Source of the DNA: Streptomyces sp. NBC_01689
GTDB taxonomy: Bacteria; Actinomycetota; Actinomycetes; Streptomycetales; Streptomycetaceae
DNA: 64,000 nucleotides
NCBI RefSeq assembly: GCF_036250675.1
Contig: NZ_CP109592.1
Span: forward strand, 2,852,001 to 2,916,000
Direction of reading: 5' to 3'
Position 1 is the first letter of the stretch; every line of letters begins with the position of its first letter. Position numbers and translations under genes: made by a program. Positions 1 to 64,000 of the stretch are shown here, one piece after another. The notes beneath the pieces were generated by a model. It did not search any database and was not told the origin of the DNA. It saw only the letters and a program-made list of their open reading frames with translations.

Positions 1-960
1 CACTCCCCGGAGGCCACGCACCAGGTGACCTGGCTGATGGGCGACCGCGGCATCCCGGCCTCGTACCGTCACATGAACGGCTACGGCTCGCACACCTACC
101 AGTGGACGAACGCCGCCGGGGAGGCCTTCTTCGTCAAGTACCACTTCAAGACGAACCAGGGAGTGCGCTCGCTGTCGAGCGAGCAGGCGCGGGAGCTCGC
201 CGGCAGGGACACCGCCTCCCACCAGACGGACCTGCTGCAGGCCATCGAACGGGGTGTGCACCCGTCCTGGACGCTGTATGTGCAGATCATGCCCGCGGCG
301 GAGGCGGCCGACTACCGCTTCAACCCCTTCGACGTCACCAAGGTGTGGCCGCACCGGGACCACCCGCTGCGCCGCGTGGGACGACTCGTCCTGGACCGCA
401 ACCCCGACGACGTCTTCGCCGAGGTCGAACAGGCCGCGTTCTCCCCGAACAACTTCGTCCCGGGCATCGGCCCCTCTCCCGACAAGATGCTCCAGGGCCG
501 CCTGTTCGCGTACGCGGACGCCCAGCGCCACCGGCTGGGCGTGAACCACACACTGCTCGCGGTGAACGCGCCGAGGGCGACGTCCGCGCGGAACTACGGC
601 CGCGACGGCCTCATGGCACCGGGCGGCCGGGGCCGTGCGGCGAAGAACTACGAACCCAACTCCTACGACGGCCCGGTCGAGACCGGCCGCCCGCTGTCGG
701 CCCCGCTCGCGGTGCACGGTCACACGGGCACCCACGAGGCCCCGCTCCACACCAAGGACGACCACTTCTTCCAGGCCGGCGAGTTGTACCGGCTGATGTC
801 GCGGGACGAGCGGTCCCGTCTCGTGGCGAACATCGCCGACGGCCTCGCGCAGGTCTCCCGGGACGACGTCGTCGAGAAGAACCTCGCCCACTTCCACGCG
901 GCCGACCCGTCCTACGGCGACCGAGTGGCGGAGGCGGTCCGCGCCCTGCGCGAGGACTGA
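1..960 (+). CDS. Catalase, C-terminal part (5' end outside window)
   Basis: The reading frame is open from base 1 and ends with TGA at 958-960, giving the last 319 residues of a monofunctional heme catalase, which disproportionates hydrogen peroxide in the cytoplasm. Seen: the segment around MNGYGSHTY, then FVKYHFKTNQG, then the proximal heme-ligand signature G-R-L-F-A-Y-A-D-A-Q-R-H-R-L-G with the ligand Tyr codon at 511-513, and NYEPNSYDGP. Small-subunit catalases are about 480-500 aa, so roughly the first third lies outside. The distal His and Asn cannot be checked. From memory, a catalase sits near gcl in Streptomyces coelicolor as well, so it may remove peroxide made during purine/glyoxylate metabolism; that link is inference. 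Confidence 0.97.
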   Translation, partial: HSPEATHQVTWLMGDRGIPASYRHMNGYGSHTYQWTNAAGEAFFVKYHFKTNQGVRSLSSEQARELAGRDTASHQTDLLQAIERGVHPSWTLYVQIMPAAEAADYRFNPFDVTKVWPHRDHPLRRVGRLVLDRNPDDVFAEVEQAAFSPNNFVPGIGPSPDKMLQGRLFAYADAQRHRLGVNHTLLAVNAPRATSARNYGRDGLMAPGGRGRAAKNYEPNSYDGPVETGRPLSAPLAVHGHTGTHEAPLHTKDDHFFQAGELYRLMSRDERSRLVANIADGLAQVSRDDVVEKNLAHFHAADPSYGDRVAEAVRALRED

Positions 961-1304
961 GCCTCCACTCCAGCCGCCCGCGGCGGCGCCGGACCCGGAT
1001 GAGGGGTGGTACGGCGCCGTCCGGGCAGGACCGGGACCGCGGCGGCATGCGAGCCAGTGCGGTGGTCAGGGTCCCGGAGCTCCTTCTCGACCTGAGGGAA
1101 GGAAGCCCCGGGCCCGTCGCATCCGCCGCGGTCCCCGCCCCACCTCGCCCCGCCTCACGGGTGCGTGCGCCCTCCCACGGCCCCAGGACAACGGTGGGCC
1201 CGAGCCCCGTCCGGCGGCGCGACCGCGCTGTCACGCCCAGCCTCGCGCCGTCGGACGGACACCAGAACGCCCCCGCCGCCACCCACGCACCTCACCGGCA
1301 CCGA

Positions 1305-1341
1305 AGCGCCGGACACGGACCCGTCGTCCGTGTCCGGCGCT
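1305..1341. terminator. Perfect 16-bp stem-loop between catalase and small ORF
   Basis: AGCGCCGGACACGGAC (1305-1320), a 5-nt loop, then its exact reverse complement (1326-1341). There is no U-tract, as is usual for Streptomyces terminators. It lies 345 bp after the catalase stop and 55 bp before the next start, so it probably insulates the two units. I see nothing coding in 961-1396. Confidence 0.6.
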
Positions 1342-1396
1342 CCCTGCTCGGCCGTGCCGGCGTGCGCGTCCGCCCCGCCGGCAGCAGCCTGGTGGC

Positions 1397-1621
1397 ATGG
1401 ACTATCCCAGTATCGTCGTGCACGCCCCAGGGCTGGACGGGTCGCGGCGGGTCACCGCCGGGGACGAGACGCTCGGTATCGCCTATCACCTCGACGACGT
1501 CGTCGAGATCCTGCGGCAGGCGGACCTGGACGAGATCGAGGTCGAGGAGACCGACATCATCGACTGGCAGGGCGGGGGCCCGGACGACTGGCCGGGGCTG
1601 TCGGAGCACCCGCCCGAGTGA
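1397..1621 (+). CDS. Small acidic hypothetical protein (74 aa)
   Basis: ATG at 1397, TGA at 1619-1621. The product begins MDYPSIVVHAPG, is strongly acidic in its second half (runs of D/E around RQADLDEIEVEETDIIDW) and ends PEWPG-like with WPGLSEHPPE. I do not recognise a family or catalytic motif. Support for coding: the third-position G/C bias fits the neighbours, and the ORF is bracketed by two strong hairpins (1305-1341 and 1750-1780), making it an isolated monocistronic unit. The ribosome binding site is weak (GGTGG). A conserved Streptomyces orphan is plausible. No function is proposed. Confidence 0.65.
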   Translation: MDYPSIVVHAPGLDGSRRVTAGDETLGIAYHLDDVVEILRQADLDEIEVEETDIIDWQGGGPDDWPGLSEHPPE

Positions 1622-1749
1622 CGACCCGCACCGCGCGGCTCCCCGGTACGCCACCGGACGTACGCCGCCTACGGAACCCTCAAATCAAGCTCTGAACAAC
1701 GCTCCGGAGGCTTCACCCACCCCCCGGCGAGGGCACATCCTCGGCACAC

Positions 1750-1780
1750 GGGGCCCGCCGGCACGGGGGCGGCGGGCCCC
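1750..1780. terminator. 11-bp GC hairpin after the small acidic ORF
   Basis: GGGGCCCGCCG (1750-1760), a 9-nt loop, CGGCGGGCCCC (1770-1780). It abuts the first possible ATG of the next gene (1781). This is one reason to prefer that gene's second ATG at 1808. Confidence 0.6.
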
Positions 1781-1807
1781 ATGACGGACGCGGGACGGGG
1801 GGGCGCC

Positions 1808-2419
1808 ATGGGCGACGGCAGGCCGGAGGAACCGGATCCGTACACCGTCGCCCTGGTGCGGGGCGGGCCCCGCGCCGCCGTCACCGTCGCGGTGCTCGCC
1901 CTGCGGCTGCGGGGCGCCGTCGAGGCGGGCCGGCCGGGCACGATGCGGACCTCGCGGGTGACCCCGTCGAGGGAGCACCCGTCGGCGCGCACGGCGCATC
2001 CACTGGAGCGTGCGGTGCACGCGTCCCTCTACCGGCCCGCCGGCATGGGCGAGTTGCTGCGGCGGACCGCCGTGCGCAAGGCGCTCGCGGAGCTGCGGTC
2101 CGAGCCGACCCGGGCCAGGACGTTCAGGACCTTCCCTCCCGGCCCCACCCTCGGCGCCCGGCGTCTCCTGCGGCGGATCCGGGCCGAACGGCCCCTGCCC
2201 ACCGGCCGGGAGGGCCTGTCGGGACACGACGTGCTCCTCGCGGTCGCCCTGTACGGCGACGCGGCCCTCACCGTCCTGGAGCCGCGCTTCGCCCCGGACG
2301 CGGGGCTGCTGGGGCGCGGCGGCACGGCCGACAAGGGGCTGCTGCCGCATTCCTGGGGCGGCGGGAGCGGCGCGAACTACACCGACGGCGGAGGCGGCTC
2401 GGACTCGGGACCCGCCTGA
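1808..2419 (+). CDS. TIGR04222-like domain protein
   Basis: The start is placed at ATG 1808 (GGGACGGGGGG just upstream). An in-frame ATG at 1781 is possible but touches a terminator hairpin. The product is 203 aa. Its N-terminal PDPYTVALVRGGPRAAVTVAVLALRL matches the P-Y-x-x-A-x-L-R-G-G-P-R opening of actinobacterial TIGR04222 proteins, and HPLERAVHASLYRPAGMGELLRR fits the second block of that family. The membrane helices common in that family are not obvious here, and the last 40 residues are Gly/Ser-rich. The role of the family is not known to me. It runs convergently to gcl, with a hairpin between them. Confidence 0.7.
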   Translation: MGDGRPEEPDPYTVALVRGGPRAAVTVAVLALRLRGAVEAGRPGTMRTSRVTPSREHPSARTAHPLERAVHASLYRPAGMGELLRRTAVRKALAELRSEPTRARTFRTFPPGPTLGARRLLRRIRAERPLPTGREGLSGHDVLLAVALYGDAALTVLEPRFAPDAGLLGRGGTADKGLLPHSWGGGSGANYTDGGGGSDSGPA

Positions 2420-2570
2420 CCGCACCCGCGGCCGGGTGGACGGACCCGCCGGCGCGTCCGGGTACCGATCACCGCGCGGACGCCCCCGGACGGACCGGCC
2501 GTGCGATGACCTGGTCGCTCAACTCCTGTTACTGCACCATGTACTGACGTTCCGTCGGGCTGAGGGCGAC

Positions 2571-2602
2571 GGCCCCGCCTCCGGGCACGGAGGGCGGGGC
2601 CG
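2571..2602. terminator. Bidirectional terminator between convergent genes
   Basis: GGCCCCGCCTCCG, a GGCA loop, then CGGAGGGCGGGGCC, with a single bulged G. It lies between the gene ending at 2419 (+) and gcl ending at 2639 (-). Confidence 0.6.
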
Positions 2603-2638
2603 CGGGGCCGGTGCGGGCGTCGGGCGACGCGCCGCGGG

Positions 2639-4423
<1,785 letters not shown>

Positions 4424-4512
4424 GGAGTACTCCTGCTTCGGCTGTCGGATTCGCGCTCCGTCGCGCCCCGCGGAGAGCTGGTGGTTCCGGTGGTGATCCG
4501 TGCGTGACGTCG

Positions 4513-4569
4513 GTTCCGGTTCGCGTGCGGAACGGTCACCCACTCCGCATGTTTTCCGCATTACGGAAA
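4513..4569 (-). promoter_or_regulatory. Candidate IclR-type (AllR-like) operator pair upstream of gcl
   Basis: A perfect inverted repeat TTTCCG-CATTA-CGGAAA lies at 4553-4569. A second, wider repeat with the same core, GTTCCG-N9-CGGAAC, is at 4513-4533, with centres 38 bp apart. Streptomyces gcl is known to be controlled by the IclR-family allantoin regulator AllR through a short palindrome. Assigning these sites to AllR is inference from gene identity and symmetry. Confidence 0.6.
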
Positions 4570-4789
4570 CCAACTTCTACTATCTGGAAGCAATGTAGGT
4601 GGCGGGCCGGAGAGCGTCAAGGGCGGCCGCCCGGCCCGGCCCCGGGCGGCCCGGCGGGGGACGCGCGGAGTGACGTGGCGGGAAGCGACGCAGCGGGGAG
4701 CGGCGGGGAGAGTTGCTGCGGGGAGCCGGGCGCGCGAGCGGGGGGCGGTCCGGGCGTTTCCCTGCCGGCGACCCCCTCGCTGGAGGACG

Positions 4790-5938
4790 ATGGACGCGCT
4801 GTCCCGACGTGACGTCCTGGAGTGGGCCATGGCCGAGAGCGTGCCGGTGCGATGCCCGGCCTGCCGCCGCGAGCACCTCTTCGCCGCGTCGTCGTACCCG
4901 TGCGTGTGCGGTGTCCTCGTCACTCCCCCGCTCGACCGCCTCGCCGACCCCGTACCCGTGACGCACCGCGTCTGGGACGACGACTGGGTGACGCTGCCCT
5001 GTGACGCCTGCGGCCGCGAGGACGAGTGGCCGCACCCGGAACTCGGCTGCGGGTGCGGGACCGTGCTGCGGATCCCGGTACGAGGGGCACGGCGCGGCGG
5101 GGTACGGCAGGCGCCGACTGCCGGAGTCGCGCCGGGTGCCGGCCGGGACGAGACGCCCGTGCGCCCGTCGGACCCGCCCGGCGCCGACGAGCCGCACACC
5201 GCCGGGACGCCCGCGGCGCGCGCGGCGGTGCCGGGGCCCGCCGAGCCGACGCCGCCGGCCCCCGGCCCGCGCGCCGATCCGGCGTTCACCGGCGACGGCC
5301 GCTCCGTCACGGGCTCCGCCCCGGTGGACACATCCCCGGCCGACGGCTCCGCCCCGGTGAATCCGGCCCCCGCCGGGAACCCGGCCCCACGCACCGGCGT
5401 CTCCGCCGACGGCTCGGACGCGGACGCGGACGGCGGCATCTCCGCCGACCGCGCGGTCCCGGACGGCGGCCCGTCCGTCGACGGCCCCGCTCCGGACAGC
5501 GCCCGGCGCGGCGGCGACCAGCCCCCGAAGGCCCCGGCGGCCTCCGCTCCGGCACCCCGCCCGGCGTTCCGGCCCGTCACCATCCGCACCGCGCGGGACG
5601 CCGTGACCGCGGCCGTGCTGTATCTGCGGTGGCTCGGTCACCACGACATCCGCAGGGCCGACCAGCGACCGCCGTCGGGGATCGGACTCGCGGCCCGGGG
5701 TGTCGTGGCCCAGGTGGACCCGACGGTCCGCCCCGCCTCGCTGCGCGACGTCGAGTGCCTGTGGCTGACCGCGATGAGCGAGTCCGCGCGGTGCGTCTAC
5801 TTCTCGCTGGCCGGCTACTCGGACGACGCGCGCTCCCGCGCCGACCTGCTCGGGATCCCCCTCTTCGTCCTCGACCTCACCGGCACCCCCCAACCGGTCA
5901 ACGCCCCCGCGGAGGAATTCGTCGCCACCGAAGCCTGA
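4790..5938 (+). CDS. Double zinc-ribbon protein with degenerate Mrr-type nuclease domain
   Basis: 382 aa from ATG 4790, with GGAGG at 4782-4786. Residues 22-40 and 71-89 each show C-x2-C-x12-C-x-C, two identically spaced zinc-ribbon-like knuckles. Residues about 95-260 are a low-complexity Pro/Ala/Gly/Asp linker. The last 115 residues resemble a type IV restriction (Mrr-like) fold: AVLYLRWLGHHDI, GIGLAARGVVAQVD, VYFSLAGYSDDARSRADLLGIPLFVLD. In active Mrr domains the core reads G-I-D-...-Q-V-K. Here it reads G-I-G-...-Q-V-D, so the metal-binding Asp and catalytic Lys appear lost. It may bind DNA without cutting. It is divergent from gcl and shares that intergenic region. Confidence 0.6.
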   Translation: MDALSRRDVLEWAMAESVPVRCPACRREHLFAASSYPCVCGVLVTPPLDRLADPVPVTHRVWDDDWVTLPCDACGREDEWPHPELGCGCGTVLRIPVRGARRGGVRQAPTAGVAPGAGRDETPVRPSDPPGADEPHTAGTPAARAAVPGPAEPTPPAPGPRADPAFTGDGRSVTGSAPVDTSPADGSAPVNPAPAGNPAPRTGVSADGSDADADGGISADRAVPDGGPSVDGPAPDSARRGGDQPPKAPAASAPAPRPAFRPVTIRTARDAVTAAVLYLRWLGHHDIRRADQRPPSGIGLAARGVVAQVDPTVRPASLRDVECLWLTAMSESARCVYFSLAGYSDDARSRADLLGIPLFVLDLTGTPQPVNAPAEEFVATEA

Positions 5939-5968
5939 CCGGGGCTCCCGACACACCGGGAGCCCCGG
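5939..5968. terminator. Bidirectional 12-bp perfect hairpin
   Basis: CCGGGGCTCCCG (5939-5950), ACACAC loop, CGGGAGCCCCGG (5957-5968). It starts immediately after the TGA at 5936-5938 and sits between convergent genes (the next ends at 6000 on the minus strand). Confidence 0.85.
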
Positions 5969-5999
5969 CCCGCACCCTCCGGCGGGCCGGGCGGCGAGC

Positions 6000-7616
6000 T
6001 CAGTCGCGGTCCGCGTACGTCTCGCGCAGTTCGATCTTGCGTACCTTGCCGGACACCGTCATCGGGAAGGACTCCAGGGTCCGCAGGCGGCTGGGGATCT
6101 TGTAGTGGGCCAGCCGGCCCTCGCAGAAGGCGCGCAGGTCCGCCAGGGTCGGCGGGTCCGCCGGGTCGCGGGCGATGACGCAGGCCAGCACCTCCTCGCC
6201 GTACCGCTCGTGGGGCACCCCGACCACCTGGACGTCGGCGACCTTCGGATGGGCGTAGAGGAACTCCTCGATCTCCCGGGGGTAGATGTTCTCGCCGCCT
6301 CGGATGATCATGTCCTTGATGCGGCCGACGATCTCCACGTACCCGTCCTCGCGCATCACGGCGAGGTCGCCGGTGTGCATCCAGCGTCCGGGGTCGACGG
6401 CCTCGGCGGTCCGCTCGGGTTCGTCCCAGTAGCCGAGCATCACGCTGTAGCCCCGGGTGCAGAGCTCGCCCGCGGTCCCCCGGGGCAGGGTCACGCCGTC
6501 CACCGGGTCGACGACCTTGACCTCCAGGTGCGGCAGGACCCGGCCGACGGTGCCGGTGCGGTGCTCCAGGTCGTCGTCCCGCCGGGTCTGCAGGGAGACC
6601 GGCGAGGTCTCGGTCATGCCGTAGCAGATGGACACCTCGGCCATGTGCATCTCGGCGACCACCCGTTTCATCACCTCGACCGGGCACGGCGAGCCCGCCA
6701 TGATGCCGGTGCGCAGTGAGGACAGGTCGTACGCCGCGAAGTCGGGGAGGTTCAGCTCCGCGATGAACATGGTCGGGACACCGTACAGCGAGGTGCACCG
6801 CTCCTCCTCGACCGCGCGCAGCGTCGCCACGGGGTCGAAGGACGGGGCCGGGACGACGATGCAGGCGCCGTGCGAGGTCGCCGCGAGATTGCCCATCACC
6901 ATGCCGAAGCAGTGATAGAAGGGCACCGGCACGCAGACACGGTCCTGCTCGCTGTAGGCGATCGACTCACCCACGAAATAGCCGTTGTTGAGGATGTTGT
7001 GGTGGGAGAGGGTGGCTCCCTTGGGGAAGCCCGTGGTCCCCGAGGTGTACTGGATGTTGATCGGGTCGTCGCAGGACAGCCCGCTCGCCCGGGTCCCCAG
7101 CTCCGCGCGCGACTCGGCGGTGCCGCGCGCGGTCAGCGCCTCCCAGCTCGGGTCGCCGATGTAGACGGTCTCGCGCAACTGCGGGCAGTTGCGCCGCACT
7201 TGTTCGACCATCGCCCGGTAGTCGCTGGTCTTGTGGCGGAGGGAGGCGACGAGCAGCGCGATGCCGGCCTGCCGGAGGACGTACTCGACCTCGTGGGTGC
7301 GGTAGGCGGGGTTGATGTTCACCATGACCGCGCCGATGCGGGCGGTGGCGTACTGGACGAGCACCCACTCCGGGCAGTTGACCGCCCAGATGCCGACCCG
7401 GTCGCCCCGGGCGATGCCGGAGGCGACCAGTGCCGACGCCAACTCGTCGACGTCGGCGGCGAATTCGGCGTACGTCCAGCGCCTTCCGGAGGGCACGTCG
7501 ACGAGCGCCTCCCGGTCCGGCCAGGCCGCCACCGTCCGGTCCAGGTTGGCCCCGATCGTGTCACCGAGCAGGGCGGTGGGGCTCGTGCCGTGCGTGTAGG
7601 AAGCGGCCTCGGTCAC
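6000..7616 (-). CDS. Acyl-CoA ligase (AMP-binding, FadD-like)
   Basis: 538 aa. Activates a carboxylic acid as acyl-AMP and then acyl-CoA. Seen: P-loop YTSGTTGFPKGATLSHHN (about residues 190-210), YGMTETSP, the hinge motif TGDLAVMREDGYVEIVGRIKDMIIRGGENIYPREIEEFL, and a C-terminal catalytic Lys in PMTVSGKVRKIELRE. The sequence resembles actinobacterial medium/long-chain acyl-CoA synthetases; the chain-length preference cannot be read. The start is GTG 7616, whose GTGA overlaps the upstream stop by 4 nt, so it is translationally coupled to the second ligase gene ending at 7613. Both probably share a promoter in the 9293-9393 intergenic region. Confidence 0.92.
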   Translation of the reverse strand: MTEAASYTHGTSPTALLGDTIGANLDRTVAAWPDREALVDVPSGRRWTYAEFAADVDELASALVASGIARGDRVGIWAVNCPEWVLVQYATARIGAVMVNINPAYRTHEVEYVLRQAGIALLVASLRHKTSDYRAMVEQVRRNCPQLRETVYIGDPSWEALTARGTAESRAELGTRASGLSCDDPINIQYTSGTTGFPKGATLSHHNILNNGYFVGESIAYSEQDRVCVPVPFYHCFGMVMGNLAATSHGACIVVPAPSFDPVATLRAVEEERCTSLYGVPTMFIAELNLPDFAAYDLSSLRTGIMAGSPCPVEVMKRVVAEMHMAEVSICYGMTETSPVSLQTRRDDDLEHRTGTVGRVLPHLEVKVVDPVDGVTLPRGTAGELCTRGYSVMLGYWDEPERTAEAVDPGRWMHTGDLAVMREDGYVEIVGRIKDMIIRGGENIYPREIEEFLYAHPKVADVQVVGVPHERYGEEVLACVIARDPADPPTLADLRAFCEGRLAHYKIPSRLRTLESFPMTVSGKVRKIELRETYADRD

Positions 7617-9292
7617 CGGAAGTCCTCCTCGCGGTACTCGGCGTCCGAGCCCGCGGCCGTGGCCTCGCGCAGCTCGATCCGGCGGATCTTGCCCGACACC
7701 GTCTTCGGCAGCTCGCCGAACTCCAGGCGGCGGATGCGCTTGTAGGGCGCGAGGACCGTACGCGAGTGCTCGAAGAGCACCTTGGCGAGGTCGGGGCCGG
7801 GTTCGTGGCCCGCCGCGAGCACGACGTACGCCTTCGGCACGGCGAGCCGCAGCTCGTCGGGGGCCGGGACCACGGCGGCCTCGGCCACCGCCTCGTGCTC
7901 CAGCAGCGCGCTCTCCAGCTCGAAGGGCGAGATCTTGTAGTCGGAGGCCTTGAAGACGTCGTCGGACCGGCCCACGTACGTGATGTAGCCGTCGGCGTCC
8001 CGCGCGCCGATGTCACCGGTCCGGTAGTAGCCGCCAGCCATCGCCTCCGCGGTGCGGTCCGGGTCGCCGTGGTAGCCGGTCATCAGCCCCACCGGCCCGC
8101 CCGACAGGTCGAGCGCGATCTCCCCCTCGTCCACGCCGGGCGCGCCGGAGACCGGGTCGAGGAGTTCCACGCGGAAGCCGGGGCTGGGCCGTCCCATGGA
8201 CCCCGTCTTGAGCCGCTGCCCGGGGCTGTTGGAGATCTGGACGGCCGTCTCGGTCTGCCCGAACCCGTCCCGGACGGTGACGCCCCAGGCCCGCCGTACC
8301 TGTTCGATGACCTCGGGGTTGAGCGGCTCGCCCGCGGCGACGGCCTCGCGGGGCGGGGTCCGCAGCTGCGTCAGGTCGGCTTGGATGAGCATCCGCCACA
8401 CGGTGGGCGGGGCGCAGAAGGTGGTGACCCCGGCCCGGTCCATCTCGGTGAGCAGCCGGCCCGCGTCGAAGCGCGTGTAGTTGTGGATGAAGACGGTGGC
8501 CTCCGCGTTCCACGGCGCGAAGAGGTTGGACCAGGCGTGCTTGGCCCAGCCCGGCGAGGAGATGTTGAGGTGCACGTCACCGGGCCTGAGCCCGATCCAG
8601 TACATCGTCGACAGATGGCCGACCGGGTAGGACGTGTGCGTGTGCTCGACGAGTTTGGGACGGGCGGTGGTGCCGGAGGTGAAGTAGAGCATCAGCGGGT
8701 CGTCCGCGTGGGTCGCCCCGTCCGGCTCGAAGGCCGCGTCGGCCGCGTAGGCCTCCTCGTACGACTGCCAGCCGGGCCGCCGACCGCCGACCGCGATCCG
8801 GGTGAAGCGGCCGGGCACCTCGTCGAACTTCCCGGTGTCCTCGGCGCGCGCGATCACGTGCCGGACCCGGCCGCGGGCGACGCGGTCGCGCAGGTCGGCC
8901 GGGCCGAGCAGGGTGGTCGCCGGGATGACGACGGCGCGCAGCTTCATCGCGGCGAGGGCCGTCTCCCACAGTTCGGCCTGGTTGCCGAGCATGACCAGGA
9001 TCCGGTCCTCGGCGCGGACGCCCCGCGCGCGCAGCCAGTTCGCCACGCGGTCGGAGCGCTCGGACAGCGCGGCGAAGGAGAACTCGGCGCGGGCCCCGTC
9101 CTCCTCGACGATGTGCAGGGCTGTGCGGTCGTTGTCCCGGGCGATGACGTCGAACCAGTCGAGCGCCCAGTTGAAGGTCTCCGGGCGCGGCCATTCGAAG
9201 CCCTGGTATGCCGTCGCGTAGTCCTCCCGGTGTTCCAGCAGGAAGTCCCGCGCGGCACGGAATCGCTCCGTCGCGTCCGTCGTCACCGTCAT
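7613..9292 (-). CDS. AMP-dependent acyl-CoA synthetase (MACS/acetyl-CoA-synthetase-like)
   Basis: 559 aa from ATG 9292, preceded by GAGGAGG. Motifs: YFTSGTTARPKLVEHTHTSYP (P-loop), GFGQTETAVQI, TGDIGARDADGYITYVGRSDDVFKASDYKISPFELE and the catalytic Lys in KTVSGKIRRIELRE. The N-terminal NWALDWFDVIARDN block is typical of the medium-chain acyl-CoA/acetyl-CoA synthetase branch. It is the promoter-proximal gene of the two-ligase unit and is divergent from a GAF-LuxR regulator. The pair may handle different chain lengths of one substrate class. The substrate is not deducible. Confidence 0.9.
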   Translation of the reverse strand: MTVTTDATERFRAARDFLLEHREDYATAYQGFEWPRPETFNWALDWFDVIARDNDRTALHIVEEDGARAEFSFAALSERSDRVANWLRARGVRAEDRILVMLGNQAELWETALAAMKLRAVVIPATTLLGPADLRDRVARGRVRHVIARAEDTGKFDEVPGRFTRIAVGGRRPGWQSYEEAYAADAAFEPDGATHADDPLMLYFTSGTTARPKLVEHTHTSYPVGHLSTMYWIGLRPGDVHLNISSPGWAKHAWSNLFAPWNAEATVFIHNYTRFDAGRLLTEMDRAGVTTFCAPPTVWRMLIQADLTQLRTPPREAVAAGEPLNPEVIEQVRRAWGVTVRDGFGQTETAVQISNSPGQRLKTGSMGRPSPGFRVELLDPVSGAPGVDEGEIALDLSGGPVGLMTGYHGDPDRTAEAMAGGYYRTGDIGARDADGYITYVGRSDDVFKASDYKISPFELESALLEHEAVAEAAVVPAPDELRLAVPKAYVVLAAGHEPGPDLAKVLFEHSRTVLAPYKRIRRLEFGELPKTVSGKIRRIELREATAAGSDAEYREEDFR

Positions 9293-9353
9293 GTGTCCTC
9301 CTCGTTGCCGGACCACCGCCTAACATCGTGTATTCCGTGTGGGAGGTATCACT

Positions 9354-9369
9354 ACCCCCGAACGGGGGT
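9354..9369. promoter_or_regulatory. Candidate operator between acyl-CoA ligases and GAF-LuxR gene
   Basis: Perfect inverted repeat ACCCCC-GAAC-GGGGGT in the 101-bp divergent intergenic region, 25 bp before the GTG start of the regulator. Such a site could serve the adjacent LuxR-type regulator and control both directions. It could also form a 5' hairpin in the regulator mRNA. Assignment is inference from position. Confidence 0.5.
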
Positions 9370-9393
9370 GCGCCACGACGAGGGGGCGAACAG

Positions 9394-10233
9394 GTGGCAG
9401 CAGAAGCGGCCGACGCGGTGGAGATGCGCGCCGCACTGGTGCGGCTGCGCCGTGCCACGGGGCTGCCGGTCGCGTTCGGGGGCCTGGTCGAGCCCGGGCG
9501 CGCGCGGGTGCGCATCAGCGAGCTCAGCGGCACGGCGACGCCCGCGCTCAGCGCGCTCGCGGTGTCCTCGGGCAACGGGCTGGGCGGCAAGGCGGTGGCC
9601 CTCGCGCGGCCCTGCGCGGTGACGGACTACCCGGCCTCACGGCAGATCAGCCACGAGTACGACGTCGCGGTCGCCACCGAGGGGCTGTGCTCCGTGCTGG
9701 CGGTGCCCGTGGTGGTGCGCCGGCGGGTACGCGGGGTGCTGTACGGCGCGCTGCGGACGGCGCAGCCCCTCGGCGACCGCACGCTCGGCGCGGCCGTGGC
9801 GGCGGCCCGGGACGTGGAGCAGGCGCTGGTCGTACGGGACGAGGCGCGCGGCCTGCTGGCCCTCGCGCGGGAGCCCGGGCCGGTGGCGGGCGGCGCCGCG
9901 TGGGAGGAGGTGCGGGAGGCGCACGGGGCGCTGCGGGCGCTGGCCCCCCGGATCGCCGACCCGGCGCTGCGGGCCGAACTCCTCGACGTGTGCGGGCGCC
10001 TGGCCGGCGCGGCGGCTCCCGGGTCCGGCGCGCCGCAGGTCGGGCTCGCCCCGCGCGAGGTGGACGTCCTGGTCTGTGTGGCGGCCGGGGCCACCAACGG
10101 GAGCGCGGCCGAGCGGCTGGGGCTGCGGCCGGAGACGGTCAAGGGCTATCTGCGGTCGGCGATGCGTAAGCTCGGCGCCCACACGCGCTGGGAGGCGGTG
10201 ATCGCGGCACGGCGGGCGGGACTGCTGCCCTAG
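9394..10233 (+). CDS. GAF-domain LuxR-family transcriptional regulator
   Basis: 279 aa from GTG 9394 (GGGGGCGAACAG upstream); the frame extends further upstream only into the divergent promoter region. Residues 1-150 look like a GAF sensor: LRRATGLPVAFGGLV, GNGLGGKAVALARPCAVTDYPASRQISHEYD, VLAVPVVVRRRVRGVLYGAL. The C-terminus is a LuxR helix-turn-helix: LAPREVDVLVCVAAGATNGSAAERLGLRPETVKGYLRSAMRKLGAHTRWEAV. It faces two acyl-CoA ligase genes across an inverted repeat and most likely regulates them in response to an acyl or CoA metabolite. The ligand is unknown. Confidence 0.88.
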   Translation: MAAEAADAVEMRAALVRLRRATGLPVAFGGLVEPGRARVRISELSGTATPALSALAVSSGNGLGGKAVALARPCAVTDYPASRQISHEYDVAVATEGLCSVLAVPVVVRRRVRGVLYGALRTAQPLGDRTLGAAVAAARDVEQALVVRDEARGLLALAREPGPVAGGAAWEEVREAHGALRALAPRIADPALRAELLDVCGRLAGAAAPGSGAPQVGLAPREVDVLVCVAAGATNGSAAERLGLRPETVKGYLRSAMRKLGAHTRWEAVIAARRAGLLP

Positions 10234-10385
10234 GACGGGCTCCTTCCCGGGGCGGGCGCCCGGGGGTCGGCGTGCGGGAGGCGGGGGTCGAGGTGTGGGA
10301 GGCCGGGTGCGGGAGGCGGGGAGGGCGTCCCCCGCGGCGGGGGCGTCCGGAGCATTCCATTCAGGCGTGCGCGGCCTGAAATACC

Positions 10386-10455
10386 CTATGCATAGCCCCT
10401 GTTATTTCCCTCACCACCCCGAGAGTCCGATATTCAAAGAGTCATTGCCTAATAT
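10386..10455 (+). promoter_or_regulatory. AT-rich promoter region of the LAL regulator
   Basis: An AT-rich island in an otherwise very GC-rich intergenic stretch (10234-10484). It contains the palindrome CTATGCATAG (10386-10395) and a possible -10 element TAATAT (10450-10455), 30 bp before the GTG start. No convincing -35 is visible, so activator dependence is possible. The 10234-10370 part holds only G-rich low-complexity sequence. Confidence 0.4.
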
Positions 10456-10484
10456 TGGCCCGGACACGACATGCGAGGGGAGCG

Positions 10485-13325
10485 GTGACCGTGCGAGGGG
10501 ACTTCAAGGAACCTGCAAGATCCCGCCCCGACCTGGTCATCGGCCGGGAGGAGCTCTTCGCCGCGGCGCGCGAGCAGCTCTCCGGCGGAGGCAGCCTGCT
10601 GGTGCACGGCCCCGCCGGAATTGGAAAGTCGACCGTCCTGCGCGCGCTGGCCGCGGAAAGCGCCGAATCGGCGCACACCGTGTTGCGCTGCTCCGCGACC
10701 GAGTCCGAATCGCATCTGCCCTTCCTCGCGCTGACCGACCTGCTCGGTCTGGTGGTCGACACGGTCTCCGACCGGCTGCCCGCCCCGCAGCGCACCGCGC
10801 TGGAGTCGGCCCTCACCGGCCGCGGCGAGTCGACCCTGCAGCGGGACGGGCTCGCCCTGCGGCTCGCGGTCCTCTCCGTGCTGCGGGCACTGGCCTCGCG
10901 GGGCCCCGTCCTGATCGTCGCCGACGACCTGCAGTGGCTGGACCCCGCCAGCGCCGAGCTGCTCGGCTTCGCCGCCCGCAGGCTCGGCGAGATGCCCGTA
11001 CGGATGCTGTGCGCCGTGCGCACCGACACGGACCCGCCGGAGCAACAGCAGGACCGCTTTCTACGCGCGTCCCCGCCGAACACCCTGGCCGTACGGCTCA
11101 ACCCGCTCTCCCGGGCGCAGACCGCCGAACTCCTCGGCCACCGCGGCCACACCGGGCTGTCGCGCTCCACCGTCCGGGACATCCACCGCACCAGCGGCGG
11201 CAACCCGCTCTTCGCCCTGGAGCTGGGCCGCGCGCTCGCCGAGAGCCCGACCCGGCCGAGTCCGGGTGAACCGCTGCCCGTACCGACCTCGCTGCGCGCG
11301 CTCGTCCTCAGCCGTCTGGAGATGCTCTCGGCGGAGGCCCGCCGCACCCTGCTCGTCGCGAGCGCGGGGGCCAGGCCGACGGTGGCGCTGCTGCACGCCG
11401 CCGGGCGCGAGGACGCCGAGGCGGAGACCGCGCACGCGGCCTCGCTCGGGCTGCTGGCGACCGAGCGCGAGACACCGGGCATCCGTTTCGCGCATCCCCT
11501 CATCTCCGCCGCCCTGTACGCGGAGGCGACCGCGGCCGAACGCCGGGCCGCGCACGTCGCGCTGTCCACGGCGGCCTCCGACCCCATCGAGCGGGCCCGG
11601 CACCTCGCCCTCGCCACGACCGGCACCGATCCGCAGGTCGCCGCGCGGCTCGGGGAGGCGGCGGCCGCGGCCCGGGACCGCGGCGCGCCGTCGGTCGCCG
11701 CCGGACTCGGCCTGCTCGCCGCCCGGCACACGCCCGTGGACGCCGAGCCCGGCCCGGACGAACGCCGGCTGCAGGCCGCCGAGGACGCGCTCACCGCCGG
11801 GGAGTCCGACCTCTCCCGGGACATCGCCCGCGACGCCCTGCGCCGGGTCACCACGCCCGCCGACCGCGTACGGGCCTGGATGGTCGTCATCGACGCGGCC
11901 GGACAGGCCATGGCCGAGGTCGACGCCGTCTTCCCGCAGGCGCTGGAGGACGCGGGTGACGACCCCCGGCTGCTCGCGCTCGTGCGCTACCAGCTCGCCT
12001 GGCGGGCCCTGCTGGTCGAGGGCGAGATGACCAAGGGCCGCGAGGAGGCCGCCATCGCCGCGCAGCTCGCCGCCCGCGCCGGGGACCGGCCCACCGAACT
12101 CCTCGCGCTCGGGTTCCAGGCGCAGATGGAGACCCTGATGGGGCACCCGGCCGCTCCCGCGACCATCCAACGGGCGCTGCGCGAGCCGCAGGACCCCCGG
12201 GTGGCGTGCGACCACAACGGCGCCGGTGCCGTCCGCTTCCGCTGGCTGATCATGGGCGATCAGCTCGCCGAGGCGCGCACCACGATCACCGCGCTGCTGC
12301 GCGAGGTGCGGCGGCGCGGGATGGTCGAGAGCGAACTGCACTTCCTGCGCGGGCTCGCCGAGACCGAGCTGCGCTCCGGGCACTGCGGGCGGGCGCTGGA
12401 CCTGGCCCGCGAGAGCCTGCGGCTGGCCCGGGACACCGGGATCGGCGAGGCGGCGACCGCCATGTTCACCTCGCTCGCGGAGGCCGCCGGGGGTGACGTG
12501 GACCGGGCGCTCGGGCTCGCGCGGGAGGCCGTGGACCGCGCCGAGGACGACGGCGACCTCGTCTACCTCTCGCGCGCCCTCGGCGCGCTCGGACACGCCC
12601 AGCTGGTCGCCGGGGACTCGGCGGCCGTGGTCCGTTCGCTGCGCCGGGTGCGGGAACTGGAGGAGCGGCTCGGGATCACCGACCCCGCCCGGGGCCGCTG
12701 GCACGGCGACCTCGCGGAGGCGCTCGTGCGGATCGGGGAAACGGTCGAGGCGCAGGACGTCATCGACGCCACGCGGGCCCGCGCCCTGCGGCTCGGCCGC
12801 GAGAGCGTGCTCGCGGTGCTCGACCGGGCCGAGGCGCTGGTCCGCGCGGCGCGCGGCGAACAGGAGCCCGCCGTACGGCAGCTGACCGCGGCACAGGACC
12901 GGCTCGGCAAGCTGGGCTACGGGCTGGAGGAGGCCCGCGCCGCGTACGCCCTGGCCGGTGTGCGCACCCACCGGCCGGGCCCGACCTCGTACGACGAGGC
13001 GACCCGCCTGTTCCGGCGCTGCCGCGCGCTGCCCTGGCTGCGTCAGGTGGAGGCGGCGGCGACGGCCGCGACGGTGACCGGGTCGGCGCCCGCCGCGGCA
13101 CTCCTGCCGGCCGTGCCGGCGCCCGCCGCGCTCGACGGCCTCGCGGTGACGGAGCGTCAGGTCGCCGCCCTGGTCATGGAGGGCGCCACGAACCGTGAGA
13201 TCGCGGCGCGCCTGTTCATCAGCGTGAAGACGGTGGAGGCCACCCTCACCCGGGTCTACCGGAAACTGGGGATCCGCTCACGGGTGGACATCGTCCGGTT
13301 GGCGGCGGGACGCCGGAACGGGTGA
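10485..13325 (+). CDS. LAL-family (large ATP-binding LuxR) transcriptional regulator
   Basis: 946 aa from GTG 10485, with GAGGGGA at 10474-10480; upstream TTG/ATG codons lack a good site. The N-terminal STAND ATPase has Walker A G-P-A-G-I-G-K-S-T (Lys48) and Walker B VLIVADDLQWLD. A long helical TPR-like middle (about residues 330-850) is rich in A-L-R-x-x-R-G repeats. The C-terminal LuxR helix-turn-helix reads LAVTERQVAALVMEGATNREIAARLFISVKTVEATLTRVYRKLGI. LAL proteins are usually pathway activators, often for polyketide or carbohydrate genes. None of its neighbours is an obvious target, and the lipid-synthase operon lies 9 kb away. The region upstream is AT-rich. Confidence 0.93.
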   Translation: MTVRGDFKEPARSRPDLVIGREELFAAAREQLSGGGSLLVHGPAGIGKSTVLRALAAESAESAHTVLRCSATESESHLPFLALTDLLGLVVDTVSDRLPAPQRTALESALTGRGESTLQRDGLALRLAVLSVLRALASRGPVLIVADDLQWLDPASAELLGFAARRLGEMPVRMLCAVRTDTDPPEQQQDRFLRASPPNTLAVRLNPLSRAQTAELLGHRGHTGLSRSTVRDIHRTSGGNPLFALELGRALAESPTRPSPGEPLPVPTSLRALVLSRLEMLSAEARRTLLVASAGARPTVALLHAAGREDAEAETAHAASLGLLATERETPGIRFAHPLISAALYAEATAAERRAAHVALSTAASDPIERARHLALATTGTDPQVAARLGEAAAAARDRGAPSVAAGLGLLAARHTPVDAEPGPDERRLQAAEDALTAGESDLSRDIARDALRRVTTPADRVRAWMVVIDAAGQAMAEVDAVFPQALEDAGDDPRLLALVRYQLAWRALLVEGEMTKGREEAAIAAQLAARAGDRPTELLALGFQAQMETLMGHPAAPATIQRALREPQDPRVACDHNGAGAVRFRWLIMGDQLAEARTTITALLREVRRRGMVESELHFLRGLAETELRSGHCGRALDLARESLRLARDTGIGEAATAMFTSLAEAAGGDVDRALGLAREAVDRAEDDGDLVYLSRALGALGHAQLVAGDSAAVVRSLRRVRELEERLGITDPARGRWHGDLAEALVRIGETVEAQDVIDATRARALRLGRESVLAVLDRAEALVRAARGEQEPAVRQLTAAQDRLGKLGYGLEEARAAYALAGVRTHRPGPTSYDEATRLFRRCRALPWLRQVEAAATAATVTGSAPAAALLPAVPAPAALDGLAVTERQVAALVMEGATNREIAARLFISVKTVEATLTRVYRKLGIRSRVDIVRLAAGRRNG

Positions 13326-13568
13326 ATCCGCGGACGGGAGTGCCGTCCGCCGGGCGTCGGGCTCGCACCGGTGTGCGCCCGTCCGTGTGCTGACGCGCTG
13401 ACGCGTCGTCATGTACATCGTGGGCAGGGCGGATCGGGCCGTCCGGTGGGTGTTGAGGACGCCCCGCAGGGCGGCGCGCGCCGAGCGGAGGGGCCGGACC
13501 TTACGCTAAACCCCGGTCCGCGCGGCCAAGGGTTTTCCCTCCCCGACTCCGCTAGGGAGTTCCCCCCT

Positions 13569-13598
13569 TGGAGGCGTGACGCTCCCGCTTCTAGCGTG
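13569..13598 (+). promoter_or_regulatory. Vegetative-type promoter for the secreted protease
   Basis: -35 TTGGAG (13569-13574), 18-bp spacer, -10 TAGCGT (13593-13598), about 100 bp before the start codon. The rest of 13326-13699 shows no gene. Confidence 0.5.
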
Positions 13599-13699
13599 AG
13601 CGTCGTGCCGCTCGCCCGGGCACACGGCGGCCGCCCGCGGACGCCGTGTAGACCCCCCACGCCCGTGCGTCCCCCCACCGGCAGATTCCGAGGAGTTCC

Positions 13700-14491
13700 A
13701 TGTCCGGCCTCAACCGCGCCACCAGGGCGGCCGCTCTCTGTACGGCGGCCGCTGCCGCCGCCGCGACCGCTCTGCTGTGCGCACCGGGCGCCGTCGCCGC
13801 CCCGCAGCCGATCGTCGGAGGCACGACGACCACCACGGCCGCGTACCCGTTCATGATGCAGATCACGGACGCCTCGCAGCACCAGTTCTGCGGCGGGACG
13901 CTGGTCGCCGCGAACAAGGTGGTCACCGCCGCCCACTGCATGGCCGGCGAGACGGCCGGCAGTGTCCGCGTCGTCGGCGGCAGGACGTACCTCGACGGTA
14001 CGAACGGCACCGTCGGCGAGGTCAGCAGGATCTGGGTCGACCCCGGCTACACGGACGCCACCAGCGGCGACGACGTGGCCGTGCTCACCCTGTCGACGTC
14101 GATGCCGTACACCCCGGCGGCGTACGTCAGCGCCACGGACACCCGCGTGTACGCGGCCGGCACCACCGCCCGCATCGTCGGCTGGGGTACCACCTCGGAG
14201 AACGGCGCCTCCTCCGACCGGCTGCGCACGGCGACCGTCCCGATCGTCTCGGACGCCGGCTGCAGGAGTTCGTACGGCTCCGGCTACGTGGCCTCCGACA
14301 TGGTCTGCGCGGGCTACCCGAACGGCGGCACCGACACCTGCCAGGGCGACAGCGGTGGCCCGTTGCTCGTCGGCGGTGTGCTGGCCGGCATCACGTCCTG
14401 GGGCAACGGCTGCGCGGAGGCCGGCCACCCCGGTGTCTACACCCGCCTGACGTCCTTCTCGGACCTGGTGACGGCACAGGTCGACTCGTAG
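13700..14491 (+). CDS. Secreted trypsin-like serine protease (S1A)
   Basis: 263 aa. ATG 13700 follows GAGGAG with good spacing. A Sec signal peptide (basic start, then a long Ala-rich core ending GAVAAPQP) precedes the mature N-terminus IVGGTTTT, the classical activation site of trypsins. The catalytic triad is visible: His in VVTAAHC, Asp in DDVAVL and Ser in CQGDSGGPLL. The Asp two residues before the C-Q-G-D-S block (TDTCQGDSGGP) indicates trypsin-type Lys/Arg specificity. Cys pairs fit three disulfides. Length is normal for Streptomyces trypsins. It is monocistronic, with its own promoter and a strong terminator. Confidence 0.95.
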   Translation: MSGLNRATRAAALCTAAAAAAATALLCAPGAVAAPQPIVGGTTTTTAAYPFMMQITDASQHQFCGGTLVAANKVVTAAHCMAGETAGSVRVVGGRTYLDGTNGTVGEVSRIWVDPGYTDATSGDDVAVLTLSTSMPYTPAAYVSATDTRVYAAGTTARIVGWGTTSENGASSDRLRTATVPIVSDAGCRSSYGSGYVASDMVCAGYPNGGTDTCQGDSGGPLLVGGVLAGITSWGNGCAEAGHPGVYTRLTSFSDLVTAQVDS

Positions 14492-14528
14492 ACACCACAG
14501 AGCTCCTGAGCATCGCTCAGGCACCGAC

Positions 14529-14573
14529 CAGGGGGCGTTGCGGGCCTCCACGAGCGGCCCGCAACGCCCCCTG
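14529..14573. terminator. Strong bidirectional terminator (18-bp stem)
   Basis: The core GGGGGCGTTGCGGGCC (14531-14546) pairs perfectly with 14556-14571, extended by CA/TG on each side. It lies between the convergent protease gene (ends 14491) and the winged-helix gene (ends 14598). Confidence 0.92.
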
Positions 14574-14597
14574 TTCCACCCCACGGACCGCCGGCGG

Positions 14598-15935
14598 CTA
14601 CTCCGTGACGGTCCCGAAGCGGATGTCGTAGGACCCGTCGCCCGACATCGCCCGGAGCATCCGCTCCGCCTCCCCCGCCACCTCGTCCCGCTCCCTCCTG
14701 GTGAGGACGCCGAAGGGCTCGACGGTGAGGACGTTCCCGTCCTGCCGCCACACGCCCGCCAGGAATCCGTCGACGAGCAGGGTGCGGTACGCCTGGTTGC
14801 CCGCCCAGGTCCTTCCCTTGAGCGCGGCGGGCACCACGCGGGAGCGGTCGGCGTGCGCCAGGAGCAGGTTGTCGAACTCGGGCAGGAACCGCGGCGGGGC
14901 CGGGGTGTCCGCGTCGGGGCGGGGCGCGTCCGGGAGGTCGAAGAGCTCGGTTCCCTTCTCGTCGCGGAAGGTGACGAGCCGGGGCCGCAGCCGCTCGAAC
15001 GCGTCCCGGAGCCGGGTCAGGCCCGCCCAGGTCTGCAGGTCCTGGACGGAGGCGGGCCCGAAGGCGGCCAGGTACCGCAGCACGGTCGCGTCGGGGGCGG
15101 GCGTGGGCGCGGCGGGGCGGCCCAGCCAGTGCTCGGCCGTGGTCAGCGCGACCCGGCCGCTGCGGCCCCACAGTCCGCGCGGGGTGACCTGGACGAGCGG
15201 CAGCCGGCAGCGCGCGGCGACCGAGAGCGCGAACGGGTCGGCGTCCGGCCAGTGCGCGAGCAGGGCCTCCCGCAGCTCCCCCATGGTGCGCGGCTCGGCC
15301 TCTACCAGTTCCCGGCCGATCACGGCGAGCCGCTCCAGGTCGACACCGGCGAGCCCCTTGCGGAAGGCGTGGAGTTCCCGGTCCCGGGCGGCCTGCACGA
15401 GCGGGCGCAGCGAGAGCGCGTCGGCTGCGGTGTGCGTGTGGAGGGTGGAGCGCAGGGTGACGATCCGGACGACGTCCCGATCCGCCATCGCCGTGGACAG
15501 ATCTTCCGGACGGAAACCCTCGATACGGGCGGCCAGGGCGTAGTACGGCGGTTTCACGTTCTGCGCCTGGAGGCCGACGAGATGGGCGACGGCCTGCGTG
15601 GCGCCGAGAGCCGCGGACCGGCGCAGCAGGTGCTGGCGCTCCAGGGTCGCGCGGTTGAGGGCGCGGGGGCCGAGCACGGGCACGGTGGGCGACGCCCCGC
15701 GTGCGCGCGCCGTCGACGGGACCTCCGGCCGGGCCTGCGCGTCGGCCGTCACACCGGCCGTCACACCGGTCCGTGCTTCGGCCCGCCCACGTGCGCTCGC
15801 CCGCGCCCGTGTCGTCGCCCGCGCGCTCGACGGCGTACCGCCGCCGTTGGCCTCGGTGCCGTGCGCCTCCGTGCCCTGGGTCCCGGGGCCCCGCGCCTCA
15901 GGAAAGTCCGCCGTCGTCCCGTTCGTCCTCGTCAT
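14598..15935 (-). CDS. AlkZ/YcaQ-like winged-helix DNA glycosylase family protein
   Basis: 445 aa from ATG 15935. The first ~90 residues are Ala/Thr/Arg low-complexity and the ribosome site is weak, so a start nearer the conserved LGPRALNRATLERQHLL is possible. The core fits the HTH_42 (DUF1006) family: AVAHLVGLQAQNVKPPYYALAARIEGF, VVRIVTLRSTLHTHTAADALSLRPL, LLVDGFLAGVWRQ. Residues 123-125 read Q-A-Q, matching the Q-x-Q catalytic motif described for AlkZ/YcaQ glycosylases that unhook bulky adducts and interstrand crosslinks. Such proteins can give self-resistance to DNA alkylating products, but no matching cluster is seen here. Divergent from corA. Confidence 0.78.
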   Translation of the reverse strand: MTRTNGTTADFPEARGPGTQGTEAHGTEANGGGTPSSARATTRARASARGRAEARTGVTAGVTADAQARPEVPSTARARGASPTVPVLGPRALNRATLERQHLLRRSAALGATQAVAHLVGLQAQNVKPPYYALAARIEGFRPEDLSTAMADRDVVRIVTLRSTLHTHTAADALSLRPLVQAARDRELHAFRKGLAGVDLERLAVIGRELVEAEPRTMGELREALLAHWPDADPFALSVAARCRLPLVQVTPRGLWGRSGRVALTTAEHWLGRPAAPTPAPDATVLRYLAAFGPASVQDLQTWAGLTRLRDAFERLRPRLVTFRDEKGTELFDLPDAPRPDADTPAPPRFLPEFDNLLLAHADRSRVVPAALKGRTWAGNQAYRTLLVDGFLAGVWRQDGNVLTVEPFGVLTRRERDEVAGEAERMLRAMSGDGSYDIRFGTVTE

Positions 15936-16091
15936 GGGCTCATGCTGACGTGCCTTGCGGACACCTTCGGTCCGCAAGGACCGGCGTATCCGTGCCGGGT
16001 CGGGGCGCCCGCCCCCTTCACGTGGCATTCGACCCGTATATCCTGCTCGTTGATCACACACATGTACGGACCCGCAGGGGAGGCAGCCGCA

Positions 16092-17252
16092 ATGTCCGAG
16101 CGACGCCCCCGCCCGGCCGCCAGGAACGGCAAGAAGTCGGTCTGGCGGCGCACCCTCGCCGCGCCGGCCACACCCCCCGCCGCACCCCCGGCCCCCCGCA
16201 CCGACCCGCCGCCCCCGGAGATCCCCGACACCGGCAGCGTCGTCCAGGCGGCCCTGTACCGCGACGGCGTGCGCGTCTCGACGCCCGCGTCCCTCGCCGA
16301 CACCTTCAGAGAACTGCGCGACCAGCCGGACGGCATGGCCTGGATCGGTCTGGCCCGCCCCACCGAGGCCGAACTCCTCTCCCTGGCCGCCGAGTTCGAC
16401 CTGCACCCGCTCGCCGTCGAGGACGCCATGGAGGCGCACCAGCGTCCGAAGCTGGAGCGGTACGGCGACACGCTCTTCGTCGTGCTGCGCGCCGCGCGCT
16501 ACGTGGACGCGCTGGAGGAGGTCGACTTCGGCGAACTGCACGTGTTCGTGGGCCCCGACTTCCTGATCACCGTCCGGCACGGCGCGGCGCCCGACCTCTC
16601 CGCGGTGCGGCGCCGGATGGAGGACACCACCGAGCTGCTGAAGCTCGGCCCTGAGGCCGTCCTCTACGCGATCCTCGACTCCGTCGTCGACGGGTACGTG
16701 CCCGTCGTCTCCGGAGTCCAGAACGACATCGACGAGATCGAGACCGAGGTCTTCCGGGGCGACCCCGCGGTCTCCCGCCGCATCTACGAACTCTCCCGCG
16801 AGATGGTCGAGTTCCAGCGCGCCACCCGCCCCCTCGTGGGCATGCTGCACGCCCTGATGGCCGGGTTCGCCAAGTACGGCACGGACGAGGAGCTGCAGCG
16901 CTACCTGCGCGACGTCGCCGACCACGTCACCCACACCAGCGAGCGCGTCGACGGCTTCCGCCAGGCCCTCGCCGACATCCTCACCGTCAACGCGACCCTG
17001 GTGACCCAGCAGCAGAACGCCGAGATGCGCGCCCTGGCCGAGGCCGGCTTCGAACAGAACGAGGAGATCAAGAAGATCTCGTCGTGGGCGGCGATCCTGT
17101 TCGCCCCGACCCTGGTCGGGACGATCTACGGCATGAACTTCTCCCACATGCCCGAGCTGCACTGGGGGTTCGGCTACCCCTTCGCGATCGGGCTGATGGG
17201 CGTCGTGTGCGTGAGTCTGTACCTCGTCTTCAAACGCCGGGACTGGCTCTGA
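16092..17252 (+). CDS. corA: CorA-family magnesium/cobalt transporter
   Basis: 386 aa from ATG 16092, with AGGGGAGG upstream. A cytoplasmic N-terminal domain (HPLAVEDAMEAHQRPKLERYGDTLFVVLRAARY) leads to long helices and two C-terminal membrane segments. The G-M-N selectivity motif is at residues 347-349 in TIYGMNFSHMPELHW. The tail KRRDWL is typical. It carries a Pro/Ala-rich N-terminal extension of about 50 residues. Monocistronic. In the upstream region shared with the minus-strand gene I see no clear metal-sensor or riboswitch element. Confidence 0.96.
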   Translation: MSERRPRPAARNGKKSVWRRTLAAPATPPAAPPAPRTDPPPPEIPDTGSVVQAALYRDGVRVSTPASLADTFRELRDQPDGMAWIGLARPTEAELLSLAAEFDLHPLAVEDAMEAHQRPKLERYGDTLFVVLRAARYVDALEEVDFGELHVFVGPDFLITVRHGAAPDLSAVRRRMEDTTELLKLGPEAVLYAILDSVVDGYVPVVSGVQNDIDEIETEVFRGDPAVSRRIYELSREMVEFQRATRPLVGMLHALMAGFAKYGTDEELQRYLRDVADHVTHTSERVDGFRQALADILTVNATLVTQQQNAEMRALAEAGFEQNEEIKKISSWAAILFAPTLVGTIYGMNFSHMPELHWGFGYPFAIGLMGVVCVSLYLVFKRRDWL

Positions 17253-17360
17253 GGGCTGTCCCGCGTCACGCACCCCGCGGATCCCGCCGGCCCGGAGCCG
17301 GGAGGTCCCCGTCCCGGGCGACGGGCCGCCCTCGCGCGTGACGCGCTGAGGGCTGTCCCG
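17250..17360. repeat. 15-bp direct repeat bracketing a short intergenic region
   Basis: CTGAGGGCTGTCCCG occurs at 17250-17264, overlapping the corA stop, and exactly again at 17346-17360, just after the end of the convergent hydrolase gene boundary. The sequence between is GC-rich with no gene. Possibly a small duplication. Confidence 0.55.
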
Positions 17361-17369
17361 GTCCGCTCG

Positions 17370-18212
17370 TCACCCCGCCAGCCATTCCAGCGCGGCGACG
17401 GCATGGCGCAGGACCGAGAGGTGACCGTCGGCCGCGTGCAGGGCGAGTTCCGAGCGGGGGCACCGGCTCGCCAGCCACCGGGCGTGGGAGGAGGGGACCA
17501 CACGGTCCCGGCCGCCGTGCAGGAGGAGCACCGGACCCTCGGCCGACCGTGGGTCGCACCCCCAAGGGGCGACATGGGCGAGGTCGTCGTCGATCAGTCC
17601 GTCCGGCCCCCCTTCGACGGCGGGCCCGACGACTTCGTGGAACCAGGACCACTCACCGGCGAGGGCCGCGTGGTCGGCCGCGGTGAACATGTCCGGGTCG
17701 TACGTCGCTCGCGCCTCGTGGCGCGCCTTCTCCTCCCGGCCCGCGAGCGCCGCCGTCAGGGACGCCCGGCCGGACTCGTTCATGCCCGCGAACCAGTCGA
17801 GGCCCTCGGCTCCGAAGGGAGCCGGACCCGCCACGCTCACCGTGCCGAGCACCCGTTCCGGCAGCAGGGCCGCGCACGCCAGGGCATGCGCGCCGCCGCC
17901 CGAGTGACCCATGAGAGCGAAACGGCCGAGGCCCAGCGCGTCCGCGACCAGGGTGACGTCGGCGGCGGCCGACCCCACCGTCCGGCCCGGCGACGGGGTC
18001 GATCCGCCGTAACCGGGACGGTCGTACGACACCCAGCGGACGCCCAGGCGCTCGGCGGCGGCGAAGAGCGGCGCGGGCGGCGCTCCGATGTTCGGTGTGC
18101 CGTGGTGCCACACGACCGCCAGGCGGTGGGTCCCGGCCCCGCCGGTGTCGTAGACGTGCAGCCGGCGCCCGCCGGGCAGGTCCAGGTCGCTCTCGGTCAC
18201 CTCGGTGGCCAT
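17370..18212 (-). CDS. Alpha/beta hydrolase
   Basis: 280 aa from ATG 18212. The fold is recognisable: HHGTPNIGAPPAPL (oxyanion region), VSYDRPGYGGSTP, nucleophile elbow G-H-S-G-G-G, acid in HGGRDRVVP, and catalytic His in DGHLSVL. The sequence resembles small-molecule ester/epoxide-type hydrolases; the substrate is unknown. It lies 42 bp downstream of the ArsR-type gene on the same strand and may be co-transcribed with it, although a metal-related role is not evident. Confidence 0.85.
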   Translation of the reverse strand: MATEVTESDLDLPGGRRLHVYDTGGAGTHRLAVVWHHGTPNIGAPPAPLFAAAERLGVRWVSYDRPGYGGSTPSPGRTVGSAAADVTLVADALGLGRFALMGHSGGGAHALACAALLPERVLGTVSVAGPAPFGAEGLDWFAGMNESGRASLTAALAGREEKARHEARATYDPDMFTAADHAALAGEWSWFHEVVGPAVEGGPDGLIDDDLAHVAPWGCDPRSAEGPVLLLHGGRDRVVPSSHARWLASRCPRSELALHAADGHLSVLRHAVAALEWLAG

Positions 18213-18254
18213 GGTCTCGGACGTCTCCCTTCGGGCCGCGGGCCGTCGGACGTG

Positions 18255-18614
18255 TCAGTCGTGTACGGGGCGGTCGCTGATCCTGTGGTCCGCCAGGCCG
18301 AGCGCCTCGTCCACCACCCGGCGCAGGTGGCCGTCGCGCAGGGCGTAGACGACCCGGCGGCCTTCCTTGCGGGTGGTCACGAGTCCCGCGAGACGCAGCC
18401 GGGCCAGGTGCTGGCTGACGGCCGGACGGGCGGCACCGCAGGCCCGGGTGAGCGTGGTGACGTCGGCCTCGCCCCCGGCGAGCGCGTGCAGCAGCATCAG
18501 ACGGGTGCGGTCGCCGAGCAGGGCGAGCAGCTCGGCGGCGAGGGCGAACTGCTCCTCGCCCGGTGTACGCGGGTGCGCATCGGTGGCAGGTGACAGATGC
18601 ATGCGTGCGCTCAT
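18255..18614 (-). CDS. ArsR/SmtB-family metal-responsive repressor
   Basis: 119 aa from ATG 18614 (ATG 18602 is also possible; neither has a strong ribosome site). Winged helix: LLALLGDRTRLMLLHALAGGEADVTTLTRACGAARPAVSQHLARLRLAGLVTTRKEGRRVVYAL. The last helix carries D-G-H and, 14 residues after that His, another His (ALGLADHR). This reproduces three of the four alpha-5 ligands of zinc/cobalt/nickel sensors such as CzrA and NmtR, with Leu at the fourth position. It is divergent from a cation-diffusion exporter and is its likely repressor. There is no Cys-based arsenic site. Confidence 0.9.
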   Translation of the reverse strand: MSARMHLSPATDAHPRTPGEEQFALAAELLALLGDRTRLMLLHALAGGEADVTTLTRACGAARPAVSQHLARLRLAGLVTTRKEGRRVVYALRDGHLRRVVDEALGLADHRISDRPVHD

Positions 18615-18626
18615 ATGCACATAATG
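18598..18626. promoter_or_regulatory. AT-rich operator/promoter between ArsR and CDF genes
   Basis: The only AT-rich patch in the neighbourhood. It contains CATATG and an imperfect dyad (GTGC...GCAC) followed by CATAAT (18620-18625), a possible -10 for the exporter. It overlaps the ArsR start codons, as expected for autorepression. Confidence 0.45.
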
Positions 18627-18706
18627 GAGGAGTGGGCGCGGCCGTGTCCACCGTTGCCGCGCCGCCTTCCCGCCCGCGTACCGGACGGCCCGGAGAGGGG
18701 ACCCTC

Positions 18707-20005
18707 GTGAGCCACCGCCCCGCACACCACCACCCGCACGGCCACGCCCACCCGCACGGCGACACCCTCCGGCACGGCCACGAGGACGAGCGGGAGCACG
18801 GACATCCGCGTCCGCACCCTCCCGTCGCACCGGGGCCGACGGTCCACCGGTGGCAGCGGCTCGGCCACCGGCTGCGGCACCTCCTCGCGCCGCACTCGCA
18901 CGAGGCGGCGGACAAGGTGGACGTGGCACTGGAGTCCTCCGCCCGGGGCATGCGCGCCCTGTGGGTCTCACTGGCCGTGCTCGGTGCCACGGCGCTCGTC
19001 CAGGCGGCCGTCGTGGTGGCCTCCGGGTCGGTCGCGCTGCTGGGCGACACCGTGCACAACGCGGCGGACGCGCTCACCGCCGTCCCTCTCGGCATCGCGT
19101 TCGTCCTGGGCCGCCGCGCCGCCAACCGCCGCTTCACCTACGGCTACGGACGCGCCGAGGACCTGGCCGGGCTCGCCATCCTGCTGACGATCACCGCGTC
19201 CGCGGTCTTCACCGCCTGGGCCGCCGTGGACCGGCTGCTCGACCCGCGGGACGTCGAGCACCTCCCCGTGGTGGCCGCCGCTGCCCTCGCCGGGTTCGCC
19301 GGCAACGAGTGGGTGGCCCGCTACCGCATCCGGGTCGGCCGGGAGATCGGCTCCGCCGCCCTGGTCGCCGACGGTCTGCACGCCCGTACGGACGGGTTCA
19401 CCTCGCTCGCCGTCCTGCTCGGCGCGGGCGGCGCGGCGCTCGGCTGGCGCTCGGCGGACCCGATCGTCGGCCTGCTGATCACGGCGGCCATCCTGCTCGT
19501 GCTGCGGGACGCCGCCCGCGAGGTCTTCCGGCGCGTCATGGACGCCGTCGACCCGGCCCTCGTCGACTCCGCGGAGACGGCGCTGCTGGCGGTCGACGGC
19601 GTGCGCGCGGTGGGCGAACTGCGGTTGCGCTGGATCGGACACCGGCTGCGCGCGGAGGTCGCCGTCGTCGTCGACGGGGAGCTGTCCGTCCGCGCGGCGC
19701 ACACGGTGGCGGTCGCGTGCGAGCACGCGCTGCTGCACGCGGTGCCTAAACTCGACGCCGCGCTGGTGCACGCCGATCCGGCCGTCGCTCCCGGCGAGGC
19801 CGATCCACACCTGGCCCTGGCCCACCACATGTCGCCACACCACACGTTGGTTCGCCCCGTGTCCGATCACCCCATGTCGGATCACCCCATGTCGGATCCC
19901 CCCGTGTCCGATCCCTCCCTGTCGGATCACCCCGTGTCGCATCGCCCTACAGGGCACCTCCGCGCACCGGCCGGTCAGCCCCGGACCGATCGCGCCCCGG
20001 CCTGA
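18707..20005 (+). CDS. His-rich cation diffusion facilitator (divalent metal exporter)
   Basis: 432 aa from GTG 18707 with GAGAGGGG upstream. A His-rich N-terminal tail (HHHPHGHAHPHG) precedes the CDF membrane core. Metal-site motifs are G-D-T-V-H-N-A-A-D in TM2 and A-D-G-L-H-A-R-T-D in TM5, the usual D/H-D pairs for zinc or related ions. A cytoplasmic C-terminal domain follows (FRRVMDAVDPALVDSAETALLAVDGV...). The last ~50 residues are an odd repetitive SDHP tail encoded by a 15-bp minisatellite. The adjacent ArsR sensor implies metal-inducible efflux. Confidence 0.92.
   Translation: MSHRPAHHHPHGHAHPHGDTLRHGHEDEREHGHPRPHPPVAPGPTVHRWQRLGHRLRHLLAPHSHEAADKVDVALESSARGMRALWVSLAVLGATALVQAAVVVASGSVALLGDTVHNAADALTAVPLGIAFVLGRRAANRRFTYGYGRAEDLAGLAILLTITASAVFTAWAAVDRLLDPRDVEHLPVVAAAALAGFAGNEWVARYRIRVGREIGSAALVADGLHARTDGFTSLAVLLGAGGAALGWRSADPIVGLLITAAILLVLRDAAREVFRRVMDAVDPALVDSAETALLAVDGVRAVGELRLRWIGHRLRAEVAVVVDGELSVRAAHTVAVACEHALLHAVPKLDAALVHADPAVAPGEADPHLALAHHMSPHHTLVRPVSDHPMSDHPMSDPPVSDPSLSDHPVSHRPTGHLRAPAGQPRTDRAPA
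19859..19948 (+). repeat. Six 15-bp tandem repeats in the CDF C-terminus
   Basis: Units of the type GTGTCCGATCACCCC at 19859, 19874, 19889, 19904, 19919 and 19934. They encode (V/M/L)-S-D-(H/P)-P repeats. The frame is preserved because the unit is a multiple of three. Confidence 0.9.
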
Positions 20006-20155
20006 CCGGATCACCGGACCGGGCCCCGTCCCGCCCGCCCGAGCACGTCTCGGACCCGCCCGACGAATGAGCCCGCCGTCCGGCCGCCGGTGACGACGAC
20101 GCGCCGGATCACCGAGTCGCACCCCGGCCCGGGCATCCCGTGGAGGCCCGCCCGC

Positions 20156-21190
20156 TCAGTGTTCGTGCGGCTCCTCGCGGTGCACCGGCCCGTGGGCCTC
20201 CTCGCAGTGCCCGGGGTCGTCGAGACGCGGGCGCTCCCCGGGGAGCGCCACCTGAAGCACCTGCTCCGAGGCGTGGTCGACCTGGAGCGTGGTGTGCGTG
20301 ATGCCGTAGTCCTGGCGCAGGAGTTCCTCCAGGTCCCGGCGGACGGCGTGGCAGTCGCCGACGGGTTCGACCAGGACGTGCGCGGACAGGGCCGCCTGGC
20401 CGGAGGTGATCTGCCAGACATGCAGGTCGTGGACCTCCACGACGGCGGGCAGCGCGACGAGCCGGTCACCGAGCGCGTCCGGGTCGACATCCGCGGGCGC
20501 GGCCTCCAGGAAGATGCGGCCGGAATCCCGCAGGAGCCCGTACCCGGCCTTCGCCATCAGGGCGACCACCATCAGCGTGGCGATCGGGTCGGCACGGCCG
20601 AAGCCGGTCAGGACGATCACCAGCGCGGCGACCGCGGTCCCGATGAAGGCGAAGAGATCGTTCAGGATGTGCTGGTAGGCGCCCTCGACGTTGAGCGAGG
20701 AGCGGTTGGCCCGGGAGATGCACCAGGTGGCGGCCACGTTCACGGCGATACCGACGAGCGCCGTGACGAGCATCAGGCCGCCCTCGACCGCGGGCGGGTC
20801 GATGAGCCGGCGCACGGACTCGTACGCGAGCCACGTCCCGAGCAGCAGCAGGGTCAGTCCGTTCGCCTGGGCCGAGAGGATCTCCGCGCGTTTGAGTCCG
20901 TACGTGAATCCGCCGCGGGCCGGGCGCGCGGCGAGCCGCATGGCGATCAGGGAGAGCACGATGGACGCGGCGTCGGTGAGCATGTGCGCAGCGTCGGAGA
21001 TGAGGGCCAGGGACCCGGCGAGGACACCGACGACGACCTCGACCGCCATGAACGCGGTGATGAGGGCGAGGGCGATCGCCAGCCAGCGGCCGTCCGCACC
21101 CGCGGACACACCGTGCGAGTGGGCGCCATGACCCCCCGGGCCGTGCCCCTGCGCGTGCCCGGATCCGTGGTCATGGCCGTGAGCGCTCAT
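20156..21190 (-). CDS. Cation diffusion facilitator, ZitB/CzcD type
   Basis: 344 aa from ATG 21190. N-terminal His-rich stretch (HGHDHGSGHAQGHGPGGHGAHSHG); TM2 motif S-D-A-A-H-M-L-T-D; TM5 motif H-I-L-N-D; C-terminal domain AVVEVHDLHVWQITSG. This is the canonical zinc (Cd/Co) exporter family, unlike the more divergent CDF encoded convergently at 18707-20005. Two CDFs next to one ArsR sensor suggests a metal-detoxification locus. Upstream, about 1.3 kb is free of genes. Confidence 0.95.
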   Translation of the reverse strand: MSAHGHDHGSGHAQGHGPGGHGAHSHGVSAGADGRWLAIALALITAFMAVEVVVGVLAGSLALISDAAHMLTDAASIVLSLIAMRLAARPARGGFTYGLKRAEILSAQANGLTLLLLGTWLAYESVRRLIDPPAVEGGLMLVTALVGIAVNVAATWCISRANRSSLNVEGAYQHILNDLFAFIGTAVAALVIVLTGFGRADPIATLMVVALMAKAGYGLLRDSGRIFLEAAPADVDPDALGDRLVALPAVVEVHDLHVWQITSGQAALSAHVLVEPVGDCHAVRRDLEELLRQDYGITHTTLQVDHASEQVLQVALPGERPRLDDPGHCEEAHGPVHREEPHEH

Positions 21191-22141
21191 GCTGTCCGTG
21201 TTCCCCCTGTGCGTCCGGTGCCTCGATCGAAGTGAAACGCACCTCCGGGCATTCGGCAAAGGCTGCACCGGTCACCGTTGTCATCTTCGGTGGGGCGGCC
21301 TCGACCTGCGGCGACGCGCCGCACACCCGGCACCCGCCGACGGTCGGCCGGTCGGCGGCCCTTCCCGCGGCCGGGCCCCGGCCACCGCCGCCGAGCACCC
21401 GGTGGCGGAAGGCGAGGGCACAGCGCGGGGGTGAGGCCGGGCGCCGGCGGGCGCGCGCCCGGGACGAGAGGCGGGGACCCGCCGCGGACGGACCCCTGAC
21501 CCGGCGCCGACGCACCTGTCACGCGCGGGCGGCATCCGATGACGGTCCGCCGGCGCCTCTCCGGTGTCCGTAGCCCCTCCGATGACCGGAAACCCCATCT
21601 CCCACGGGCTCCACGGAGGCGAGTTCGCGCCGTTCTCCGCGGGAGCCGCGGGCCTCGGGCCCGCCCCGGCCCGGAGGGCCGCGCCTCAGGCCGCCCCGGG
21701 GTCGGCCGTCCGGAGGCGTGCCGCCCGGTCCGGCGGACGGCGCCGCTCCGTTCGGCGCGGTGCGGGAGGGAACACCTGACGACACCCTGCGTGAGCTGGT
21801 CTCACGGGCCGGGAGCGCGGCGGCCCGGCGCGGGTTCCGCCGGGCCGCCGGAACCCGCGCCGGGGCGCGCGGGAGCGGGCCGTCCCCGGACACCCCGTAC
21901 GCCCCTCCGGTCACCGCCCCTCCCGCCGCCGACGGACCGGCCGGGACGGGCCGTCCGCACGAGTGGATCCGGGTGCCGAAAGAGCATGATCCACAGCGCC
22001 GAGGACGGTCCTCAACAAGCCAACCTACTGACGGGTACGAATCGCGGCTATTCACACCCAAGTGATGAATCAGACCCTTTTGCCCGGCGCGAATTCCGAT
22101 TATCCGGGGCGGAACTGTTGAAGGATTCAATTTACATCGAG

Positions 22142-22158
22142 GGAAACAATACGTTTCC
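22142..22158. promoter_or_regulatory. Inverted repeat GGAAAC-AATAC-GTTTCC
   Basis: Perfect 6-bp arms with a 5-bp spacer, about 330 bp upstream of the megasynthase start. The shape fits a TetR- or LacI-type operator. No candidate regulator gene is adjacent. Confidence 0.5.
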
Positions 22159-22184
22159 GCGCGAGCCCTCGCGCGGCACCTTTT
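22157..22184. terminator. 9-bp GC hairpin followed by TTTT
   Basis: CCGCGCGAG-CC-CTCGCGCGG (22157-22176), then CACCTTTT. It resembles an intrinsic terminator or attenuator reading on the plus strand. It overlaps the end of the GGAAAC repeat, so operator function is equally possible. Confidence 0.45.
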
Positions 22185-22327
22185 GACTTTTCGTCAGGAG
22201 TCATTTCCGCAGGCCGACCCCGCGGGCGACCAGCGTCCGAACGGCGGTCGACCAGCCGCTCAACTACCCAGGAACAAAGCACCTGTTGCCCCAGCACACG
22301 GGAATCCGAAGCCATCGCGTCAGCAGC

Positions 22328-22389
22328 GTTACGTCCGGTAACACCTGCCTCCTTGAGAGTTTGACTTCCACGCGGATGCGCAATAAGCA
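22328..22389 (+). promoter_or_regulatory. Candidate promoter and operator of the lipid-synthase operon
   Basis: A perfect inverted repeat GTTAC-GTCCG-GTAAC (22328-22342) lies just upstream of a possible -35 TTGACT (22361-22366) and, after 17 bp, a weak -10 TAAGCA (22384-22389), about 100 bp before the GTG start. A dyad immediately upstream of the -35 suits activator binding. The promoter assignment is tentative. Confidence 0.4.
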
Positions 22390-22487
22390 TGAGCGTGCTT
22401 CGCAGTGGCCGCGGCCTCTTGTGAAGCGCAAGCGCTCTCCGCTCTCCCCCACCATTCCTCACTCCCGTGTGATATTGGAGCGTTCGC

Positions 22488-25400
22488 GTGCCTGTCCCGA
22501 ATATCGATACATCCGGCCCGCTCGCCGCCGACGACCTCGTCATCGCCGTGAACCCGTTCGCCGTCCCGTCGGCACGGGTCACCGCCGCCGCCACGCGCGC
22601 CGGTGGTCTGGGCGTGCTGGACCTCACCTCGGGCGGGCGCCGGGCGGCCGGCGAACTCGCGCTCGCCGCGGAATGGTCACCCGGGGGTTTCGGCGTACGG
22701 CTCCGGGACACCGGCGCCTTCCCCGCGCGGGATCTCCCCGCCGGTGCGCACACCGTGCTGCTGACCGACGACGCCTCCTGCGCCCCCGCGGACTTCCCCG
22801 GCCGACGCGTGCTCGTCGAGGTGACCGGCCACGAGCAGGCGTCACGGGCCGCCGCGGCCGGCGCGGACGGACTGATCGCCCGGGGCCACGAGGCGGGCGG
22901 CTCGGTGGGCGAGCTGAGCACCTTCGTCCTGATGCAGCGGCTGCTGGGCGACGACGGGTCAGATCTGCCCGTATGGGCCTGGGGCGGCGCCGGACCGTAC
23001 ACCGCGGCGGCCGTCGTGGCGGGCGGCGGGGCCGGGGTCGTCCTGGACATCCAGCTCGCCCTGCTCGACGAGGCGGAGGCGGGGCTGCCCGCCGGGACCC
23101 GGGCCCTGCTGGCCGGACTCGACGGCTCCGAGACCACCGTGGAGGCGGGCCGCCGCGTCGTCCGCCGCCGGGGCGCGCCGGACGGCGCCCCGGCCCCCGA
23201 GATCGGTCAGGACGGCTTCCTCGCGGCCCGCTTCCAGGAACGCTGGGGCACCGTCCGCGCGGCCGTGCGCGGCGTACGGGACGCCGTCCTCGACGCCCTG
23301 CGGGACGCCGGTCCCGCCCTCGGCGGAACCGGTGCGGGCGGTCGTGCGCTCGGCACCGAACTGCCGTTGGCGCAGGGGCCGATGACCCGGGTCAGTGACC
23401 AGGCCGCGTTCGCCGCCGCGGTGAGCGGACACGGCGCGCTCCCCTTCGTCGCGCTCGCGCTCTCCGACGCCGGACAGACCCGCGCCGTCCTGGAGCGGAC
23501 CAGGGACGCGCTGGGCGACGCGCCGTGGGGCGTCGGCGTCCTGGGGTTCGCGGACGAGGAGATCAAGGCCGCGCAGCTCGCCGTCGTCCGGGAGATCCGT
23601 CCCTCCCACGCGATCATCGCGGGCGGCCGTCCCGCGCAGGCCGCCGCGCTGGAGGAGGCGGGCATCGCCACCTTCCTGCACGTGCCGTCCCCGGGCCTGC
23701 TGAAGCAGTTCCTCGACGCGGGTGCGCGCAAGTTCGTCTTCGAGGGCGCCGAGTGCGGCGGACACGTCGGACCGCGCAACAGCTTCCCGCTCTGGGAGGC
23801 TCAACTCGGCGTGCTGGACGACTTCCTGACGGGGGCGAAGCAGGGCACGGCGGCCGAACTGCGGCTGCTCTTCGCGGGCGGGGTGCACGACGAGCGGTCG
23901 TCCGCGATGGTCACCGCCCTCGCCGCACCGCTGAGCGCCCGGGGTGCCTCCGTCGGCGTGCTGATGGGCACGGCCTATCTCTTCACCGAGGAGGCGGTGA
24001 GCGCGGGCGCCGTACTGCCGCTCTTCCAGCGTCAGATGGTCGCCGCCGAACGCACGGATCTGCTGGAGACCGCGCCGGGTCACGCCACCCGTTGTGTGCG
24101 CAGCCCCTTCACGGACGAGTTCGCGGCCGTCAAGCAGGACCTGGCCGACCGTGCCGTGCCCGGCCGCGAGGCCTGGGAACGACTGGAGCGGCTCAACGTG
24201 GGCCGGCTGCGGCTGGCCAGCAAGGGGATCGAGCGGGCCGGGGGCGAACTCCGCGAGGTCGGTGAGGAGAGACAGCTCGCCGAGGGCATGTTCATGGCCG
24301 GTGAAGTGGCCGTGCTGCGCTCGGCCGTCACCACCGTCGCCGCCCTGCACGCCTCCGTGACCACCGGGGCCGCCGCCTTCCTGGCGGACCGGCTGGCCGC
24401 CCTCGGCCTCGGACGGCCGGCCACCGTGTCCTCCCCCGCACCGCTGGACATCGCCGTCGTCGGAATGGCCTGCATGTTCCCCGGCGCCCCCGACCTCGCC
24501 ACCTTCTGGGCCAATGTGCTGGCGGGCGAGGACTCCGTCACCGAGGTGCCCGCGACCCGCTGGGACGCCGGCCTCTACCACTCCGCCGACGGCTCCGGCA
24601 CCGGCGAGAAGACCCCGTCCCGGTGGGGCGGCTTCCTGCCCGCCATCCCCTTCGAGCCGCTGCGGTACGGGATTCCGCCGGCCTCGCTGCCCGCCGTCGA
24701 GCCCGTGCAGCTGCTGGCCCTGGAGGCCGCGCGCCGGGCGCTGGAGGACGCCGGTTACGGCAGCCGGCCCTTCGACCGGGCCCGCGCCTCCGTCGTGTTC
24801 GGCGCCGAGGCGGGCAGTGACCTGTCCAACGCGATGACCCTCCGCTCCGTACTGCCCTCCTATCTCGGCGCCCTCCCGCCCGCGCTGGACGAGCGGCTGC
24901 CACGGCTGACCGAGGACTCCTTCCCCGGCATCCTCGCCAACGTCATCGCCGGCCGGATCGCCAACCGCCTCGACCTGGGCGGCGCCAACTACACCGTGGA
25001 CGCGGCCTGCGCGTCCTCGCTCACCGCGGTCGACGTGGCGTGCAAGGAACTGACCGCCGGGACGAGCGACCTGGTGCTGTGCGGGGGCGCGGATCTGCAC
25101 AACGGCATCAACGACTACCTGCTCTTCGCCTCCGCGCACGCCCTGTCGCCCTCCGGGCGTTCCGCGCCCTTCGACAGCTCCGCGGACGGCATCGCCCTCG
25201 GCGAGGGGGTCGGCTGCGTCGTCCTCAAACGGCTGGCCGACGCCGAGCGCGACGGCGACCGGGTGTACGCGGTGATCAAGGGCGTCGGCAGCGCGAGCGA
25301 CGGCCGGGCGCTGGGCCTGACCGCTCCCCGGCCCGAGGGCCAGTACAACGCGCTGACCCGGGCCTACCGCAACGCGGGGGTCTCGCCCGCCGAGGTCGGG

Positions 25401-28400
25401 CTCGTGGAGGCGCACGGGACCGGGACCGTCGTCGGCGACCGCACCGAACTCGGCTCCCTCACCCGGGTGTTCCAGGAGGCCGGGGCCGAGCCCGGGAGTT
25501 GTGCGCTGGGTTCGGTGAAGTCGCAGATCGGTCACACCAAATGCGCCGCCGGGCTGGCCGGACTCATCAAGACCTCGCTGGCCCTGCACACCGGCGTACG
25601 GCCTCCGACCCTGCACCTCACCGAACCGAACCCGGCCTGGGACGCGAAAAGCAGCCCGTTCGCCTTCCACACCGAGGCCCGGCCGTGGGCCGCCGCACCG
25701 GCCGAACGCGTCGCCGGTGTCAGCGCCTTCGGCTTCGGCGGCACCAACTTCCACGTCGTGCTGCGGGCCCACGAGGACGGCCCCCCGCCCGTCACGGCCG
25801 CCCGGCGGTGGCCCGCGGAGCTGTTCACCTTCCGTGGCGCGGATCCGGACGCCGCCCGGCGCGCCGCCGCCGAGCTGCTGGCCCTCGCCGAGGCGGACGC
25901 CGGAGCCCACGAGCCCTGGCGGCTGCGGGACCTCGCCCTCGCCGCGTCCCTGCGGGCCGAGGCGGCCGCGCCCCGAGCTCTGCCCGTACGCATCGCGCTG
26001 GTCGCCGCCTCCACCGACGAACTGCGCGGTCTGCTCGGGCGGGCGGTGGCGGGCGAACACAGCCCGGACGACGGTCTGTTCACCTCCGGTCCGGAGATCG
26101 GCTCGTCCGCGTCGGTCCTGGCGGAGCGCCGCACCACCGACACCTTCGCCGCCCGGGGCCCCGTCGAGACCCCGCGCGCCGCCGGGAGCGGGCCGGGACC
26201 GTCCGACGATCCGCGGCTCTTCGGACCGGATGACGCGCGCGTCGCGATGCTCTTCCCCGGACAGGGCAGCCAGCGGCCCGGGATGTTCGCGGAGCTGTTC
26301 GTGGCCTTCCCCGAGCTGCAGCGTCATCTCCGGCTCGACCCGGCGACGGCCCGGGTGCTCTTCCCGGCCGCGCCCTTCGACGAGGCGAGCCGCAAGGAAC
26401 AGCGGGAGCGGATCACCGACACCGCACGCGCGCAGCCCGCCCTCGGCCTGACCTCGCTCGCCGCCGTCCAGCTCCTGAACAGGGCCGGGGTACGCCCGGC
26501 GATGGCCGCGGGGCACAGTTACGGAGAGCTGGCGGCGCTCGCCGCGGCGGGTGTCCTCGCGCCGGAGGACCTGCTGCGGGCCAGCCACGACCGCGCCGCC
26601 GCGGTCCTGGGCGCCACCGGAAGCGGCGACCCCGGCACCATGGCCGCCGTCACCGCGTCCGAACCGGAGGTCGCGAGCGCCCTGGCCGAGGCGGGCCTCA
26701 CCGCGACGGTCGTGACGGCGAACCGCAACTCCCCCCGCCAGACCGTGATCTCGGGTCCCACCGAGGACGTGCTCCGCGCGGTGGATCGGCTGCGCGCCCG
26801 GGGGCTGAGCGCCCAGCGCATCCCGGTGGCCTGCGCCTTCCACAGCCCCCTGGTCGCGGCCGCGGGCGAACGGTTCGCCGAGTCGCTCGCCGAAGTCCCC
26901 CTGCACACACCCGACTTCCCGGTCTGGTCGAACCGCACCGCCGAGCCCTACCCGGTGACCCCCGGGGCGATCCGGGCCGAACTGGCCGCCCAGATCGGCG
27001 CACCGGTCCGGTTCGCCGACCAGATCGAGGCGATGTACGAGGCCGGCGCCCGGGTCTTCGTCGAGGCCGGCCCCGGTTCGGTGCTGACCCGGCTGGTGGA
27101 CGCGGTGCTCGGTGACCGGCCGCACCGCACGATCGCCCTGGAGGACCGCCGCCGCGGCGGACTCCCCGGGTTCCTCTCCGCGCTCGCCCGGCTGGCCGTC
27201 GCCGGGGTGGACATCAGGACCGGGTGGCTCTTCCAGGACCGGGACGCGCGCGACGCCGCCCGCGCCACGCGCCCCCGGCGCGCCGCCTGGACGGTGGACG
27301 GCCATCTGCTCCGTACCGCGGACGGCGTGATCCCCGCCGCCGCGCTCCACCCCGCCGAGCGCATCCCGGAGGCCCTCATGACCAGCGGCGACACCACCCG
27401 CGATCCGGCGGCCGCGACCGGCTCCGAGGCTCTGGTCAGCGAGTTCCTGCGGGCCGGCCGCGAGATGATCGCGGCGCAACGGGACGTGATGCTCGGGTAC
27501 CTGGGCGCGGTCCCCGGGGCGCGGCCCGCTGCCCCCGCCTCGGCCGCGTACGCCACCGCCCCCGCACCCGCACCCGTCACCTACGCCGACGCCCCCGTCA
27601 CGGTGACCGCGCTGCCCGCCCCCGCGCCCGTCCCCGAGCCGGCCGGACCGGCGGGGAACTCGGTGCTGTCCGTCGTGCTCCAGGTGATCGGCGAGCGCAC
27701 CGGCTACCCCGTCGACATGATCGAACCCGGCCTCGACCTCGAAGCCGACCTCAGCGTCGACTCCATCAAAAGAGCCGAGATAGCCGGCGAACTCGCCACC
27801 CGCCTCGGACTCACCACCACCGCAACCACCGACGACACCGGCATCGAGGAACTCGCCAAAGCCCGCACCGCCACCGCGCTCACCGCACTGCTGGAACGCG
27901 CGACCGGGACACGCACCGCCCGCGCGACCCTGCCGGACCGGGCCCCCGCCGGCCCCGGGGCGGAGGCCTTCCCGGACGCGGGGGCCGTCCTCGCCCTCGT
28001 GCTCGAAGTGATCGGCGAGCGCACCGGCTACCCCGTCGACATGATCGAACCCGACCTCGACCTCGAAGCCGACCTCAGCGTCGACTCCATCAAAAGAGCC
28101 GAGATAGCCGGCGAACTCGCCACCCGCCTCGGACTCACCACCACCGCAACCACCGACGACACCGGCATCGAGGAACTCGCCAAAGCCCGCACCGCCACCG
28201 CGCTCACCGCACTGCTCGCGGGTGTCCGCGGCGAGCCGACCGGTCCCGCGGAGAGCGGCCCGGCCGTCACGGAACCGGTCGTCGCCGGACCCGCCGTCAC
28301 CGAACCCGTCGTCACGGCGCCCGGACGGCTGGTGATGCGGGAGTACGACCTCGCACCGGCCGAACCGGGGCAGCACACGGACGAGTTGGTGGGGCGAAGA

Positions 28401-29747
28401 TTCCTGCTGCTCGGCCGCGGGCCGCTCGCCGACGCGCTGACCGCACGGCTGACCGCGCACGGCGCCCACGCGGTGACCGCCGAAGAGCCCCCCGCCGGGG
28501 CGGAGTTCGACGGTCTCGTCCACCTCGTCGGCCCGGACTCCCCGCCCGTGCTGCCCGAGGCCTACCCCGCGTACCGGCAGGTACTGTCCGGCCGTCCCCG
28601 CTGGGTCCTGGCCTCGGGTGCCTCGCCGGGGCTGCGCGGCTTCTTCCGCACCGTCGCGCGCGAGTACCCCGACACCGTGGCCCGGGTCGTCGAGCACGCC
28701 CCCGGCACCGCGCCCGAGGACCGCGCCGCGGAACTCGTCGCCGAACTCACCGCTCCCGACCGTGAGCCGGTGGTGCTGCGCGCGCCCGGGGCCCGGCGTG
28801 GGCTGCGCATGACCGAGGAGGGGCTCGGACTGCTCGGGAGCACGGGCGCGGGCCCGGCCGGGGACGGTGCGGCCGAGGCCGCCGCGCTCGGCCTCGACGC
28901 CACGTCGGTGGTCCTGCTGGTGGGCGGCGCTCGGGGCATCACCGCCCGGTTCGCCGCGACGCTGGCCGCCGCGAGCCGCTGCCGGATCGAGCTGTTCGGC
29001 CGGACCGCCCTGACCGACGGCGAGGAGGACCCCTCCGTCGCCGCCGCGCGCGGCACGGACGAACTGCGGGCCGCGCTCATCGCGGGCGGTCTACGCGTCC
29101 CCGCCGAGATCGAGCGGGTCACCGGCCGGATCCAGGCGGAGCGCGAGGTGCGCGCCACCCTGCGCGGGCTCGCCGCGCTCGGCTCCGAGGTGCGCTACCG
29201 CACCGTGGACGCGCTGGACGGCCACGCCGTGCGCCGGGCCGTCAAGGAGATCCACGCCGAGCACGGCCGGCTCGACGGCGTGGTGTACGCGGCCGGTGTG
29301 ATCGAGGACAGGCTGATCGCGGAGAAGAGCCCGGCCTCCTGGGACCGGGTGTTCCGTACGAAGGCCGACGGCGCGCGCGAACTGCTCGACGCGGTGGGCG
29401 AACTGCCCGACGGCCCACGGTTCGCCGTCCTGTTCGGCAGCATCGCGGCGGTGCTAGGCAACCGCGGTCAGAGCGACTACGCCGCCGCCAACGACGCCCT
29501 GGAGTCCCTCGGCGCCGGATGGGCCGCGTCCGGCGCGGGCCGCAGGGGGCTGACCGTCCACTGGGGGCCCTGGGCACCGACCGGCGACGGGAACCACGGG
29601 ATGGTCACCCCGGAGCTGATGCGGCACTACGCGGGGCGGGGCATCCGGCTCATCGACCCCGAGGAAGGCACGGCCAGCCTGTTGCGCGAGCTGGCGTGGG
29701 GTCCCGCGGCCGACACGGCCGTCGTCCACACCGCCTCGGGCTGGTGA
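22488..29747 (+). CDS. Type I iterative PKS/PUFA-synthase-like megasynthase (NMO-NMO-KS-AT-ACP-ACP-KR)
   Basis: 2419 aa from GTG 22488 (TTGGAG 7 nt upstream). Domains in order: NMO-like barrel A (about 10-230, G-H-E-A-G-G at 133-138); NMO/PfaD-like enoylreductase barrel B (about 290-620, E-C-G-G-H at 422-426); KS (about 655-1095, D-A-A-C-A-S-S with Cys841, EAHGTGT and KSQIGHT His residues); AT (about 1250-1560, GHSYGE Ser1344, CAFHSP implying malonyl-CoA); tandem ACPs (D-S-I-K Ser1759 and Ser1867); KR (structural part from about 1960, VGGARGIT, Ser2318, Tyr2331). KS, ACP, KR and flavin-ER style resemble PfaA plus PfaD fused. It lacks DH and thioesterase; DH is on the next gene. First gene of a five-gene operon. 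The product is unknown. Confidence 0.93.
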   Translation: MPVPNIDTSGPLAADDLVIAVNPFAVPSARVTAAATRAGGLGVLDLTSGGRRAAGELALAAEWSPGGFGVRLRDTGAFPARDLPAGAHTVLLTDDASCAPADFPGRRVLVEVTGHEQASRAAAAGADGLIARGHEAGGSVGELSTFVLMQRLLGDDGSDLPVWAWGGAGPYTAAAVVAGGGAGVVLDIQLALLDEAEAGLPAGTRALLAGLDGSETTVEAGRRVVRRRGAPDGAPAPEIGQDGFLAARFQERWGTVRAAVRGVRDAVLDALRDAGPALGGTGAGGRALGTELPLAQGPMTRVSDQAAFAAAVSGHGALPFVALALSDAGQTRAVLERTRDALGDAPWGVGVLGFADEEIKAAQLAVVREIRPSHAIIAGGRPAQAAALEEAGIATFLHVPSPGLLKQFLDAGARKFVFEGAECGGHVGPRNSFPLWEAQLGVLDDFLTGAKQGTAAELRLLFAGGVHDERSSAMVTALAAPLSARGASVGVLMGTAYLFTEEAVSAGAVLPLFQRQMVAAERTDLLETAPGHATRCVRSPFTDEFAAVKQDLADRAVPGREAWERLERLNVGRLRLASKGIERAGGELREVGEERQLAEGMFMAGEVAVLRSAVTTVAALHASVTTGAAAFLADRLAALGLGRPATVSSPAPLDIAVVGMACMFPGAPDLATFWANVLAGEDSVTEVPATRWDAGLYHSADGSGTGEKTPSRWGGFLPAIPFEPLRYGIPPASLPAVEPVQLLALEAARRALEDAGYGSRPFDRARASVVFGAEAGSDLSNAMTLRSVLPSYLGALPPALDERLPRLTEDSFPGILANVIAGRIANRLDLGGANYTVDAACASSLTAVDVACKELTAGTSDLVLCGGADLHNGINDYLLFASAHALSPSGRSAPFDSSADGIALGEGVGCVVLKRLADAERDGDRVYAVIKGVGSASDGRALGLTAPRPEGQYNALTRAYRNAGVSPAEVGLVEAHGTGTVVGDRTELGSLTRVFQEAGAEPGSCALGSVKSQIGHTKCAAGLAGLIKTSLALHTGVRPPTLHLTEPNPAWDAKSSPFAFHTEARPWAAAPAERVAGVSAFGFGGTNFHVVLRAHEDGPPPVTAARRWPAELFTFRGADPDAARRAAAELLALAEADAGAHEPWRLRDLALAASLRAEAAAPRALPVRIALVAASTDELRGLLGRAVAGEHSPDDGLFTSGPEIGSSASVLAERRTTDTFAARGPVETPRAAGSGPGPSDDPRLFGPDDARVAMLFPGQGSQRPGMFAELFVAFPELQRHLRLDPATARVLFPAAPFDEASRKEQRERITDTARAQPALGLTSLAAVQLLNRAGVRPAMAAGHSYGELAALAAAGVLAPEDLLRASHDRAAAVLGATGSGDPGTMAAVTASEPEVASALAEAGLTATVVTANRNSPRQTVISGPTEDVLRAVDRLRARGLSAQRIPVACAFHSPLVAAAGERFAESLAEVPLHTPDFPVWSNRTAEPYPVTPGAIRAELAAQIGAPVRFADQIEAMYEAGARVFVEAGPGSVLTRLVDAVLGDRPHRTIALEDRRRGGLPGFLSALARLAVAGVDIRTGWLFQDRDARDAARATRPRRAAWTVDGHLLRTADGVIPAAALHPAERIPEALMTSGDTTRDPAAATGSEALVSEFLRAGREMIAAQRDVMLGYLGAVPGARPAAPASAAYATAPAPAPVTYADAPVTVTALPAPAPVPEPAGPAGNSVLSVVLQVIGERTGYPVDMIEPGLDLEADLSVDSIKRAEIAGELATRLGLTTTATTDDTGIEELAKARTATALTALLERATGTRTARATLPDRAPAGPGAEAFPDAGAVLALVLEVIGERTGYPVDMIEPDLDLEADLSVDSIKRAEIAGELATRLGLTTTATTDDTGIEELAKARTATALTALLAGVRGEPTGPAESGPAVTEPVVAGPAVTEPVVTAPGRLVMREYDLAPAEPGQHTDELVGRRFLLLGRGPLADALTARLTAHGAHAVTAEEPPAGAEFDGLVHLVGPDSPPVLPEAYPAYRQVLSGRPRWVLASGASPGLRGFFRTVAREYPDTVARVVEHAPGTAPEDRAAELVAELTAPDREPVVLRAPGARRGLRMTEEGLGLLGSTGAGPAGDGAAEAAALGLDATSVVLLVGGARGITARFAATLAAASRCRIELFGRTALTDGEEDPSVAAARGTDELRAALIAGGLRVPAEIERVTGRIQAEREVRATLRGLAALGSEVRYRTVDALDGHAVRRAVKEIHAEHGRLDGVVYAAGVIEDRLIAEKSPASWDRVFRTKADGARELLDAVGELPDGPRFAVLFGSIAAVLGNRGQSDYAAANDALESLGAGWAASGAGRRGLTVHWGPWAPTGDGNHGMVTPELMRHYAGRGIRLIDPEEGTASLLRELAWGPAADTAVVHTASGW
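27684..28216 (+). repeat. Near-identical direct repeat encoding the tandem ACPs
   Basis: Copy 1 at 27684-27892 and copy 2 at 28008-28216 (offset 324 bp) match at 208 of 209 positions; the only difference is G27730/A28054 (Gly versus Asp). Both contain the codon string AAA-AGA-GCC-GAG-ATA, codons rarely used by Streptomyces. This implies a recent duplication or ongoing gene conversion. The 115 bp between copies are unrelated linker. Confidence 0.97.
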
Positions 29748-29752
29748 CCGGC

Positions 29753-32700
29753 ATGACGGACACACGCGCCGAACCCGTCGCCATCGTCGGCATGGCGGTG
29801 CTCTTCCCCGGCGCCCCCGACCTCGACACCTACTGGCACAACCTCGTCTCCGGCGTCGACGCGATCACCGAGGTGCCCCCGGGGCGCTGGGACACCGACG
29901 AGTACTACGCGCCCGGCGCGGAACCCCGCGCGGACCGGGTCTACTGCCGGCGCGGCGGCTTCGTGGACGAACTGGCCGAGCTGGACGTCACCGAGTTCGG
30001 GATCATGCCGGCCGCGGTGCCCGCCACCGAGCCCGACCAGCTCATCGCCCTGCGGGTGGCCGCGCAGGCGCTCGCCGACGCGGGCGGCGCGGACCGGCTG
30101 CCCGCCGACCGGCACCGGGTCGGCGTGGTGCTCGGGCGCGGCGGCTACCTCACCCCCGGCCTGGTCCGGCTCGACCAGCGGGTGCGGACCGCGAGCCAGC
30201 TGGTCCGCACCCTGGGCGAGCTGCTGCCCGGCCTCACCGGCGACGAACTGGAGGCGGTGCGGGAGGCGTTCACCGACCGGCTCGGCCCGGAGGCACCGGC
30301 GTCGTCGATCGGGCTGGTGCCGAACCTCGCCGCGTCCAGGCTGGCCGGGCGGCTCGACCTGCGCGGCCCCGCCTACACCGTGGACGCCGCCTGCGCCTCC
30401 TCGCTCATCGCCGTCGACCACGCGGTGCGTGAACTCGGCGGCGGACGCTGCGACGTGATGCTCGCCGGCGGGGTGCACCACTGCCACGACATCACCTTCT
30501 GGAGCGTGTTCAGCCAGCTCGGCGCGCTCTCCCCGAGCGAGCGCATCCGGCCCTTCCACAAGGACGCGGACGGGGTGCTGATCGGAGAGGGCACCGGGGT
30601 GGTCGTCCTCAAGCGGCTCAGCGACGCCGAGCGCGCGGGCGACCGGGTCTACGCGGTGATCACAGGCACCGGCGTCGCCTCCGACGGCCGGACCAGCAGT
30701 CTGATGGCGCCCGACTCGGGCGGCCAGGTCCGGGCGGTGCGCCAGGCCTGGCAGGCCGCCGGGCTCGACCCGGCGGCACCCGGCTCGATCGGGCTCCTGG
30801 AGGCGCACGGCACCGCGACCCCGGCCGGCGACGGCACCGAACTCGCCACCCTCGCCGAGGTGTTCGGCCCGCCCCCGGACGAGCGGGCCGCCCCGGGACC
30901 GACCGGGGAGGCGCCCGCCGCCGGACCGTCCGCCGTCATCGGCTCGGTGAAGTCGATGATCGGGCACACCATGCCCGCCGCGGGGATCGCCGGGCTGATC
31001 AAGGCCGCGCTCGCCGTCCACCACGGGGTGCTGCCGCCGACCCTGCACTGCGACGCACCGCACCCGGCGCTGGCCCGCACCCGGTTCGCGCCCATCGGCG
31101 CCGCCCGCCCCTGGCGGACGGACGACCGGCAGCCGGTGCGCCGGGCCGCGGTCAACGCCTTCGGCTTCGGCGGCATCAACGCGCACGTGGTGCTCGAACA
31201 GGCGGCGGTCCGCGGGACGGGACCGGCCTTGGAGGTCCACGAGCCGGAACGGGTACTGCGGCTGACCGCGCCGACACCGGCGGCGATGGCCGCGCTGCTC
31301 GACCGGTCCGACTCCGCGCTGCTCGCCCTCGGTCTCGACGAGCGGGCCGCCGCGCCCGGCGCCGATCCGGTGCGGCTCGCCGTGGTCGGGCCCACCGCGA
31401 AGCGGCTGGCACTGGCCCGCAAGGCGGTCGCCAAGGGCAAGGGCTGGCGGGGCCGCAACGACGTGTGGTTCGCGCCCCGGCCGCTGCTGGGCCCGGGCGG
31501 CGGCCGGCTCGCGTTCGTCTTCCCCGGCCTGGAGGCCGAGTTCGTGCCCAACTCCGGTGACATCGCCGCCCACTTCGGACTTCCCTGGTCCGCCGCCGTC
31601 ACCGACGCGACGGTCGGGCACGTGGGCCGGCAGGGCACCGGGGTCTTCGAGCTCGGGCGGCTCCTGGACGCGGCGCTGCGCCGGCTCGGTGTGGTGCCGG
31701 ACGCCCTCGCCGGGCACAGCCTGGGCGAGTGGACCGCGATGGCCGTCGCCGGGATCCATCCGCCCGACGAGGTCGACGCCTTCCTCGACGGTTTCGACCC
31801 GGACGCCCTCACCGTGCCCGGGCTGGCGTTCGCCGCGATCGGCGCCCCCGCCGGTCAGGTGCTCGCGGAACTGGCCGGCCGTACGGATGTGGTGCTCTCG
31901 CACGACAACGCCCCCAACCAGTCGATGATCTGCGGCCCGGAACCCGCCGTCGCGGCGCTCGTCGGCGTCTTCCGCTCCCGGGCGGTGGTCTCGCAGATCC
32001 TGCCGTTCCGCTCCGGGTTCCACACCCCGATGCTGGAGCCCTACCTCGACCCGATCAGGAAGGCGTCCGAGGCTTACACCCTGCGCCCGGCCGCGCTGCC
32101 GCTGTGGTCGGCGACGACCGTCGCCCCGTACCCGGACGAACCGGCCGCGATCCGCGAGCTGTTCGTCCGCCACCTGCTCGAACCGGTCCGCTTCCGGCCG
32201 CTGGTGGACACCATGTACGCGGCGGGCTTCCGCGCCTTCGTCCAGCTCGGTGCCGGACAGCTCGGCTCCCTCATCGCCGACACCCTGCACGGGCGCGACC
32301 ATCTGGTGGTCCCCGCGCACTCCCCGCACCGCTCGGGTCTGTCCCAACTCCACCGGGTGGTCAGCGCGTTGTGGGCGGAGGGCGCGACGCCCGATCTCGC
32401 CCCGCTGCTCGGCGGGCCGCCGGAGGCCGTCCCCGCACCGGCCCGCACCGGCCGGCGGCCGGCGCGGCCGGTACGACTGGACCTCGGCGGTGCGAACGTC
32501 TCACTGGACGCGGCGACCCGCGACCGGGTGGCCGCCGCGCTGGCCCGGCACCACACCCCGGCCGCGACGCCCGCGGAACTCGGCGCGCTGAACGAACACG
32601 GCGTGCTCGGGGCCGAGTTGTCGGCGCTGTTGCGGGACGCGACGGCGCTCGCCTCGGAGGTGGTGACGGCGGGCCGCGTGGCCCGGTACCCGTCCGCGTC

Positions 32701-34444
32701 GGCCGCCCGGGACGCCGGTGTCCCCGCCCCTCGTACGCCCGCCCCGCCCCCGGGACCGCGGCCGCTCGAAGCGACCCTGCACGTCTCCGTGGAGAGCATG
32801 CCGTACCTGCTGGACCACTGCTTCTTCCGGCAGCCCGCGCACGCCGACCCGGCCGACCGGTGGCCGGTGGTGCCCGGCACCACCGTGATCGCCCATCTCA
32901 TGGAGTACGCCGAGCGGGCCGCGCCCGGCCGGCGCGCCGTCGCCGTCCACGACGTGCGGCTGCACCAGTGGATCACGGCCGTGCCGCCGGTCGACATCCC
33001 CGTACGGGTCGTCCCCGAGGGACCGGACCGGGTGGCCGCCTCGCTCGGCCCCTACGCCCAGGCCCGCGTCGAACTCGCCCCGGAACACGGACTGTTCCCT
33101 CCCGCGCGGCCCTGGACCTTTCCGGCGGCGGAGGAGGAGAGGCCCGAGCTCACCGCCGCCGAGCTCTACACCCGCCGCTGGATGTTCCACGGTCCCCTCT
33201 TCCAGGGCCTGGCCGAACTGACCGCGGTCGGGGACCGGCACGTACGCGGAGTGCTCGTCACTCCGCCCGCGCCCGGCGCCCTGCTGGACAACGTGGGACA
33301 GCTCCTCGGCTACTGGATCATGTCCCGACTGCCGGTGCGCACCACGGTGTTCCCGGTGGGCATGCGGGAGATCCGCTTCCACGGCCCGCATCCGGCCGCC
33401 GGCGAGCGGCTGGAGTGCCTCGTCCGGATCACCTCCGTCACCGACAGCGGCCTCGAAGCCGATATGCAGCTCGTCCACCGGGGCAGGGTGTGGGCCGAGT
33501 TCAGCGGCTGGCAGGACCGGCGCTTCGACAGCAACCCGTGGATCCGCGCGGTGGACCGGGAGCCCGAGCGGTACACGCTGTCACGGATGCGGCCCGGCGG
33601 CTGGGCCCTGCTCCACGAGGAGTGGCCCGATCTGGCCACCCGCGAGCTGATCATGCGGAACATTCTCGCGGGCGAGGAGCGCCGGCAGTACGGGGCGCAC
33701 CCCCCGCGCGGCCGGCGGCAGTGGCTGCTCGGCCGGATCGCCGTCAAGGACGCGGTGCGTCACCTGCTCTGGGACCGGGGCGCGGGCCCCCTGTATCCCG
33801 CCGAGATCCGGGTGTCGAACGAGCCGAGCGGCCGGCCGCGGGTGAACGGCGGTTACGGCAGGACACTGCCCGCGCTGCACGTCTCGATCGCCCACCGCGG
33901 GACCACGGCCGTCGCGATGGCGAGGACCGACGGGCCCTGCGGGATCGACATCGAGGAAGTGACCGACCGCCCCGCCGCCACCCTCGCCGTCGCCCTCGGC
34001 GCCCGCGAGCGAGCGCTGCTCGGGACGCTCGTCCGGCGGACGGCGGCCGGTGCCGGGCGCGAGCACGACGCCGGAGGCGGGTGCGGGGGCGGCCACGGAC
34101 CCGACACCCGGCACGAGGACGGACCCGGTGCCGGGCACGGCTCCGTCGCCGGGCAGGAGTCCGGTACCGGTTCCGCGTCCGGCGCGGAGCGGCTCTGGTT
34201 CACCCGTTTCTGGGCCGCCAAGGAGGCCGTCGCGAAGGCGCGCGGCACCGGACTCGGCGGCGAGCCCCAACGGTTCGAGGTCACCGCGGCGGACGACACC
34301 CGCCTGACCGTCCGCGTCGCGGGCGAGGACCACCGCGTACGGCACTGCGCGCTGACCGCCCCCCAGCCGTCGACAGGACCCGGCACCGAGTACGTCGTGG
34401 CCTGGACGGCCGTCAACGACCAGGAGAGCGAAGATGACCACTGA
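29753..34444 (+). CDS. PKS/PUFA-synthase-like partner protein (KS-AT-DH-PPTase)
   Basis: 1563 aa from ATG 29753, 5 nt after the upstream stop; an in-frame GTG at 29744 overlapping that stop (GTGA) is an alternative. KS (about 5-440) has Cys214 in D-A-A-C-A-S-S, EAHGTAT and KSMIGHT, so it looks condensing, not a chain-length factor. AT (about 575-880) has GHSLGE Ser656, but the usual GQGSQ is PGLEAE and no malonyl-binding Arg is evident. Double-hotdog DH (about 1000-1260): His1022 in LLDHCFF, VVPGT, Asp1179 in LLDNVGQ. The C-terminal Sfp-like phosphopantetheinyl transferase has GIDIEE (Asp1399, Glu1401) and WAAKEAVAK (Lys1490), with a ~48-residue Gly/His-rich insertion at about 1432-1480. It probably self-activates the ACPs. 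Confidence 0.92.
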   Translation: MTDTRAEPVAIVGMAVLFPGAPDLDTYWHNLVSGVDAITEVPPGRWDTDEYYAPGAEPRADRVYCRRGGFVDELAELDVTEFGIMPAAVPATEPDQLIALRVAAQALADAGGADRLPADRHRVGVVLGRGGYLTPGLVRLDQRVRTASQLVRTLGELLPGLTGDELEAVREAFTDRLGPEAPASSIGLVPNLAASRLAGRLDLRGPAYTVDAACASSLIAVDHAVRELGGGRCDVMLAGGVHHCHDITFWSVFSQLGALSPSERIRPFHKDADGVLIGEGTGVVVLKRLSDAERAGDRVYAVITGTGVASDGRTSSLMAPDSGGQVRAVRQAWQAAGLDPAAPGSIGLLEAHGTATPAGDGTELATLAEVFGPPPDERAAPGPTGEAPAAGPSAVIGSVKSMIGHTMPAAGIAGLIKAALAVHHGVLPPTLHCDAPHPALARTRFAPIGAARPWRTDDRQPVRRAAVNAFGFGGINAHVVLEQAAVRGTGPALEVHEPERVLRLTAPTPAAMAALLDRSDSALLALGLDERAAAPGADPVRLAVVGPTAKRLALARKAVAKGKGWRGRNDVWFAPRPLLGPGGGRLAFVFPGLEAEFVPNSGDIAAHFGLPWSAAVTDATVGHVGRQGTGVFELGRLLDAALRRLGVVPDALAGHSLGEWTAMAVAGIHPPDEVDAFLDGFDPDALTVPGLAFAAIGAPAGQVLAELAGRTDVVLSHDNAPNQSMICGPEPAVAALVGVFRSRAVVSQILPFRSGFHTPMLEPYLDPIRKASEAYTLRPAALPLWSATTVAPYPDEPAAIRELFVRHLLEPVRFRPLVDTMYAAGFRAFVQLGAGQLGSLIADTLHGRDHLVVPAHSPHRSGLSQLHRVVSALWAEGATPDLAPLLGGPPEAVPAPARTGRRPARPVRLDLGGANVSLDAATRDRVAAALARHHTPAATPAELGALNEHGVLGAELSALLRDATALASEVVTAGRVARYPSASAARDAGVPAPRTPAPPPGPRPLEATLHVSVESMPYLLDHCFFRQPAHADPADRWPVVPGTTVIAHLMEYAERAAPGRRAVAVHDVRLHQWITAVPPVDIPVRVVPEGPDRVAASLGPYAQARVELAPEHGLFPPARPWTFPAAEEERPELTAAELYTRRWMFHGPLFQGLAELTAVGDRHVRGVLVTPPAPGALLDNVGQLLGYWIMSRLPVRTTVFPVGMREIRFHGPHPAAGERLECLVRITSVTDSGLEADMQLVHRGRVWAEFSGWQDRRFDSNPWIRAVDREPERYTLSRMRPGGWALLHEEWPDLATRELIMRNILAGEERRQYGAHPPRGRRQWLLGRIAVKDAVRHLLWDRGAGPLYPAEIRVSNEPSGRPRVNGGYGRTLPALHVSIAHRGTTAVAMARTDGPCGIDIEEVTDRPAATLAVALGARERALLGTLVRRTAAGAGREHDAGGGCGGGHGPDTRHEDGPGAGHGSVAGQESGTGSASGAERLWFTRFWAAKEAVAKARGTGLGGEPQRFEVTAADDTRLTVRVAGEDHRVRHCALTAPQPSTGPGTEYVVAWTAVNDQESEDDH

Positions 34445-34781
34445 CCTCGAAGGCCCCGGAACGGACCCCCGGTCGGCACCGGCACCGGCCCCGGACGCGG
34501 CGACCGTCCTCGCGGACCTCTCGGCCATCCTGCGCGTCGTACTGGAGGAGTACGGGCTCGACGACTTCGAGATCACCATGGAGACGTCCTTCCACGACGA
34601 CCTGGAGCTGGAGAGCATCGACCTGGTCACGCTCTCCGCCCAGCTGCGCGAGTTCTACGGCGAGCGCGTCAACTTCGCCGCGTTCATCGCCGACCGCGGG
34701 CTGGAGGAGATCATCGGTCTGACCGTCGGTGATCTCGTCGGCCATGTGGTGGACACGCTCGCCGTCGCGGAGGTGCGCTGA
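34434..34781 (+). CDS. Free-standing acyl carrier protein
   Basis: 115 aa from ATG 34434 with AGGAGAG upstream; it overlaps the preceding stop by 11 nt, so it is translationally coupled. After a Pro/Ala-rich N-terminal tail of about 22 residues comes a typical carrier-protein helix bundle with the modification site D-L-E-L-E-S-I-D-L, Ser61. Unlike the tandem ACPs of the megasynthase (D-S-I-K-R type), this is a discrete acidic ACP. It may carry the starter, the finished chain for release or glycosylation, or an off-loading intermediate. It should be a substrate of the fused phosphopantetheinyl transferase. Confidence 0.92.
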   Translation: MTTDLEGPGTDPRSAPAPAPDAATVLADLSAILRVVLEEYGLDDFEITMETSFHDDLELESIDLVTLSAQLREFYGERVNFAAFIADRGLEEIIGLTVGDLVGHVVDTLAVAEVR

Positions 34782-34783
34782 CC

Positions 34784-35587
34784 GTGACGACGCTCCGGGT
34801 GAACGGCATCGACGTCCACGTCCAGCGGCTGGGTCACGACCCCCGCGTCCCGCGTCCGGTCGTGGTGCTCATCCACGGCCTGCTCATCGACAGCCTCGCC
34901 AGCTACTACTTCAGCCTCGCGCCGCGGCTGGCCGAGGAGGGCATGGACGTCGTCATGTACGACCTGCGCGGCCACGGCAGGACCACCCGTCCGGCGACCG
35001 GCTACCGGATGGAGGACTTCGTGCGCGACCTCGACGAACTGCTCGACGCACTGGGGGTCGACGTCCCGGTGCGGCTGGTCGGCAACTCCTTCGGCGGTGC
35101 CGTCGCGTACGCCATGGCCGCCGCGCATCCCGGACGGGTCGCCGGGGTCGTCGCGATCGAGGCCGAACCGCCGGCCCGGGCCTGGGCGGACAACATGTAC
35201 GAGGGCCTCGTCGGGGAGCAGGGCGGCCAGGTCGTCCGCGAGGTCACCGAGTGGCTGCGGGAGAACCCGGGCGAGCGCAACGCCCGGCCGTTCCGGGCGG
35301 CGGGCAGGGTGCTCGACGAGACCGCGCTGGCCCGGGAGATCCCGCTCAGCGCCCTCCTCGACGAGGACCTGTCCGCGATCCGCTGCCCGGTCCTCGCCGT
35401 CTTCGGCGGCGCGTCCCGGCTCAGCGCGCAGACCGGGACGCTGGAGGCCGCGCTCGCCGACTGCCGCACGGTCGTGCTGCCCGACCGCGGCCACTCGGTG
35501 CTGGTGGAGGCCACCGAGGAGACGTACGTCCTCGTCCGCGACTGGCTGCTGGACCAGCAGGCGCACACCCTGCGGGAGGCCCGGTAG
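34784..35587 (+). CDS. Alpha/beta hydrolase of the lipid-synthase operon
   Basis: 267 aa from GTG 34784, 2 nt after the ACP stop. Features: VVVLIHGLLIDSLASYYFSLAPRL, VVMYDLRGHGRTTRP, nucleophile elbow G-N-S-F-G-G (Ser102), and C-terminal His in DRGHSVLVEATEE. Where the catalytic acid is expected (about residues 206-215) the sequence reads FGGASRLSAQ with no Asp or Glu, so the triad is incomplete or the acid comes from elsewhere. In this context it is the best candidate for releasing or cyclising the assembled chain from the ACP, since neither megasynthase ends in a thioesterase. Start and stop abut its neighbours, so it belongs to the operon. Confidence 0.85.
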   Translation: MTTLRVNGIDVHVQRLGHDPRVPRPVVVLIHGLLIDSLASYYFSLAPRLAEEGMDVVMYDLRGHGRTTRPATGYRMEDFVRDLDELLDALGVDVPVRLVGNSFGGAVAYAMAAAHPGRVAGVVAIEAEPPARAWADNMYEGLVGEQGGQVVREVTEWLRENPGERNARPFRAAGRVLDETALAREIPLSALLDEDLSAIRCPVLAVFGGASRLSAQTGTLEAALADCRTVVLPDRGHSVLVEATEETYVLVRDWLLDQQAHTLREAR

Positions 35588-36874
35588 ATGGGCAGGTTCC
35601 TGTTCGTGGTGCCGCCGCTGGTCGGGCACGTGAACCCCGCCGTCGGCACCGCGGCGGCGCTCACGGCCCGCGGCCACGAGGTCGCCTGGGCCGGCCACCC
35701 GGATCTGGTCCGGAAGCTCGCGGGCGCCGACGCCGTCGTCCACCCGTGCGCGCTCCCCGGCGACGTGCCGCCCCGGCCCGCCGGTCTGAAGGGCCCCGCG
35801 GCCTTCCGTTTTCTCTGGGAGAGCTTCCTCGTCCCGCTGGCCGACGCCATGGCCCCCGGGGTGCGCGCGGCGATCGGCGGCTTCGACCCGGACGTCGTCG
35901 TCTGCGACCAGCAGGCGGTGGCGGGTGCGCTGGTCGCCGAGTCGCTCGGGCGGACCTGGGTGACGTCGGCGACCACCTCCGCCGAACTGGTCGATCCGCT
36001 GGCCGCCATGCCCAAGGTGGCCGCCTGGCTGGACGGGCTGCTCGCGGACCTGCGGGACCGGGTCGGGGGCGTCGAGGGCAGGGCCGACCCCCGGTTCTCG
36101 CCGTACGGCGTGCTCGCGTACACCACGCGCGCGCTGCTCGGTCCGGTCGGACTCCCGGACGGGGTCCGGCTGGTGGGTCCCTCCGTCACCGCCCGGCCGG
36201 CGGGCGACGACGACTTCCCCTGGGAGTGGCTGGACGCCTCGGCGCTGCCCACCGTCCTGGTCAGTCTCGGCACCGCCAACAACGAGGCCGGGGCCCGTTT
36301 CCTGAACGCGGCCGCGCGGGCGCTGGCTGCCCTGGGCGACCGGGTACGGACCGTCCTCGTCGACCCCGCCGGAGTCGTCGATCCCGGCGCGTTCGTGGGT
36401 TCCGGGGAACGCCAGGGTCCCGGGGGACACGGCGGGCCAAGCGGACTCGTCGGTCCCGGCGGACTCGTCGGTCCTCGCAGACCGGCCGGGGCCGGGGGCG
36501 GGCTTCCCGGGCATCTCCTCGTACGCCCGCACGTGCCCCAGCTCGCCCTGCTGGAGAGGATCGACGCGGTCGTCTGCCATGCCGGTCACAACACCGTGTG
36601 CGAGGCGCTGTGGCACGGTGTCCCGCTGGTCGTGGCACCGATCCGGGACGACCAGCCGATCGTCGCCGGCCAGGTCGTGGCGGCGGGTGCCGGGGTACGG
36701 CTGCGGTTCGGCAGGGCCGACGCCGCGAGGATCGGCGCCGCCGTGGAGGCGGTGCTCGACCCGGCGGGAGGTCACCGCAAAGCGGCCGAGGCCGTCGGGG
36801 AGTCCTTCCGGGCGGCGGGCGGCGGCGAGTCCGCCGCGGACCATCTCGTGTCCCTGGCGCACTCCCGCGGCTGA
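35588..36874 (+). CDS. MGT-family (GT1) glycosyltransferase
   Basis: 428 aa; ATG 35588 directly follows the hydrolase stop. N-terminal RFLFVVPPLVGHVNPAVGTAAALTARGHEVAWAG is the acceptor-domain signature of macrolide-type GT1 enzymes. The C-terminal nucleotide-sugar region reads LVRPHVPQLALLERIDAVVCHAGHNTVCEALWHGVPLVVAPIRDDQPIVAGQV, the H-A-G-H-N-T variant of the PSPG-like motif. A Gly/Pro-rich insertion (about residues 271-308), partly encoded by short DNA repeats, interrupts the C-terminal domain. It is the last gene of the operon and presumably glycosylates the polyketide or fatty product. Sugar donor and acceptor are not deducible. 36875-37131 downstream is gene-free. Confidence 0.93.
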   Translation: MGRFLFVVPPLVGHVNPAVGTAAALTARGHEVAWAGHPDLVRKLAGADAVVHPCALPGDVPPRPAGLKGPAAFRFLWESFLVPLADAMAPGVRAAIGGFDPDVVVCDQQAVAGALVAESLGRTWVTSATTSAELVDPLAAMPKVAAWLDGLLADLRDRVGGVEGRADPRFSPYGVLAYTTRALLGPVGLPDGVRLVGPSVTARPAGDDDFPWEWLDASALPTVLVSLGTANNEAGARFLNAAARALAALGDRVRTVLVDPAGVVDPGAFVGSGERQGPGGHGGPSGLVGPGGLVGPRRPAGAGGGLPGHLLVRPHVPQLALLERIDAVVCHAGHNTVCEALWHGVPLVVAPIRDDQPIVAGQVVAAGAGVRLRFGRADAARIGAAVEAVLDPAGGHRKAAEAVGESFRAAGGGESAADHLVSLAHSRG

Positions 36875-37131
36875 CCGCCTGACGCCGCCGGCCGACTCGC
36901 CCCCGGCGAACTCACGTCGCGGACCGGAACGCGGGCCGAGGCGCTCACGGGGCCCAGACTCCCCCGTGGCAGTCCGCGGCCCCGGGCCGGCCGGCGCCCA
37001 CGACCCGCGCCAGGGTCGGGAGGCCGCCTCTCCGGACGCGACGCCGGGCACCGCGTGCCGCGCACCGCACCCCGCACCGGTCCGTGTCCCACCGGCGGCC
37101 GCGACGAGTGTGGTCAGGGACACGCACACCT

Positions 37132-37164
37132 GTATACATAGGATGTATACACCAAAGGTATAGT
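37132..37164 (+). promoter_or_regulatory. Palindromic operator plus -10 of a leaderless gene
   Basis: Perfect dyad GTATACAT-AGG-ATGTATAC (37132-37150), followed by -10 TATAGT (37159-37164) whose end is 7 nt before ATG 37171. Transcription would start at or next to the start codon. The dyad covers the -35 zone and fits a GntR/YtrA-like repressor site; the regulator is unknown. Confidence 0.65.
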
Positions 37165-37170
37165 CGCCGC

Positions 37171-37968
37171 ATGCCTCTGCTGACCAGGAAGATGAAAAGA
37201 CCGCGCCCCGGGTTCCGTCCGGCGGCCGCCCTCGTGGCGGCCGCCGCGCTCGCACTGCCGCTGACCGGGTGCACCACCGTCCACACCACCGCCCCGGCGG
37301 CCGCCCGCGCACAGACCGCGTCCGGCACCGCGGCGGCCGCCGCACGGTTCGGGACCGTGGACTGCCGCGAGGCCAAGTGCATCGCGCTGACCTTCGACGC
37401 CGGACCGAGCGAGCACTCGGCGAAGCTGCTGGACATCCTGAAGGAGAAGAAGGTCCCGGCCACCTTCTTCCTGCTCGGCAGACGGCACATCGAGAAGTAC
37501 CCGGAGCTGGTCCGACGGATGGCCGCCGAGGGCCACGAGGTCGCCAGCCACACCTGGGACCACAAGATCCTGACGCGGATCGAGCCCGACGAGATACGCG
37601 CGGAGCTGCGCCGCCCGAACGACGCGATAGAGAAGCTCACCGGACACCGGCCCACCCTCATGCGGCCGCCGCAGGGGCGGACCGACGACACCGTGCAGAA
37701 GATCTGCAAGGAGATGGGTCTCTCGGAGGTGCTGTGGAGCGTCACCGCCAAGGACTACAAGACGTACGACCCCGAGGTGATCAAGGAGCGCGTCCTGAAG
37801 CAGTCCGGCCGGGACGGGATCATCCTGCTGCACGACCTCTACCCGGGTACCGTGCCCGCGGTCCCCGGGATCATCGACGCGCTCAAGGAGCGCGGCTACG
37901 TGTTCGTGACCGTGCCCCAGCTGCTGGCGCCCGGGAAGCCGAAGCCGGGGACGGTCTACCGCCCCTGA
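37171..37968 (+). CDS. Lipoprotein polysaccharide deacetylase (NodB/CE4)
   Basis: 265 aa from ATG 37171. The basic N-terminus MPLLTRKMKRPRPGF and hydrophobic core end in the lipobox L-T-G-C (Cys34), so the protein is probably lipid-anchored outside the membrane. CE4 motifs: ALTFDAGPSEHSA, SHTWDH, RPPQG, LWSVTAKDY, ILLHD. Motif 1 is T-F-D-A; the second Asp that normally binds the metal is Ala, a variant that I recall in some actinobacterial members but which may affect metal binding. The likely substrate is N-acetylated cell-wall glycan. No Shine-Dalgarno is present; a -10 box ends 7 nt upstream, consistent with leaderless translation. An alternative start is ATG 37192. Confidence 0.9.
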   Translation: MPLLTRKMKRPRPGFRPAAALVAAAALALPLTGCTTVHTTAPAAARAQTASGTAAAAARFGTVDCREAKCIALTFDAGPSEHSAKLLDILKEKKVPATFFLLGRRHIEKYPELVRRMAAEGHEVASHTWDHKILTRIEPDEIRAELRRPNDAIEKLTGHRPTLMRPPQGRTDDTVQKICKEMGLSEVLWSVTAKDYKTYDPEVIKERVLKQSGRDGIILLHDLYPGTVPAVPGIIDALKERGYVFVTVPQLLAPGKPKPGTVYRP

Positions 37969-38007
37969 CGCGGCCCGGGTCCGGCCCGTACCGGACCGCG
38001 CGGCCGC

Positions 38008-39015
38008 TCAGAAGACGACGGTCCAGCCCTCCCGCCCGGCCTGCTCCGCCGTGTAGGAGACGCCGTCGGCCTTGAGGCCGTGCGCGTCGAGCAGGGTGAT
38101 CCGTCCGCCCTGATTGCCCAGCAGGACCCCGTCCGTGAGCGGGACCACCAGACAGGCGCCCGGGGCGAGCGGGCCGGGCGGCACCGCGCAGCCGTGCCCG
38201 AGCCGGTCGGCGACGCGCCAGCCGGTGAGGTCGAGGGGATCGGCCGAGGCGTTGAGGAGCGTGACGGTCTCGGACTCGGGGGCCGGACCGCGCGGGTTGG
38301 CCAGCGCCGCCAGGATGCGCACCGGCGGCGCTTCCCGGTCGGGGCGGGGGCCGTCCACCGGGAGGGTGTGACCGGTGATGTCGTCGGTGTGCCAGGCCTG
38401 GCTCTGGAAGGCGAGGAAGATCCCGACCCAGCGGGACTGCGCCGGGAAGTGCAGGAGCAGGCCGCCGTCCTGCCAGACACCGTCGTCGCCCCGGAAGCGC
38501 CCGCTGTTGCCCTGGTTCATGTGGATGTCGTGGACGCCGTTCCCGGGCAGGAAGCCGAAGACCTTGTCGCGGACGGCGGGTTCGGGTCCGAAGCGCTCGC
38601 CGAACACGTACATCCGCGCGGCCGGATCGGCCACGGCGCGCCGCACGTAGTGGTCGAGCAGATCCGCCAGGTCGTTGTCGGGGCCCTGCGCGTCCGGCGG
38701 GAGAGAGCGCATCGCCGCCGGGTCGAAGAGGTTGCCGCGCACGAAGTCCAGGTTGGGGCCGTCCGGCCCCGGCGGCAGCGTGTGCCAGCCGGACGCCAGC
38801 CCCTCCAGGCGCTCCGTGACCGGATGCCGGAGGTCGTCGGCCACCAGGTAGAGCAGCTCGGAGGGCTCCTCCTGGGACCGCACGTTGACCGCCGCCCGGT
38901 AATGCGTGCCCTGATCGTCCGTCAGATGGATCTGGTAGTGCGGGGTGCCGGTGGATCCCTCGCGCCGGACATCGACCGCCCGGGTGATCAGTACGCCGTA
39001 GGCCTTCAATGGCAT
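38008..39015 (-). CDS. DUF2278 (YukJ-like) protein
   Basis: 335 aa from ATG 39015 (GGGGGAG 9 nt upstream). N-terminal MPLKAYGVLITRAVDVRREG, PHYQIHLTDDQGTHYRAAVNVRSQ and NLDFVRGNLFDPAAM are characteristic of the DUF2278/YukJ family, as are DIHMNQGN and WVGIFLAFQSQAWHTDD. The C-terminal ~95 residues (VTLLNASADPLDLTGWRVADR...) look like a lamin-tail-like beta domain. Biochemical function of the family is unknown to me. It is divergent from the SRPBCC gene at 39141. Confidence 0.85.
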   Translation of the reverse strand: MPLKAYGVLITRAVDVRREGSTGTPHYQIHLTDDQGTHYRAAVNVRSQEEPSELLYLVADDLRHPVTERLEGLASGWHTLPPGPDGPNLDFVRGNLFDPAAMRSLPPDAQGPDNDLADLLDHYVRRAVADPAARMYVFGERFGPEPAVRDKVFGFLPGNGVHDIHMNQGNSGRFRGDDGVWQDGGLLLHFPAQSRWVGIFLAFQSQAWHTDDITGHTLPVDGPRPDREAPPVRILAALANPRGPAPESETVTLLNASADPLDLTGWRVADRLGHGCAVPPGPLAPGACLVVPLTDGVLLGNQGGRITLLDAHGLKADGVSYTAEQAGREGWTVVF

Positions 39016-39128
39016 GTCGGTCAACTCCCCCTGAAGACAACGCGGTTCGGCCTTCCGTGAGGGAATGGTAGGTCGGCGGCGCGCCCTTTCGTCCGGCCGC
39101 GCGGGAATCCGCCGGGCGTCCGGCCGCC

Positions 39129-39134
39129 TACGAT
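39129..39134 (+). promoter_or_regulatory. -10 element of a second leaderless-looking gene
   Basis: TACGAT ends 6 nt before the GTG start codon at 39141, and no Shine-Dalgarno is present. This is the arrangement seen for leaderless actinobacterial mRNAs. Confidence 0.55.
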
Positions 39135-39140
39135 CGCCCC

Positions 39141-39614
39141 GTGGTCCTCTTCCTGCTGGAACGCGTGTCCCCGGCCTCCGCCGCCGACACCTGGCGCCGT
39201 CTCACCGAGTGGCCCCGGCACGCGGAGGTCGTGCCGCTGACCCGGGTCGAGGTGGTCACCGCGCCGCCGACGCGCGAGGGCACGGTGTTCGTCGCCCGGT
39301 CCGGGGTGGGACCGGTGGCGTTCGACGACCCGATGGAGGTCGTCGACTGGCAGCCGCCCCGGGGAGCGGCGGCGGGCCGGTGCCGGCTGGTCAAGCGGGG
39401 CACGTTCGTCACGGGGTGGGCCGAGATCGAGGTGCGGCCGGCGGCCGGCGGGGGCTCAAGGGTGCTGTGGCGGGAGGATCTGCGCGTGCGGTGGCTGCCC
39501 GGGATCTGCGACCGGCCGCTGGCGTGGGCGGGCCGGTGGATGTTCGGGCGGGCGGTGGACGGTCTGCTGCGGGAGCCCGTCCCGCGGCGTGCTCCCGGGT
39601 CGCCCTCGGCGTGA
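39141..39614 (+). CDS. SRPBCC-family (polyketide cyclase/dehydrase-like) protein
   Basis: 157 aa from GTG 39141. The sequence fits a START/SRPBCC lipid-binding fold: LFLLERVSPASAADTWRRLTEWPRHAEVVPLTRVEVV at the start, GTFVTGWAEIEVRP and RVLWREDLRVRWLPG in the middle, and the long C-terminal helix AWAGRWMFGRAVDGLLREPV. No catalytic residues are evident, and a ligand cannot be named. It runs convergently to xdhC with 9 bp between the stops. It is too distant (2 kb), with unrelated genes between, to assume a role with the megasynthase operon. Confidence 0.75.
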   Translation: MVLFLLERVSPASAADTWRRLTEWPRHAEVVPLTRVEVVTAPPTREGTVFVARSGVGPVAFDDPMEVVDWQPPRGAAAGRCRLVKRGTFVTGWAEIEVRPAAGGGSRVLWREDLRVRWLPGICDRPLAWAGRWMFGRAVDGLLREPVPRRAPGSPSA

Positions 39615-39623
39615 CCGCCCGGG

Positions 39624-40775
39624 TCAGGCGAGCGATCCGATCCTGCGGACCGGGACGGGCGTCGTGTCGTGGTGGATCGGCGTGTGCGCCCCGGTGAGGG
39701 AGACGCCACTGCCGCCGCGGCGGCCCGCCACGATCTCCGAGGCGATGGACAGCGCCGTCTCCTCGGGGGTGCGGGCGCCCAGGTCGAGGCCGATGGGCGA
39801 CCGGAGGCGGGCGAGTTCCAGCTCCGTGACACCGACCTCGCGCAGCCGGGCGTTGCGGTCCAGATGCGTCCGCCGGGACCCCATCGCGCCGACGTAGGCG
39901 ACCGGCAGGCGCAGGGCGAGACGGAGCAGGGGTACGTCGAACTTGGCGTCGTGGGTGAGGACGCACAGGACGGTCCGCGCGTCGACCTCGGCGCGTTCCA
40001 GGTAGCGGTGGGGCCACTCCACGACGATCTCGTCGGCGTCGGGGAAGCGGGCGGCGGTCGCGAAGACCGGGCGGGCGTCGCAGACCGTCACGTGGTAGCC
40101 GAGGAACTTGCCGATGCGCACCAGCGCCGAGGCGAAGTCGATCGCGCCGAAGACGATCATCCGGGGTGGCGGCACCGAGGACTCCACCAGGACCAGGAGC
40201 GGCGCTCCGCACCGGGTGCCCTGCTCGCCGATCTCCAGGGTCCCGGTCCGCCCCGCGTCCAGGAAGGCGCCCGCCTCGGCGGCCACGGTCCCGTCGAGTG
40301 CCGGGTGGGCGCCGAGGCCCCCCTCGTACGAGCCGTCGGGACGGACGAGCAGCCCTCGCCCGAGCAGTTCCGCGGGACCGCTCACGATCCGCGCGAGGGC
40401 CGCCGTCTCTCCCCGTACGGCGGCGGCCAGCGCGGCGGTCGCCACCTGCCGGGTCCGGTCGCCCGACCGGACCGGGGTGACGAGGATGTCGATCACTCCG
40501 CCGCACGTCAGACCGACGGCGAAGGCGTCCTCGTCGCTGTAGCCGAAGCGCTCCAGGACGCTCTCGCCGTCCTCCAGGGCCTGTCGGCACAGTTCGTAGA
40601 CCGCGCCCTCCACGCAGCCGCCGGAGACCGAGCCGATCGCCGTGCCGTCGGTGTCGACGGCGAGCGCGGCGCCGGGGCGGCGGGGTGCGCTGCCGCCGAC
40701 GGCCACCACGGTGGCGACGGCGAAGTCGCGTCCCTGCGCGGCCCAGCGGTGGAGCTCCTCGGCGATGTCCAGCAT
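39624..40775 (-). CDS. xdhC: XdhC-family molybdenum cofactor chaperone
   Basis: 383 aa from ATG 40775 with AAGGAGA upstream. XdhC proteins bind Mo cofactor, help sulfurate it and insert it into xanthine dehydrogenase. Seen: FAVATVVAVGGSAPRRPGAALAV and SVSGGCVEGAVYELCRQAL (N-terminal XdhC/CoxI domain), GLTCGGVIDILVTP, and the C-terminal Rossmann domain MIVFGAIDFASALVRIGKFLGYHVTVCDARPVFATAARFP...VLTHDAKFDVPLL. It is the last gene of the purine unit after the permease (51 bp gap). Confidence 0.93.
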   Translation of the reverse strand: MLDIAEELHRWAAQGRDFAVATVVAVGGSAPRRPGAALAVDTDGTAIGSVSGGCVEGAVYELCRQALEDGESVLERFGYSDEDAFAVGLTCGGVIDILVTPVRSGDRTRQVATAALAAAVRGETAALARIVSGPAELLGRGLLVRPDGSYEGGLGAHPALDGTVAAEAGAFLDAGRTGTLEIGEQGTRCGAPLLVLVESSVPPPRMIVFGAIDFASALVRIGKFLGYHVTVCDARPVFATAARFPDADEIVVEWPHRYLERAEVDARTVLCVLTHDAKFDVPLLRLALRLPVAYVGAMGSRRTHLDRNARLREVGVTELELARLRSPIGLDLGARTPEETALSIASEIVAGRRGGSGVSLTGAHTPIHHDTTPVPVRRIGSLA

Positions 40776-40825
40776 GTCTCGGTCTCCTTCGGCGGCGGTT
40801 GCGGGGAGGGTCTCGGGGCGGGCGT

Positions 40826-42283
40826 CTAGTGGACGCCCATCCAGCTCTCGATGGGGTGCAGGGCGTAGAAGACGAGGAAGATCACCGTCAGGCCCCACAT
40901 GAACGCCCCGATCTCCCGGGCCTTGCCCTGGGCGGCCTTGACGGCGACGTAGGAGAGCACTCCGGCCGCGACGCCCGCGGTGATGGAGTAGGTGAACGGC
41001 ATGATCACGACGGTGAGGAAGACCGGGACCGCCGTGGCGCGGTCGGCCCAGTCGACATGGCGGGCGTTCATCATCATCATGGCCCCGATGACGACCAGGG
41101 CCGCCGCCGCCACCTCGCCGGGGACGATGGCGGTCAGCGGTGTGAAGAAGAGGCAGGCGGCGAAGAACAGGCCGGTGACGACGGAGGAGAGGCCGGTACG
41201 GGCCCCTTCGCCGACCCCGGTCGCGGACTCGACGAAGACGGTCTGGCCGGAGGCGCCGGCGACCCCGCCGACCGCTCCGCCGGCGCCGTCGATGAACAGC
41301 GCCTTGGACAGTCCCGGCATCCGGCCCTGCGCGTCGGCCAGTCCGGCCTCCGTGCCGACGCCGATGATGGTGGCCATCGCGTCGAAGAACCCGGCGAGGA
41401 CGAGGGTGAAGACGATCATGCCGACCGTCATCGCGCCCACGTCGCCCCACCCGCCGAACTCGACGTCGCCGAAGAGCGAGAAGTCCGGCATCGAGACGGC
41501 GCTGCCGTGCAGTTCGGGCGCGCCGCTCGCCCACTGTCCGGGAGCGATGACGCCGAGGGCGTTGAGGACCACGGCCAGTACGGTGCCGCCGACGATGCCG
41601 ATCAGGATGGCGCCGGGGACGCCGCGCGCCTGGAGCATGAAGATGGCGAGCAGGGTCACGGCGAAGAGCAGCACCGGCCAGCCGGCGAGTTCGCCGGTCG
41701 CCCCGAGGGTGACGGGGGTGGCCTTGCCCTGGTGCACGAAGCCGGCCTTGTAGAAGCCGATGAGAGCGACGAACAGGCCGATGCCCATGGTGATCGCGTG
41801 CTTCAGCGCCAGCGGTATCGCGTTCATGATCATCTCGCGCAGGCCGGTGACGACGAGCAGCATGATGACCACCCCGTACAGCACGCACATGCCCATGGCC
41901 TGCGGCCAGGTCATCTGCGGGGCGACCTGGGAGGAGAGCACTCCGGAGACGGAGAGTCCGGCCGCGAGGGCGAGCGGCACCTTGCCGACGAAGCCCATCA
42001 GGAGCGTGCTGAAGGCCGCGGCGAACGCGGTCGCGGTGATCAGCGCCTGCTGGCCGAGGGTGTTCCCGGCCGCGTCCTTGCCGGACAGGATCAGGGGGTT
42101 GAGGAGGAGGATGTACGCCATCGCCATGAAGGTGGTGACGCCGCCGCGCACCTCGCGCGCGACGGTGGATCCCCGTCCGGTGATGTGGAAGTACCGGTCG
42201 AGCCAGGACCGTCCGGCCGGGGCGCGGGTACCCGCACCCGCGTCGTCGGCGACGGTCCTGGGTTCCACTGACTGGTGGGTCAT
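40826..42283 (-). CDS. AzgA-type NCS2 purine (guanine/hypoxanthine/xanthine) permease
   Basis: 485 aa from ATG 42283 (GGGAG 8 nt upstream). Strongly hydrophobic with about 12-14 membrane segments. The opening LDRYFHITGRGSTVAREVRGGVTTFMAMAYILLLNPLILSG, then AGLSVSG, GLFVALIGFYKAGFV and FFDAMATIIGVGTEAGL, matches the AzgA/PbuG branch of nucleobase:proton symporters. Placed between xanthine dehydrogenase and xdhC, it presumably imports the substrate. A hairpin at 42417-42441 separates it from the dehydrogenase, so it may have its own promoter in 42284-42416. Confidence 0.93.
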   Translation of the reverse strand: MTHQSVEPRTVADDAGAGTRAPAGRSWLDRYFHITGRGSTVAREVRGGVTTFMAMAYILLLNPLILSGKDAAGNTLGQQALITATAFAAAFSTLLMGFVGKVPLALAAGLSVSGVLSSQVAPQMTWPQAMGMCVLYGVVIMLLVVTGLREMIMNAIPLALKHAITMGIGLFVALIGFYKAGFVHQGKATPVTLGATGELAGWPVLLFAVTLLAIFMLQARGVPGAILIGIVGGTVLAVVLNALGVIAPGQWASGAPELHGSAVSMPDFSLFGDVEFGGWGDVGAMTVGMIVFTLVLAGFFDAMATIIGVGTEAGLADAQGRMPGLSKALFIDGAGGAVGGVAGASGQTVFVESATGVGEGARTGLSSVVTGLFFAACLFFTPLTAIVPGEVAAAALVVIGAMMMMNARHVDWADRATAVPVFLTVVIMPFTYSITAGVAAGVLSYVAVKAAQGKAREIGAFMWGLTVIFLVFYALHPIESWMGVH

Positions 42284-42416
42284 GGTGCCAACTCCCAAGG
42301 TTCACAGGGGCACCCGCATCAGCCGCCGGTGGCGACTGAGGTGAACCGCAGTTGCGGCTGCGGGATTTGGGAAGGTGCACGACCCGGGGGACGGCCCGAG
42401 ACGAACGGAGGAGGGT

Positions 42417-42441
42417 GCGGGGCGGACAAGTGCCGCCCCGC
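42417..42441 (-). terminator. Stem-loop after xanthine dehydrogenase large subunit
   Basis: GCGGGGCGG (42417-42425), 7-nt loop, CCGCCCCGC (42433-42441), 9 bp past the stop of the minus-strand Mo-subunit gene. It may terminate or attenuate before the permease gene. Confidence 0.65.
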
Positions 42442-42450
42442 CCCTGGGGG

Positions 42451-44832
42451 TTACGTGCCGGTGAGGTGCTCGGGCCGTACCGGCGTCCGGTTGAGCTCCA
42501 GCCCCGTCGCGTTCCGGATCGCCGCGAGGACGGCCGGGGTGGACGACAGGGTGGGGGCCTCGCCGATGCCACGGAGCCCGTACGGGGCGTTTGCGTCGGC
42601 GAGTTCGAGCACGTCGACCGGGATGGTCGGCGTGTCGAGGATCGTGGGGATCAGGTAGTCCGTGAAGGAGGGGTTGCGCACCTTCGCCGTGACGGGGTCG
42701 ACGATGATCTCCTCCATGACGGCGATGCCGAGGCCCTGGGTGGTGCCGCCCTGGATCTGGCCGATCACCGACAGCGGGTTGAGTGCCTTGCCGACGTCCT
42801 GGGCGCAGGCCAGTTCGATGACCTTGACCAGGCCGAGTTCGGTGTCGACCTCGACGACGGCGCGGTGGGCGGCGAACGAGTACTGGACGTGGCCGAAGCC
42901 CTGTCCGGTACGCAGGTCGAAGGGTTCGGTCGGACGGTGCCGCCACTCGGCCTCGACCTCGACGGCCTCGTCCTCCAGCACGTCCGCGAGGTCGGCGAGG
43001 ACCTCGCCCGCGTCGGTGACGACCTTGCCGTCCTCCAGCAGCAGTTCCGCCGTCGCCCAGGCCGGGTGGTAGGTGCCGAACTTGCGCCGGCCCCGCTCCA
43101 GCACCTTCTCGCGCACCAGCTCGCAGGAGTTCTTGACGGCACCGCCGGTGACGTACGTCTGGCGTGACGCGGACGTCGAACCGGCGCTGCCCACCTGGGT
43201 GTCGGCGGGGTGGATGGTCACCTGCGCGACACCGAGCTCGGTGCGGGCGATCTGCGCGTGGACGGTGACGCCGCCCTGGCCGACCTCCGCCATCGCGGTG
43301 TGCACGGTCGCGACCGGCTCACCGCCCACCACCTCCATGCGGACCCTGGCCGTGGAGTAGTCGTCGAAGCCCTCGGAGAAGCCGACGTTCTTGATGCCGA
43401 CGGCGTAGCCGACACCGCGGACGACGCCCTCGCCGTGCGTGGTGTTGGACAGGCCGCCGGGCAGCTGGCGCACGTCGGCCCCCTCGGAGCTCTCCCACTG
43501 GCGCTCCGGCGGCATCGGCATCGCCTTGACGCGGCGCAGCAGTTCGGCGACCGGGGCCGGTGAGTCGACGGGCTGTCCGGTCGGCAGCAGGGTGCCCTGT
43601 TCCATCGCGTTGAGCTGCCGGAAGGCGACCCGGTCCATGCCGACCGCGTCCGCCAGCTTGTCCATCTGCGCCTCGTAGGCGAAGCACGCCTGGACGGCGC
43701 CGAAGCCGCGCATGGCGCCGCAGGGCGGGTTGTTGGTGTAGAGCGCGATGGCCTCGATGTCGACGTTCTCGACGACGTACGGGCCGACGCTCAGCGAGGA
43801 GGCGTTGCCGACGACCGCCGGGGAGGCGGAGGCGTAGGCGCCGCCGTCCAGCACGATACGGGCCTTCATGTGCGTGAGCTTGCCGTCCTTGGTCGCCCCG
43901 TGCTCGTAGGACAGCTTCGCGGGGTGCCGGTGGACGTGTCCGAAGAAGGATTCGAAGCGGTTGTAGACGATCTTGACGGGCTTGCCGGTGCGCAGGGCCA
44001 GCAGGCAGGCGTGGATCTGCATGGACAGGTCCTCGCGGCCGCCGAAGGCGCCGCCGACGCCGGAGAGCGTCATGCGGACCTTGTCCTCGGGCAGGCCGAG
44101 GACGGGGGCGATCTGCTTGAGGTCGGAGTGCAGCCACTGGGTGGCGATGTACAGCTCGACCCCGCCGTCCTCGGCGGGGACCGCGAGACCGGACTCCGGG
44201 CCGAGGAAGGCCTGGTCCTGCATGCCGAAGGTGTACTCGCCCGTGACGACGAAGTCGGCCTTCCGTGCGGCCGCCTCGACGTCTCCGCGGACGATCGGCT
44301 GCCGGTGCACGATGTTGGGGTGCGGAACATGGCCGATGTGGTGGTCGTCGCGGCCCTCGTGGACCAGGACCGCGTCCGGCGCGGTCGCGGACGCCTCGTC
44401 CGTGATGACCGGCAGCTCCTTGTAATCCACCTTGATCCTGGCGGCGGCGCGGCGGGCGGTCTCCGGGTGGTCGGCGGCGACGATCGCGACGGGCTCGCCG
44501 TGGTGGCGGACCTTGCCGTGCGCGAGGACCGGGGTGTCCTGGATCTCCAGCCCGTAGGTCTTCACGGCGGTCGGCAGGTCGTCGTAGGTGAGGACCGCGT
44601 AGACGCCGGGCTGCGCGAGGGCCTCGGAGGTGTCGATCGACACGATCTCGGCGTGGGCGACGGTGGAGCGCAGGATCTGGCCCCAGAGCATGTCCTCGTG
44701 CCACATGTCGGACGAGTAGGCGAACTCGCCGGTGACCTTGAGGATGCCGTCCGGGCGGAGCGTGGACTCGCCGATGCCGCCCTTGGACTCGGTACCCTGC
44801 GTGATCTTGGTGGGTGTGCCGGTGGTTCCCAT
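42451..44832 (-). CDS. Xanthine dehydrogenase, molybdopterin-binding subunit
   Basis: 793 aa from ATG 44832, 2 bp after the 2Fe-2S subunit stop. Oxidises hypoxanthine/xanthine to urate together with the two subunits encoded just upstream. Molybdopterin-site motifs: GVGGAFGGREDLSMQ, CGAMRGFGAVQACFAYEAQMD, EVGQGGVTVHAQIARTELG, and the catalytic-Glu region YGLRGIGEAPTLSSTPAVLAAI. The opening KGGIGESTLRPDGILKVTGEFAYSSDM is typical of actinobacterial XdhB. Subunit letter names differ between organisms, so no symbol is given. Needs XdhC for cofactor maturation. Confidence 0.95.
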   Translation of the reverse strand: MGTTGTPTKITQGTESKGGIGESTLRPDGILKVTGEFAYSSDMWHEDMLWGQILRSTVAHAEIVSIDTSEALAQPGVYAVLTYDDLPTAVKTYGLEIQDTPVLAHGKVRHHGEPVAIVAADHPETARRAAARIKVDYKELPVITDEASATAPDAVLVHEGRDDHHIGHVPHPNIVHRQPIVRGDVEAAARKADFVVTGEYTFGMQDQAFLGPESGLAVPAEDGGVELYIATQWLHSDLKQIAPVLGLPEDKVRMTLSGVGGAFGGREDLSMQIHACLLALRTGKPVKIVYNRFESFFGHVHRHPAKLSYEHGATKDGKLTHMKARIVLDGGAYASASPAVVGNASSLSVGPYVVENVDIEAIALYTNNPPCGAMRGFGAVQACFAYEAQMDKLADAVGMDRVAFRQLNAMEQGTLLPTGQPVDSPAPVAELLRRVKAMPMPPERQWESSEGADVRQLPGGLSNTTHGEGVVRGVGYAVGIKNVGFSEGFDDYSTARVRMEVVGGEPVATVHTAMAEVGQGGVTVHAQIARTELGVAQVTIHPADTQVGSAGSTSASRQTYVTGGAVKNSCELVREKVLERGRRKFGTYHPAWATAELLLEDGKVVTDAGEVLADLADVLEDEAVEVEAEWRHRPTEPFDLRTGQGFGHVQYSFAAHRAVVEVDTELGLVKVIELACAQDVGKALNPLSVIGQIQGGTTQGLGIAVMEEIIVDPVTAKVRNPSFTDYLIPTILDTPTIPVDVLELADANAPYGLRGIGEAPTLSSTPAVLAAIRNATGLELNRTPVRPEHLTGT

Positions 44833-44834
44833 GG

Positions 44835-45413
44835 TCAGACCGCCTCGGACTGCCGGGCGGCCGCGAGGCGGACCGCGTCCATGATCTTCTCGTATCCGGT
44901 GCAGCGGCAGAGGTTGCCGGAGAGCGCCTCCCGGATGTCCGCGTCGGTCGGGGTCGGGTTGCGTTCCAGCATCTCGTCCGCGGCGACCAGCAGGCCCGGC
45001 GTGCAGAAGCCGCACTGGACGGCGCCGGCGTCGATGAACGCCTGCTGGACAGGGGAGAGTTCGGTGCCCTCGCCGGTATGCGAGTCCTGGCCCTTGGCGC
45101 CCCAGCGCCTGGCCTCGTCCAGCGACGTGCCGCACGGCCCCGCTGCCGTCCCGCAGGAACGCCGCTGGGCGTACTCCGCGAGCCCCTCGACGGTGACGAC
45201 CTCGCGGCCCTCGGCCTGACCGGCCGCCACCAGGCACGAACACACCGGCACGCCGTCCAGGCGGACGGTGCAGGAACCGCACTCGCCCTGTTCGCAGGCG
45301 TTCTTGGAGCCGGGCAGGCCCAGCCGCTCCCGCAGCACGTACAGCAGCGACTCGCCCTCCCACACGTCGTCGGCTTCCTGCGGACGGCCGTTGACCGTGA
45401 AATTGACGCGCAT
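44835..45413 (-). CDS. Xanthine dehydrogenase, 2Fe-2S subunit
   Basis: 192 aa; ATG at 45413, sharing one base with the FAD-subunit stop (TAATG). Plant-ferredoxin-type cluster C-x4-C-x2-C plus a distal Cys in NACEQGECGSCTVRLDGVPVCSC, and the second [2Fe-2S] helical domain QCGFCTPGLLVAADEML...GNLCRCTGYEKIM. Between the two domains lies a ~40-residue insertion (SCGTAAGPCGTSLDEARRWGAKGQDSHTGEG), which I recall as usual in Streptomyces homologues. It transfers electrons from the Mo site to FAD. Confidence 0.95.
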   Translation of the reverse strand: MRVNFTVNGRPQEADDVWEGESLLYVLRERLGLPGSKNACEQGECGSCTVRLDGVPVCSCLVAAGQAEGREVVTVEGLAEYAQRRSCGTAAGPCGTSLDEARRWGAKGQDSHTGEGTELSPVQQAFIDAGAVQCGFCTPGLLVAADEMLERNPTPTDADIREALSGNLCRCTGYEKIMDAVRLAAARQSEAV

Positions 45414-46300
45414 TACGCGACTCCCTCCGTGGCGGCGGCGCCGCGGTACGACTCCCAGGTCCAGGTCAGGGTGCGGCGGGCCATCACGCCGACCGCGTGG
45501 CGGCGGTAGCTCGCCGTGCCCCGGACGTCGTCGATCGGGTTGCAGGCGGCGGCGCACAGGCCCGCGAACTGCTTGGCGACGGACGGGGTGATGATCCTGC
45601 CGTTGTCCCAGAAGCCGCCCTCGTCGAGCGCCGCGTTCAGGAACTCCTCGGCGGCCCCGGCCCGGACCGGGGTCGGCGCGGCGGAGCCGATGCCGGTGCG
45701 CACCGTGCGGGTCGCGGGGTGCAGGGCGAGACCGAAGGCGCACACCGCGATCACCATCGCGTTGCGGGTGCCGACCTTGGAGTACTGCTGCGGGCCGTCG
45801 GCCTTCCTGACGTGGACGGCCCTGATCAGTTCGTCGGGGGCGAGCGCGTTGCGCTTCACCCCGGTGTAGAACGCGTCGATCGGGATCAGCCGGGAGCCGC
45901 GTACCGACTCGGCCTCGACCTCGGCGCCGGCCGCGAGGAGGGCGGGGTGGGCGTCCCCGGCCGGGGACGCGGTGCCGAGGTTCCCGCCGACTCCGCCGCG
46001 GTTGCGGATCTGCGGGGAGGCGACGGTGTGGGAGGCCAGGGCGAGGCCGGGGAGCTCGCCGCGCAGGTTCTCCATGATCTGGGTGTACGGGACGGAGGCG
46101 CCCAGACGCACGCTCTCCCCGCCGACCTCCCACTCGCTCAGCTCACCGATGCGGTTCAGGTCGAGGAGGTACTCGGGCCGACGGTGGTCGAAGTTGATCT
46201 CAACCATCACATCGGTGCCCCCCGCGATCGGCACAGCGGTGGGGTGCTCGGCCTTCGCGGCGAGCGCCTCCTCCCAGCTGGCGGGGCGAAGGAAGTCCAT
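45413..46300 (-). CDS. Xanthine dehydrogenase, FAD-binding subunit
   Basis: 295 aa from ATG 46300; the frame continues upstream, but the conserved start MDFLRPASWEEALAAKAEHPTAVPIAGGTDVMVEINF fits here. FAD motifs: AVPIAGGTDVMVE and ASPQIRNRGGVGGNLGTASPAGDAHPALLAAGA. First gene of the xanthine dehydrogenase operon. It faces pucR across a 333-bp region, and all three subunits are translationally coupled or nearly so. Confidence 0.94.
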   Translation of the reverse strand: MDFLRPASWEEALAAKAEHPTAVPIAGGTDVMVEINFDHRRPEYLLDLNRIGELSEWEVGGESVRLGASVPYTQIMENLRGELPGLALASHTVASPQIRNRGGVGGNLGTASPAGDAHPALLAAGAEVEAESVRGSRLIPIDAFYTGVKRNALAPDELIRAVHVRKADGPQQYSKVGTRNAMVIAVCAFGLALHPATRTVRTGIGSAAPTPVRAGAAEEFLNAALDEGGFWDNGRIITPSVAKQFAGLCAAACNPIDDVRGTASYRRHAVGVMARRTLTWTWESYRGAAATEGVA

Positions 46301-46450
46301 GAGTGGCTCTCTTCTTCTTCGTCGAAGGTCGTATCGATCAAGCCAGATCGTGTGCGGCGGCCCCGGCTCGTTCATGAGATGTTCACGCGGATCGAGGCCA
46401 GTACACAGGCCTGTCCTCCACCGGGGTCAGTCACCGAAACCATGAAGGAG

Positions 46451-46489
46451 TTGGCTGGCCAGGGCACTCATCTTGTAGATTCATATGAA
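46451..46489 (+). promoter_or_regulatory. Candidate pucR promoter and 10-bp palindrome
   Basis: -35 TTGGCT (46451-46456), 19-bp spacer, -10 TAGATT (46476-46481), overlapped by the palindrome TTCATATGAA (46480-46489). The whole 46301-46633 divergent region is gene-free and must also hold the xanthine dehydrogenase promoter, for which I see no clear -35/-10. Confidence 0.4.
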
Positions 46490-46633
46490 CGGGAGGCGTC
46501 AGTAACCTCTCCGGTTTCCCAGTGAAACACCCAGCACCTGCCGGGACCTGGGAATACGGCTCACGGGCGCGTCCGCCCGGAGCCCACCTTCCGGTCCATC
46601 GTAGATTTCGAGACAAGAACGGCGGCGACGAGA

Positions 46634-48307
46634 ATGCGGCTGCGCGCACTGCTGGACACCGACGCGCTGGGCCTGCGCCTGCTCGGCGGCGAGGGCGAGC
46701 TCGACCGCACCGTGCGCGGCGTGATGACCACCGACCTCAAGGACCCCAGCCGCTATCTCTCGGGCGGTGAACTGGTCCTCACCGGTCTCGCCTGGCGGCA
46801 CGGCGCCGCGGACTCCGAGTCCTTCGTACACATCCTCGCGAGCGCCGGGGTGACGGCCCTCGCCGCGGGCGAGGCCGAGCTCGGCGCCATCCCCGAGGAC
46901 CTGGTCCTGGCCTGCGCCCGGCACCGCATGCCGCTGTTCGCCGTGAACGAGTCGGTGGCCTTCGCGACGATCACCGAGCACGTCGTACGGCAGGTCTCGG
47001 GCGAGCGTGCCGGGGATCTGGCGGCCGTCGTGGACCGGCACCGGCGGATGATGACCTCCGGCCCGGCGGGCGGCGGACCCGACGTGGTCCTCGATCTCCT
47101 CGGCTCCGACCTGGACCTGCGGGCCTGGGTGCTGTCGCCCACCGGACGGCCCGTCGCCGGCTCGAAGCTCGCGGGGGCGGCGCCGCCCGCCGACGTGTGC
47201 GCCCGGCTGGCCGCCGAGCACCTGGCGGCCCTGCGCACCGGGCGTCGCGGCCCGTACCGCGTCGTGGTCGGCGCGACGGCGTACTCCCTCTTCGCGGTCC
47301 GGTCGTCCGGACGGTCCGCGGGCGCGGGGCGCGACGTGCGCGAGACGGTGCTCTCCGACTGGCTGCTCGCGGTCGAGGCGGACGCCGGGGACTGGCCCGC
47401 GGAGCGGCTCGATCTGCTCCAGGGGGTCACCCAGCTGATCGCCGTCGAACGCGACCGCCGGGACGCGGCACGCACGGTACGCCGGCGCCTCGCGCAGGAG
47501 GTCCTCGAACTGGTGCAGTCGGCGGCCGCGCCCGCGGAGATCGCGGCCCGGCTGCGGGTCGCCGCGCCGGTGCTGCTGCCCGGACTCGGCGCGGCCCCGC
47601 ACTGGCAGGTGGTGGTGGCCCGCGTCGAGTGGGACGGCGGTGCGATGGACGGCGGGCCGGTCGCGCAGTCGCTCCTGGAGGAGATGCTCGTCGACCCGCT
47701 GACGACCGGCCCCGACCACGCGGACCGCATCGCCGTCGCCCACGCGGACGGCGAGGCCATCGCGCTCGTCCCCCTTCCGGCGGTCTCCTCCGAGCACGAC
47801 GGTTCGGAGACCGGACTGCTCGCGGACTCCCTGCTCGCGGCCGTCCGCGATCCGCTGACGGCGGGCCTGAACGACGACGGACGGCTCACCCTCGGCGTCA
47901 GCGCCGCGGTGCACTCGGCGGAGGGGCTGCGCGGCGCCCTGGAGGAGGCCCGGCACGCGCGCCGGGTCGCCGCCGCCCGCCCCGGCCGGGTCTGCGCGGC
48001 CGGACACCAGGAACTGGCCTCCCACGTCCTGCTGCTGCCCTTCGTGCCGGACGACGTGCGCCGGGCCTTCACCGCCCGGCTCCTGGACCCGCTGCGCGAC
48101 TACGACCGCCGCCACCGCGCCGAACTGATCCCCACCCTGGAGGCCTTCCTCGACTGCGACGGCTCCTGGACGCGCTGCGCCGCCCGTCTCCACCTGCACG
48201 TCAACACGCTGCGCTACCGGGTGGGACGTATCGAGCAGTTGACGAGTCGGGACCTGTCACGCCTGGAGGACAAGCTCGACTTCTTCCTGGCCCTGCGCAT
48301 GAGTTGA
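46634..48307 (+). CDS. pucR: PucR-family transcriptional regulator of purine catabolism
   Basis: 557 aa from ATG 46634 (weak GAGA site). The N-terminal PucR domain MRLRALLDTDALGLRLLGGEGELDRTVRGVMTTDLKDPSRYLSGGELVLTGLAWRHG includes the ligand-binding block seen across the family. The central GGDEF-like CdaR region leads to the C-terminal helix-turn-helix EAFLDCDGSWTRCAARLHLHVNTLRYRVGRIEQLTSRDLSRLEDKLDFFLALRM. It lies divergent from xanthine dehydrogenase and is its likely regulator, probably responding to an intermediate such as allantoin. Confidence 0.94.
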   Translation: MRLRALLDTDALGLRLLGGEGELDRTVRGVMTTDLKDPSRYLSGGELVLTGLAWRHGAADSESFVHILASAGVTALAAGEAELGAIPEDLVLACARHRMPLFAVNESVAFATITEHVVRQVSGERAGDLAAVVDRHRRMMTSGPAGGGPDVVLDLLGSDLDLRAWVLSPTGRPVAGSKLAGAAPPADVCARLAAEHLAALRTGRRGPYRVVVGATAYSLFAVRSSGRSAGAGRDVRETVLSDWLLAVEADAGDWPAERLDLLQGVTQLIAVERDRRDAARTVRRRLAQEVLELVQSAAAPAEIAARLRVAAPVLLPGLGAAPHWQVVVARVEWDGGAMDGGPVAQSLLEEMLVDPLTTGPDHADRIAVAHADGEAIALVPLPAVSSEHDGSETGLLADSLLAAVRDPLTAGLNDDGRLTLGVSAAVHSAEGLRGALEEARHARRVAAARPGRVCAAGHQELASHVLLLPFVPDDVRRAFTARLLDPLRDYDRRHRAELIPTLEAFLDCDGSWTRCAARLHLHVNTLRYRVGRIEQLTSRDLSRLEDKLDFFLALRMS

Positions 48308-48361
48308 GGTCACGGGGTGGTGAGGCGCGTGTCGCCGAGTGGCACCCCTGTCGCACGACTT

Positions 48362-48377
48362 TGTGAAATCCTTCACC
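48362..48377. promoter_or_regulatory. Rex/CRP-like dyad upstream of the TPR gene
   Basis: TGTGAA-ATCC-TTCACC. It matches the redox-sensor Rex operator (TGTGAAC-N4-TTCACA type) at most outer positions and also the TGTGA-N6-TCACA CRP consensus except for the last base. It lies 80 bp before the GTG start at 48457. Which factor binds, if any, is inference. Confidence 0.45.
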
Positions 48378-48456
48378 CAGCCCCTTGGCCGGGTGCCGCG
48401 ATCCGTGCTGAGATGCCACCACTCAACAGCTCAATGGCGTGCTCGGGGAGGGCAAC

Positions 48457-49230
48457 GTGGCGCATACCGCCATGTCTGGTTCCGGAACGAACGCAGGGGA
48501 CGATCCACTCCAGACCGCGGTATGGCGGCTGCGCTCGCGAGCCTGCTGGGTCGACGCGGCCGCGCTGATCCAGCCCCTGACCGCCCAGGCCTCGCTGCAG
48601 AGAGCCTCGCTGCTCGTCGAGCGGTGCCTGTACACCGAGCAGGGCTGGGCGGAGGCCGAGGACGCGCTGCGCACCGCCGAGGCGGTGGCCCGCAGCGACG
48701 ACGAGCGGGGCGCCGCGGCCTGCGAGCGCGGACAACTCGCCTACGCCGCCACCCTGCTCGGGGTGCGCGACCGGGCGGACGAGGCACGGGCCGCACTCGG
48801 CCGGGCCGCCGCCCTGATCGCCCCCGGGGCCCCGGGCCGGGCGCTCCTGGACTTCCGGCGCGGGCTGCTCGCCGAGAACCTCGCGCAGTCCCCGCAGGCC
48901 GCCCGCGCCGCGTACCGGCGCGCCCACGCGGGCGCCTCCGCCCTGGGCGACCCGCTGCTGCTCTCCTTCACCTGGCGCCATCTGGCCGGACTCGCCCTGC
49001 GCGAGGGTGAGTTGGCGGAGGCACGGCACGGCTTCGGCGAATCCCTGCGGATCCGCGAGGAGTTGGGCTACCTGGTGGGAACCGCTCCTGCCCTCGCGTC
49101 CCTCGCGGACGCCGAGACCGAACCGGAGGCGTCCCGGCTGCGGGCGGAGGCGGGCCGGCTGTTCCGGCTCCTCGGAGGCGTACCGACCTGGCTGGCACGG
49201 CAGTTGACGCCACCCGCGGCGACCGCCTGA
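48457..49230 (+). CDS. Tetratricopeptide-repeat protein
   Basis: 257 aa from GTG 48457 behind GGGGAGGG; an upstream in-frame GTG (48439) has no site. The sequence is all-helical with TPR-like A-x2-L/A-x7-A periodicity: AEAEDALRTAEAVARSDDERGAAACERGQLAYAATLLG, ADEARAALGRAAALI, AARAAYRRAHAGASALGD, AEARHGFGESLRIREELGYLVG. It resembles small Streptomyces TPR proteins of unknown function, probably a scaffold or part of a signalling complex. A Rex/CRP-like dyad precedes it. Nothing in the neighbourhood fixes its partner. Confidence 0.75.
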   Translation: MAHTAMSGSGTNAGDDPLQTAVWRLRSRACWVDAAALIQPLTAQASLQRASLLVERCLYTEQGWAEAEDALRTAEAVARSDDERGAAACERGQLAYAATLLGVRDRADEARAALGRAAALIAPGAPGRALLDFRRGLLAENLAQSPQAARAAYRRAHAGASALGDPLLLSFTWRHLAGLALREGELAEARHGFGESLRIREELGYLVGTAPALASLADAETEPEASRLRAEAGRLFRLLGGVPTWLARQLTPPAATA

Positions 49231-49412
49231 CCGGGCGGTGTCCGGCGGGCGGGCGTACGGGACCGGTCCCGCCCGCCGGACACCGACGGCACGCACGGAG
49301 CGCGGCGATGCCGTGACCTGGCCGACAGGGCGGGTGGGGCGTGCCGCGCGTGCGGGGCGTGTCGCCGTTGGGTCCGGGCGCCGCGACTCCGGCGTGATCC
49401 GGAAGAGAGGCC

Positions 49413-49715
49413 CTAGCCCCTCTGGACCGCCGACAGCAGGTCGCGTACGAACGTCCCGACGGTGGTCCGGAGTTCGGGGTCGTGGGCCACGTGGACGACC
49501 GCGGCCACGGCCAGGAGGAGGAGCAGGAGACCTACGCGGCCGCCGCGCCGGGCGCCCCGGACAGGACCGTGGGACGTGGGGCGGTGCGGACGGGACGCGC
49601 CGGTGTGACGGGCCCGCGCCCGGTCGTGCAGCTCCTGGTGGTGCCGTACATGGTTCTGATGGATCCGGTGGGCCTGCTGGGCCTGTTGCCTCGCCTGCCA
49701 GGACGGGTCGGGCAT
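49413..49715 (-). CDS. Small single-pass membrane protein
   Basis: 100 aa from ATG 49715, with GGGGGAG 6 nt upstream. The N-terminal half is highly polar, rich in Gln, His and Arg (MPDPSWQARQQAQQAHRIHQ); one hydrophobic helix follows (VGLLLLLLAVAAVVHVAHD), then a short tail. The good ribosome site and codon bias support a real gene. I do not recognise a family. Function unknown. 49231-49412 upstream of its stop is GC-rich and empty. Confidence 0.65.
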   Translation of the reverse strand: MPDPSWQARQQAQQAHRIHQNHVRHHQELHDRARARHTGASRPHRPTSHGPVRGARRGGRVGLLLLLLAVAAVVHVAHDPELRTTVGTFVRDLLSAVQRG

Positions 49716-49896
49716 CGGTGTCTCCCCCGGTACTCGGTCGGCTCGCGCCGTGTACCGGTGGGCACGCGGGCCGGGTCGTCGGGGTTCCCCTCCGGGCGAC
49801 TCGCGACCGGGCCCGTACGGAGCCGTTACGTCCAGGCCCGGAACGTCACGTACCGGCCGTCCGGGGACGCCGTCGCCCGGGTCCGCGCGCCGGGTC

Positions 49897-50808
49897 TCAG
49901 GCGCCCGTGAAGTGCTCGCGCACGAGGGACTGCACGACCGGCAGGTCCTGGACGATCAGGGCCTCCAGGAGGGCGGTGTGCTCGGCGGCGTCGGCGACCA
50001 GGTCGGCGCGGCCGCGGGAGACGGGACCGCCGACCAGCGGCCACTGGGCGCGGCGGTGCAGGTCCTCGGCGATCTGCACGAGCTGGGCGTTGCCCGCGAG
50101 GGCGAGCACGGCGCGGTGGAAGGCGCGGTCGGACTCGGCGTAGGTGGCGCGGCAGCCGGTGGACGCGGCCCGCACCGTGGCCTCGGCGAGCGGGCGCAGC
50201 TCGGACCAGCGCGCGGCGGACACCGTGCGGGCGAGACGGAGCATCACCGGGACCTCGATGAGCGCGCGGATCTCGGCGAGTTCGGCCAGTTCGCGGGTGC
50301 CGCGCCGGACGACCCGGAAGCCCCGGTTCGGCACCACCTCGACGGCGCCCTCCAAGGCCAGTTGCTGCATCGCCTCCCGTACCGGCGTCGCGGACACGCC
50401 GAACCGTTCGCCGAGCACGGGCGCCGAGTACACCTCGCCGGGGGCGAGTTCCCCCTCGACGAGCGCGGTGCGCAGGGCGGCGAGGATCTGACCGCGGACC
50501 GAGGTGCGCTGGACCACCGGCCGTGCGCTCGGCGTACGGGCGGGCGGGTTCTCCCCGGGAGGGCGCACGGGAGCGGGCGGGAGAGGCGTCTCGCTGTGGG
50601 TGTGCTCACCGCGGGCCGCCGCGCCGACCGTGGACGCGCCCGCGGCGACGTCGCGGTCCCGGCCTCGCGCCTGCCCGCGCTCCGGCCCGCGTTCCCGGCC
50701 GCGCTCCGGTGCCCGGGACTGGGCGGGGACCCGGACGGCCGCGGTACGCGGGTCGGGGGCTCCGTGCCCGGTGGCGCCGTGCGTGTCCAGCGAACCGGTC
50801 TGCTCCAC
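49897..50808 (-). CDS. GntR-family regulator, FadR/FCD subfamily
   Basis: 303 aa from GTG 50808 (GGAGG 4 nt upstream). About 95 residues of Arg/Pro/Ala-rich low complexity precede the winged helix: VRGQILAALRTALVEGELAPGEVYSAPVLGERFGVSATPVREAMQQLALEGAVEVVPNRGFRVV. The C-terminal FCD helical domain has ALIEVPVMLRLA, DRAFHRAVLALAGN and EHTALLEALIVQD, including the acidic and His residues that bind a metal/effector in this family. The effector is unknown. The unusually long N-terminal tail may instead mean a start closer to VVQRTSVRGQIL. Confidence 0.9.
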   Translation of the reverse strand: MEQTGSLDTHGATGHGAPDPRTAAVRVPAQSRAPERGRERGPERGQARGRDRDVAAGASTVGAAARGEHTHSETPLPPAPVRPPGENPPARTPSARPVVQRTSVRGQILAALRTALVEGELAPGEVYSAPVLGERFGVSATPVREAMQQLALEGAVEVVPNRGFRVVRRGTRELAELAEIRALIEVPVMLRLARTVSAARWSELRPLAEATVRAASTGCRATYAESDRAFHRAVLALAGNAQLVQIAEDLHRRAQWPLVGGPVSRGRADLVADAAEHTALLEALIVQDLPVVQSLVREHFTGA

Positions 50809-50896
50809 GGGGCCTCCTCCGGGCTTGGTGGTACTTGGGCGTCAATGCGGCGGTTGTCACCTGTCCGTCAAGCACCATAGGCGCACACGGCCCCAG

Positions 50897-50937
50897 TTCA
50901 AACATCCGGAATTACGGGTAAGGTAAGCCTTACCTGT
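50897..50937 (+). promoter_or_regulatory. Iron box (DmdR/IdeR) overlapping a promoter
   Basis: The 19-bp site TAAGGTAAGCCTTACCTGT (50919-50937) has perfect AGGTAA-GCC-TTACCT arms and agrees with the actinobacterial iron-box consensus at 13 of 19 positions by my count. It overlaps a possible -10 TAAGGT (50919-50924) with TTCAAA (50897-50902) 16 bp upstream. Iron repression of the downstream gene is expected. Confidence 0.85.
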
Positions 50938-50964
50938 CAACGATCGTGAAGCGGTGGTCACCGG

Positions 50965-51843
50965 ATGTCCGCTCCCACCCTGGCCACGGGCGCCCCCGCC
51001 CGGCCGGACGCCCGCCCGGCCCCCTCGGCCGTCACCGCCGCCTACACCCGGCTGACCGAGGTCCTTCCCGAGCTGAGCGTCACGGAGCTGGCACCCGGCG
51101 AGGCGCCCCCCGAGGGCGGCGGCTGGGCGGCCGCGGCCCGGCTCGCGGCGGGCGGTCCGGAGCTCGACGCCTTCCTCGCCTGGGACGAGGAGCAGATCGT
51201 CCGGGACTACGGGCAGCGGGCACGCCCGGACGTCGTCGCCACGTTCGGCCTGCACTGGTACGCCTGGCCTGCCTGCCTCCTGATCACCGTCCCGTGGTTC
51301 CTGGAACGCCGCGTGCCCCGGCTCCCTGTGGAGCACGTCACATTCCAGCGCACCCTCGGCCGGATGGCCGTGCGGACCGGCGAGTTCGCCTGCCTTCCGG
51401 GCGACCCGGCGGCGACCCTGCCCGGCGCCCGCACCGTTCCCGACGAGGAGGCCCTGCGGGCCGAGGTGCGGGCGGCGGTGGCCGAGCACCTGGAGCCGCT
51501 CCTCGGCGGCTTCGGCCCCCGGATGCGCCGCCGCGGCCGCGCCCTGTGGGGCATGGCCACCGACGAGGTCGTCGAGGGCCTCTGGTACGTGGCCGGCCTC
51601 CTCGGCGAGGAGGAGCGCGCGCTGCGCGAACTGGAGCTCCTCCTGCCGGGCACGACCCGGCCCTACGTCGGGTCCGCGGCCTTTCGCGAGCTGACCGGCC
51701 CGGACGGCGCGACCCTGACCACACGCGACCGCGCGAGCTGCTGCTTCTTCTACACGCTGCGCCCCGACGACGCCTGCCCCACCTGCCCGCGCGTCTGTGA
51801 CGCCGAGCGCGCCGCCAAGTCGACCGCGGCCCTCGCCGGTTGA
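50965..51843 (+). CDS. FhuF-like ferric-siderophore reductase ([2Fe-2S])
   Basis: 292 aa from ATG 50965. The body aligns with actinobacterial FhuF-type proteins (FGLHWYAWPACLLITVPWFLERRVPRLP, LYGT-like helical region). The C-terminal iron-sulfur motif C-C-x2-Y...C-x2-C is present as SCCFFYTLRPDDACPTCPRVCD. These proteins reduce ferric siderophores in the cytoplasm to release iron. Consistent with that, a strong iron box lies 28 bp upstream. Monocistronic, with a weak hairpin after the stop. No siderophore biosynthesis or ABC transport genes are adjacent in this window. Confidence 0.9.
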   Translation: MSAPTLATGAPARPDARPAPSAVTAAYTRLTEVLPELSVTELAPGEAPPEGGGWAAAARLAAGGPELDAFLAWDEEQIVRDYGQRARPDVVATFGLHWYAWPACLLITVPWFLERRVPRLPVEHVTFQRTLGRMAVRTGEFACLPGDPAATLPGARTVPDEEALRAEVRAAVAEHLEPLLGGFGPRMRRRGRALWGMATDEVVEGLWYVAGLLGEEERALRELELLLPGTTRPYVGSAAFRELTGPDGATLTTRDRASCCFFYTLRPDDACPTCPRVCDAERAAKSTAALAG

Positions 51844-51846
51844 GGC

Positions 51847-51867
51847 GCCCCGCCGTCGGCACGGGGC
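51847..51867 (+). terminator. Short hairpin after the FhuF-like gene
   Basis: GCCCCG (51847-51852), 9-nt loop, CGGGGC (51862-51867), 4 bp after the stop. Confidence 0.45.
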
Positions 51868-52146
51868 CCCGGATGCCCTAAGATCAACTTCGACGGAGAC
51901 ACCCCTCAGGTCACAGGTGCTTCACAACTTCCTCACTTGCCGCAGGAACTTTCCGTTGAACCATCCGTACGGGTAATCTAATTCGCACTCAACTCCCGTC
52001 CCTCGCGCGGCAGTTCGAGCAGAATGTCGCCCTGCGCATCCCTTGGCACTCCCTTGGCGGCCTCTTGCCGCGAAACCCCCTGAGGGGCGGCGGGCTTGGG
52101 CCAATATGGCGGGCGTCACGCCCTATCCCAATGCAAGGGACCCCAG

Positions 52147-53193
52147 ATGAGACTGACCGACATATCGCTGAATTGGCTGCTTCCGGGCGCCGTTCTGCTC
52201 CTGGGACTGCTGGCGGCGGTGGCGGTGCTCGCGCGCGGCAAGCGGTCCGGGGACGGCGCGGGCAGCAGTAACGACGAATCGTGGGAGCGCAGCGAGGAGC
52301 GCCGCCGGCGCAAGGAGGCCGTCTACGGCACGGCCTCCTACGTGCTGCTGTTCTGCTGTGCCGCGGTGGCCGCGGCCCTGTCCTTCCACGGCCTGGTCGG
52401 CTTCGGGCAGCAGAACCTCGGGCTCACCGACGGCTGGGAGTACCTCGTCCCCTTCGGCCTGGACGGCGCGGCCATGTTCTGCTCCGTGCTCGCCGTGCGC
52501 GAGGCCAGCCACGGCGACGCGGCGCTCGGCTCACGCATACTCGTGTGGACCTTCGCCGGTGCCGCCGCCTGGTTCAACTGGGTGCACGCGCCGCGCGGTG
52601 TGGACCACTCGGGCGCTCCCCAGTTCTTCGCGGGCATGTCCCTCTCGGCCGCCGTGCTGTTCGACCGGGCGCTGAAGCAGACCCGTCGGGCCGCGCTGCG
52701 CGAGCAGGGTCTGGTCCCGCGTCCGCTGCCGCAGATCCGGATCGTCCGCTGGCTGCGCGCTCCCCGTGAGACGTACAGCGCCTGGTCGCTGATGCTCCTG
52801 GAGAACGTCCGCACGCTGGACGAGGCCGTGGACGAGGTGCGCGAGGACAAGCGCCAGAAGGAGCAGACGCGTCTGCGCCGGCGCAACGAGGAGCGGGTCG
52901 AGCGCGCGCACCTGAAGGCGCTCAGCCGCGGGCACCGGGGCCTGCCGGGCCGCGCGAACGCGCGGGCGCAACTGGAGACCACCGTGGAGCGCGCTCCCGC
53001 TCAGGCCTCTACGGAGCCTGCCCTATCGGGGTCGGAGCCCCTGCCCGTCCGTTCGCGGCCCTCCCTTCAGCCGGTCCGCAAGAGCGGTGACCCGATAACC
53101 GTCGACCTCACCGCGGAGGACGACACGATGGCCCTGCCGCGGCTCGACTCCCTGGAGCGCAAGCTCAAGGACCTGGAGCAGCAGTTCGGCTGA
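52147..53193 (+). CDS. DUF2637 membrane protein
   Basis: 348 aa from ATG 52147 (AAGGGA 7 nt upstream). The N-terminus begins with one hydrophobic helix (NWLLPGAVLLLGLLAAVAVLA), then a charged stretch. A DUF2637-type membrane region follows with about four helices: ASYVLLFCCAAVAAALSFHGLVGFGQQ, WEYLVPFGLDGAAMFCSVLAVREA, ILVWTFAGAAAWFNWVHAP, FFAGMSLSAAVLFDRALKQTRR. The rest is a highly charged cytoplasmic tail ending in a short coiled coil (LDSLERKLKDLEQQFG). DUF2637 proteins are common in Streptomyces, including Spd-like plasmid-spread genes, and function is undefined. The 51868-52146 upstream region is gene-free and partly AT-rich (TAATCTAATTC near 51975), a probable promoter. Confidence 0.85.
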   Translation: MRLTDISLNWLLPGAVLLLGLLAAVAVLARGKRSGDGAGSSNDESWERSEERRRRKEAVYGTASYVLLFCCAAVAAALSFHGLVGFGQQNLGLTDGWEYLVPFGLDGAAMFCSVLAVREASHGDAALGSRILVWTFAGAAAWFNWVHAPRGVDHSGAPQFFAGMSLSAAVLFDRALKQTRRAALREQGLVPRPLPQIRIVRWLRAPRETYSAWSLMLLENVRTLDEAVDEVREDKRQKEQTRLRRRNEERVERAHLKALSRGHRGLPGRANARAQLETTVERAPAQASTEPALSGSEPLPVRSRPSLQPVRKSGDPITVDLTAEDDTMALPRLDSLERKLKDLEQQFG

Positions 53194-53228
53194 CGTCCCG
53201 TCGGACGGGACCGAGTGAGCTCCGGACG

Positions 53229-53328
53229 GTCCGGCCGGATACCGGCCGGACCCGGACATGATCGACACCCGGACGGGGGTTCCGCCCGGACACCGGGGTG
53301 AAGCCCGGACGGGGTTCCGTCCGGACCG
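53229..53328. repeat. Cluster of CCGGAC-type inverted and direct repeats (terminator region)
   Basis: A perfect 10-bp stem GTCCGGCCGG-ATA-CCGGCCGGAC (53229-53251) is followed by two copies of a ~25-bp unit (CCCGGACGGGG...TTCCG.CCGGAC) near 53270 and 53304. It sits between convergent genes and probably terminates both. Confidence 0.7.
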
Positions 53329-53348
53329 GATTCACGGCGGCGCGGTGA

Positions 53349-53849
53349 CTACACCGCGCCGCCGTCCAGTTCGAACCAGACCGACTTGCCCACGCCGTGG
53401 GCCCGCACACCCCACGCGTCGGCCAGGGACTGGACGAGGACGAGTCCCCTGCCGTGCGTACCGTCGTCGGCGTCCGGTACCCGCGGCCTGGGCCTGCGGC
53501 CCACGAAGTCCCGTACCTCCACACGGAGTCCGGAGGGCCGGACGGTGGCGGTCAGGATCGCGTCGTGATCGGTGTGGATGAGGGCGTTGGTGACGAGCTC
53601 GCTGGTCAGCAGCTCGGCTATCTCGGACTTGCCCGGCCTCCCCCAGTGCCGTAAGAGTTCCTTCAGCGCTCTGCGGGCCTCGGGCACCGCCCGAAGGTCC
53701 GCCCTCGCCAGTCTCCGCCTGAGCTGCGCGGTGGCGGGTTGGCCCGCCGCACTCCCGGACGTCTCCTCCATCATCGCCTTTGCCGTGGAGGTCCCGATCG
53801 CCGCGGGACCGCGTCCTCGTACCTGCCTTCTCATGACCCCCGCCTGCAT
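53349..53849 (-). CDS. RsbW-like ATP-binding (HATPase_c_2) protein
   Basis: 166 aa from ATG 53849 (ATG 53834 also possible). GHKL ATPase motifs: N-box ELLTSELVTNALIHT, G1-like LRVEVRDFVGRRPRPRVPD, and G2 THGRGLVLVQSLADAWGVR. Streptomyces encode many such anti-sigma-factor-like kinases; they bind or phosphorylate anti-anti-sigma partners. No partner anti-anti-sigma or sigma gene lies next to it. It runs convergently to the DUF2637 gene with a repeat-rich terminator between. Confidence 0.88.
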   Translation of the reverse strand: MQAGVMRRQVRGRGPAAIGTSTAKAMMEETSGSAAGQPATAQLRRRLARADLRAVPEARRALKELLRHWGRPGKSEIAELLTSELVTNALIHTDHDAILTATVRPSGLRVEVRDFVGRRPRPRVPDADDGTHGRGLVLVQSLADAWGVRAHGVGKSVWFELDGGAV

Positions 53850-54549
53850 GCCGATACCGATTCCCCTCGTGATCGAACATGTTCACGGGAATCCATGCCC
53901 TCCTACGCGAGGCGCCAGTCATGTCGATTCGTCGGCCTTCGCCGTGCGGAGGGCGGACGCGGCGGTCCCGCGGGGCGGGTGACCTCCGGAACCCGCCCGT
54001 GCGCGGTCCGGCGACCGGCGGCCGCCCCGGACGGCGCACCCCCGCCGGTGCGATGCGGCCCGCCGGAGTGCGGGGTCCGGGCAGACCACCGTCGAGGTCG
54101 TACGGTCGATGGACCCCGCCGGGTCGGGTGAGCGGTCGAACCTCTGCTCCGGGCCGCGTTCCCGGCCCGCGCGACGGTCGCGGAACCACCGGAAACGCCC
54201 TGGTGGAAGGGCGTGATCCGGCACGGGACGGTGCGCCCGCGGGCGCTCGGGCGCGGCCGCCCCGGGCCTTGCCGGGGGAACGCCCCGCGTGCCTCGGCGC
54301 GGACCCGGACGGCGCGGTCACGGTCTCCCCCGCCGCCGGGGGCCCCTTCCTCCCGTCCCTCCCGTGGGGCGCGTGGGAGAGGTGAGCGGGGGCGCGGACG
54401 GCTCGCGGAGGCAGCGCGTCGCACCGTGGCGCACCACCCGGAGCCTCCCATGCGCCACCGCGTACCGAGCACGGGCGCTCGGCTCATCCACCGACTCCCC
54501 GCTGCGTGTCCGGCCGTACTCGACCGGCGCACGGGAGCCCGGCCGCGGC
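53850..54549. other. 700-bp gene-free region
   Basis: Very GC-rich; the frames here have amino acid content typical of noncoding Streptomyces DNA (Arg/Pro/Gly). The only notable element is the palindrome GAACATGTTC (53875-53884), 26 bp upstream of the ATPase gene start. Confidence 0.6.
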
Positions 54550-56292
54550 CTACGGCCTCGGTACGTTCCTGATGTTCGAGCGCGCCATCTGCAGCATCCG
54601 GCCCACGCCGCCGTCGAGGACGATCTTCGACGCCGACAGCGCGAACCCGGTCACCATCTCGGCGCTGATCTTCGGCGGGATCGACAGGGCGTTGGGGTCC
54701 GTGACGACGTCGACCAGGGCGGGACCCTTGTGCTTGAAGGCGTCCTTCAGGGCCCCGGCCAGTTGCCGGGGTTTCTCGACGCGCACCCCGTAGGCGCCGC
54801 ACGCCCGCGCCACGGCGGCGAAGTCGGGGTTCTTGTTGGTGGTCCCGTACGACGGAAGCCCGGCGACCAGCATCTCCAACTCGACCATGCCCAGGGAGGA
54901 GTTGTTGAACAGCACGACCTTCACCGGCAGGTCGTACTGGACGAGGGTGAGGAAGTCGCCCATCAGCATGGAGAAGCCGCCGTCGCCGGACATCGACACG
55001 ACCTGGCGTCCGCGGTCGCTGAACTGGGCTCCGATCGCCATCGGCAGCGCGTTCGCCATCGAGCCGTGCGAGAACGAACCGATGATGCGACGGCGGCCGT
55101 TGGGCGAGAGGTAGCGCGCCGCCCAGACGTTGCACATGCCGGTGTCGACGGTGAACACCGCGTCCTCGTCGGCCAGTTCGTCGACCACCGAGGCGACGTA
55201 CTCGGGGTGGATCGGGACGTGCTTCTCGACCTTGCGGGTGTACGCCTTCACCACCCCTTCCAGCGCGTCCGCGTGCTTCTTCAGCATCTTGTCCAGGAAG
55301 CGGCGGTCCCCCTTGGGCCGCACCCGCGGGATGAGACAGCGCAGGGTCTCCCTGACGTCGCCCCAGACCGCGAGGTCCAGCTTCGAGCGCCGGCCCAGAT
55401 GCTCGGGCCGGACGTCGACCTGGGCGATCTTCACGTCGTCGGGGAGGAAGGCGTTGTAGGGAAAGTCGGTGCCGAGCAGGATGAGCAGGTCGCACTCGTG
55501 CGTGGCCTCGTAGGCCGCGCCGTAGCCGAGCAGACCGCTCATGCCGACGTCGAACGGGTTGTCGTACTGGATCCACTCCTTGCCGCGCAGCGCGTGCCCC
55601 ACCGGCGACTTGATCGTCTCCGCGAACTCCATGACCTCGGTGTGCGCCCCCGCCGTCCCGCTTCCGCAGAAGAGCGTGACCCGGTCGGCCTCGTCGATCA
55701 GGGCGACGAGCTTGTCGATCTCGGCGTCGGCGGGGCGGACGCCGGGCCGGGAGGTGACGAGGGCGGTCTCGACGGTCTTCTCCGGCGCGGGCGCGGCGGC
55801 GATGTCGCCGGGCAGCGAGACGACACTGACACCCGACTGGCCGATCGCGTGCTGGATGGCCGTCTGCAGCAGCCGGGGCATCTGCTTCGGGTGGGAGATC
55901 AGCTCGCTGTAGTGACTGCACTCGGCGAAGAGCCGGTCGGGGTGGGTCTCCTGGAAGTAGCCGAGGCCGATCTCGCTGGAGGGGATCTGCGAGGCGAGGG
56001 CGAGGACCGGGGCCATGGAGCGGTGCGCGTCGTACAGGCCGTTGATGAGGTGGAGGTTGCCCGGGCCGCAGGAGCCCGCGCAGGCGGTGAGCCTGCCGGT
56101 GATCTGGGCCTCCGCGCCCGCGGCGAAGGCGGCGGTCTCCTCGTGCCGGACGTGGATCCAGTCGATCGCGGAGTTGCGCCGGATGGCGTCCACGACCGGG
56201 TTGAGGCTGTCACCGACGACGCCGTACAGGCGTTTGACCCCGGCGCGGGCGAGGATGTCGACGAACTGTTCGGCGACGTTCTGCTTGGCCAT
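54550..56292 (-). CDS. poxB: Pyruvate oxidase / quinone-dependent pyruvate dehydrogenase
   Basis: 580 aa from ATG 56292. ThDP/FAD enzyme with the pattern of PoxB: VKRLYGVVGDSLNPVVDAIRRN, HVRHEETAAFAAGAEAQITG (activating Glu), SCGPGNLHLINGLYDAHRSMAPVLALASQIP, the ThDP/Mg motif SGDGGFSMLMGDFLTLVQ...LFNNSSLGMVELE. It converts pyruvate to acetate and CO2 with electrons to quinone, or to acetyl phosphate; which of the two is not certain by eye. The C-terminal tail after SIPPKISAEM resembles the membrane-binding tail region of PoxB. It lies 75 bp downstream of the PP2C-like gene on the same strand. Confidence 0.93.
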   Translation of the reverse strand: MAKQNVAEQFVDILARAGVKRLYGVVGDSLNPVVDAIRRNSAIDWIHVRHEETAAFAAGAEAQITGRLTACAGSCGPGNLHLINGLYDAHRSMAPVLALASQIPSSEIGLGYFQETHPDRLFAECSHYSELISHPKQMPRLLQTAIQHAIGQSGVSVVSLPGDIAAAPAPEKTVETALVTSRPGVRPADAEIDKLVALIDEADRVTLFCGSGTAGAHTEVMEFAETIKSPVGHALRGKEWIQYDNPFDVGMSGLLGYGAAYEATHECDLLILLGTDFPYNAFLPDDVKIAQVDVRPEHLGRRSKLDLAVWGDVRETLRCLIPRVRPKGDRRFLDKMLKKHADALEGVVKAYTRKVEKHVPIHPEYVASVVDELADEDAVFTVDTGMCNVWAARYLSPNGRRRIIGSFSHGSMANALPMAIGAQFSDRGRQVVSMSGDGGFSMLMGDFLTLVQYDLPVKVVLFNNSSLGMVELEMLVAGLPSYGTTNKNPDFAAVARACGAYGVRVEKPRQLAGALKDAFKHKGPALVDVVTDPNALSIPPKISAEMVTGFALSASKIVLDGGVGRMLQMARSNIRNVPRP

Positions 56293-56367
56293 GCTGCACG
56301 CACCCCTCAGCGGTCCTGGAATCCTCGAGTCCGTCCTCTGGGGTCCATGAATGCACAGGGAGCGCGG

Positions 56368-58782
56368 TTACGCCTCCCACACGGCCGCCGCCGTCCGGTC
56401 GTCGGCATACCCCTTGACCCTCACCTGGGTGTCGGCCAGGAAGGCGGCCAGCCCCGGCGGGCCGCCGGTGGACCAGCGGGTCGTCAGGTGCTCGCAGAGG
56501 TCCGGCTCACCGCGCAGGGGATCGGCCAGCCCGCCCGTGCACAGCAGGAGCGTGTCGCCCGGCCGGGCGACGGAGGCCCGGAAACGGAACGGGGCACGCG
56601 GCGGCGCGGGCGCGGGCTCGTACGGGCTCGGGGGCGTCGTGATGCCCAGGTCCATGGTGAGCCGGTCGCCCTCGGGGGTCTCGTGGGGCAGCGACCCGAA
56701 ACCGACCACCGGTTCCCCGGTGGCGTCGCCCGGCCGCGGCTCGATGTCCTGCCACTCGCCGTCGCGCAGCCGGAACAGACCCCCGTCCCCGACGCCGAAG
56801 AACACCCGGGTACGGCACTCGGGGTCCGCGGTGAGCAGCAGACAGCGCAGGCTCGCGGTGTAGTCCTCGGGCTCCACGCCCTGCTCGGCCGCGCTCGCGC
56901 GCAGCTTGCCGAGGCTGCGGTCGGTGAGCCGGTGCAGCCCCGACTTCAGGTCGCCGCGCCGGGCGGCGCGGATGTCCTCGGCCAGCCGTCCGTGACTGCG
57001 GCCGACGGCACGCCCGATCCACCGGCAGGCCTCGGCGGCCGCCCGGTGCGCGCCGGGGGTGGCACGGGCGCCGGTCGCCATCGCCACCAGGACCAGCGCC
57101 TCCTCCCCCGTCCCGAAACGGGCGGTCAGCAGGGCGTCCCGGCGCGGCTCACCCCGGTAGCGCGCGGAGTCCCCGCGCACGGAGACCGCGCGCAGGGTGC
57201 TGCTCCCGTACCGCGCCCCGTCCAGGACGCTGTCCGGGACCAGGTCGTCGAGAGCGTCCGCATCGGCCGCCGGAAGCTGGGTGGGTTCGGCGTCGTACGT
57301 GGGCGGACCCGAGCCCACATGGGCCACGGAGGGCCGCTCCCGGGGGACGGTGGACGCGGGCGCGGTGGGCACGAGGCCGGCCGGTCCGGAACCGGCGGAC
57401 GTCGGCGCGACGGGCGGGGCGTCCTGGGAGCGGGAGGAGGAGTCGGCGCGGGCCGGGGCGTGCGGGGCCCAGGTGTCGGGCCGCGCACCGCCCGGGGAGA
57501 CCGGCGCCGGCGGACGCCCCGCCCCGGCGTCCCGAGGGTCCCCGGCCGGAGCGGGCGGGACCGTGGGCGGCGGGGCGGACGGGGTCGAGGCCGTCGGGGC
57601 CGGGGGTGCGCCTCCCCCCGGCGCGGACACGGAACCCCGCGGGCCCCCGGCGCGAAAACCGGGCGGCGTCGGCCCGGGCGGGAAGGCCGCGGGCGGGGCC
57701 GGGAGGGCGGGCGCCGAGGGGACGGTGGGGGGTGCTTGTGGGGCGGTGGGTGCCTGTGGGGCGGCCGTAGGCGCGGAGGGGTCGGAAGGCGTCTGCGGGT
57801 CCGTGGGCGCGGAGGGGCCGGAAGGCACCTGTGGACCCGTGGGCGCGGAGGGGCCGGTGAGTGTCGGCCGGTCGGCGGCAGCGGGCACGGAGGGGTTCCC
57901 GGGCACGGAAGGGCCCGTCGGCGTCGGCCGGTCGGCGTCGGCCCACGGCCGGGCGGATGTCGGCGGAGCGGCGGACCTCGGTGGGGCGGCGGGCCCGGAC
58001 GGGACGCCGGGCGCGGTCGGGGCGGCAGGCGCACTCGGGACGCCGGGCGTCGACGCGCCGGCACCCGCACCCGCCCACGGACCGGCGGAGGGCGGCGGAG
58101 CCGCGGGCCTCGGCGGGTCGACGGGCGTCGACGGGTCCGCGGAGGACCACCGCCCGTCGGACGACGACGCACCGGCACTCCCACCGTCACCGCCATCGGT
58201 ACCCGCACCGGCACCGGCCCACGGCCCGGCGGACGCGGGCGGTGCCGTGGGGGCCGGCCTCCCGGTGGGAGTCGGTGGAAGCGCGGGCCTCGGCGGGCCG
58301 GCGGGCGCGGACGTGTCCGTGGAGGGCCAGGGTCCGGCGGGCGCGGGCGGGGTGAACGGTGCCGGAGGGTCGGCCGGCGGTGGCCCCCAGGGCGCACCTG
58401 GGCGTTCCGGGTCGTCCTGGCGCGGTGGGGCCGGGAGCGGCACGGGGGCGGCGCCGCGGCGCGAGGCCCCGTGCCAGGGCCCCGGACCGCCGCCGCGCCG
58501 CTCCGGCGGCGCGGGAGGCCCCTCCGCCCGCGGCGATGCGTCACGCTCCGGCGCCCGCGCCCGGGAGACGGAACCCGCCCCGCCGGTGTCGGCCCCGTCG
58601 GCGCCGACACCGCCCGGGTCGGTACCGCTCGGGTCCACCCCCACCGTCCCCGCGGCCGACGCGAACCGGTCGTCCAGGGAATCGGGCGCGGTGGCGGGCC
58701 CGGTGTCGTGGGTGGAGTCGTCGTACAGCTGCCCCCACCAATCGTCCTCGTGACCGGTGCGGCTCTCCCCCTGCTGGCTCAT
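56368..58782 (-). CDS. PP2C-like protein, probably a pseudophosphatase, with long Pro/Ala linker
   Basis: 804 aa from ATG 58782. Residues about 1-60 are acidic (HEDDWWGQLYDD), about 60-500 form an extreme Pro/Ala/Gly/Ser/Thr linker, and the last ~270 form a PP2C-like domain (TARFGTGEEALVLVAMATGARATPGAHRAAAEACRW, FFGVGDGGLFRLRDGEWQDI, GDTLLLCTGGLADPL, YADDRTAAAVWE). In active PP2C enzymes the first block has an Asp-Gly and the third reads S-D-G; here they are A-T-G and T-G-G, so two metal-binding Asp residues appear lost. It may act as a binding or scaffold protein. No clear Shine-Dalgarno. Confidence 0.8.
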   Translation of the reverse strand: MSQQGESRTGHEDDWWGQLYDDSTHDTGPATAPDSLDDRFASAAGTVGVDPSGTDPGGVGADGADTGGAGSVSRARAPERDASPRAEGPPAPPERRGGGPGPWHGASRRGAAPVPLPAPPRQDDPERPGAPWGPPPADPPAPFTPPAPAGPWPSTDTSAPAGPPRPALPPTPTGRPAPTAPPASAGPWAGAGAGTDGGDGGSAGASSSDGRWSSADPSTPVDPPRPAAPPPSAGPWAGAGAGASTPGVPSAPAAPTAPGVPSGPAAPPRSAAPPTSARPWADADRPTPTGPSVPGNPSVPAAADRPTLTGPSAPTGPQVPSGPSAPTDPQTPSDPSAPTAAPQAPTAPQAPPTVPSAPALPAPPAAFPPGPTPPGFRAGGPRGSVSAPGGGAPPAPTASTPSAPPPTVPPAPAGDPRDAGAGRPPAPVSPGGARPDTWAPHAPARADSSSRSQDAPPVAPTSAGSGPAGLVPTAPASTVPRERPSVAHVGSGPPTYDAEPTQLPAADADALDDLVPDSVLDGARYGSSTLRAVSVRGDSARYRGEPRRDALLTARFGTGEEALVLVAMATGARATPGAHRAAAEACRWIGRAVGRSHGRLAEDIRAARRGDLKSGLHRLTDRSLGKLRASAAEQGVEPEDYTASLRCLLLTADPECRTRVFFGVGDGGLFRLRDGEWQDIEPRPGDATGEPVVGFGSLPHETPEGDRLTMDLGITTPPSPYEPAPAPPRAPFRFRASVARPGDTLLLCTGGLADPLRGEPDLCEHLTTRWSTGGPPGLAAFLADTQVRVKGYADDRTAAAVWEA

Positions 58783-59359
58783 GCCCCTAATTGTCACCGC
58801 GGGAGCCGGTTGAAAACGGGGCATCCGGAAATCCGGCCACCCGGACCGGGCCGCCCGGGACCCCGCCTCCGATATCTCGAACAACGCTGTGGACAAGGGA
58901 GGTTGGGGAGGCCGTGGAGAAGACCGCCGGACGATCCCACCCCCCACGGGAGAACCGCCCGGCGGCGCCTGAGTGACCGGCCCCCGCGCGTCGCGGGCCC
59001 CGGCGACGGCACGGCCCGGCGACGGCACGGCCCGGCGACGGCACGGCCCGGCGACGCGCGGTCCGTGTCGGCCGGTTCGGCCGGTTCGGACCCGCGCGCG
59101 GCCCGCTTCCCTCCGGAGTCCCTGCGGACCCCGGAGCGTTCGCGGACCCTGGAGACTTCGCGGACCCCGGGGATGCTCGGCGATCGCGGGATCGGCTGTG
59201 CGGTCCGGCGGACCTCCCCCGGCGGGAACCGGTGCCCCGGTGACGTGAGCTTGGCAGAGGTGCGGGTGCTGCGGCGATGATGGGCGGAGGCGGGTTTGCG
59301 CCGTGGCCGGTTTCCGCCACGGTCCGGCCGGAACGGAACACTGGGGAGGGCATCGCCGC
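58783..59359. other. 577-bp divergent intergenic region with tandem repeats
   Basis: No gene is supported. It holds 3.5 copies of the 16-bp unit CGGCGACGGCACGGCC (59001-59056) and a looser block of GCGGACCC-type repeats (about 59110-59175). It must contain the promoters of the PP2C-like gene and the regulator at 59360. Confidence 0.6.
59001..59056. repeat. 16-bp tandem repeat, 3.5 copies
   Basis: Exact units of CGGCGACGGCACGGCC at 59001, 59017 and 59033, then the first 8 bases again at 59049. Noncoding minisatellite in a promoter region. Confidence 0.95.
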
Positions 59360-60340
59360 ATGCTGGGAGCGATAGGTCTGGACGAGGCGCACGAGTCGGC
59401 GTACCGGGCGCTGGTGTCCGTGGGCGCCGCGGACGTGACCGATCTCGCGCGCCGGCTCACGCTCGGCGAGTACGACACCGAACGCGCCCTGCGCCGCCTC
59501 GAACAGCACGGGCTCGCGGCCCAGTCGTCGGCTCGTCCGGGACGCTGGGTCGCGGCGCCTCCGGGGGTCGCCCTCGGCGCGCTGCTCACCCAGCAGCGGC
59601 ACGAGCTGGACAAGGCGGAACTGGCGGCCGCGCTGCTCGCCGAGGAGTACCGCGCGCAGGCCACCGAACCCGCCGTGCACGACCTCGTCGAGGTGGTGAT
59701 CGGCGCGGCGGCGGTCAGCCAGCGGTTCCTGCAGCTCCAGCTCGGCGCGAGCGAGGAGGTGTGCGCGCTGGTCACGGGCACCCCGGTCGCGGTCTCCGGG
59801 ACGGACAACGACGCGGAGGAGCAGGCGGCCGGACGCGGTGTCCGCTACCGCGTGGTCCTCGAACGCGCCGTCCTCGACGAGCCCACCGGTGTCACCGAGC
59901 TGTCCGCCGCGCTCGGGCGCGAGGAGCAGGTGCGGGTGGTCGACAGGGTGCCGACCAAGCTGGTGATCGCCGACCGGACGCTCGCGATGGTGCCGCTCAC
60001 GGCCCCCGCCTCGCAGCCCGCCGCACTGGTCGTGCACGCCAGCGGGCTGCTGGAACTGCTGTCGGGACTGTTCGAGTCGGTGTGGCGGGAGGCGCTGCCG
60101 CTGCGGCTGGGCAGCCGTGGCTTCGTGGAGCAGGGTCCGGACGGACCGGACGGCACCGATCTGGAGATCCTCTCGCTGCTGCTGGCCGGGCTCACCGACG
60201 CGAGCGTGGCCAAGCAGCTCGACCTGGGGCTGCGGACCGTGCAGCGCAGGGTGAAGCGGCTGATGGAGCTGACGGCCGTGACGACCCGGCTGCAGCTGGG
60301 CTGGCACGCCTACGAGAAGGGCTGGGTGGCCCGGCACTGA
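59360..60340 (+). CDS. TrmB/LuxR-like transcriptional regulator
   Basis: 326 aa from ATG 59360 with GGGGAGGG 9 nt upstream. The N-terminal winged helix resembles TrmB-type regulators (ESAYRALVSVGAADVTDLARRLTLGEYDTERALRRLEQHGLA), followed by a coiled segment and a sensor-like middle. The C-terminal helix-turn-helix is LuxR/GerE-like (DLEILSLLLAGLTDASVAKQLDLGLRTVQRRVKRLMELTAVTTRLQLGWHA). This two-HTH layout is widespread in Streptomyces helix-turn-helix regulators of unknown targets. A DUF456 gene follows 36 bp downstream on the same strand. Confidence 0.85.
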   Translation: MLGAIGLDEAHESAYRALVSVGAADVTDLARRLTLGEYDTERALRRLEQHGLAAQSSARPGRWVAAPPGVALGALLTQQRHELDKAELAAALLAEEYRAQATEPAVHDLVEVVIGAAAVSQRFLQLQLGASEEVCALVTGTPVAVSGTDNDAEEQAAGRGVRYRVVLERAVLDEPTGVTELSAALGREEQVRVVDRVPTKLVIADRTLAMVPLTAPASQPAALVVHASGLLELLSGLFESVWREALPLRLGSRGFVEQGPDGPDGTDLEILSLLLAGLTDASVAKQLDLGLRTVQRRVKRLMELTAVTTRLQLGWHAYEKGWVARH

Positions 60341-60376
60341 CCTGCGCCCTCCGGCCCGCTCCGGCACGCTTGTCAG

Positions 60377-60859
60377 ATGGGAGCGTGGGAACTCCTGCTG
60401 GTCGGCGTGGTGATCGCGCTCGGCGTCTGCGGAGTGCTGGTGCCCGGTGTGCCGGGGTCGTGGCTCGTCTGGGCCGCGGTCCTGTGGTGGGCGCTCAGCG
60501 ACCCGCAGCCCCTGGCGTGGGGTGTGCTCGTGGGCGCGACGCTGGTCCTGCTGGTGGCCCAGGCGATCCGCTGGGCGCTGCCGCCCCGGCGGCTCCGCGA
60601 GGGCGGTGCCACCCCGCGTACCGGGCTGTACGCGGGCACCGGCGCGCTGCTCGGCTTCGTCCTGTTGCCGGTGGTCGGCGCGCTGCCGGGATTCCTCGGC
60701 GGGATCTATCTCCACGAGCGGCTGGGCGTGGGAGGTCATGAGCGGGCGTGGTCGGCGACCCGGACGCTGATGCGGTCCGGCGGCTGGAGCGTGCTGACGG
60801 AGCTGTTCGCCTGTCTGCTGATCGCGGGCGTGTGGCTGGGCGCGGTGGTCCGGGGCTGA
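60377..60859 (+). CDS. DUF456 membrane protein
   Basis: 160 aa from ATG 60377 with no obvious ribosome site. About five membrane helices: WELLLVGVVIALGVCGVLVPGVPGSWLVWAAVLWW, GVLVGATLVLLVAQAIRWALP, GTGALLGFVLLPVVGALPGFLGGIYLHE, ELFACLLIAGVWLGAVV. The P-G-x-P-G-S-W motif after helix 1 and the G-F-L-G-G-I block are typical of DUF456. Function unknown. Possibly co-transcribed with the regulator ending at 60340. Confidence 0.85.
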   Translation: MGAWELLLVGVVIALGVCGVLVPGVPGSWLVWAAVLWWALSDPQPLAWGVLVGATLVLLVAQAIRWALPPRRLREGGATPRTGLYAGTGALLGFVLLPVVGALPGFLGGIYLHERLGVGGHERAWSATRTLMRSGGWSVLTELFACLLIAGVWLGAVVRG

Positions 60860-61021
60860 CCCCGTCCGGGCCCGAGGGTCCTCCCGGAGCCGCCAGGGCC
60901 TCCAGGGGTTTCCAGAGGCCGCCAACCCCCAGGACTCCCTCACGGCCTCCCAGCTGCCTTCCCGTGCCCCCCGGGCGCCTTCCCCGTGCCCCCGGCCCCT
61001 CCCGTGCCCCCCGGGGCCCTC

Positions 61022-62269
61022 CTAGGGAACGAGGGTGCCCAGATCCACCGTGTCGGCCATCGCGCGCATGCCCGCGTCGTCGAAGTGGAGGTGGTCGCCG
61101 GGATCGTAGGCGGGGCGGATGCGGTACGGGTCCGCCGGGTCGCGGACGGCGGCGTCGAAGTCCGCCACCGCGTCGAAGAGGCCGCCCTCGCGGACGAACG
61201 CGTTGACCTCCTGCCGGACGGCCTCGCGCGCCGCCGTCCACGCCGGATGGCCGCCGTACGGCGTCATCGTGGCGCCGACGACCCGGATGCCGAGGGCGTG
61301 GGCGCGCGTCACGATCCGGCGGTAGGCGTCCTCCAGCGCCCGGGGGTCCCGCTCCTCCGGTGTGCCCTTGATGTCGTTGATCCCCTCCATCACGATCACC
61401 GTCCGCACTCCGGCGCGGGAGAACACGTCGGCGTCGAGCCGGTCCAGGGCGCTGGGACCGCTGCCCGCGCGCAGCAGCCGGTTGCCGGAGATCCCCGCGT
61501 TGAGGACACCGAGGCGCTGCCGCGGCGGGAGGCCGCTGAGCCGGTCGGCGAGCCGGTCGGGCCAGCGGCGGTTGGTGCCGGGGGTCGAACCGGTCCCGTC
61601 GGTGATGGAGTCCCCGAGCGTGACGACGCTGCCCGCGGCGGGGGCGCCCAGGACGTCGACACCGGTCACGTAGTACCAGCTGTGGAGGTCGGTCGTGTAC
61701 CGGGTGCCGCGCTCGTCGGCGGTCCGATCACCGTCGAGGGCGAGAAAGTTGGTCTGGTGGGCCGAACGGTGGTACGTCGCCGGGCCCGGATCGCCCGGGG
61801 TGTGGACGGAGATCAGGAGATCGGCGCCGGCCGGGATCCGCAGGCGGACGGGGTCGCCGACCAGGTCCGTGCCCGGTGGGACGACCGCCGAACCGGCGCC
61901 GGCGAAGGTCACCGTGCGCATCGACCCCGGGAAGGCGTCCGGGGGGCCCGCGGGCTCGCCCGGCTCCCGCAAGGCGACGGTGACGGCACCGAGTCGCAGG
62001 GGTTCGGTGCCCAGCCGGTTGGAGATCCGGACCCGGACCGCCGTGCCGCCGACGCTCGTGTGCACGACGTTGCGGAACGAGGCGCCGGGCCGGGCGGGGG
62101 CGGTGCCGGACGGGGCGGCCTCCCAGGTGCCGGTCCAGTCCAGGCCCCTGGCGGGGGCGCCCGCCGGGGCCGGGCCGATCCCCTCGTCGGCTCTCGCGCA
62201 CGGTGTGGCGAGGGACAGGACGGTCGCCAGTGCGGCGACAAGATGCCGGGCCATGATCACGCGGGTCAT
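61022..62269 (-). CDS. Secreted SGNH/GDSL hydrolase
   Basis: 415 aa from ATG 62269 (GGGGAA upstream). Sec signal peptide MTRVIMARHLVAALATVLSLATPCARADEG. After a ~180-residue N-terminal beta domain come the SGNH blocks: GDSITDG (nucleophile Ser), NAGISGNRLL, GINDI, and D-x-x-H in DHLHFDDAG. It is a probable extracellular esterase or carbohydrate deacetylase/lipase-like enzyme; the substrate cannot be read. Intergenic 60860-61021 beyond its stop contains only degenerate CCCCGTGCC repeats. Confidence 0.93.
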   Translation of the reverse strand: MTRVIMARHLVAALATVLSLATPCARADEGIGPAPAGAPARGLDWTGTWEAAPSGTAPARPGASFRNVVHTSVGGTAVRVRISNRLGTEPLRLGAVTVALREPGEPAGPPDAFPGSMRTVTFAGAGSAVVPPGTDLVGDPVRLRIPAGADLLISVHTPGDPGPATYHRSAHQTNFLALDGDRTADERGTRYTTDLHSWYYVTGVDVLGAPAAGSVVTLGDSITDGTGSTPGTNRRWPDRLADRLSGLPPRQRLGVLNAGISGNRLLRAGSGPSALDRLDADVFSRAGVRTVIVMEGINDIKGTPEERDPRALEDAYRRIVTRAHALGIRVVGATMTPYGGHPAWTAAREAVRQEVNAFVREGGLFDAVADFDAAVRDPADPYRIRPAYDPGDHLHFDDAGMRAMADTVDLGTLVP

Positions 62270-62551
62270 GCGGCATGGCTTCCCCGGCCACCGGCGCCCC
62301 CAACGGTATGTCACACCGTCAGCCGCACCCGGAATCAAGGGCATTGGCCCGCGGCACCCGTCCGCCCGCGTTCCCGGGCCCTGGTCCCTCGGTCGGGGCG
62401 TGGCGTGCGCCGACGTGCTCGGTCGCCGCCCCGGCCCGGTGCGGCGGGGCCGGACGCGCGGTGCCGACACCCCCGGTGAGATCGAACTCCCCGCCGTCCC
62501 CCACGACTTGACCCCTACGGCCCCTACGACCCCTCGGCCCCCGGCTCCGGC

Positions 62552-64000
62552 TCAGCGAGGAGCCGATCCGTGTCCACCCGTGGCGGATCCGCGGCCGGGG
62601 CCCGGACGGCCGCCGTCCCGGCGCTTCTCTCCCCGTGCCGCCGTCTCCCGCTCCATCGCCCTGAGGTGACGCACCGCGTACGAACGCCACGGGCGCCACG
62701 CCTCCGGGACCGTCTCGCCGGGCGGCGCCACGTCGGGGTCGCCGAGGGCTCGTGTCCGGATGACGGCGACGGTGTGCGCGTCCAGACCCGGCAGCGCGCG
62801 CAGGGTGGCCTCGGCCGCGTCGCGGTCGGCTCCCGCGTCGAGCCGCAGCGTGCCGTCGGCGAGCGCGGCGGTGAGCGTGCCGAGAGGCCCGTCCGGCTCG
62901 GCCTCCGCGAGGACGGCCGGCTCGGGGAACAGATGGGTGAGCGTCCCGTGCGGGGCGTCCAGTGCCTTCCCGTAGCGGCGCACCAGCCGCTCCGCCGCCG
63001 CCCGCCCCACCAGCGCGCGCACGGCCAGTTCGTCGGGGTCCGCCGCGCCGGGCGAGCGCAGGCCGGGGCGGGCGGCGACGGACGGCGCCAGTCGCGGATC
63101 GGCCGCCAGCCGCTCGTCCACCGCGTACGGGTCGGCGTCGAGATCGAACAGCCGCCGCACCCGCTGCACGGCGGTGGTCAGGTCGCGCAGGTCGGTGAGG
63201 TGCAGCCGGGTGTCGAGCCAGCCGCCCGGCCGGGACGCCGGGCTGTCCGGGGACTCGTCCACCGCGACCACCCCGGTGCCGTACGGAAGGCGGAGGGTGC
63301 GCCGGTAGGTCCGGCGGCCGCGGGTGCCGGTCAGATCCTCCACGCCCTCGACCGTCTCGCGGGCGAGGAGGTCGAAGACGGCCGTCGACCGGTACGGCCC
63401 CCGGTGGGCGAGGCGCAGCGGGACCCCGGCGGCCGGGACGTCCTCGCGCGGCGTGCGGGACCCCGCGCGCGAGGCCGTGGCGCGCAGGGCGCTGGGGGTG
63501 GAGGCGTACACCGCGCGGACGGTGTCGTTGAACTGCCGGACGCTGGCGAACCCGGCCGCGAACGCGATCTCCGTGACCGGCAGTCCGGTGGTCTGCAGCA
63601 GGACCCGGGCGGTGTGGGCCCGCTGGGCGCGGGCCAGCGCGACGGGGCCCGCGCCGACCTCGGCGGTGAGCTGCCGCTGTACCTGCCGGGTGCTGTACCC
63701 CAGCCGTGCGGCGAGGCCGCCGACACCCTCGCGGTCCACCACCCCGTCACCGATCAGCCGCATGGCGCGCGCCACGACGTCGGCGCGCACGTTCCACTCC
63801 GCGGAGCCCGGCACCGCGTCCGGGCGGCATCGGCGGCAGGCCCGGAACCCTGAGCGCTGGGCGGCCGCGGCGGTCGTGTAGTACCGCACGTTCCGCCGCT
63901 TCGGTGTCACCGCCGGACAGCTCGGCCGGCAGTAGATCCCGGTCGTCTCCACGGCGAAGAAGAACTCCCCGTCGAACCGGGCGTCCCTGCTCCGCACGGC
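62552..64000 (-). CDS. Ada/AlkA fusion: methyl-sensing activator and 3-methyladenine glycosylase (5' end outside window)
   Basis: The frame is open to the window edge. It starts within the conserved SRDARFDGEFFFAVETTGIYCRPSCPA, so only about ten N-terminal residues are missing; the in-frame GTG at 63997 is unlikely to be the true start. Domains: Ada zinc/methyl-phosphotriester acceptor (Cys in GIYCRPSC...CRRCRPD), AraC-type helix-turn-helix (GLAARLGYSTRQVQRQLTAEVGAGP...TEIAFAAGFASVRQFN), AlkA N-terminal domain, and HhH-GPD glycosylase with catalytic-Asp region ALGDPDVAP. The O6-methylguanine transferase domain of E. coli Ada is absent, as in AdaA-AlkA type proteins. Inducible alkylation repair is the expected role. 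Confidence 0.93.
   Translation of the reverse strand, partial: AVRSRDARFDGEFFFAVETTGIYCRPSCPAVTPKRRNVRYYTTAAAAQRSGFRACRRCRPDAVPGSAEWNVRADVVARAMRLIGDGVVDREGVGGLAARLGYSTRQVQRQLTAEVGAGPVALARAQRAHTARVLLQTTGLPVTEIAFAAGFASVRQFNDTVRAVYASTPSALRATASRAGSRTPREDVPAAGVPLRLAHRGPYRSTAVFDLLARETVEGVEDLTGTRGRRTYRRTLRLPYGTGVVAVDESPDSPASRPGGWLDTRLHLTDLRDLTTAVQRVRRLFDLDADPYAVDERLAADPRLAPSVAARPGLRSPGAADPDELAVRALVGRAAAERLVRRYGKALDAPHGTLTHLFPEPAVLAEAEPDGPLGTLTAALADGTLRLDAGADRDAAEATLRALPGLDAHTVAVIRTRALGDPDVAPPGETVPEAWRPWRSYAVRHLRAMERETAARGEKRRDGGRPGPGRGSATGGHGSAPR

Follow-up and report, generated by a model that had tools for sequence, protein, structure and literature searches.

A compact Streptomyces operon of the Type M secondary lipid synthase kind, predicted to make a glycosylated fatty chain

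Open reading frame calls placed five plus-strand genes at 22488-36874 of the window, the 64,000-nucleotide stretch of Streptomyces sp. NBC_01689 analysed here (contig NZ_CP109592.1, 2,852,001 to 2,916,000). Judged by its sequence, this operon is of the Type M 'secondary lipid' synthase kind, which is already catalogued and for which we found no product. We consider it likely, on balance, that the operon encodes an ars-like iterative type I fatty acid synthase supplemented by a PfaC-like KS2, an AT2 and, as a finishing set, the free ACP, the hydrolase and the glycosyltransferase. The product is probably a long, mostly saturated fatty chain with a sugar attached. A preliminary description had supposed that related clusters exist and knew of no described product; such clusters were indeed catalogued in 2011 as Type M, uncharacterised, from S. 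avermitilis, Frankia, Actinosynnema mirum and Renibacterium (Shulse & Allen 2011, PMC3098273). Our searches of the open PMC literature yielded no reported product for any cassette member.

The gene products are, in order, an ER-KS-AT-ACP-ACP-KR and a KS-AT-DH-PPTase megasynthase, a free ACP, an alpha/beta hydrolase and an MGT-type glycosyltransferase (Table 1), and all five genes were coding-like in a composition scan. The compact five-gene operon with its own PPTase and glycosyltransferase was thus as first described, including its small gaps and overlaps: gene 2 starts at GTG 29744, overlapping gene 1 by 4 nt, or at ATG 29753, leaving a gap of 5, and overlaps the ACP gene by 11 nt. Pfam recovered two KS and two AT domains, three PP-binding domains, of which gene 1 holds two and the third stands alone, and also KR, NMO (flavin ER) and ACPS/PPTase. 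This bears out the earlier domain list, with the DH supplied by an AlphaFold model and fold match. Pfam and KS domain searches of genes 1 and 2 gave one KS for each megasynthase and no CLF, again in agreement with the preliminary description. Promoter and terminator scans of the operon returned nothing, and the upstream block had no match to the sigma-70 consensus.

Table 1. Features of the operon, in coordinates of the window
Feature	Position	Strand	Basis
Upstream block, candidate regulatory region	22350..22402 (approximate)	+	Common to three close relatives
Gene 1, 2419 aa, ER-KS-AT-ACP-ACP-KR megasynthase (fused PfaD-like/PfaA-like)	22488..29747	+	Gene call, Pfam
NMO-like barrel 1, N-terminal	22530..23132 (approximate)	+	Pfam
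FabK-like flavin enoyl reductase (ER), GAECGGHVG motif	23349..24374	+	TIGR03151, 97 of 453 bits
KS1, Cys-His-His motifs; Pfa/Type P clade	24447..25619	+	Pfam, KS tree, motif search
AT1, GHSYGE ... AFHSP	26250..27113	+	Pfam, motif search
ACP1, Ser1759, DSIKR motif	27663..27902	+	Pfam
ACP2, Ser1867	27987..28226	+	73/80 residues identical to ACP1
KR domain	28908..29576	+	Pfam
Gene 2, 1566 aa, KS-AT-DH-PPTase	29744..34444	+	Gene call, Pfam
KS2, Cys-His-His motifs	29771..31051	+	Pfam, KS tree, motif search
AT2, GHSLGEW ... GFHTP	31670..32254	+	Pfam, motif search
PKS-type double-hotdog DH, His1025 and Asp1182	32738..33565	+	AlphaFold model, fold match
PPTase domain, P1a/P1b'-type motifs	33716..34423 (approximate)	+	Pfam, motif search
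Free ACP, 115 aa, Ser61 in LELESID	34434..34781	+	Pfam; 11-nt overlap with gene 2
Alpha/beta hydrolase	34784..35587	+	Pfam
GT1/MGT-family glycosyltransferase	35588..36874	+	Pfam; TIGR01426, 140.9 of 260 bits; PDB kin

A tblastn search with gene 2 (E ≤ 1e-3, one genome per species) identified 317 relatives, and the best 80 were taken for examination. The five-gene order is kept in 79 of these 80 loci, far beyond chance; at the 80th, a contig end cuts through the cassette. Given this identical order, the cassette is one unit. All five genes are also found in G092, a relative from another actinobacterial class, which together with the 79 loci argues that the MGT belongs to the pathway and makes glycosylation, as the preliminary description had it, likely. 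By direct tblastn, the count used here, 41 of the 80 relatives have a zinc-ribbon methyltransferase after the glycosyltransferase (clustering gave 13 loci); the NBC_01689 operon has none there. The nearest genes outside the cassette, among 10 neighbours scanned, encode a cation efflux protein and a polysaccharide deacetylase; the deacetylase, downstream, was rejected as a cassette member, because tblastn matched it at just two of the 80 loci, L001 and L002. No relative was found among viral contigs.

Motif counts come from regular expressions run on stop-to-stop frames; of the 81 frames for gene 1, 71 had sufficient length. Gene 1 begins with a double barrel. Barrel 1 carries GHEAGGSVG at the expected site of the catalytic-His motif, a loose form of which occurs in 11 of the 71 long frames, and on this sequence it is probably not catalytic. 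The ER matches a FabK model without reaching its cut-off; its motif is present in 71 of 71 long frames, NBC_01689 included, and so are the KS1 motifs. Other patterns are missed in some of the frames, through variation or real loss (KR 60/71, KR Tyr 64/71, AT1 His 65/71). The AT1 motif is one that we take to be malonyl-type. Among all 81 frames, 53 have one ACP, 24 have two and four have none, the last being short frames or, in L003, not gene 1. In the profile comparison with PUFA synthases suggested at the outset, gene 1 scored best among NCBIfam models against PfaA, at 919 bits and so under the cut-off of 1010. The PfaD model TIGR02814 has no match to the ER at E ≤ 1, and a PUFA/PfaD reading of the ER was rejected on that ground. 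The TIGR02813 score is under its cut-off for both genes 1 and 2.

In gene 2, the KS2 Cys and first His are present in all 81 proteins (80 relatives and NBC_01689). Pfam gave no DH match in the NBC_01689 protein; among the 120 relatives listed, 92 have a precomputed PF14765 match, and the eight closest are not among these. The AlphaFold model of the DH stretch has a pLDDT of 89.6, its top PDB match is the DH of a MAS-like PKS (E 8.2e-15), and its His and Asp are invariant in an alignment of 11 proteins. FabA-like DH/isomerase (PF07977) was not detected by Pfam in the operon proteins at E ≤ 0.001. Because the DH is PKS-type and a FabA-like enzyme was not found, a saturated chain is likelier, and the partly unsaturated chain proposed earlier gained no positive support. 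Double bonds may nevertheless survive with a DH of the PKS type wherever the ER skips. A loose regular expression for the PPTase found P1b' in 78, P1a in 77, P0 in 2 and P1b in none of the 81 proteins; the motif pattern was recovered in 70 of 81 and missed in the rest by variation or real loss. In G092 the five genes are retained and precisely the KS2 domain is missing; KS2 is thus dispensable to the cassette. Further KS2-less cassettes occur in metagenome kin, some named Acidimicrobiales.

Of 81 hydrolase sequences, at least 90% conserve Ser102 and at least 90% His237; the acid is likely Glu126, after strand 6. Many esterase/lipase-like rows tie in the fold search, so no specific hydrolase function is assigned. 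As the MGT scores under the TIGR01426 cut-off, its acceptor could differ from the lipid.

The KS tree holds 72 rows (NBC_01689, 15 of the 80 relatives and hand-picked references, Hgl KSs of Type F not being among them) and carries a long-branch warning. KS1 lies in the Pfa/secondary-lipid clade, and its nearest kin among the sampled references are the Type P (phenolic-lipid, ars) synthases: two Type P-like rows and one more sequence fall in a starred group with it (99/93). KS2 adjoins PfaC-type KSs with moderate support under the starred level (89/83). Eight KSs of large multi-KS or giant proteins form a starred group of their own without KS1 or KS2; the placement among modular PKSs that would have spoken against the first description was found for neither KS. 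That description had called the operon a streamlined relative of PUFA and Hgl synthases; kinship to Pfa-type secondary lipid synthases stands, and the nearest sampled relative is Type P rather than canonical PfaA.

Homology to Type M was traced through S. avermitilis and Actinosynnema rather than through Frankia or Renibacterium sequences: P0019, a homologue of gene 2 that bears the label S. avermitilis but no strain name, is 80% identical over 99%, and the whole cassette is present in Actinosynnema pretiosum (L066), a congener of the listed A. mirum and the sole stand-in for Type M in the KS tree. Genes 1 and 2 also match the fused pfaDA and the pfaBC with PPTase described for Renibacterium-like clusters (PMC13291983). 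A PPTase with P1a and P1b', and without P0 and P1b, is the pattern of the cassette family; because it is assigned to Types M-T (PMC3098273), it does not single out Type M. No tested feature of the operon differs from Type M, and the passages of PMC3098273 drawn on here make no mention of ACP, hydrolase, MGT or methyltransferase as Type M parts.

Type P was compared through Beijerinckia indica rather than the characterised Azotobacter proteins; phenolic lipids were not found to be made by B. indica, according to the passages used (PMC3098273). Its locus shares the ER-KS-AT-ACP2-KR and DH-PPTase core. Gene 1 has the same domain order as the Beijerinckia protein at 37% identity, the top alignment of 2252 columns starting at residue 16 and spanning the double N-terminal barrel onward, with tblastn pieces to residue 2417; residues 1013-1518 of gene 2 match the DH-PPTase protein at 29% (E 3e-48). 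What the operon has beyond Type P is a KS2-AT2, a free ACP, a hydrolase and an MGT. No type III PKS is among its 10 scanned neighbours. At two other loci (L081 and L082), genes named 'synthase III C-terminal' adjoin the synthase.

We infer the following catalytic scheme, with saturation, chain length and the lipid as sugar acceptor as parts of it. The C-terminal PPTase of gene 2 would prime the three ACPs. AT1 would load malonyl, KS1 condense and KR reduce; the DH of gene 2 would act in trans, the ER of gene 1 would saturate, and the cycle would repeat. KS2-AT2 would perform some of the extensions, perhaps the final ones, and could also determine chain length. The hydrolase, probably by way of the free ACP, would then release the chain or transfer it, and the MGT would glycosylate a hydroxyl or carboxyl. 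The finishing set would take the place of the type III polyketide synthases of the ars system.

Compatible with this scheme, the product could, though we are doubtful, be a structural envelope glycolipid with a part in development, in spores or aerial hyphae, and not a metabolite for secretion. Heterocyst and cyst lipids, which would be its parallels, are among those of Types F and P (PMC3098273, PMC4824345), and the cassette has no transporter gene; an ABC-transporter-like gene, recognised by eye, flanks 20 of 80 loci in mixed orientation. Against a developmental role, distribution is patchy, gene 2 occurring at 50% identity or more in 9 of 24 other same-genus genomes (one of the nine partial only), and no developmental regulator was recognised among the 10 scanned neighbours.

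More speculatively, and rather doubtfully, the ars-type core might build a fully reduced chain to which KS2-AT2 and the free ACP add one or a few units that are processed differently, leaving a hydroxyl for the MGT, with the KS2-less form ancestral. We know of no other lipid synthase with such a division of labour. If true, the KS2-less cassettes of G092 and its metagenome kin would make a simpler glycolipid, and comparing them with KS2 cassettes would reveal what the gain of a second condensing domain does to an iterative synthase.

A reading close to that of the preliminary description, in which the operon works in the manner of PUFA synthases and yields a fatty acid with one or many double bonds, placed by KS2 and DH before glycosylation, is unlikely. 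The operon shares with PfaA-E (Types A/B/D) a KS-AT-ACPn-KR core, a PfaC-like KS, an ER and a PPTase; KS1 falls in a large clade with PfaA, and the PfaA profile and the position of KS2 point the same way. However, the operon has neither CLF nor FabA-like DH/I, both of which are present in a Persicobacter PUFA locus (L085; its PfaC has two PF07977), its ER is FabK-like, its DH resembles those of MAS-like PKSs and its PPTase is of the P1b' kind. PUFA synthases carry 4-6 ACPs (PMC3098273), versus 1-2 in gene 1 of the cassette family.

Two other lipid synthases bear comparison. The Hgl system (Type F) is, like the operon, an iterative lipid synthase with a glycosylated product, glycosylation being predicted for the operon. 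The Hgl cluster differs in having a thioester reductase. Its hglC is KS-CLF-AT, and the cluster is without DH/I (PMC3098273). Type L of S. coelicolor is likewise a secondary lipid synthase from Streptomyces for which no product has been demonstrated. The Type L cluster is presumably SCO0124-0129, the 'EPA' cluster. SCO0126/0127 were ruled out as the same system by their other architecture, Type L having a KS-CLF-DH2-AT pfaBC and pfaD at the 5' end (PMC3098273).

Improbable, finally, is a glycosylated polyketide of short or medium length and partial reduction, such as a polyene or a pyrone-like compound, made in the enediyne PKS manner: the KS-AT-DH-PPTase order resembles an enediyne PKS without ACP-KR, the C-1027 enediyne KS sits at the base of KS1's 30-row clade (88/84) and many PDB kin of the MGT presumably act on macrolides or phenols, but that KS is on a long branch and PfaA-like and Type P KSs are nearer KS1, leaving at most a distant kinship, the ER is kept throughout, and no enediyne accessory genes are among the 10 scanned neighbours.

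The Type M cassette, with its 317 gene 2 relatives, is widespread in actinobacterial genera, and what it makes may be a glycolipid not yet recognised from actinobacteria, which about half of the relatives perhaps methylate. Since the operon is compact, the whole of it should be easy to clone and express, and the natural KS2-less variant provides a built-in comparison for the effect of an extra condensing domain on an iterative lipid synthase.

Profile searches bore out the preliminary description of five tightly packed, co-directional genes with their assigned domains (table), and a protein search found Streptomyces proteins as the nearest relatives of gene 2. As for the flavin enoylreductase (ER)-like sequence, the second barrel of gene 1 matches the FabK model far under its cut-off (97 of 453 bits), and the PfaD model gave no match to gene 1 in the profile search. 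The gene 2 segment between the AT and the PPTase is a PKS-type dehydratase (DH), based on PF14765 in relatives (precomputed for 92 of the 120 listed, the eight closest not among them), an AlphaFold model of the segment (pLDDT 89.6) and Foldseek matches to that model, the best of which were dehydratases of MAS-like and other PKSs (rank 1, E 8.2e-15). ACP1 and ACP2 of gene 1 share 73 of 80 residues, which suggests that a duplication or gene conversion took place recently; a single ACP is seen in 53 of the 81 gene 1 frames examined. Upstream of gene 1 the window shares a well-conserved block with three close relatives; the block contains no match to the sigma-70 consensus and is a candidate promoter or operator.

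Features of the cassette in the window
Feature	Position	Strand	Length	Content	Models
Five-gene cassette	22488-36874	+ (one direction)		Neighbours separated or overlapping by a few bases	
Gene 1			2419 aa	N-terminal NMO-like sequence (two stretches), KS, AT, two ACPs, KR	Pfam
Gene 2			1566 aa	KS, AT, C-terminal PPTase	Pfam
Genes 3-5				ACP, alpha/beta hydrolase, GT1 glycosyltransferase (MGT)	Pfam / NCBIfam
ACP1 and ACP2 of gene 1	27663-28226				
Conserved upstream block	22350-22402				

A scan of genome_contigs, for which the window's gene 2 protein was aligned with those of 10 relatives (11 in all), yielded 317 tblastn-confirmed gene 2 relatives, in keeping with the expectation that related clusters exist in other actinomycetes. 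Among the best 80 of these, all five genes were found by tblastn in the same order and strand at 79 loci, some of them partial at contig ends; at the 80th (L003) the contig starts inside gene 2. Host genera include Streptomyces, Amycolatopsis, Kitasatospora, Kribbella, Actinophytocola, Umezawaea and Actinosynnema. The most frequent cluster of flanking ORFs is present at 20 of the 80 loci. The five-gene cassette is one conserved unit. Genes 1 and 2 also occur on two Streptomyces plasmids, one of which, that of NBC_00984, carries all five genes. Within the genus the distribution of gene 2 is patchy, with at least 50% identity in 9 of 24 other genomes, one of the nine (G111) being partial.

Placement of both KSs in ordinary modular PKS clades would have spoken against the proposed kinship to PUFA-type synthases, and a 72-row KS tree (Hgl KSs not among the rows) placed neither there. 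Eight modular-type KSs grouped apart from the cassette KSs. KS1 lies inside the clade holding PfaA-like KSs, in a 22-row subgroup with Beijerinckia, Methylosinus and one Rhodobacteraceae sequence (99/93, starred), and KS2 adjoins PfaC-type KSs (89/83, unstarred). The C-1027 enediyne KS stands at the base of the 30-row clade that includes KS1 (88/84), a long-branch warning covering this KS and CLF-like rows, among others. The FabF/type II-like KSs of the host formed a separate group. The KS hits of the 9.96 Mb host genome, in which the window is G000:C1:2852001-2916000, include equal-score mirror-image pairs near both contig ends (about 81-306 kb and 9.60-9.83 Mb of G000:C1), from which the chromosome seems to be linear and to carry inverted repeats at its termini; these would span at least about 225 kb and bear giant PKS genes.

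The Beijerinckia Type P synthase has the same domain order as gene 1; the highest-ranking alignment of the two, 2252 columns at 37%, begins at residue 16, with tblastn pieces extending to residue 2417, and gene 2 residues 1013-1518 align with the Beijerinckia DH-PPTase protein (29%, E 3e-48). Shulse & Allen (PMC3098273) list Beijerinckia indica ATCC 9039 as a Type P member, although phenolic lipids have not been found in it. On the Rhodobacteraceae SC52 plasmid, region L083:5969-20039 encodes a related synthase together with a methyltransferase, a TauD-family dioxygenase and a third protein that contains AT and DH, is annotated as a PPTase and is incomplete at the locus end; L083 appears to be another secondary-lipid-like variant.

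The same authors name S. avermitilis, Actinosynnema mirum, Frankia and Renibacterium under Type M, with an uncharacterised product, and give P1a and P1b' without P0 and P1b as the PPTase pattern for Types M-T. Gene 2 shares 80% identity with protein P0019, which bears the label S. avermitilis, and A. pretiosum (locus L066) carries the cassette. By loose regular expression, 78 of 81 gene 2 proteins have P1b' and 77 have P1a; P0 was matched in two and P1b in none. The fused pfaDA and pfaBC-PPTase that a 2026 paper (PMC13291983) likens to the Renibacterium arrangement correspond to the layout of genes 1 and 2. On this homology, the PPTase motifs and the layout, we file the cassette as a further, putative member of Type M.

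KS2 is probably active rather than a CLF, since all 81 proteins keep the Cys and first His motifs and 78 of the 81 also match the second His motif. KS2 is dispensable to the cassette, judging from gene 2 of G092, a genome of another actinobacterial class, and its kin. The G092 cassette (L111:8482-14059 and L106) encodes gene 1, gene 2, ACP, hydrolase and MGT (46% identical), accompanied by a methyltransferase-domain protein; in its gene 2 the alignment does not begin until residue 504, so that exactly KS2 is missing. With this short protein as query, the 17 best hits (P0123-P0139) all lacked a KS Pfam domain; two are fused to a KR, and four are named, each after a metagenome bin of Acidimicrobiales or Actinomycetota. 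P0199 and P0224, among the 120 hits listed, also lack the domain, one being named Pseudonocardiaceae. We infer that KS2 was added rather than lost; it may perform some of the extensions.

The gene 1 and gene 2 core is predicted to hold every activity of a full reduction cycle. Pfam found no FabA-like DH/isomerase domains in the cassette, whereas the Persicobacter PUFA locus has them. For Type P the product is given as the alkyl chains of phenolic lipids, behenic acid (C22) being one example (PMC3098273), and the Azotobacter chains as C22-C26 (PMC13291983). Taken together, these features make a long, saturated or hydroxylated chain our best guess; of the earlier proposal of a reduced or partly unsaturated chain, the first half is retained and the second is not favoured. 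The gene 2 PPTase would prime the ACPs that carry the chain, and the hydrolase, modelled with a generic esterase-like fold (pLDDT 91.1), would release or transfer it.

Later tailoring may differ between relatives. A zinc-ribbon SAM methyltransferase gene (PF13489; the zinc ribbon scores below its cut-off) lies directly 3' of the MGT gene on the same strand at 41 of the 80 loci by tblastn (L029, L036, L040, L041 and 37 more), 77 of the 80 having more than 1.3 kb of sequence past the MGT. Beyond the 80 loci it occurs on the NBC_00984 plasmid and in G092, there within a longer protein (positions L090:25581-26648 and L111:6614-8485); the window has none. It appears to be an optional sixth gene of the cassette. 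Mainly because the MGT is present at all 80 loci and in G092, the product is expected to be glycosylated; given where the methyltransferase gene is present and absent, the products of many relatives may in addition be methylated, and that of the window would not be.
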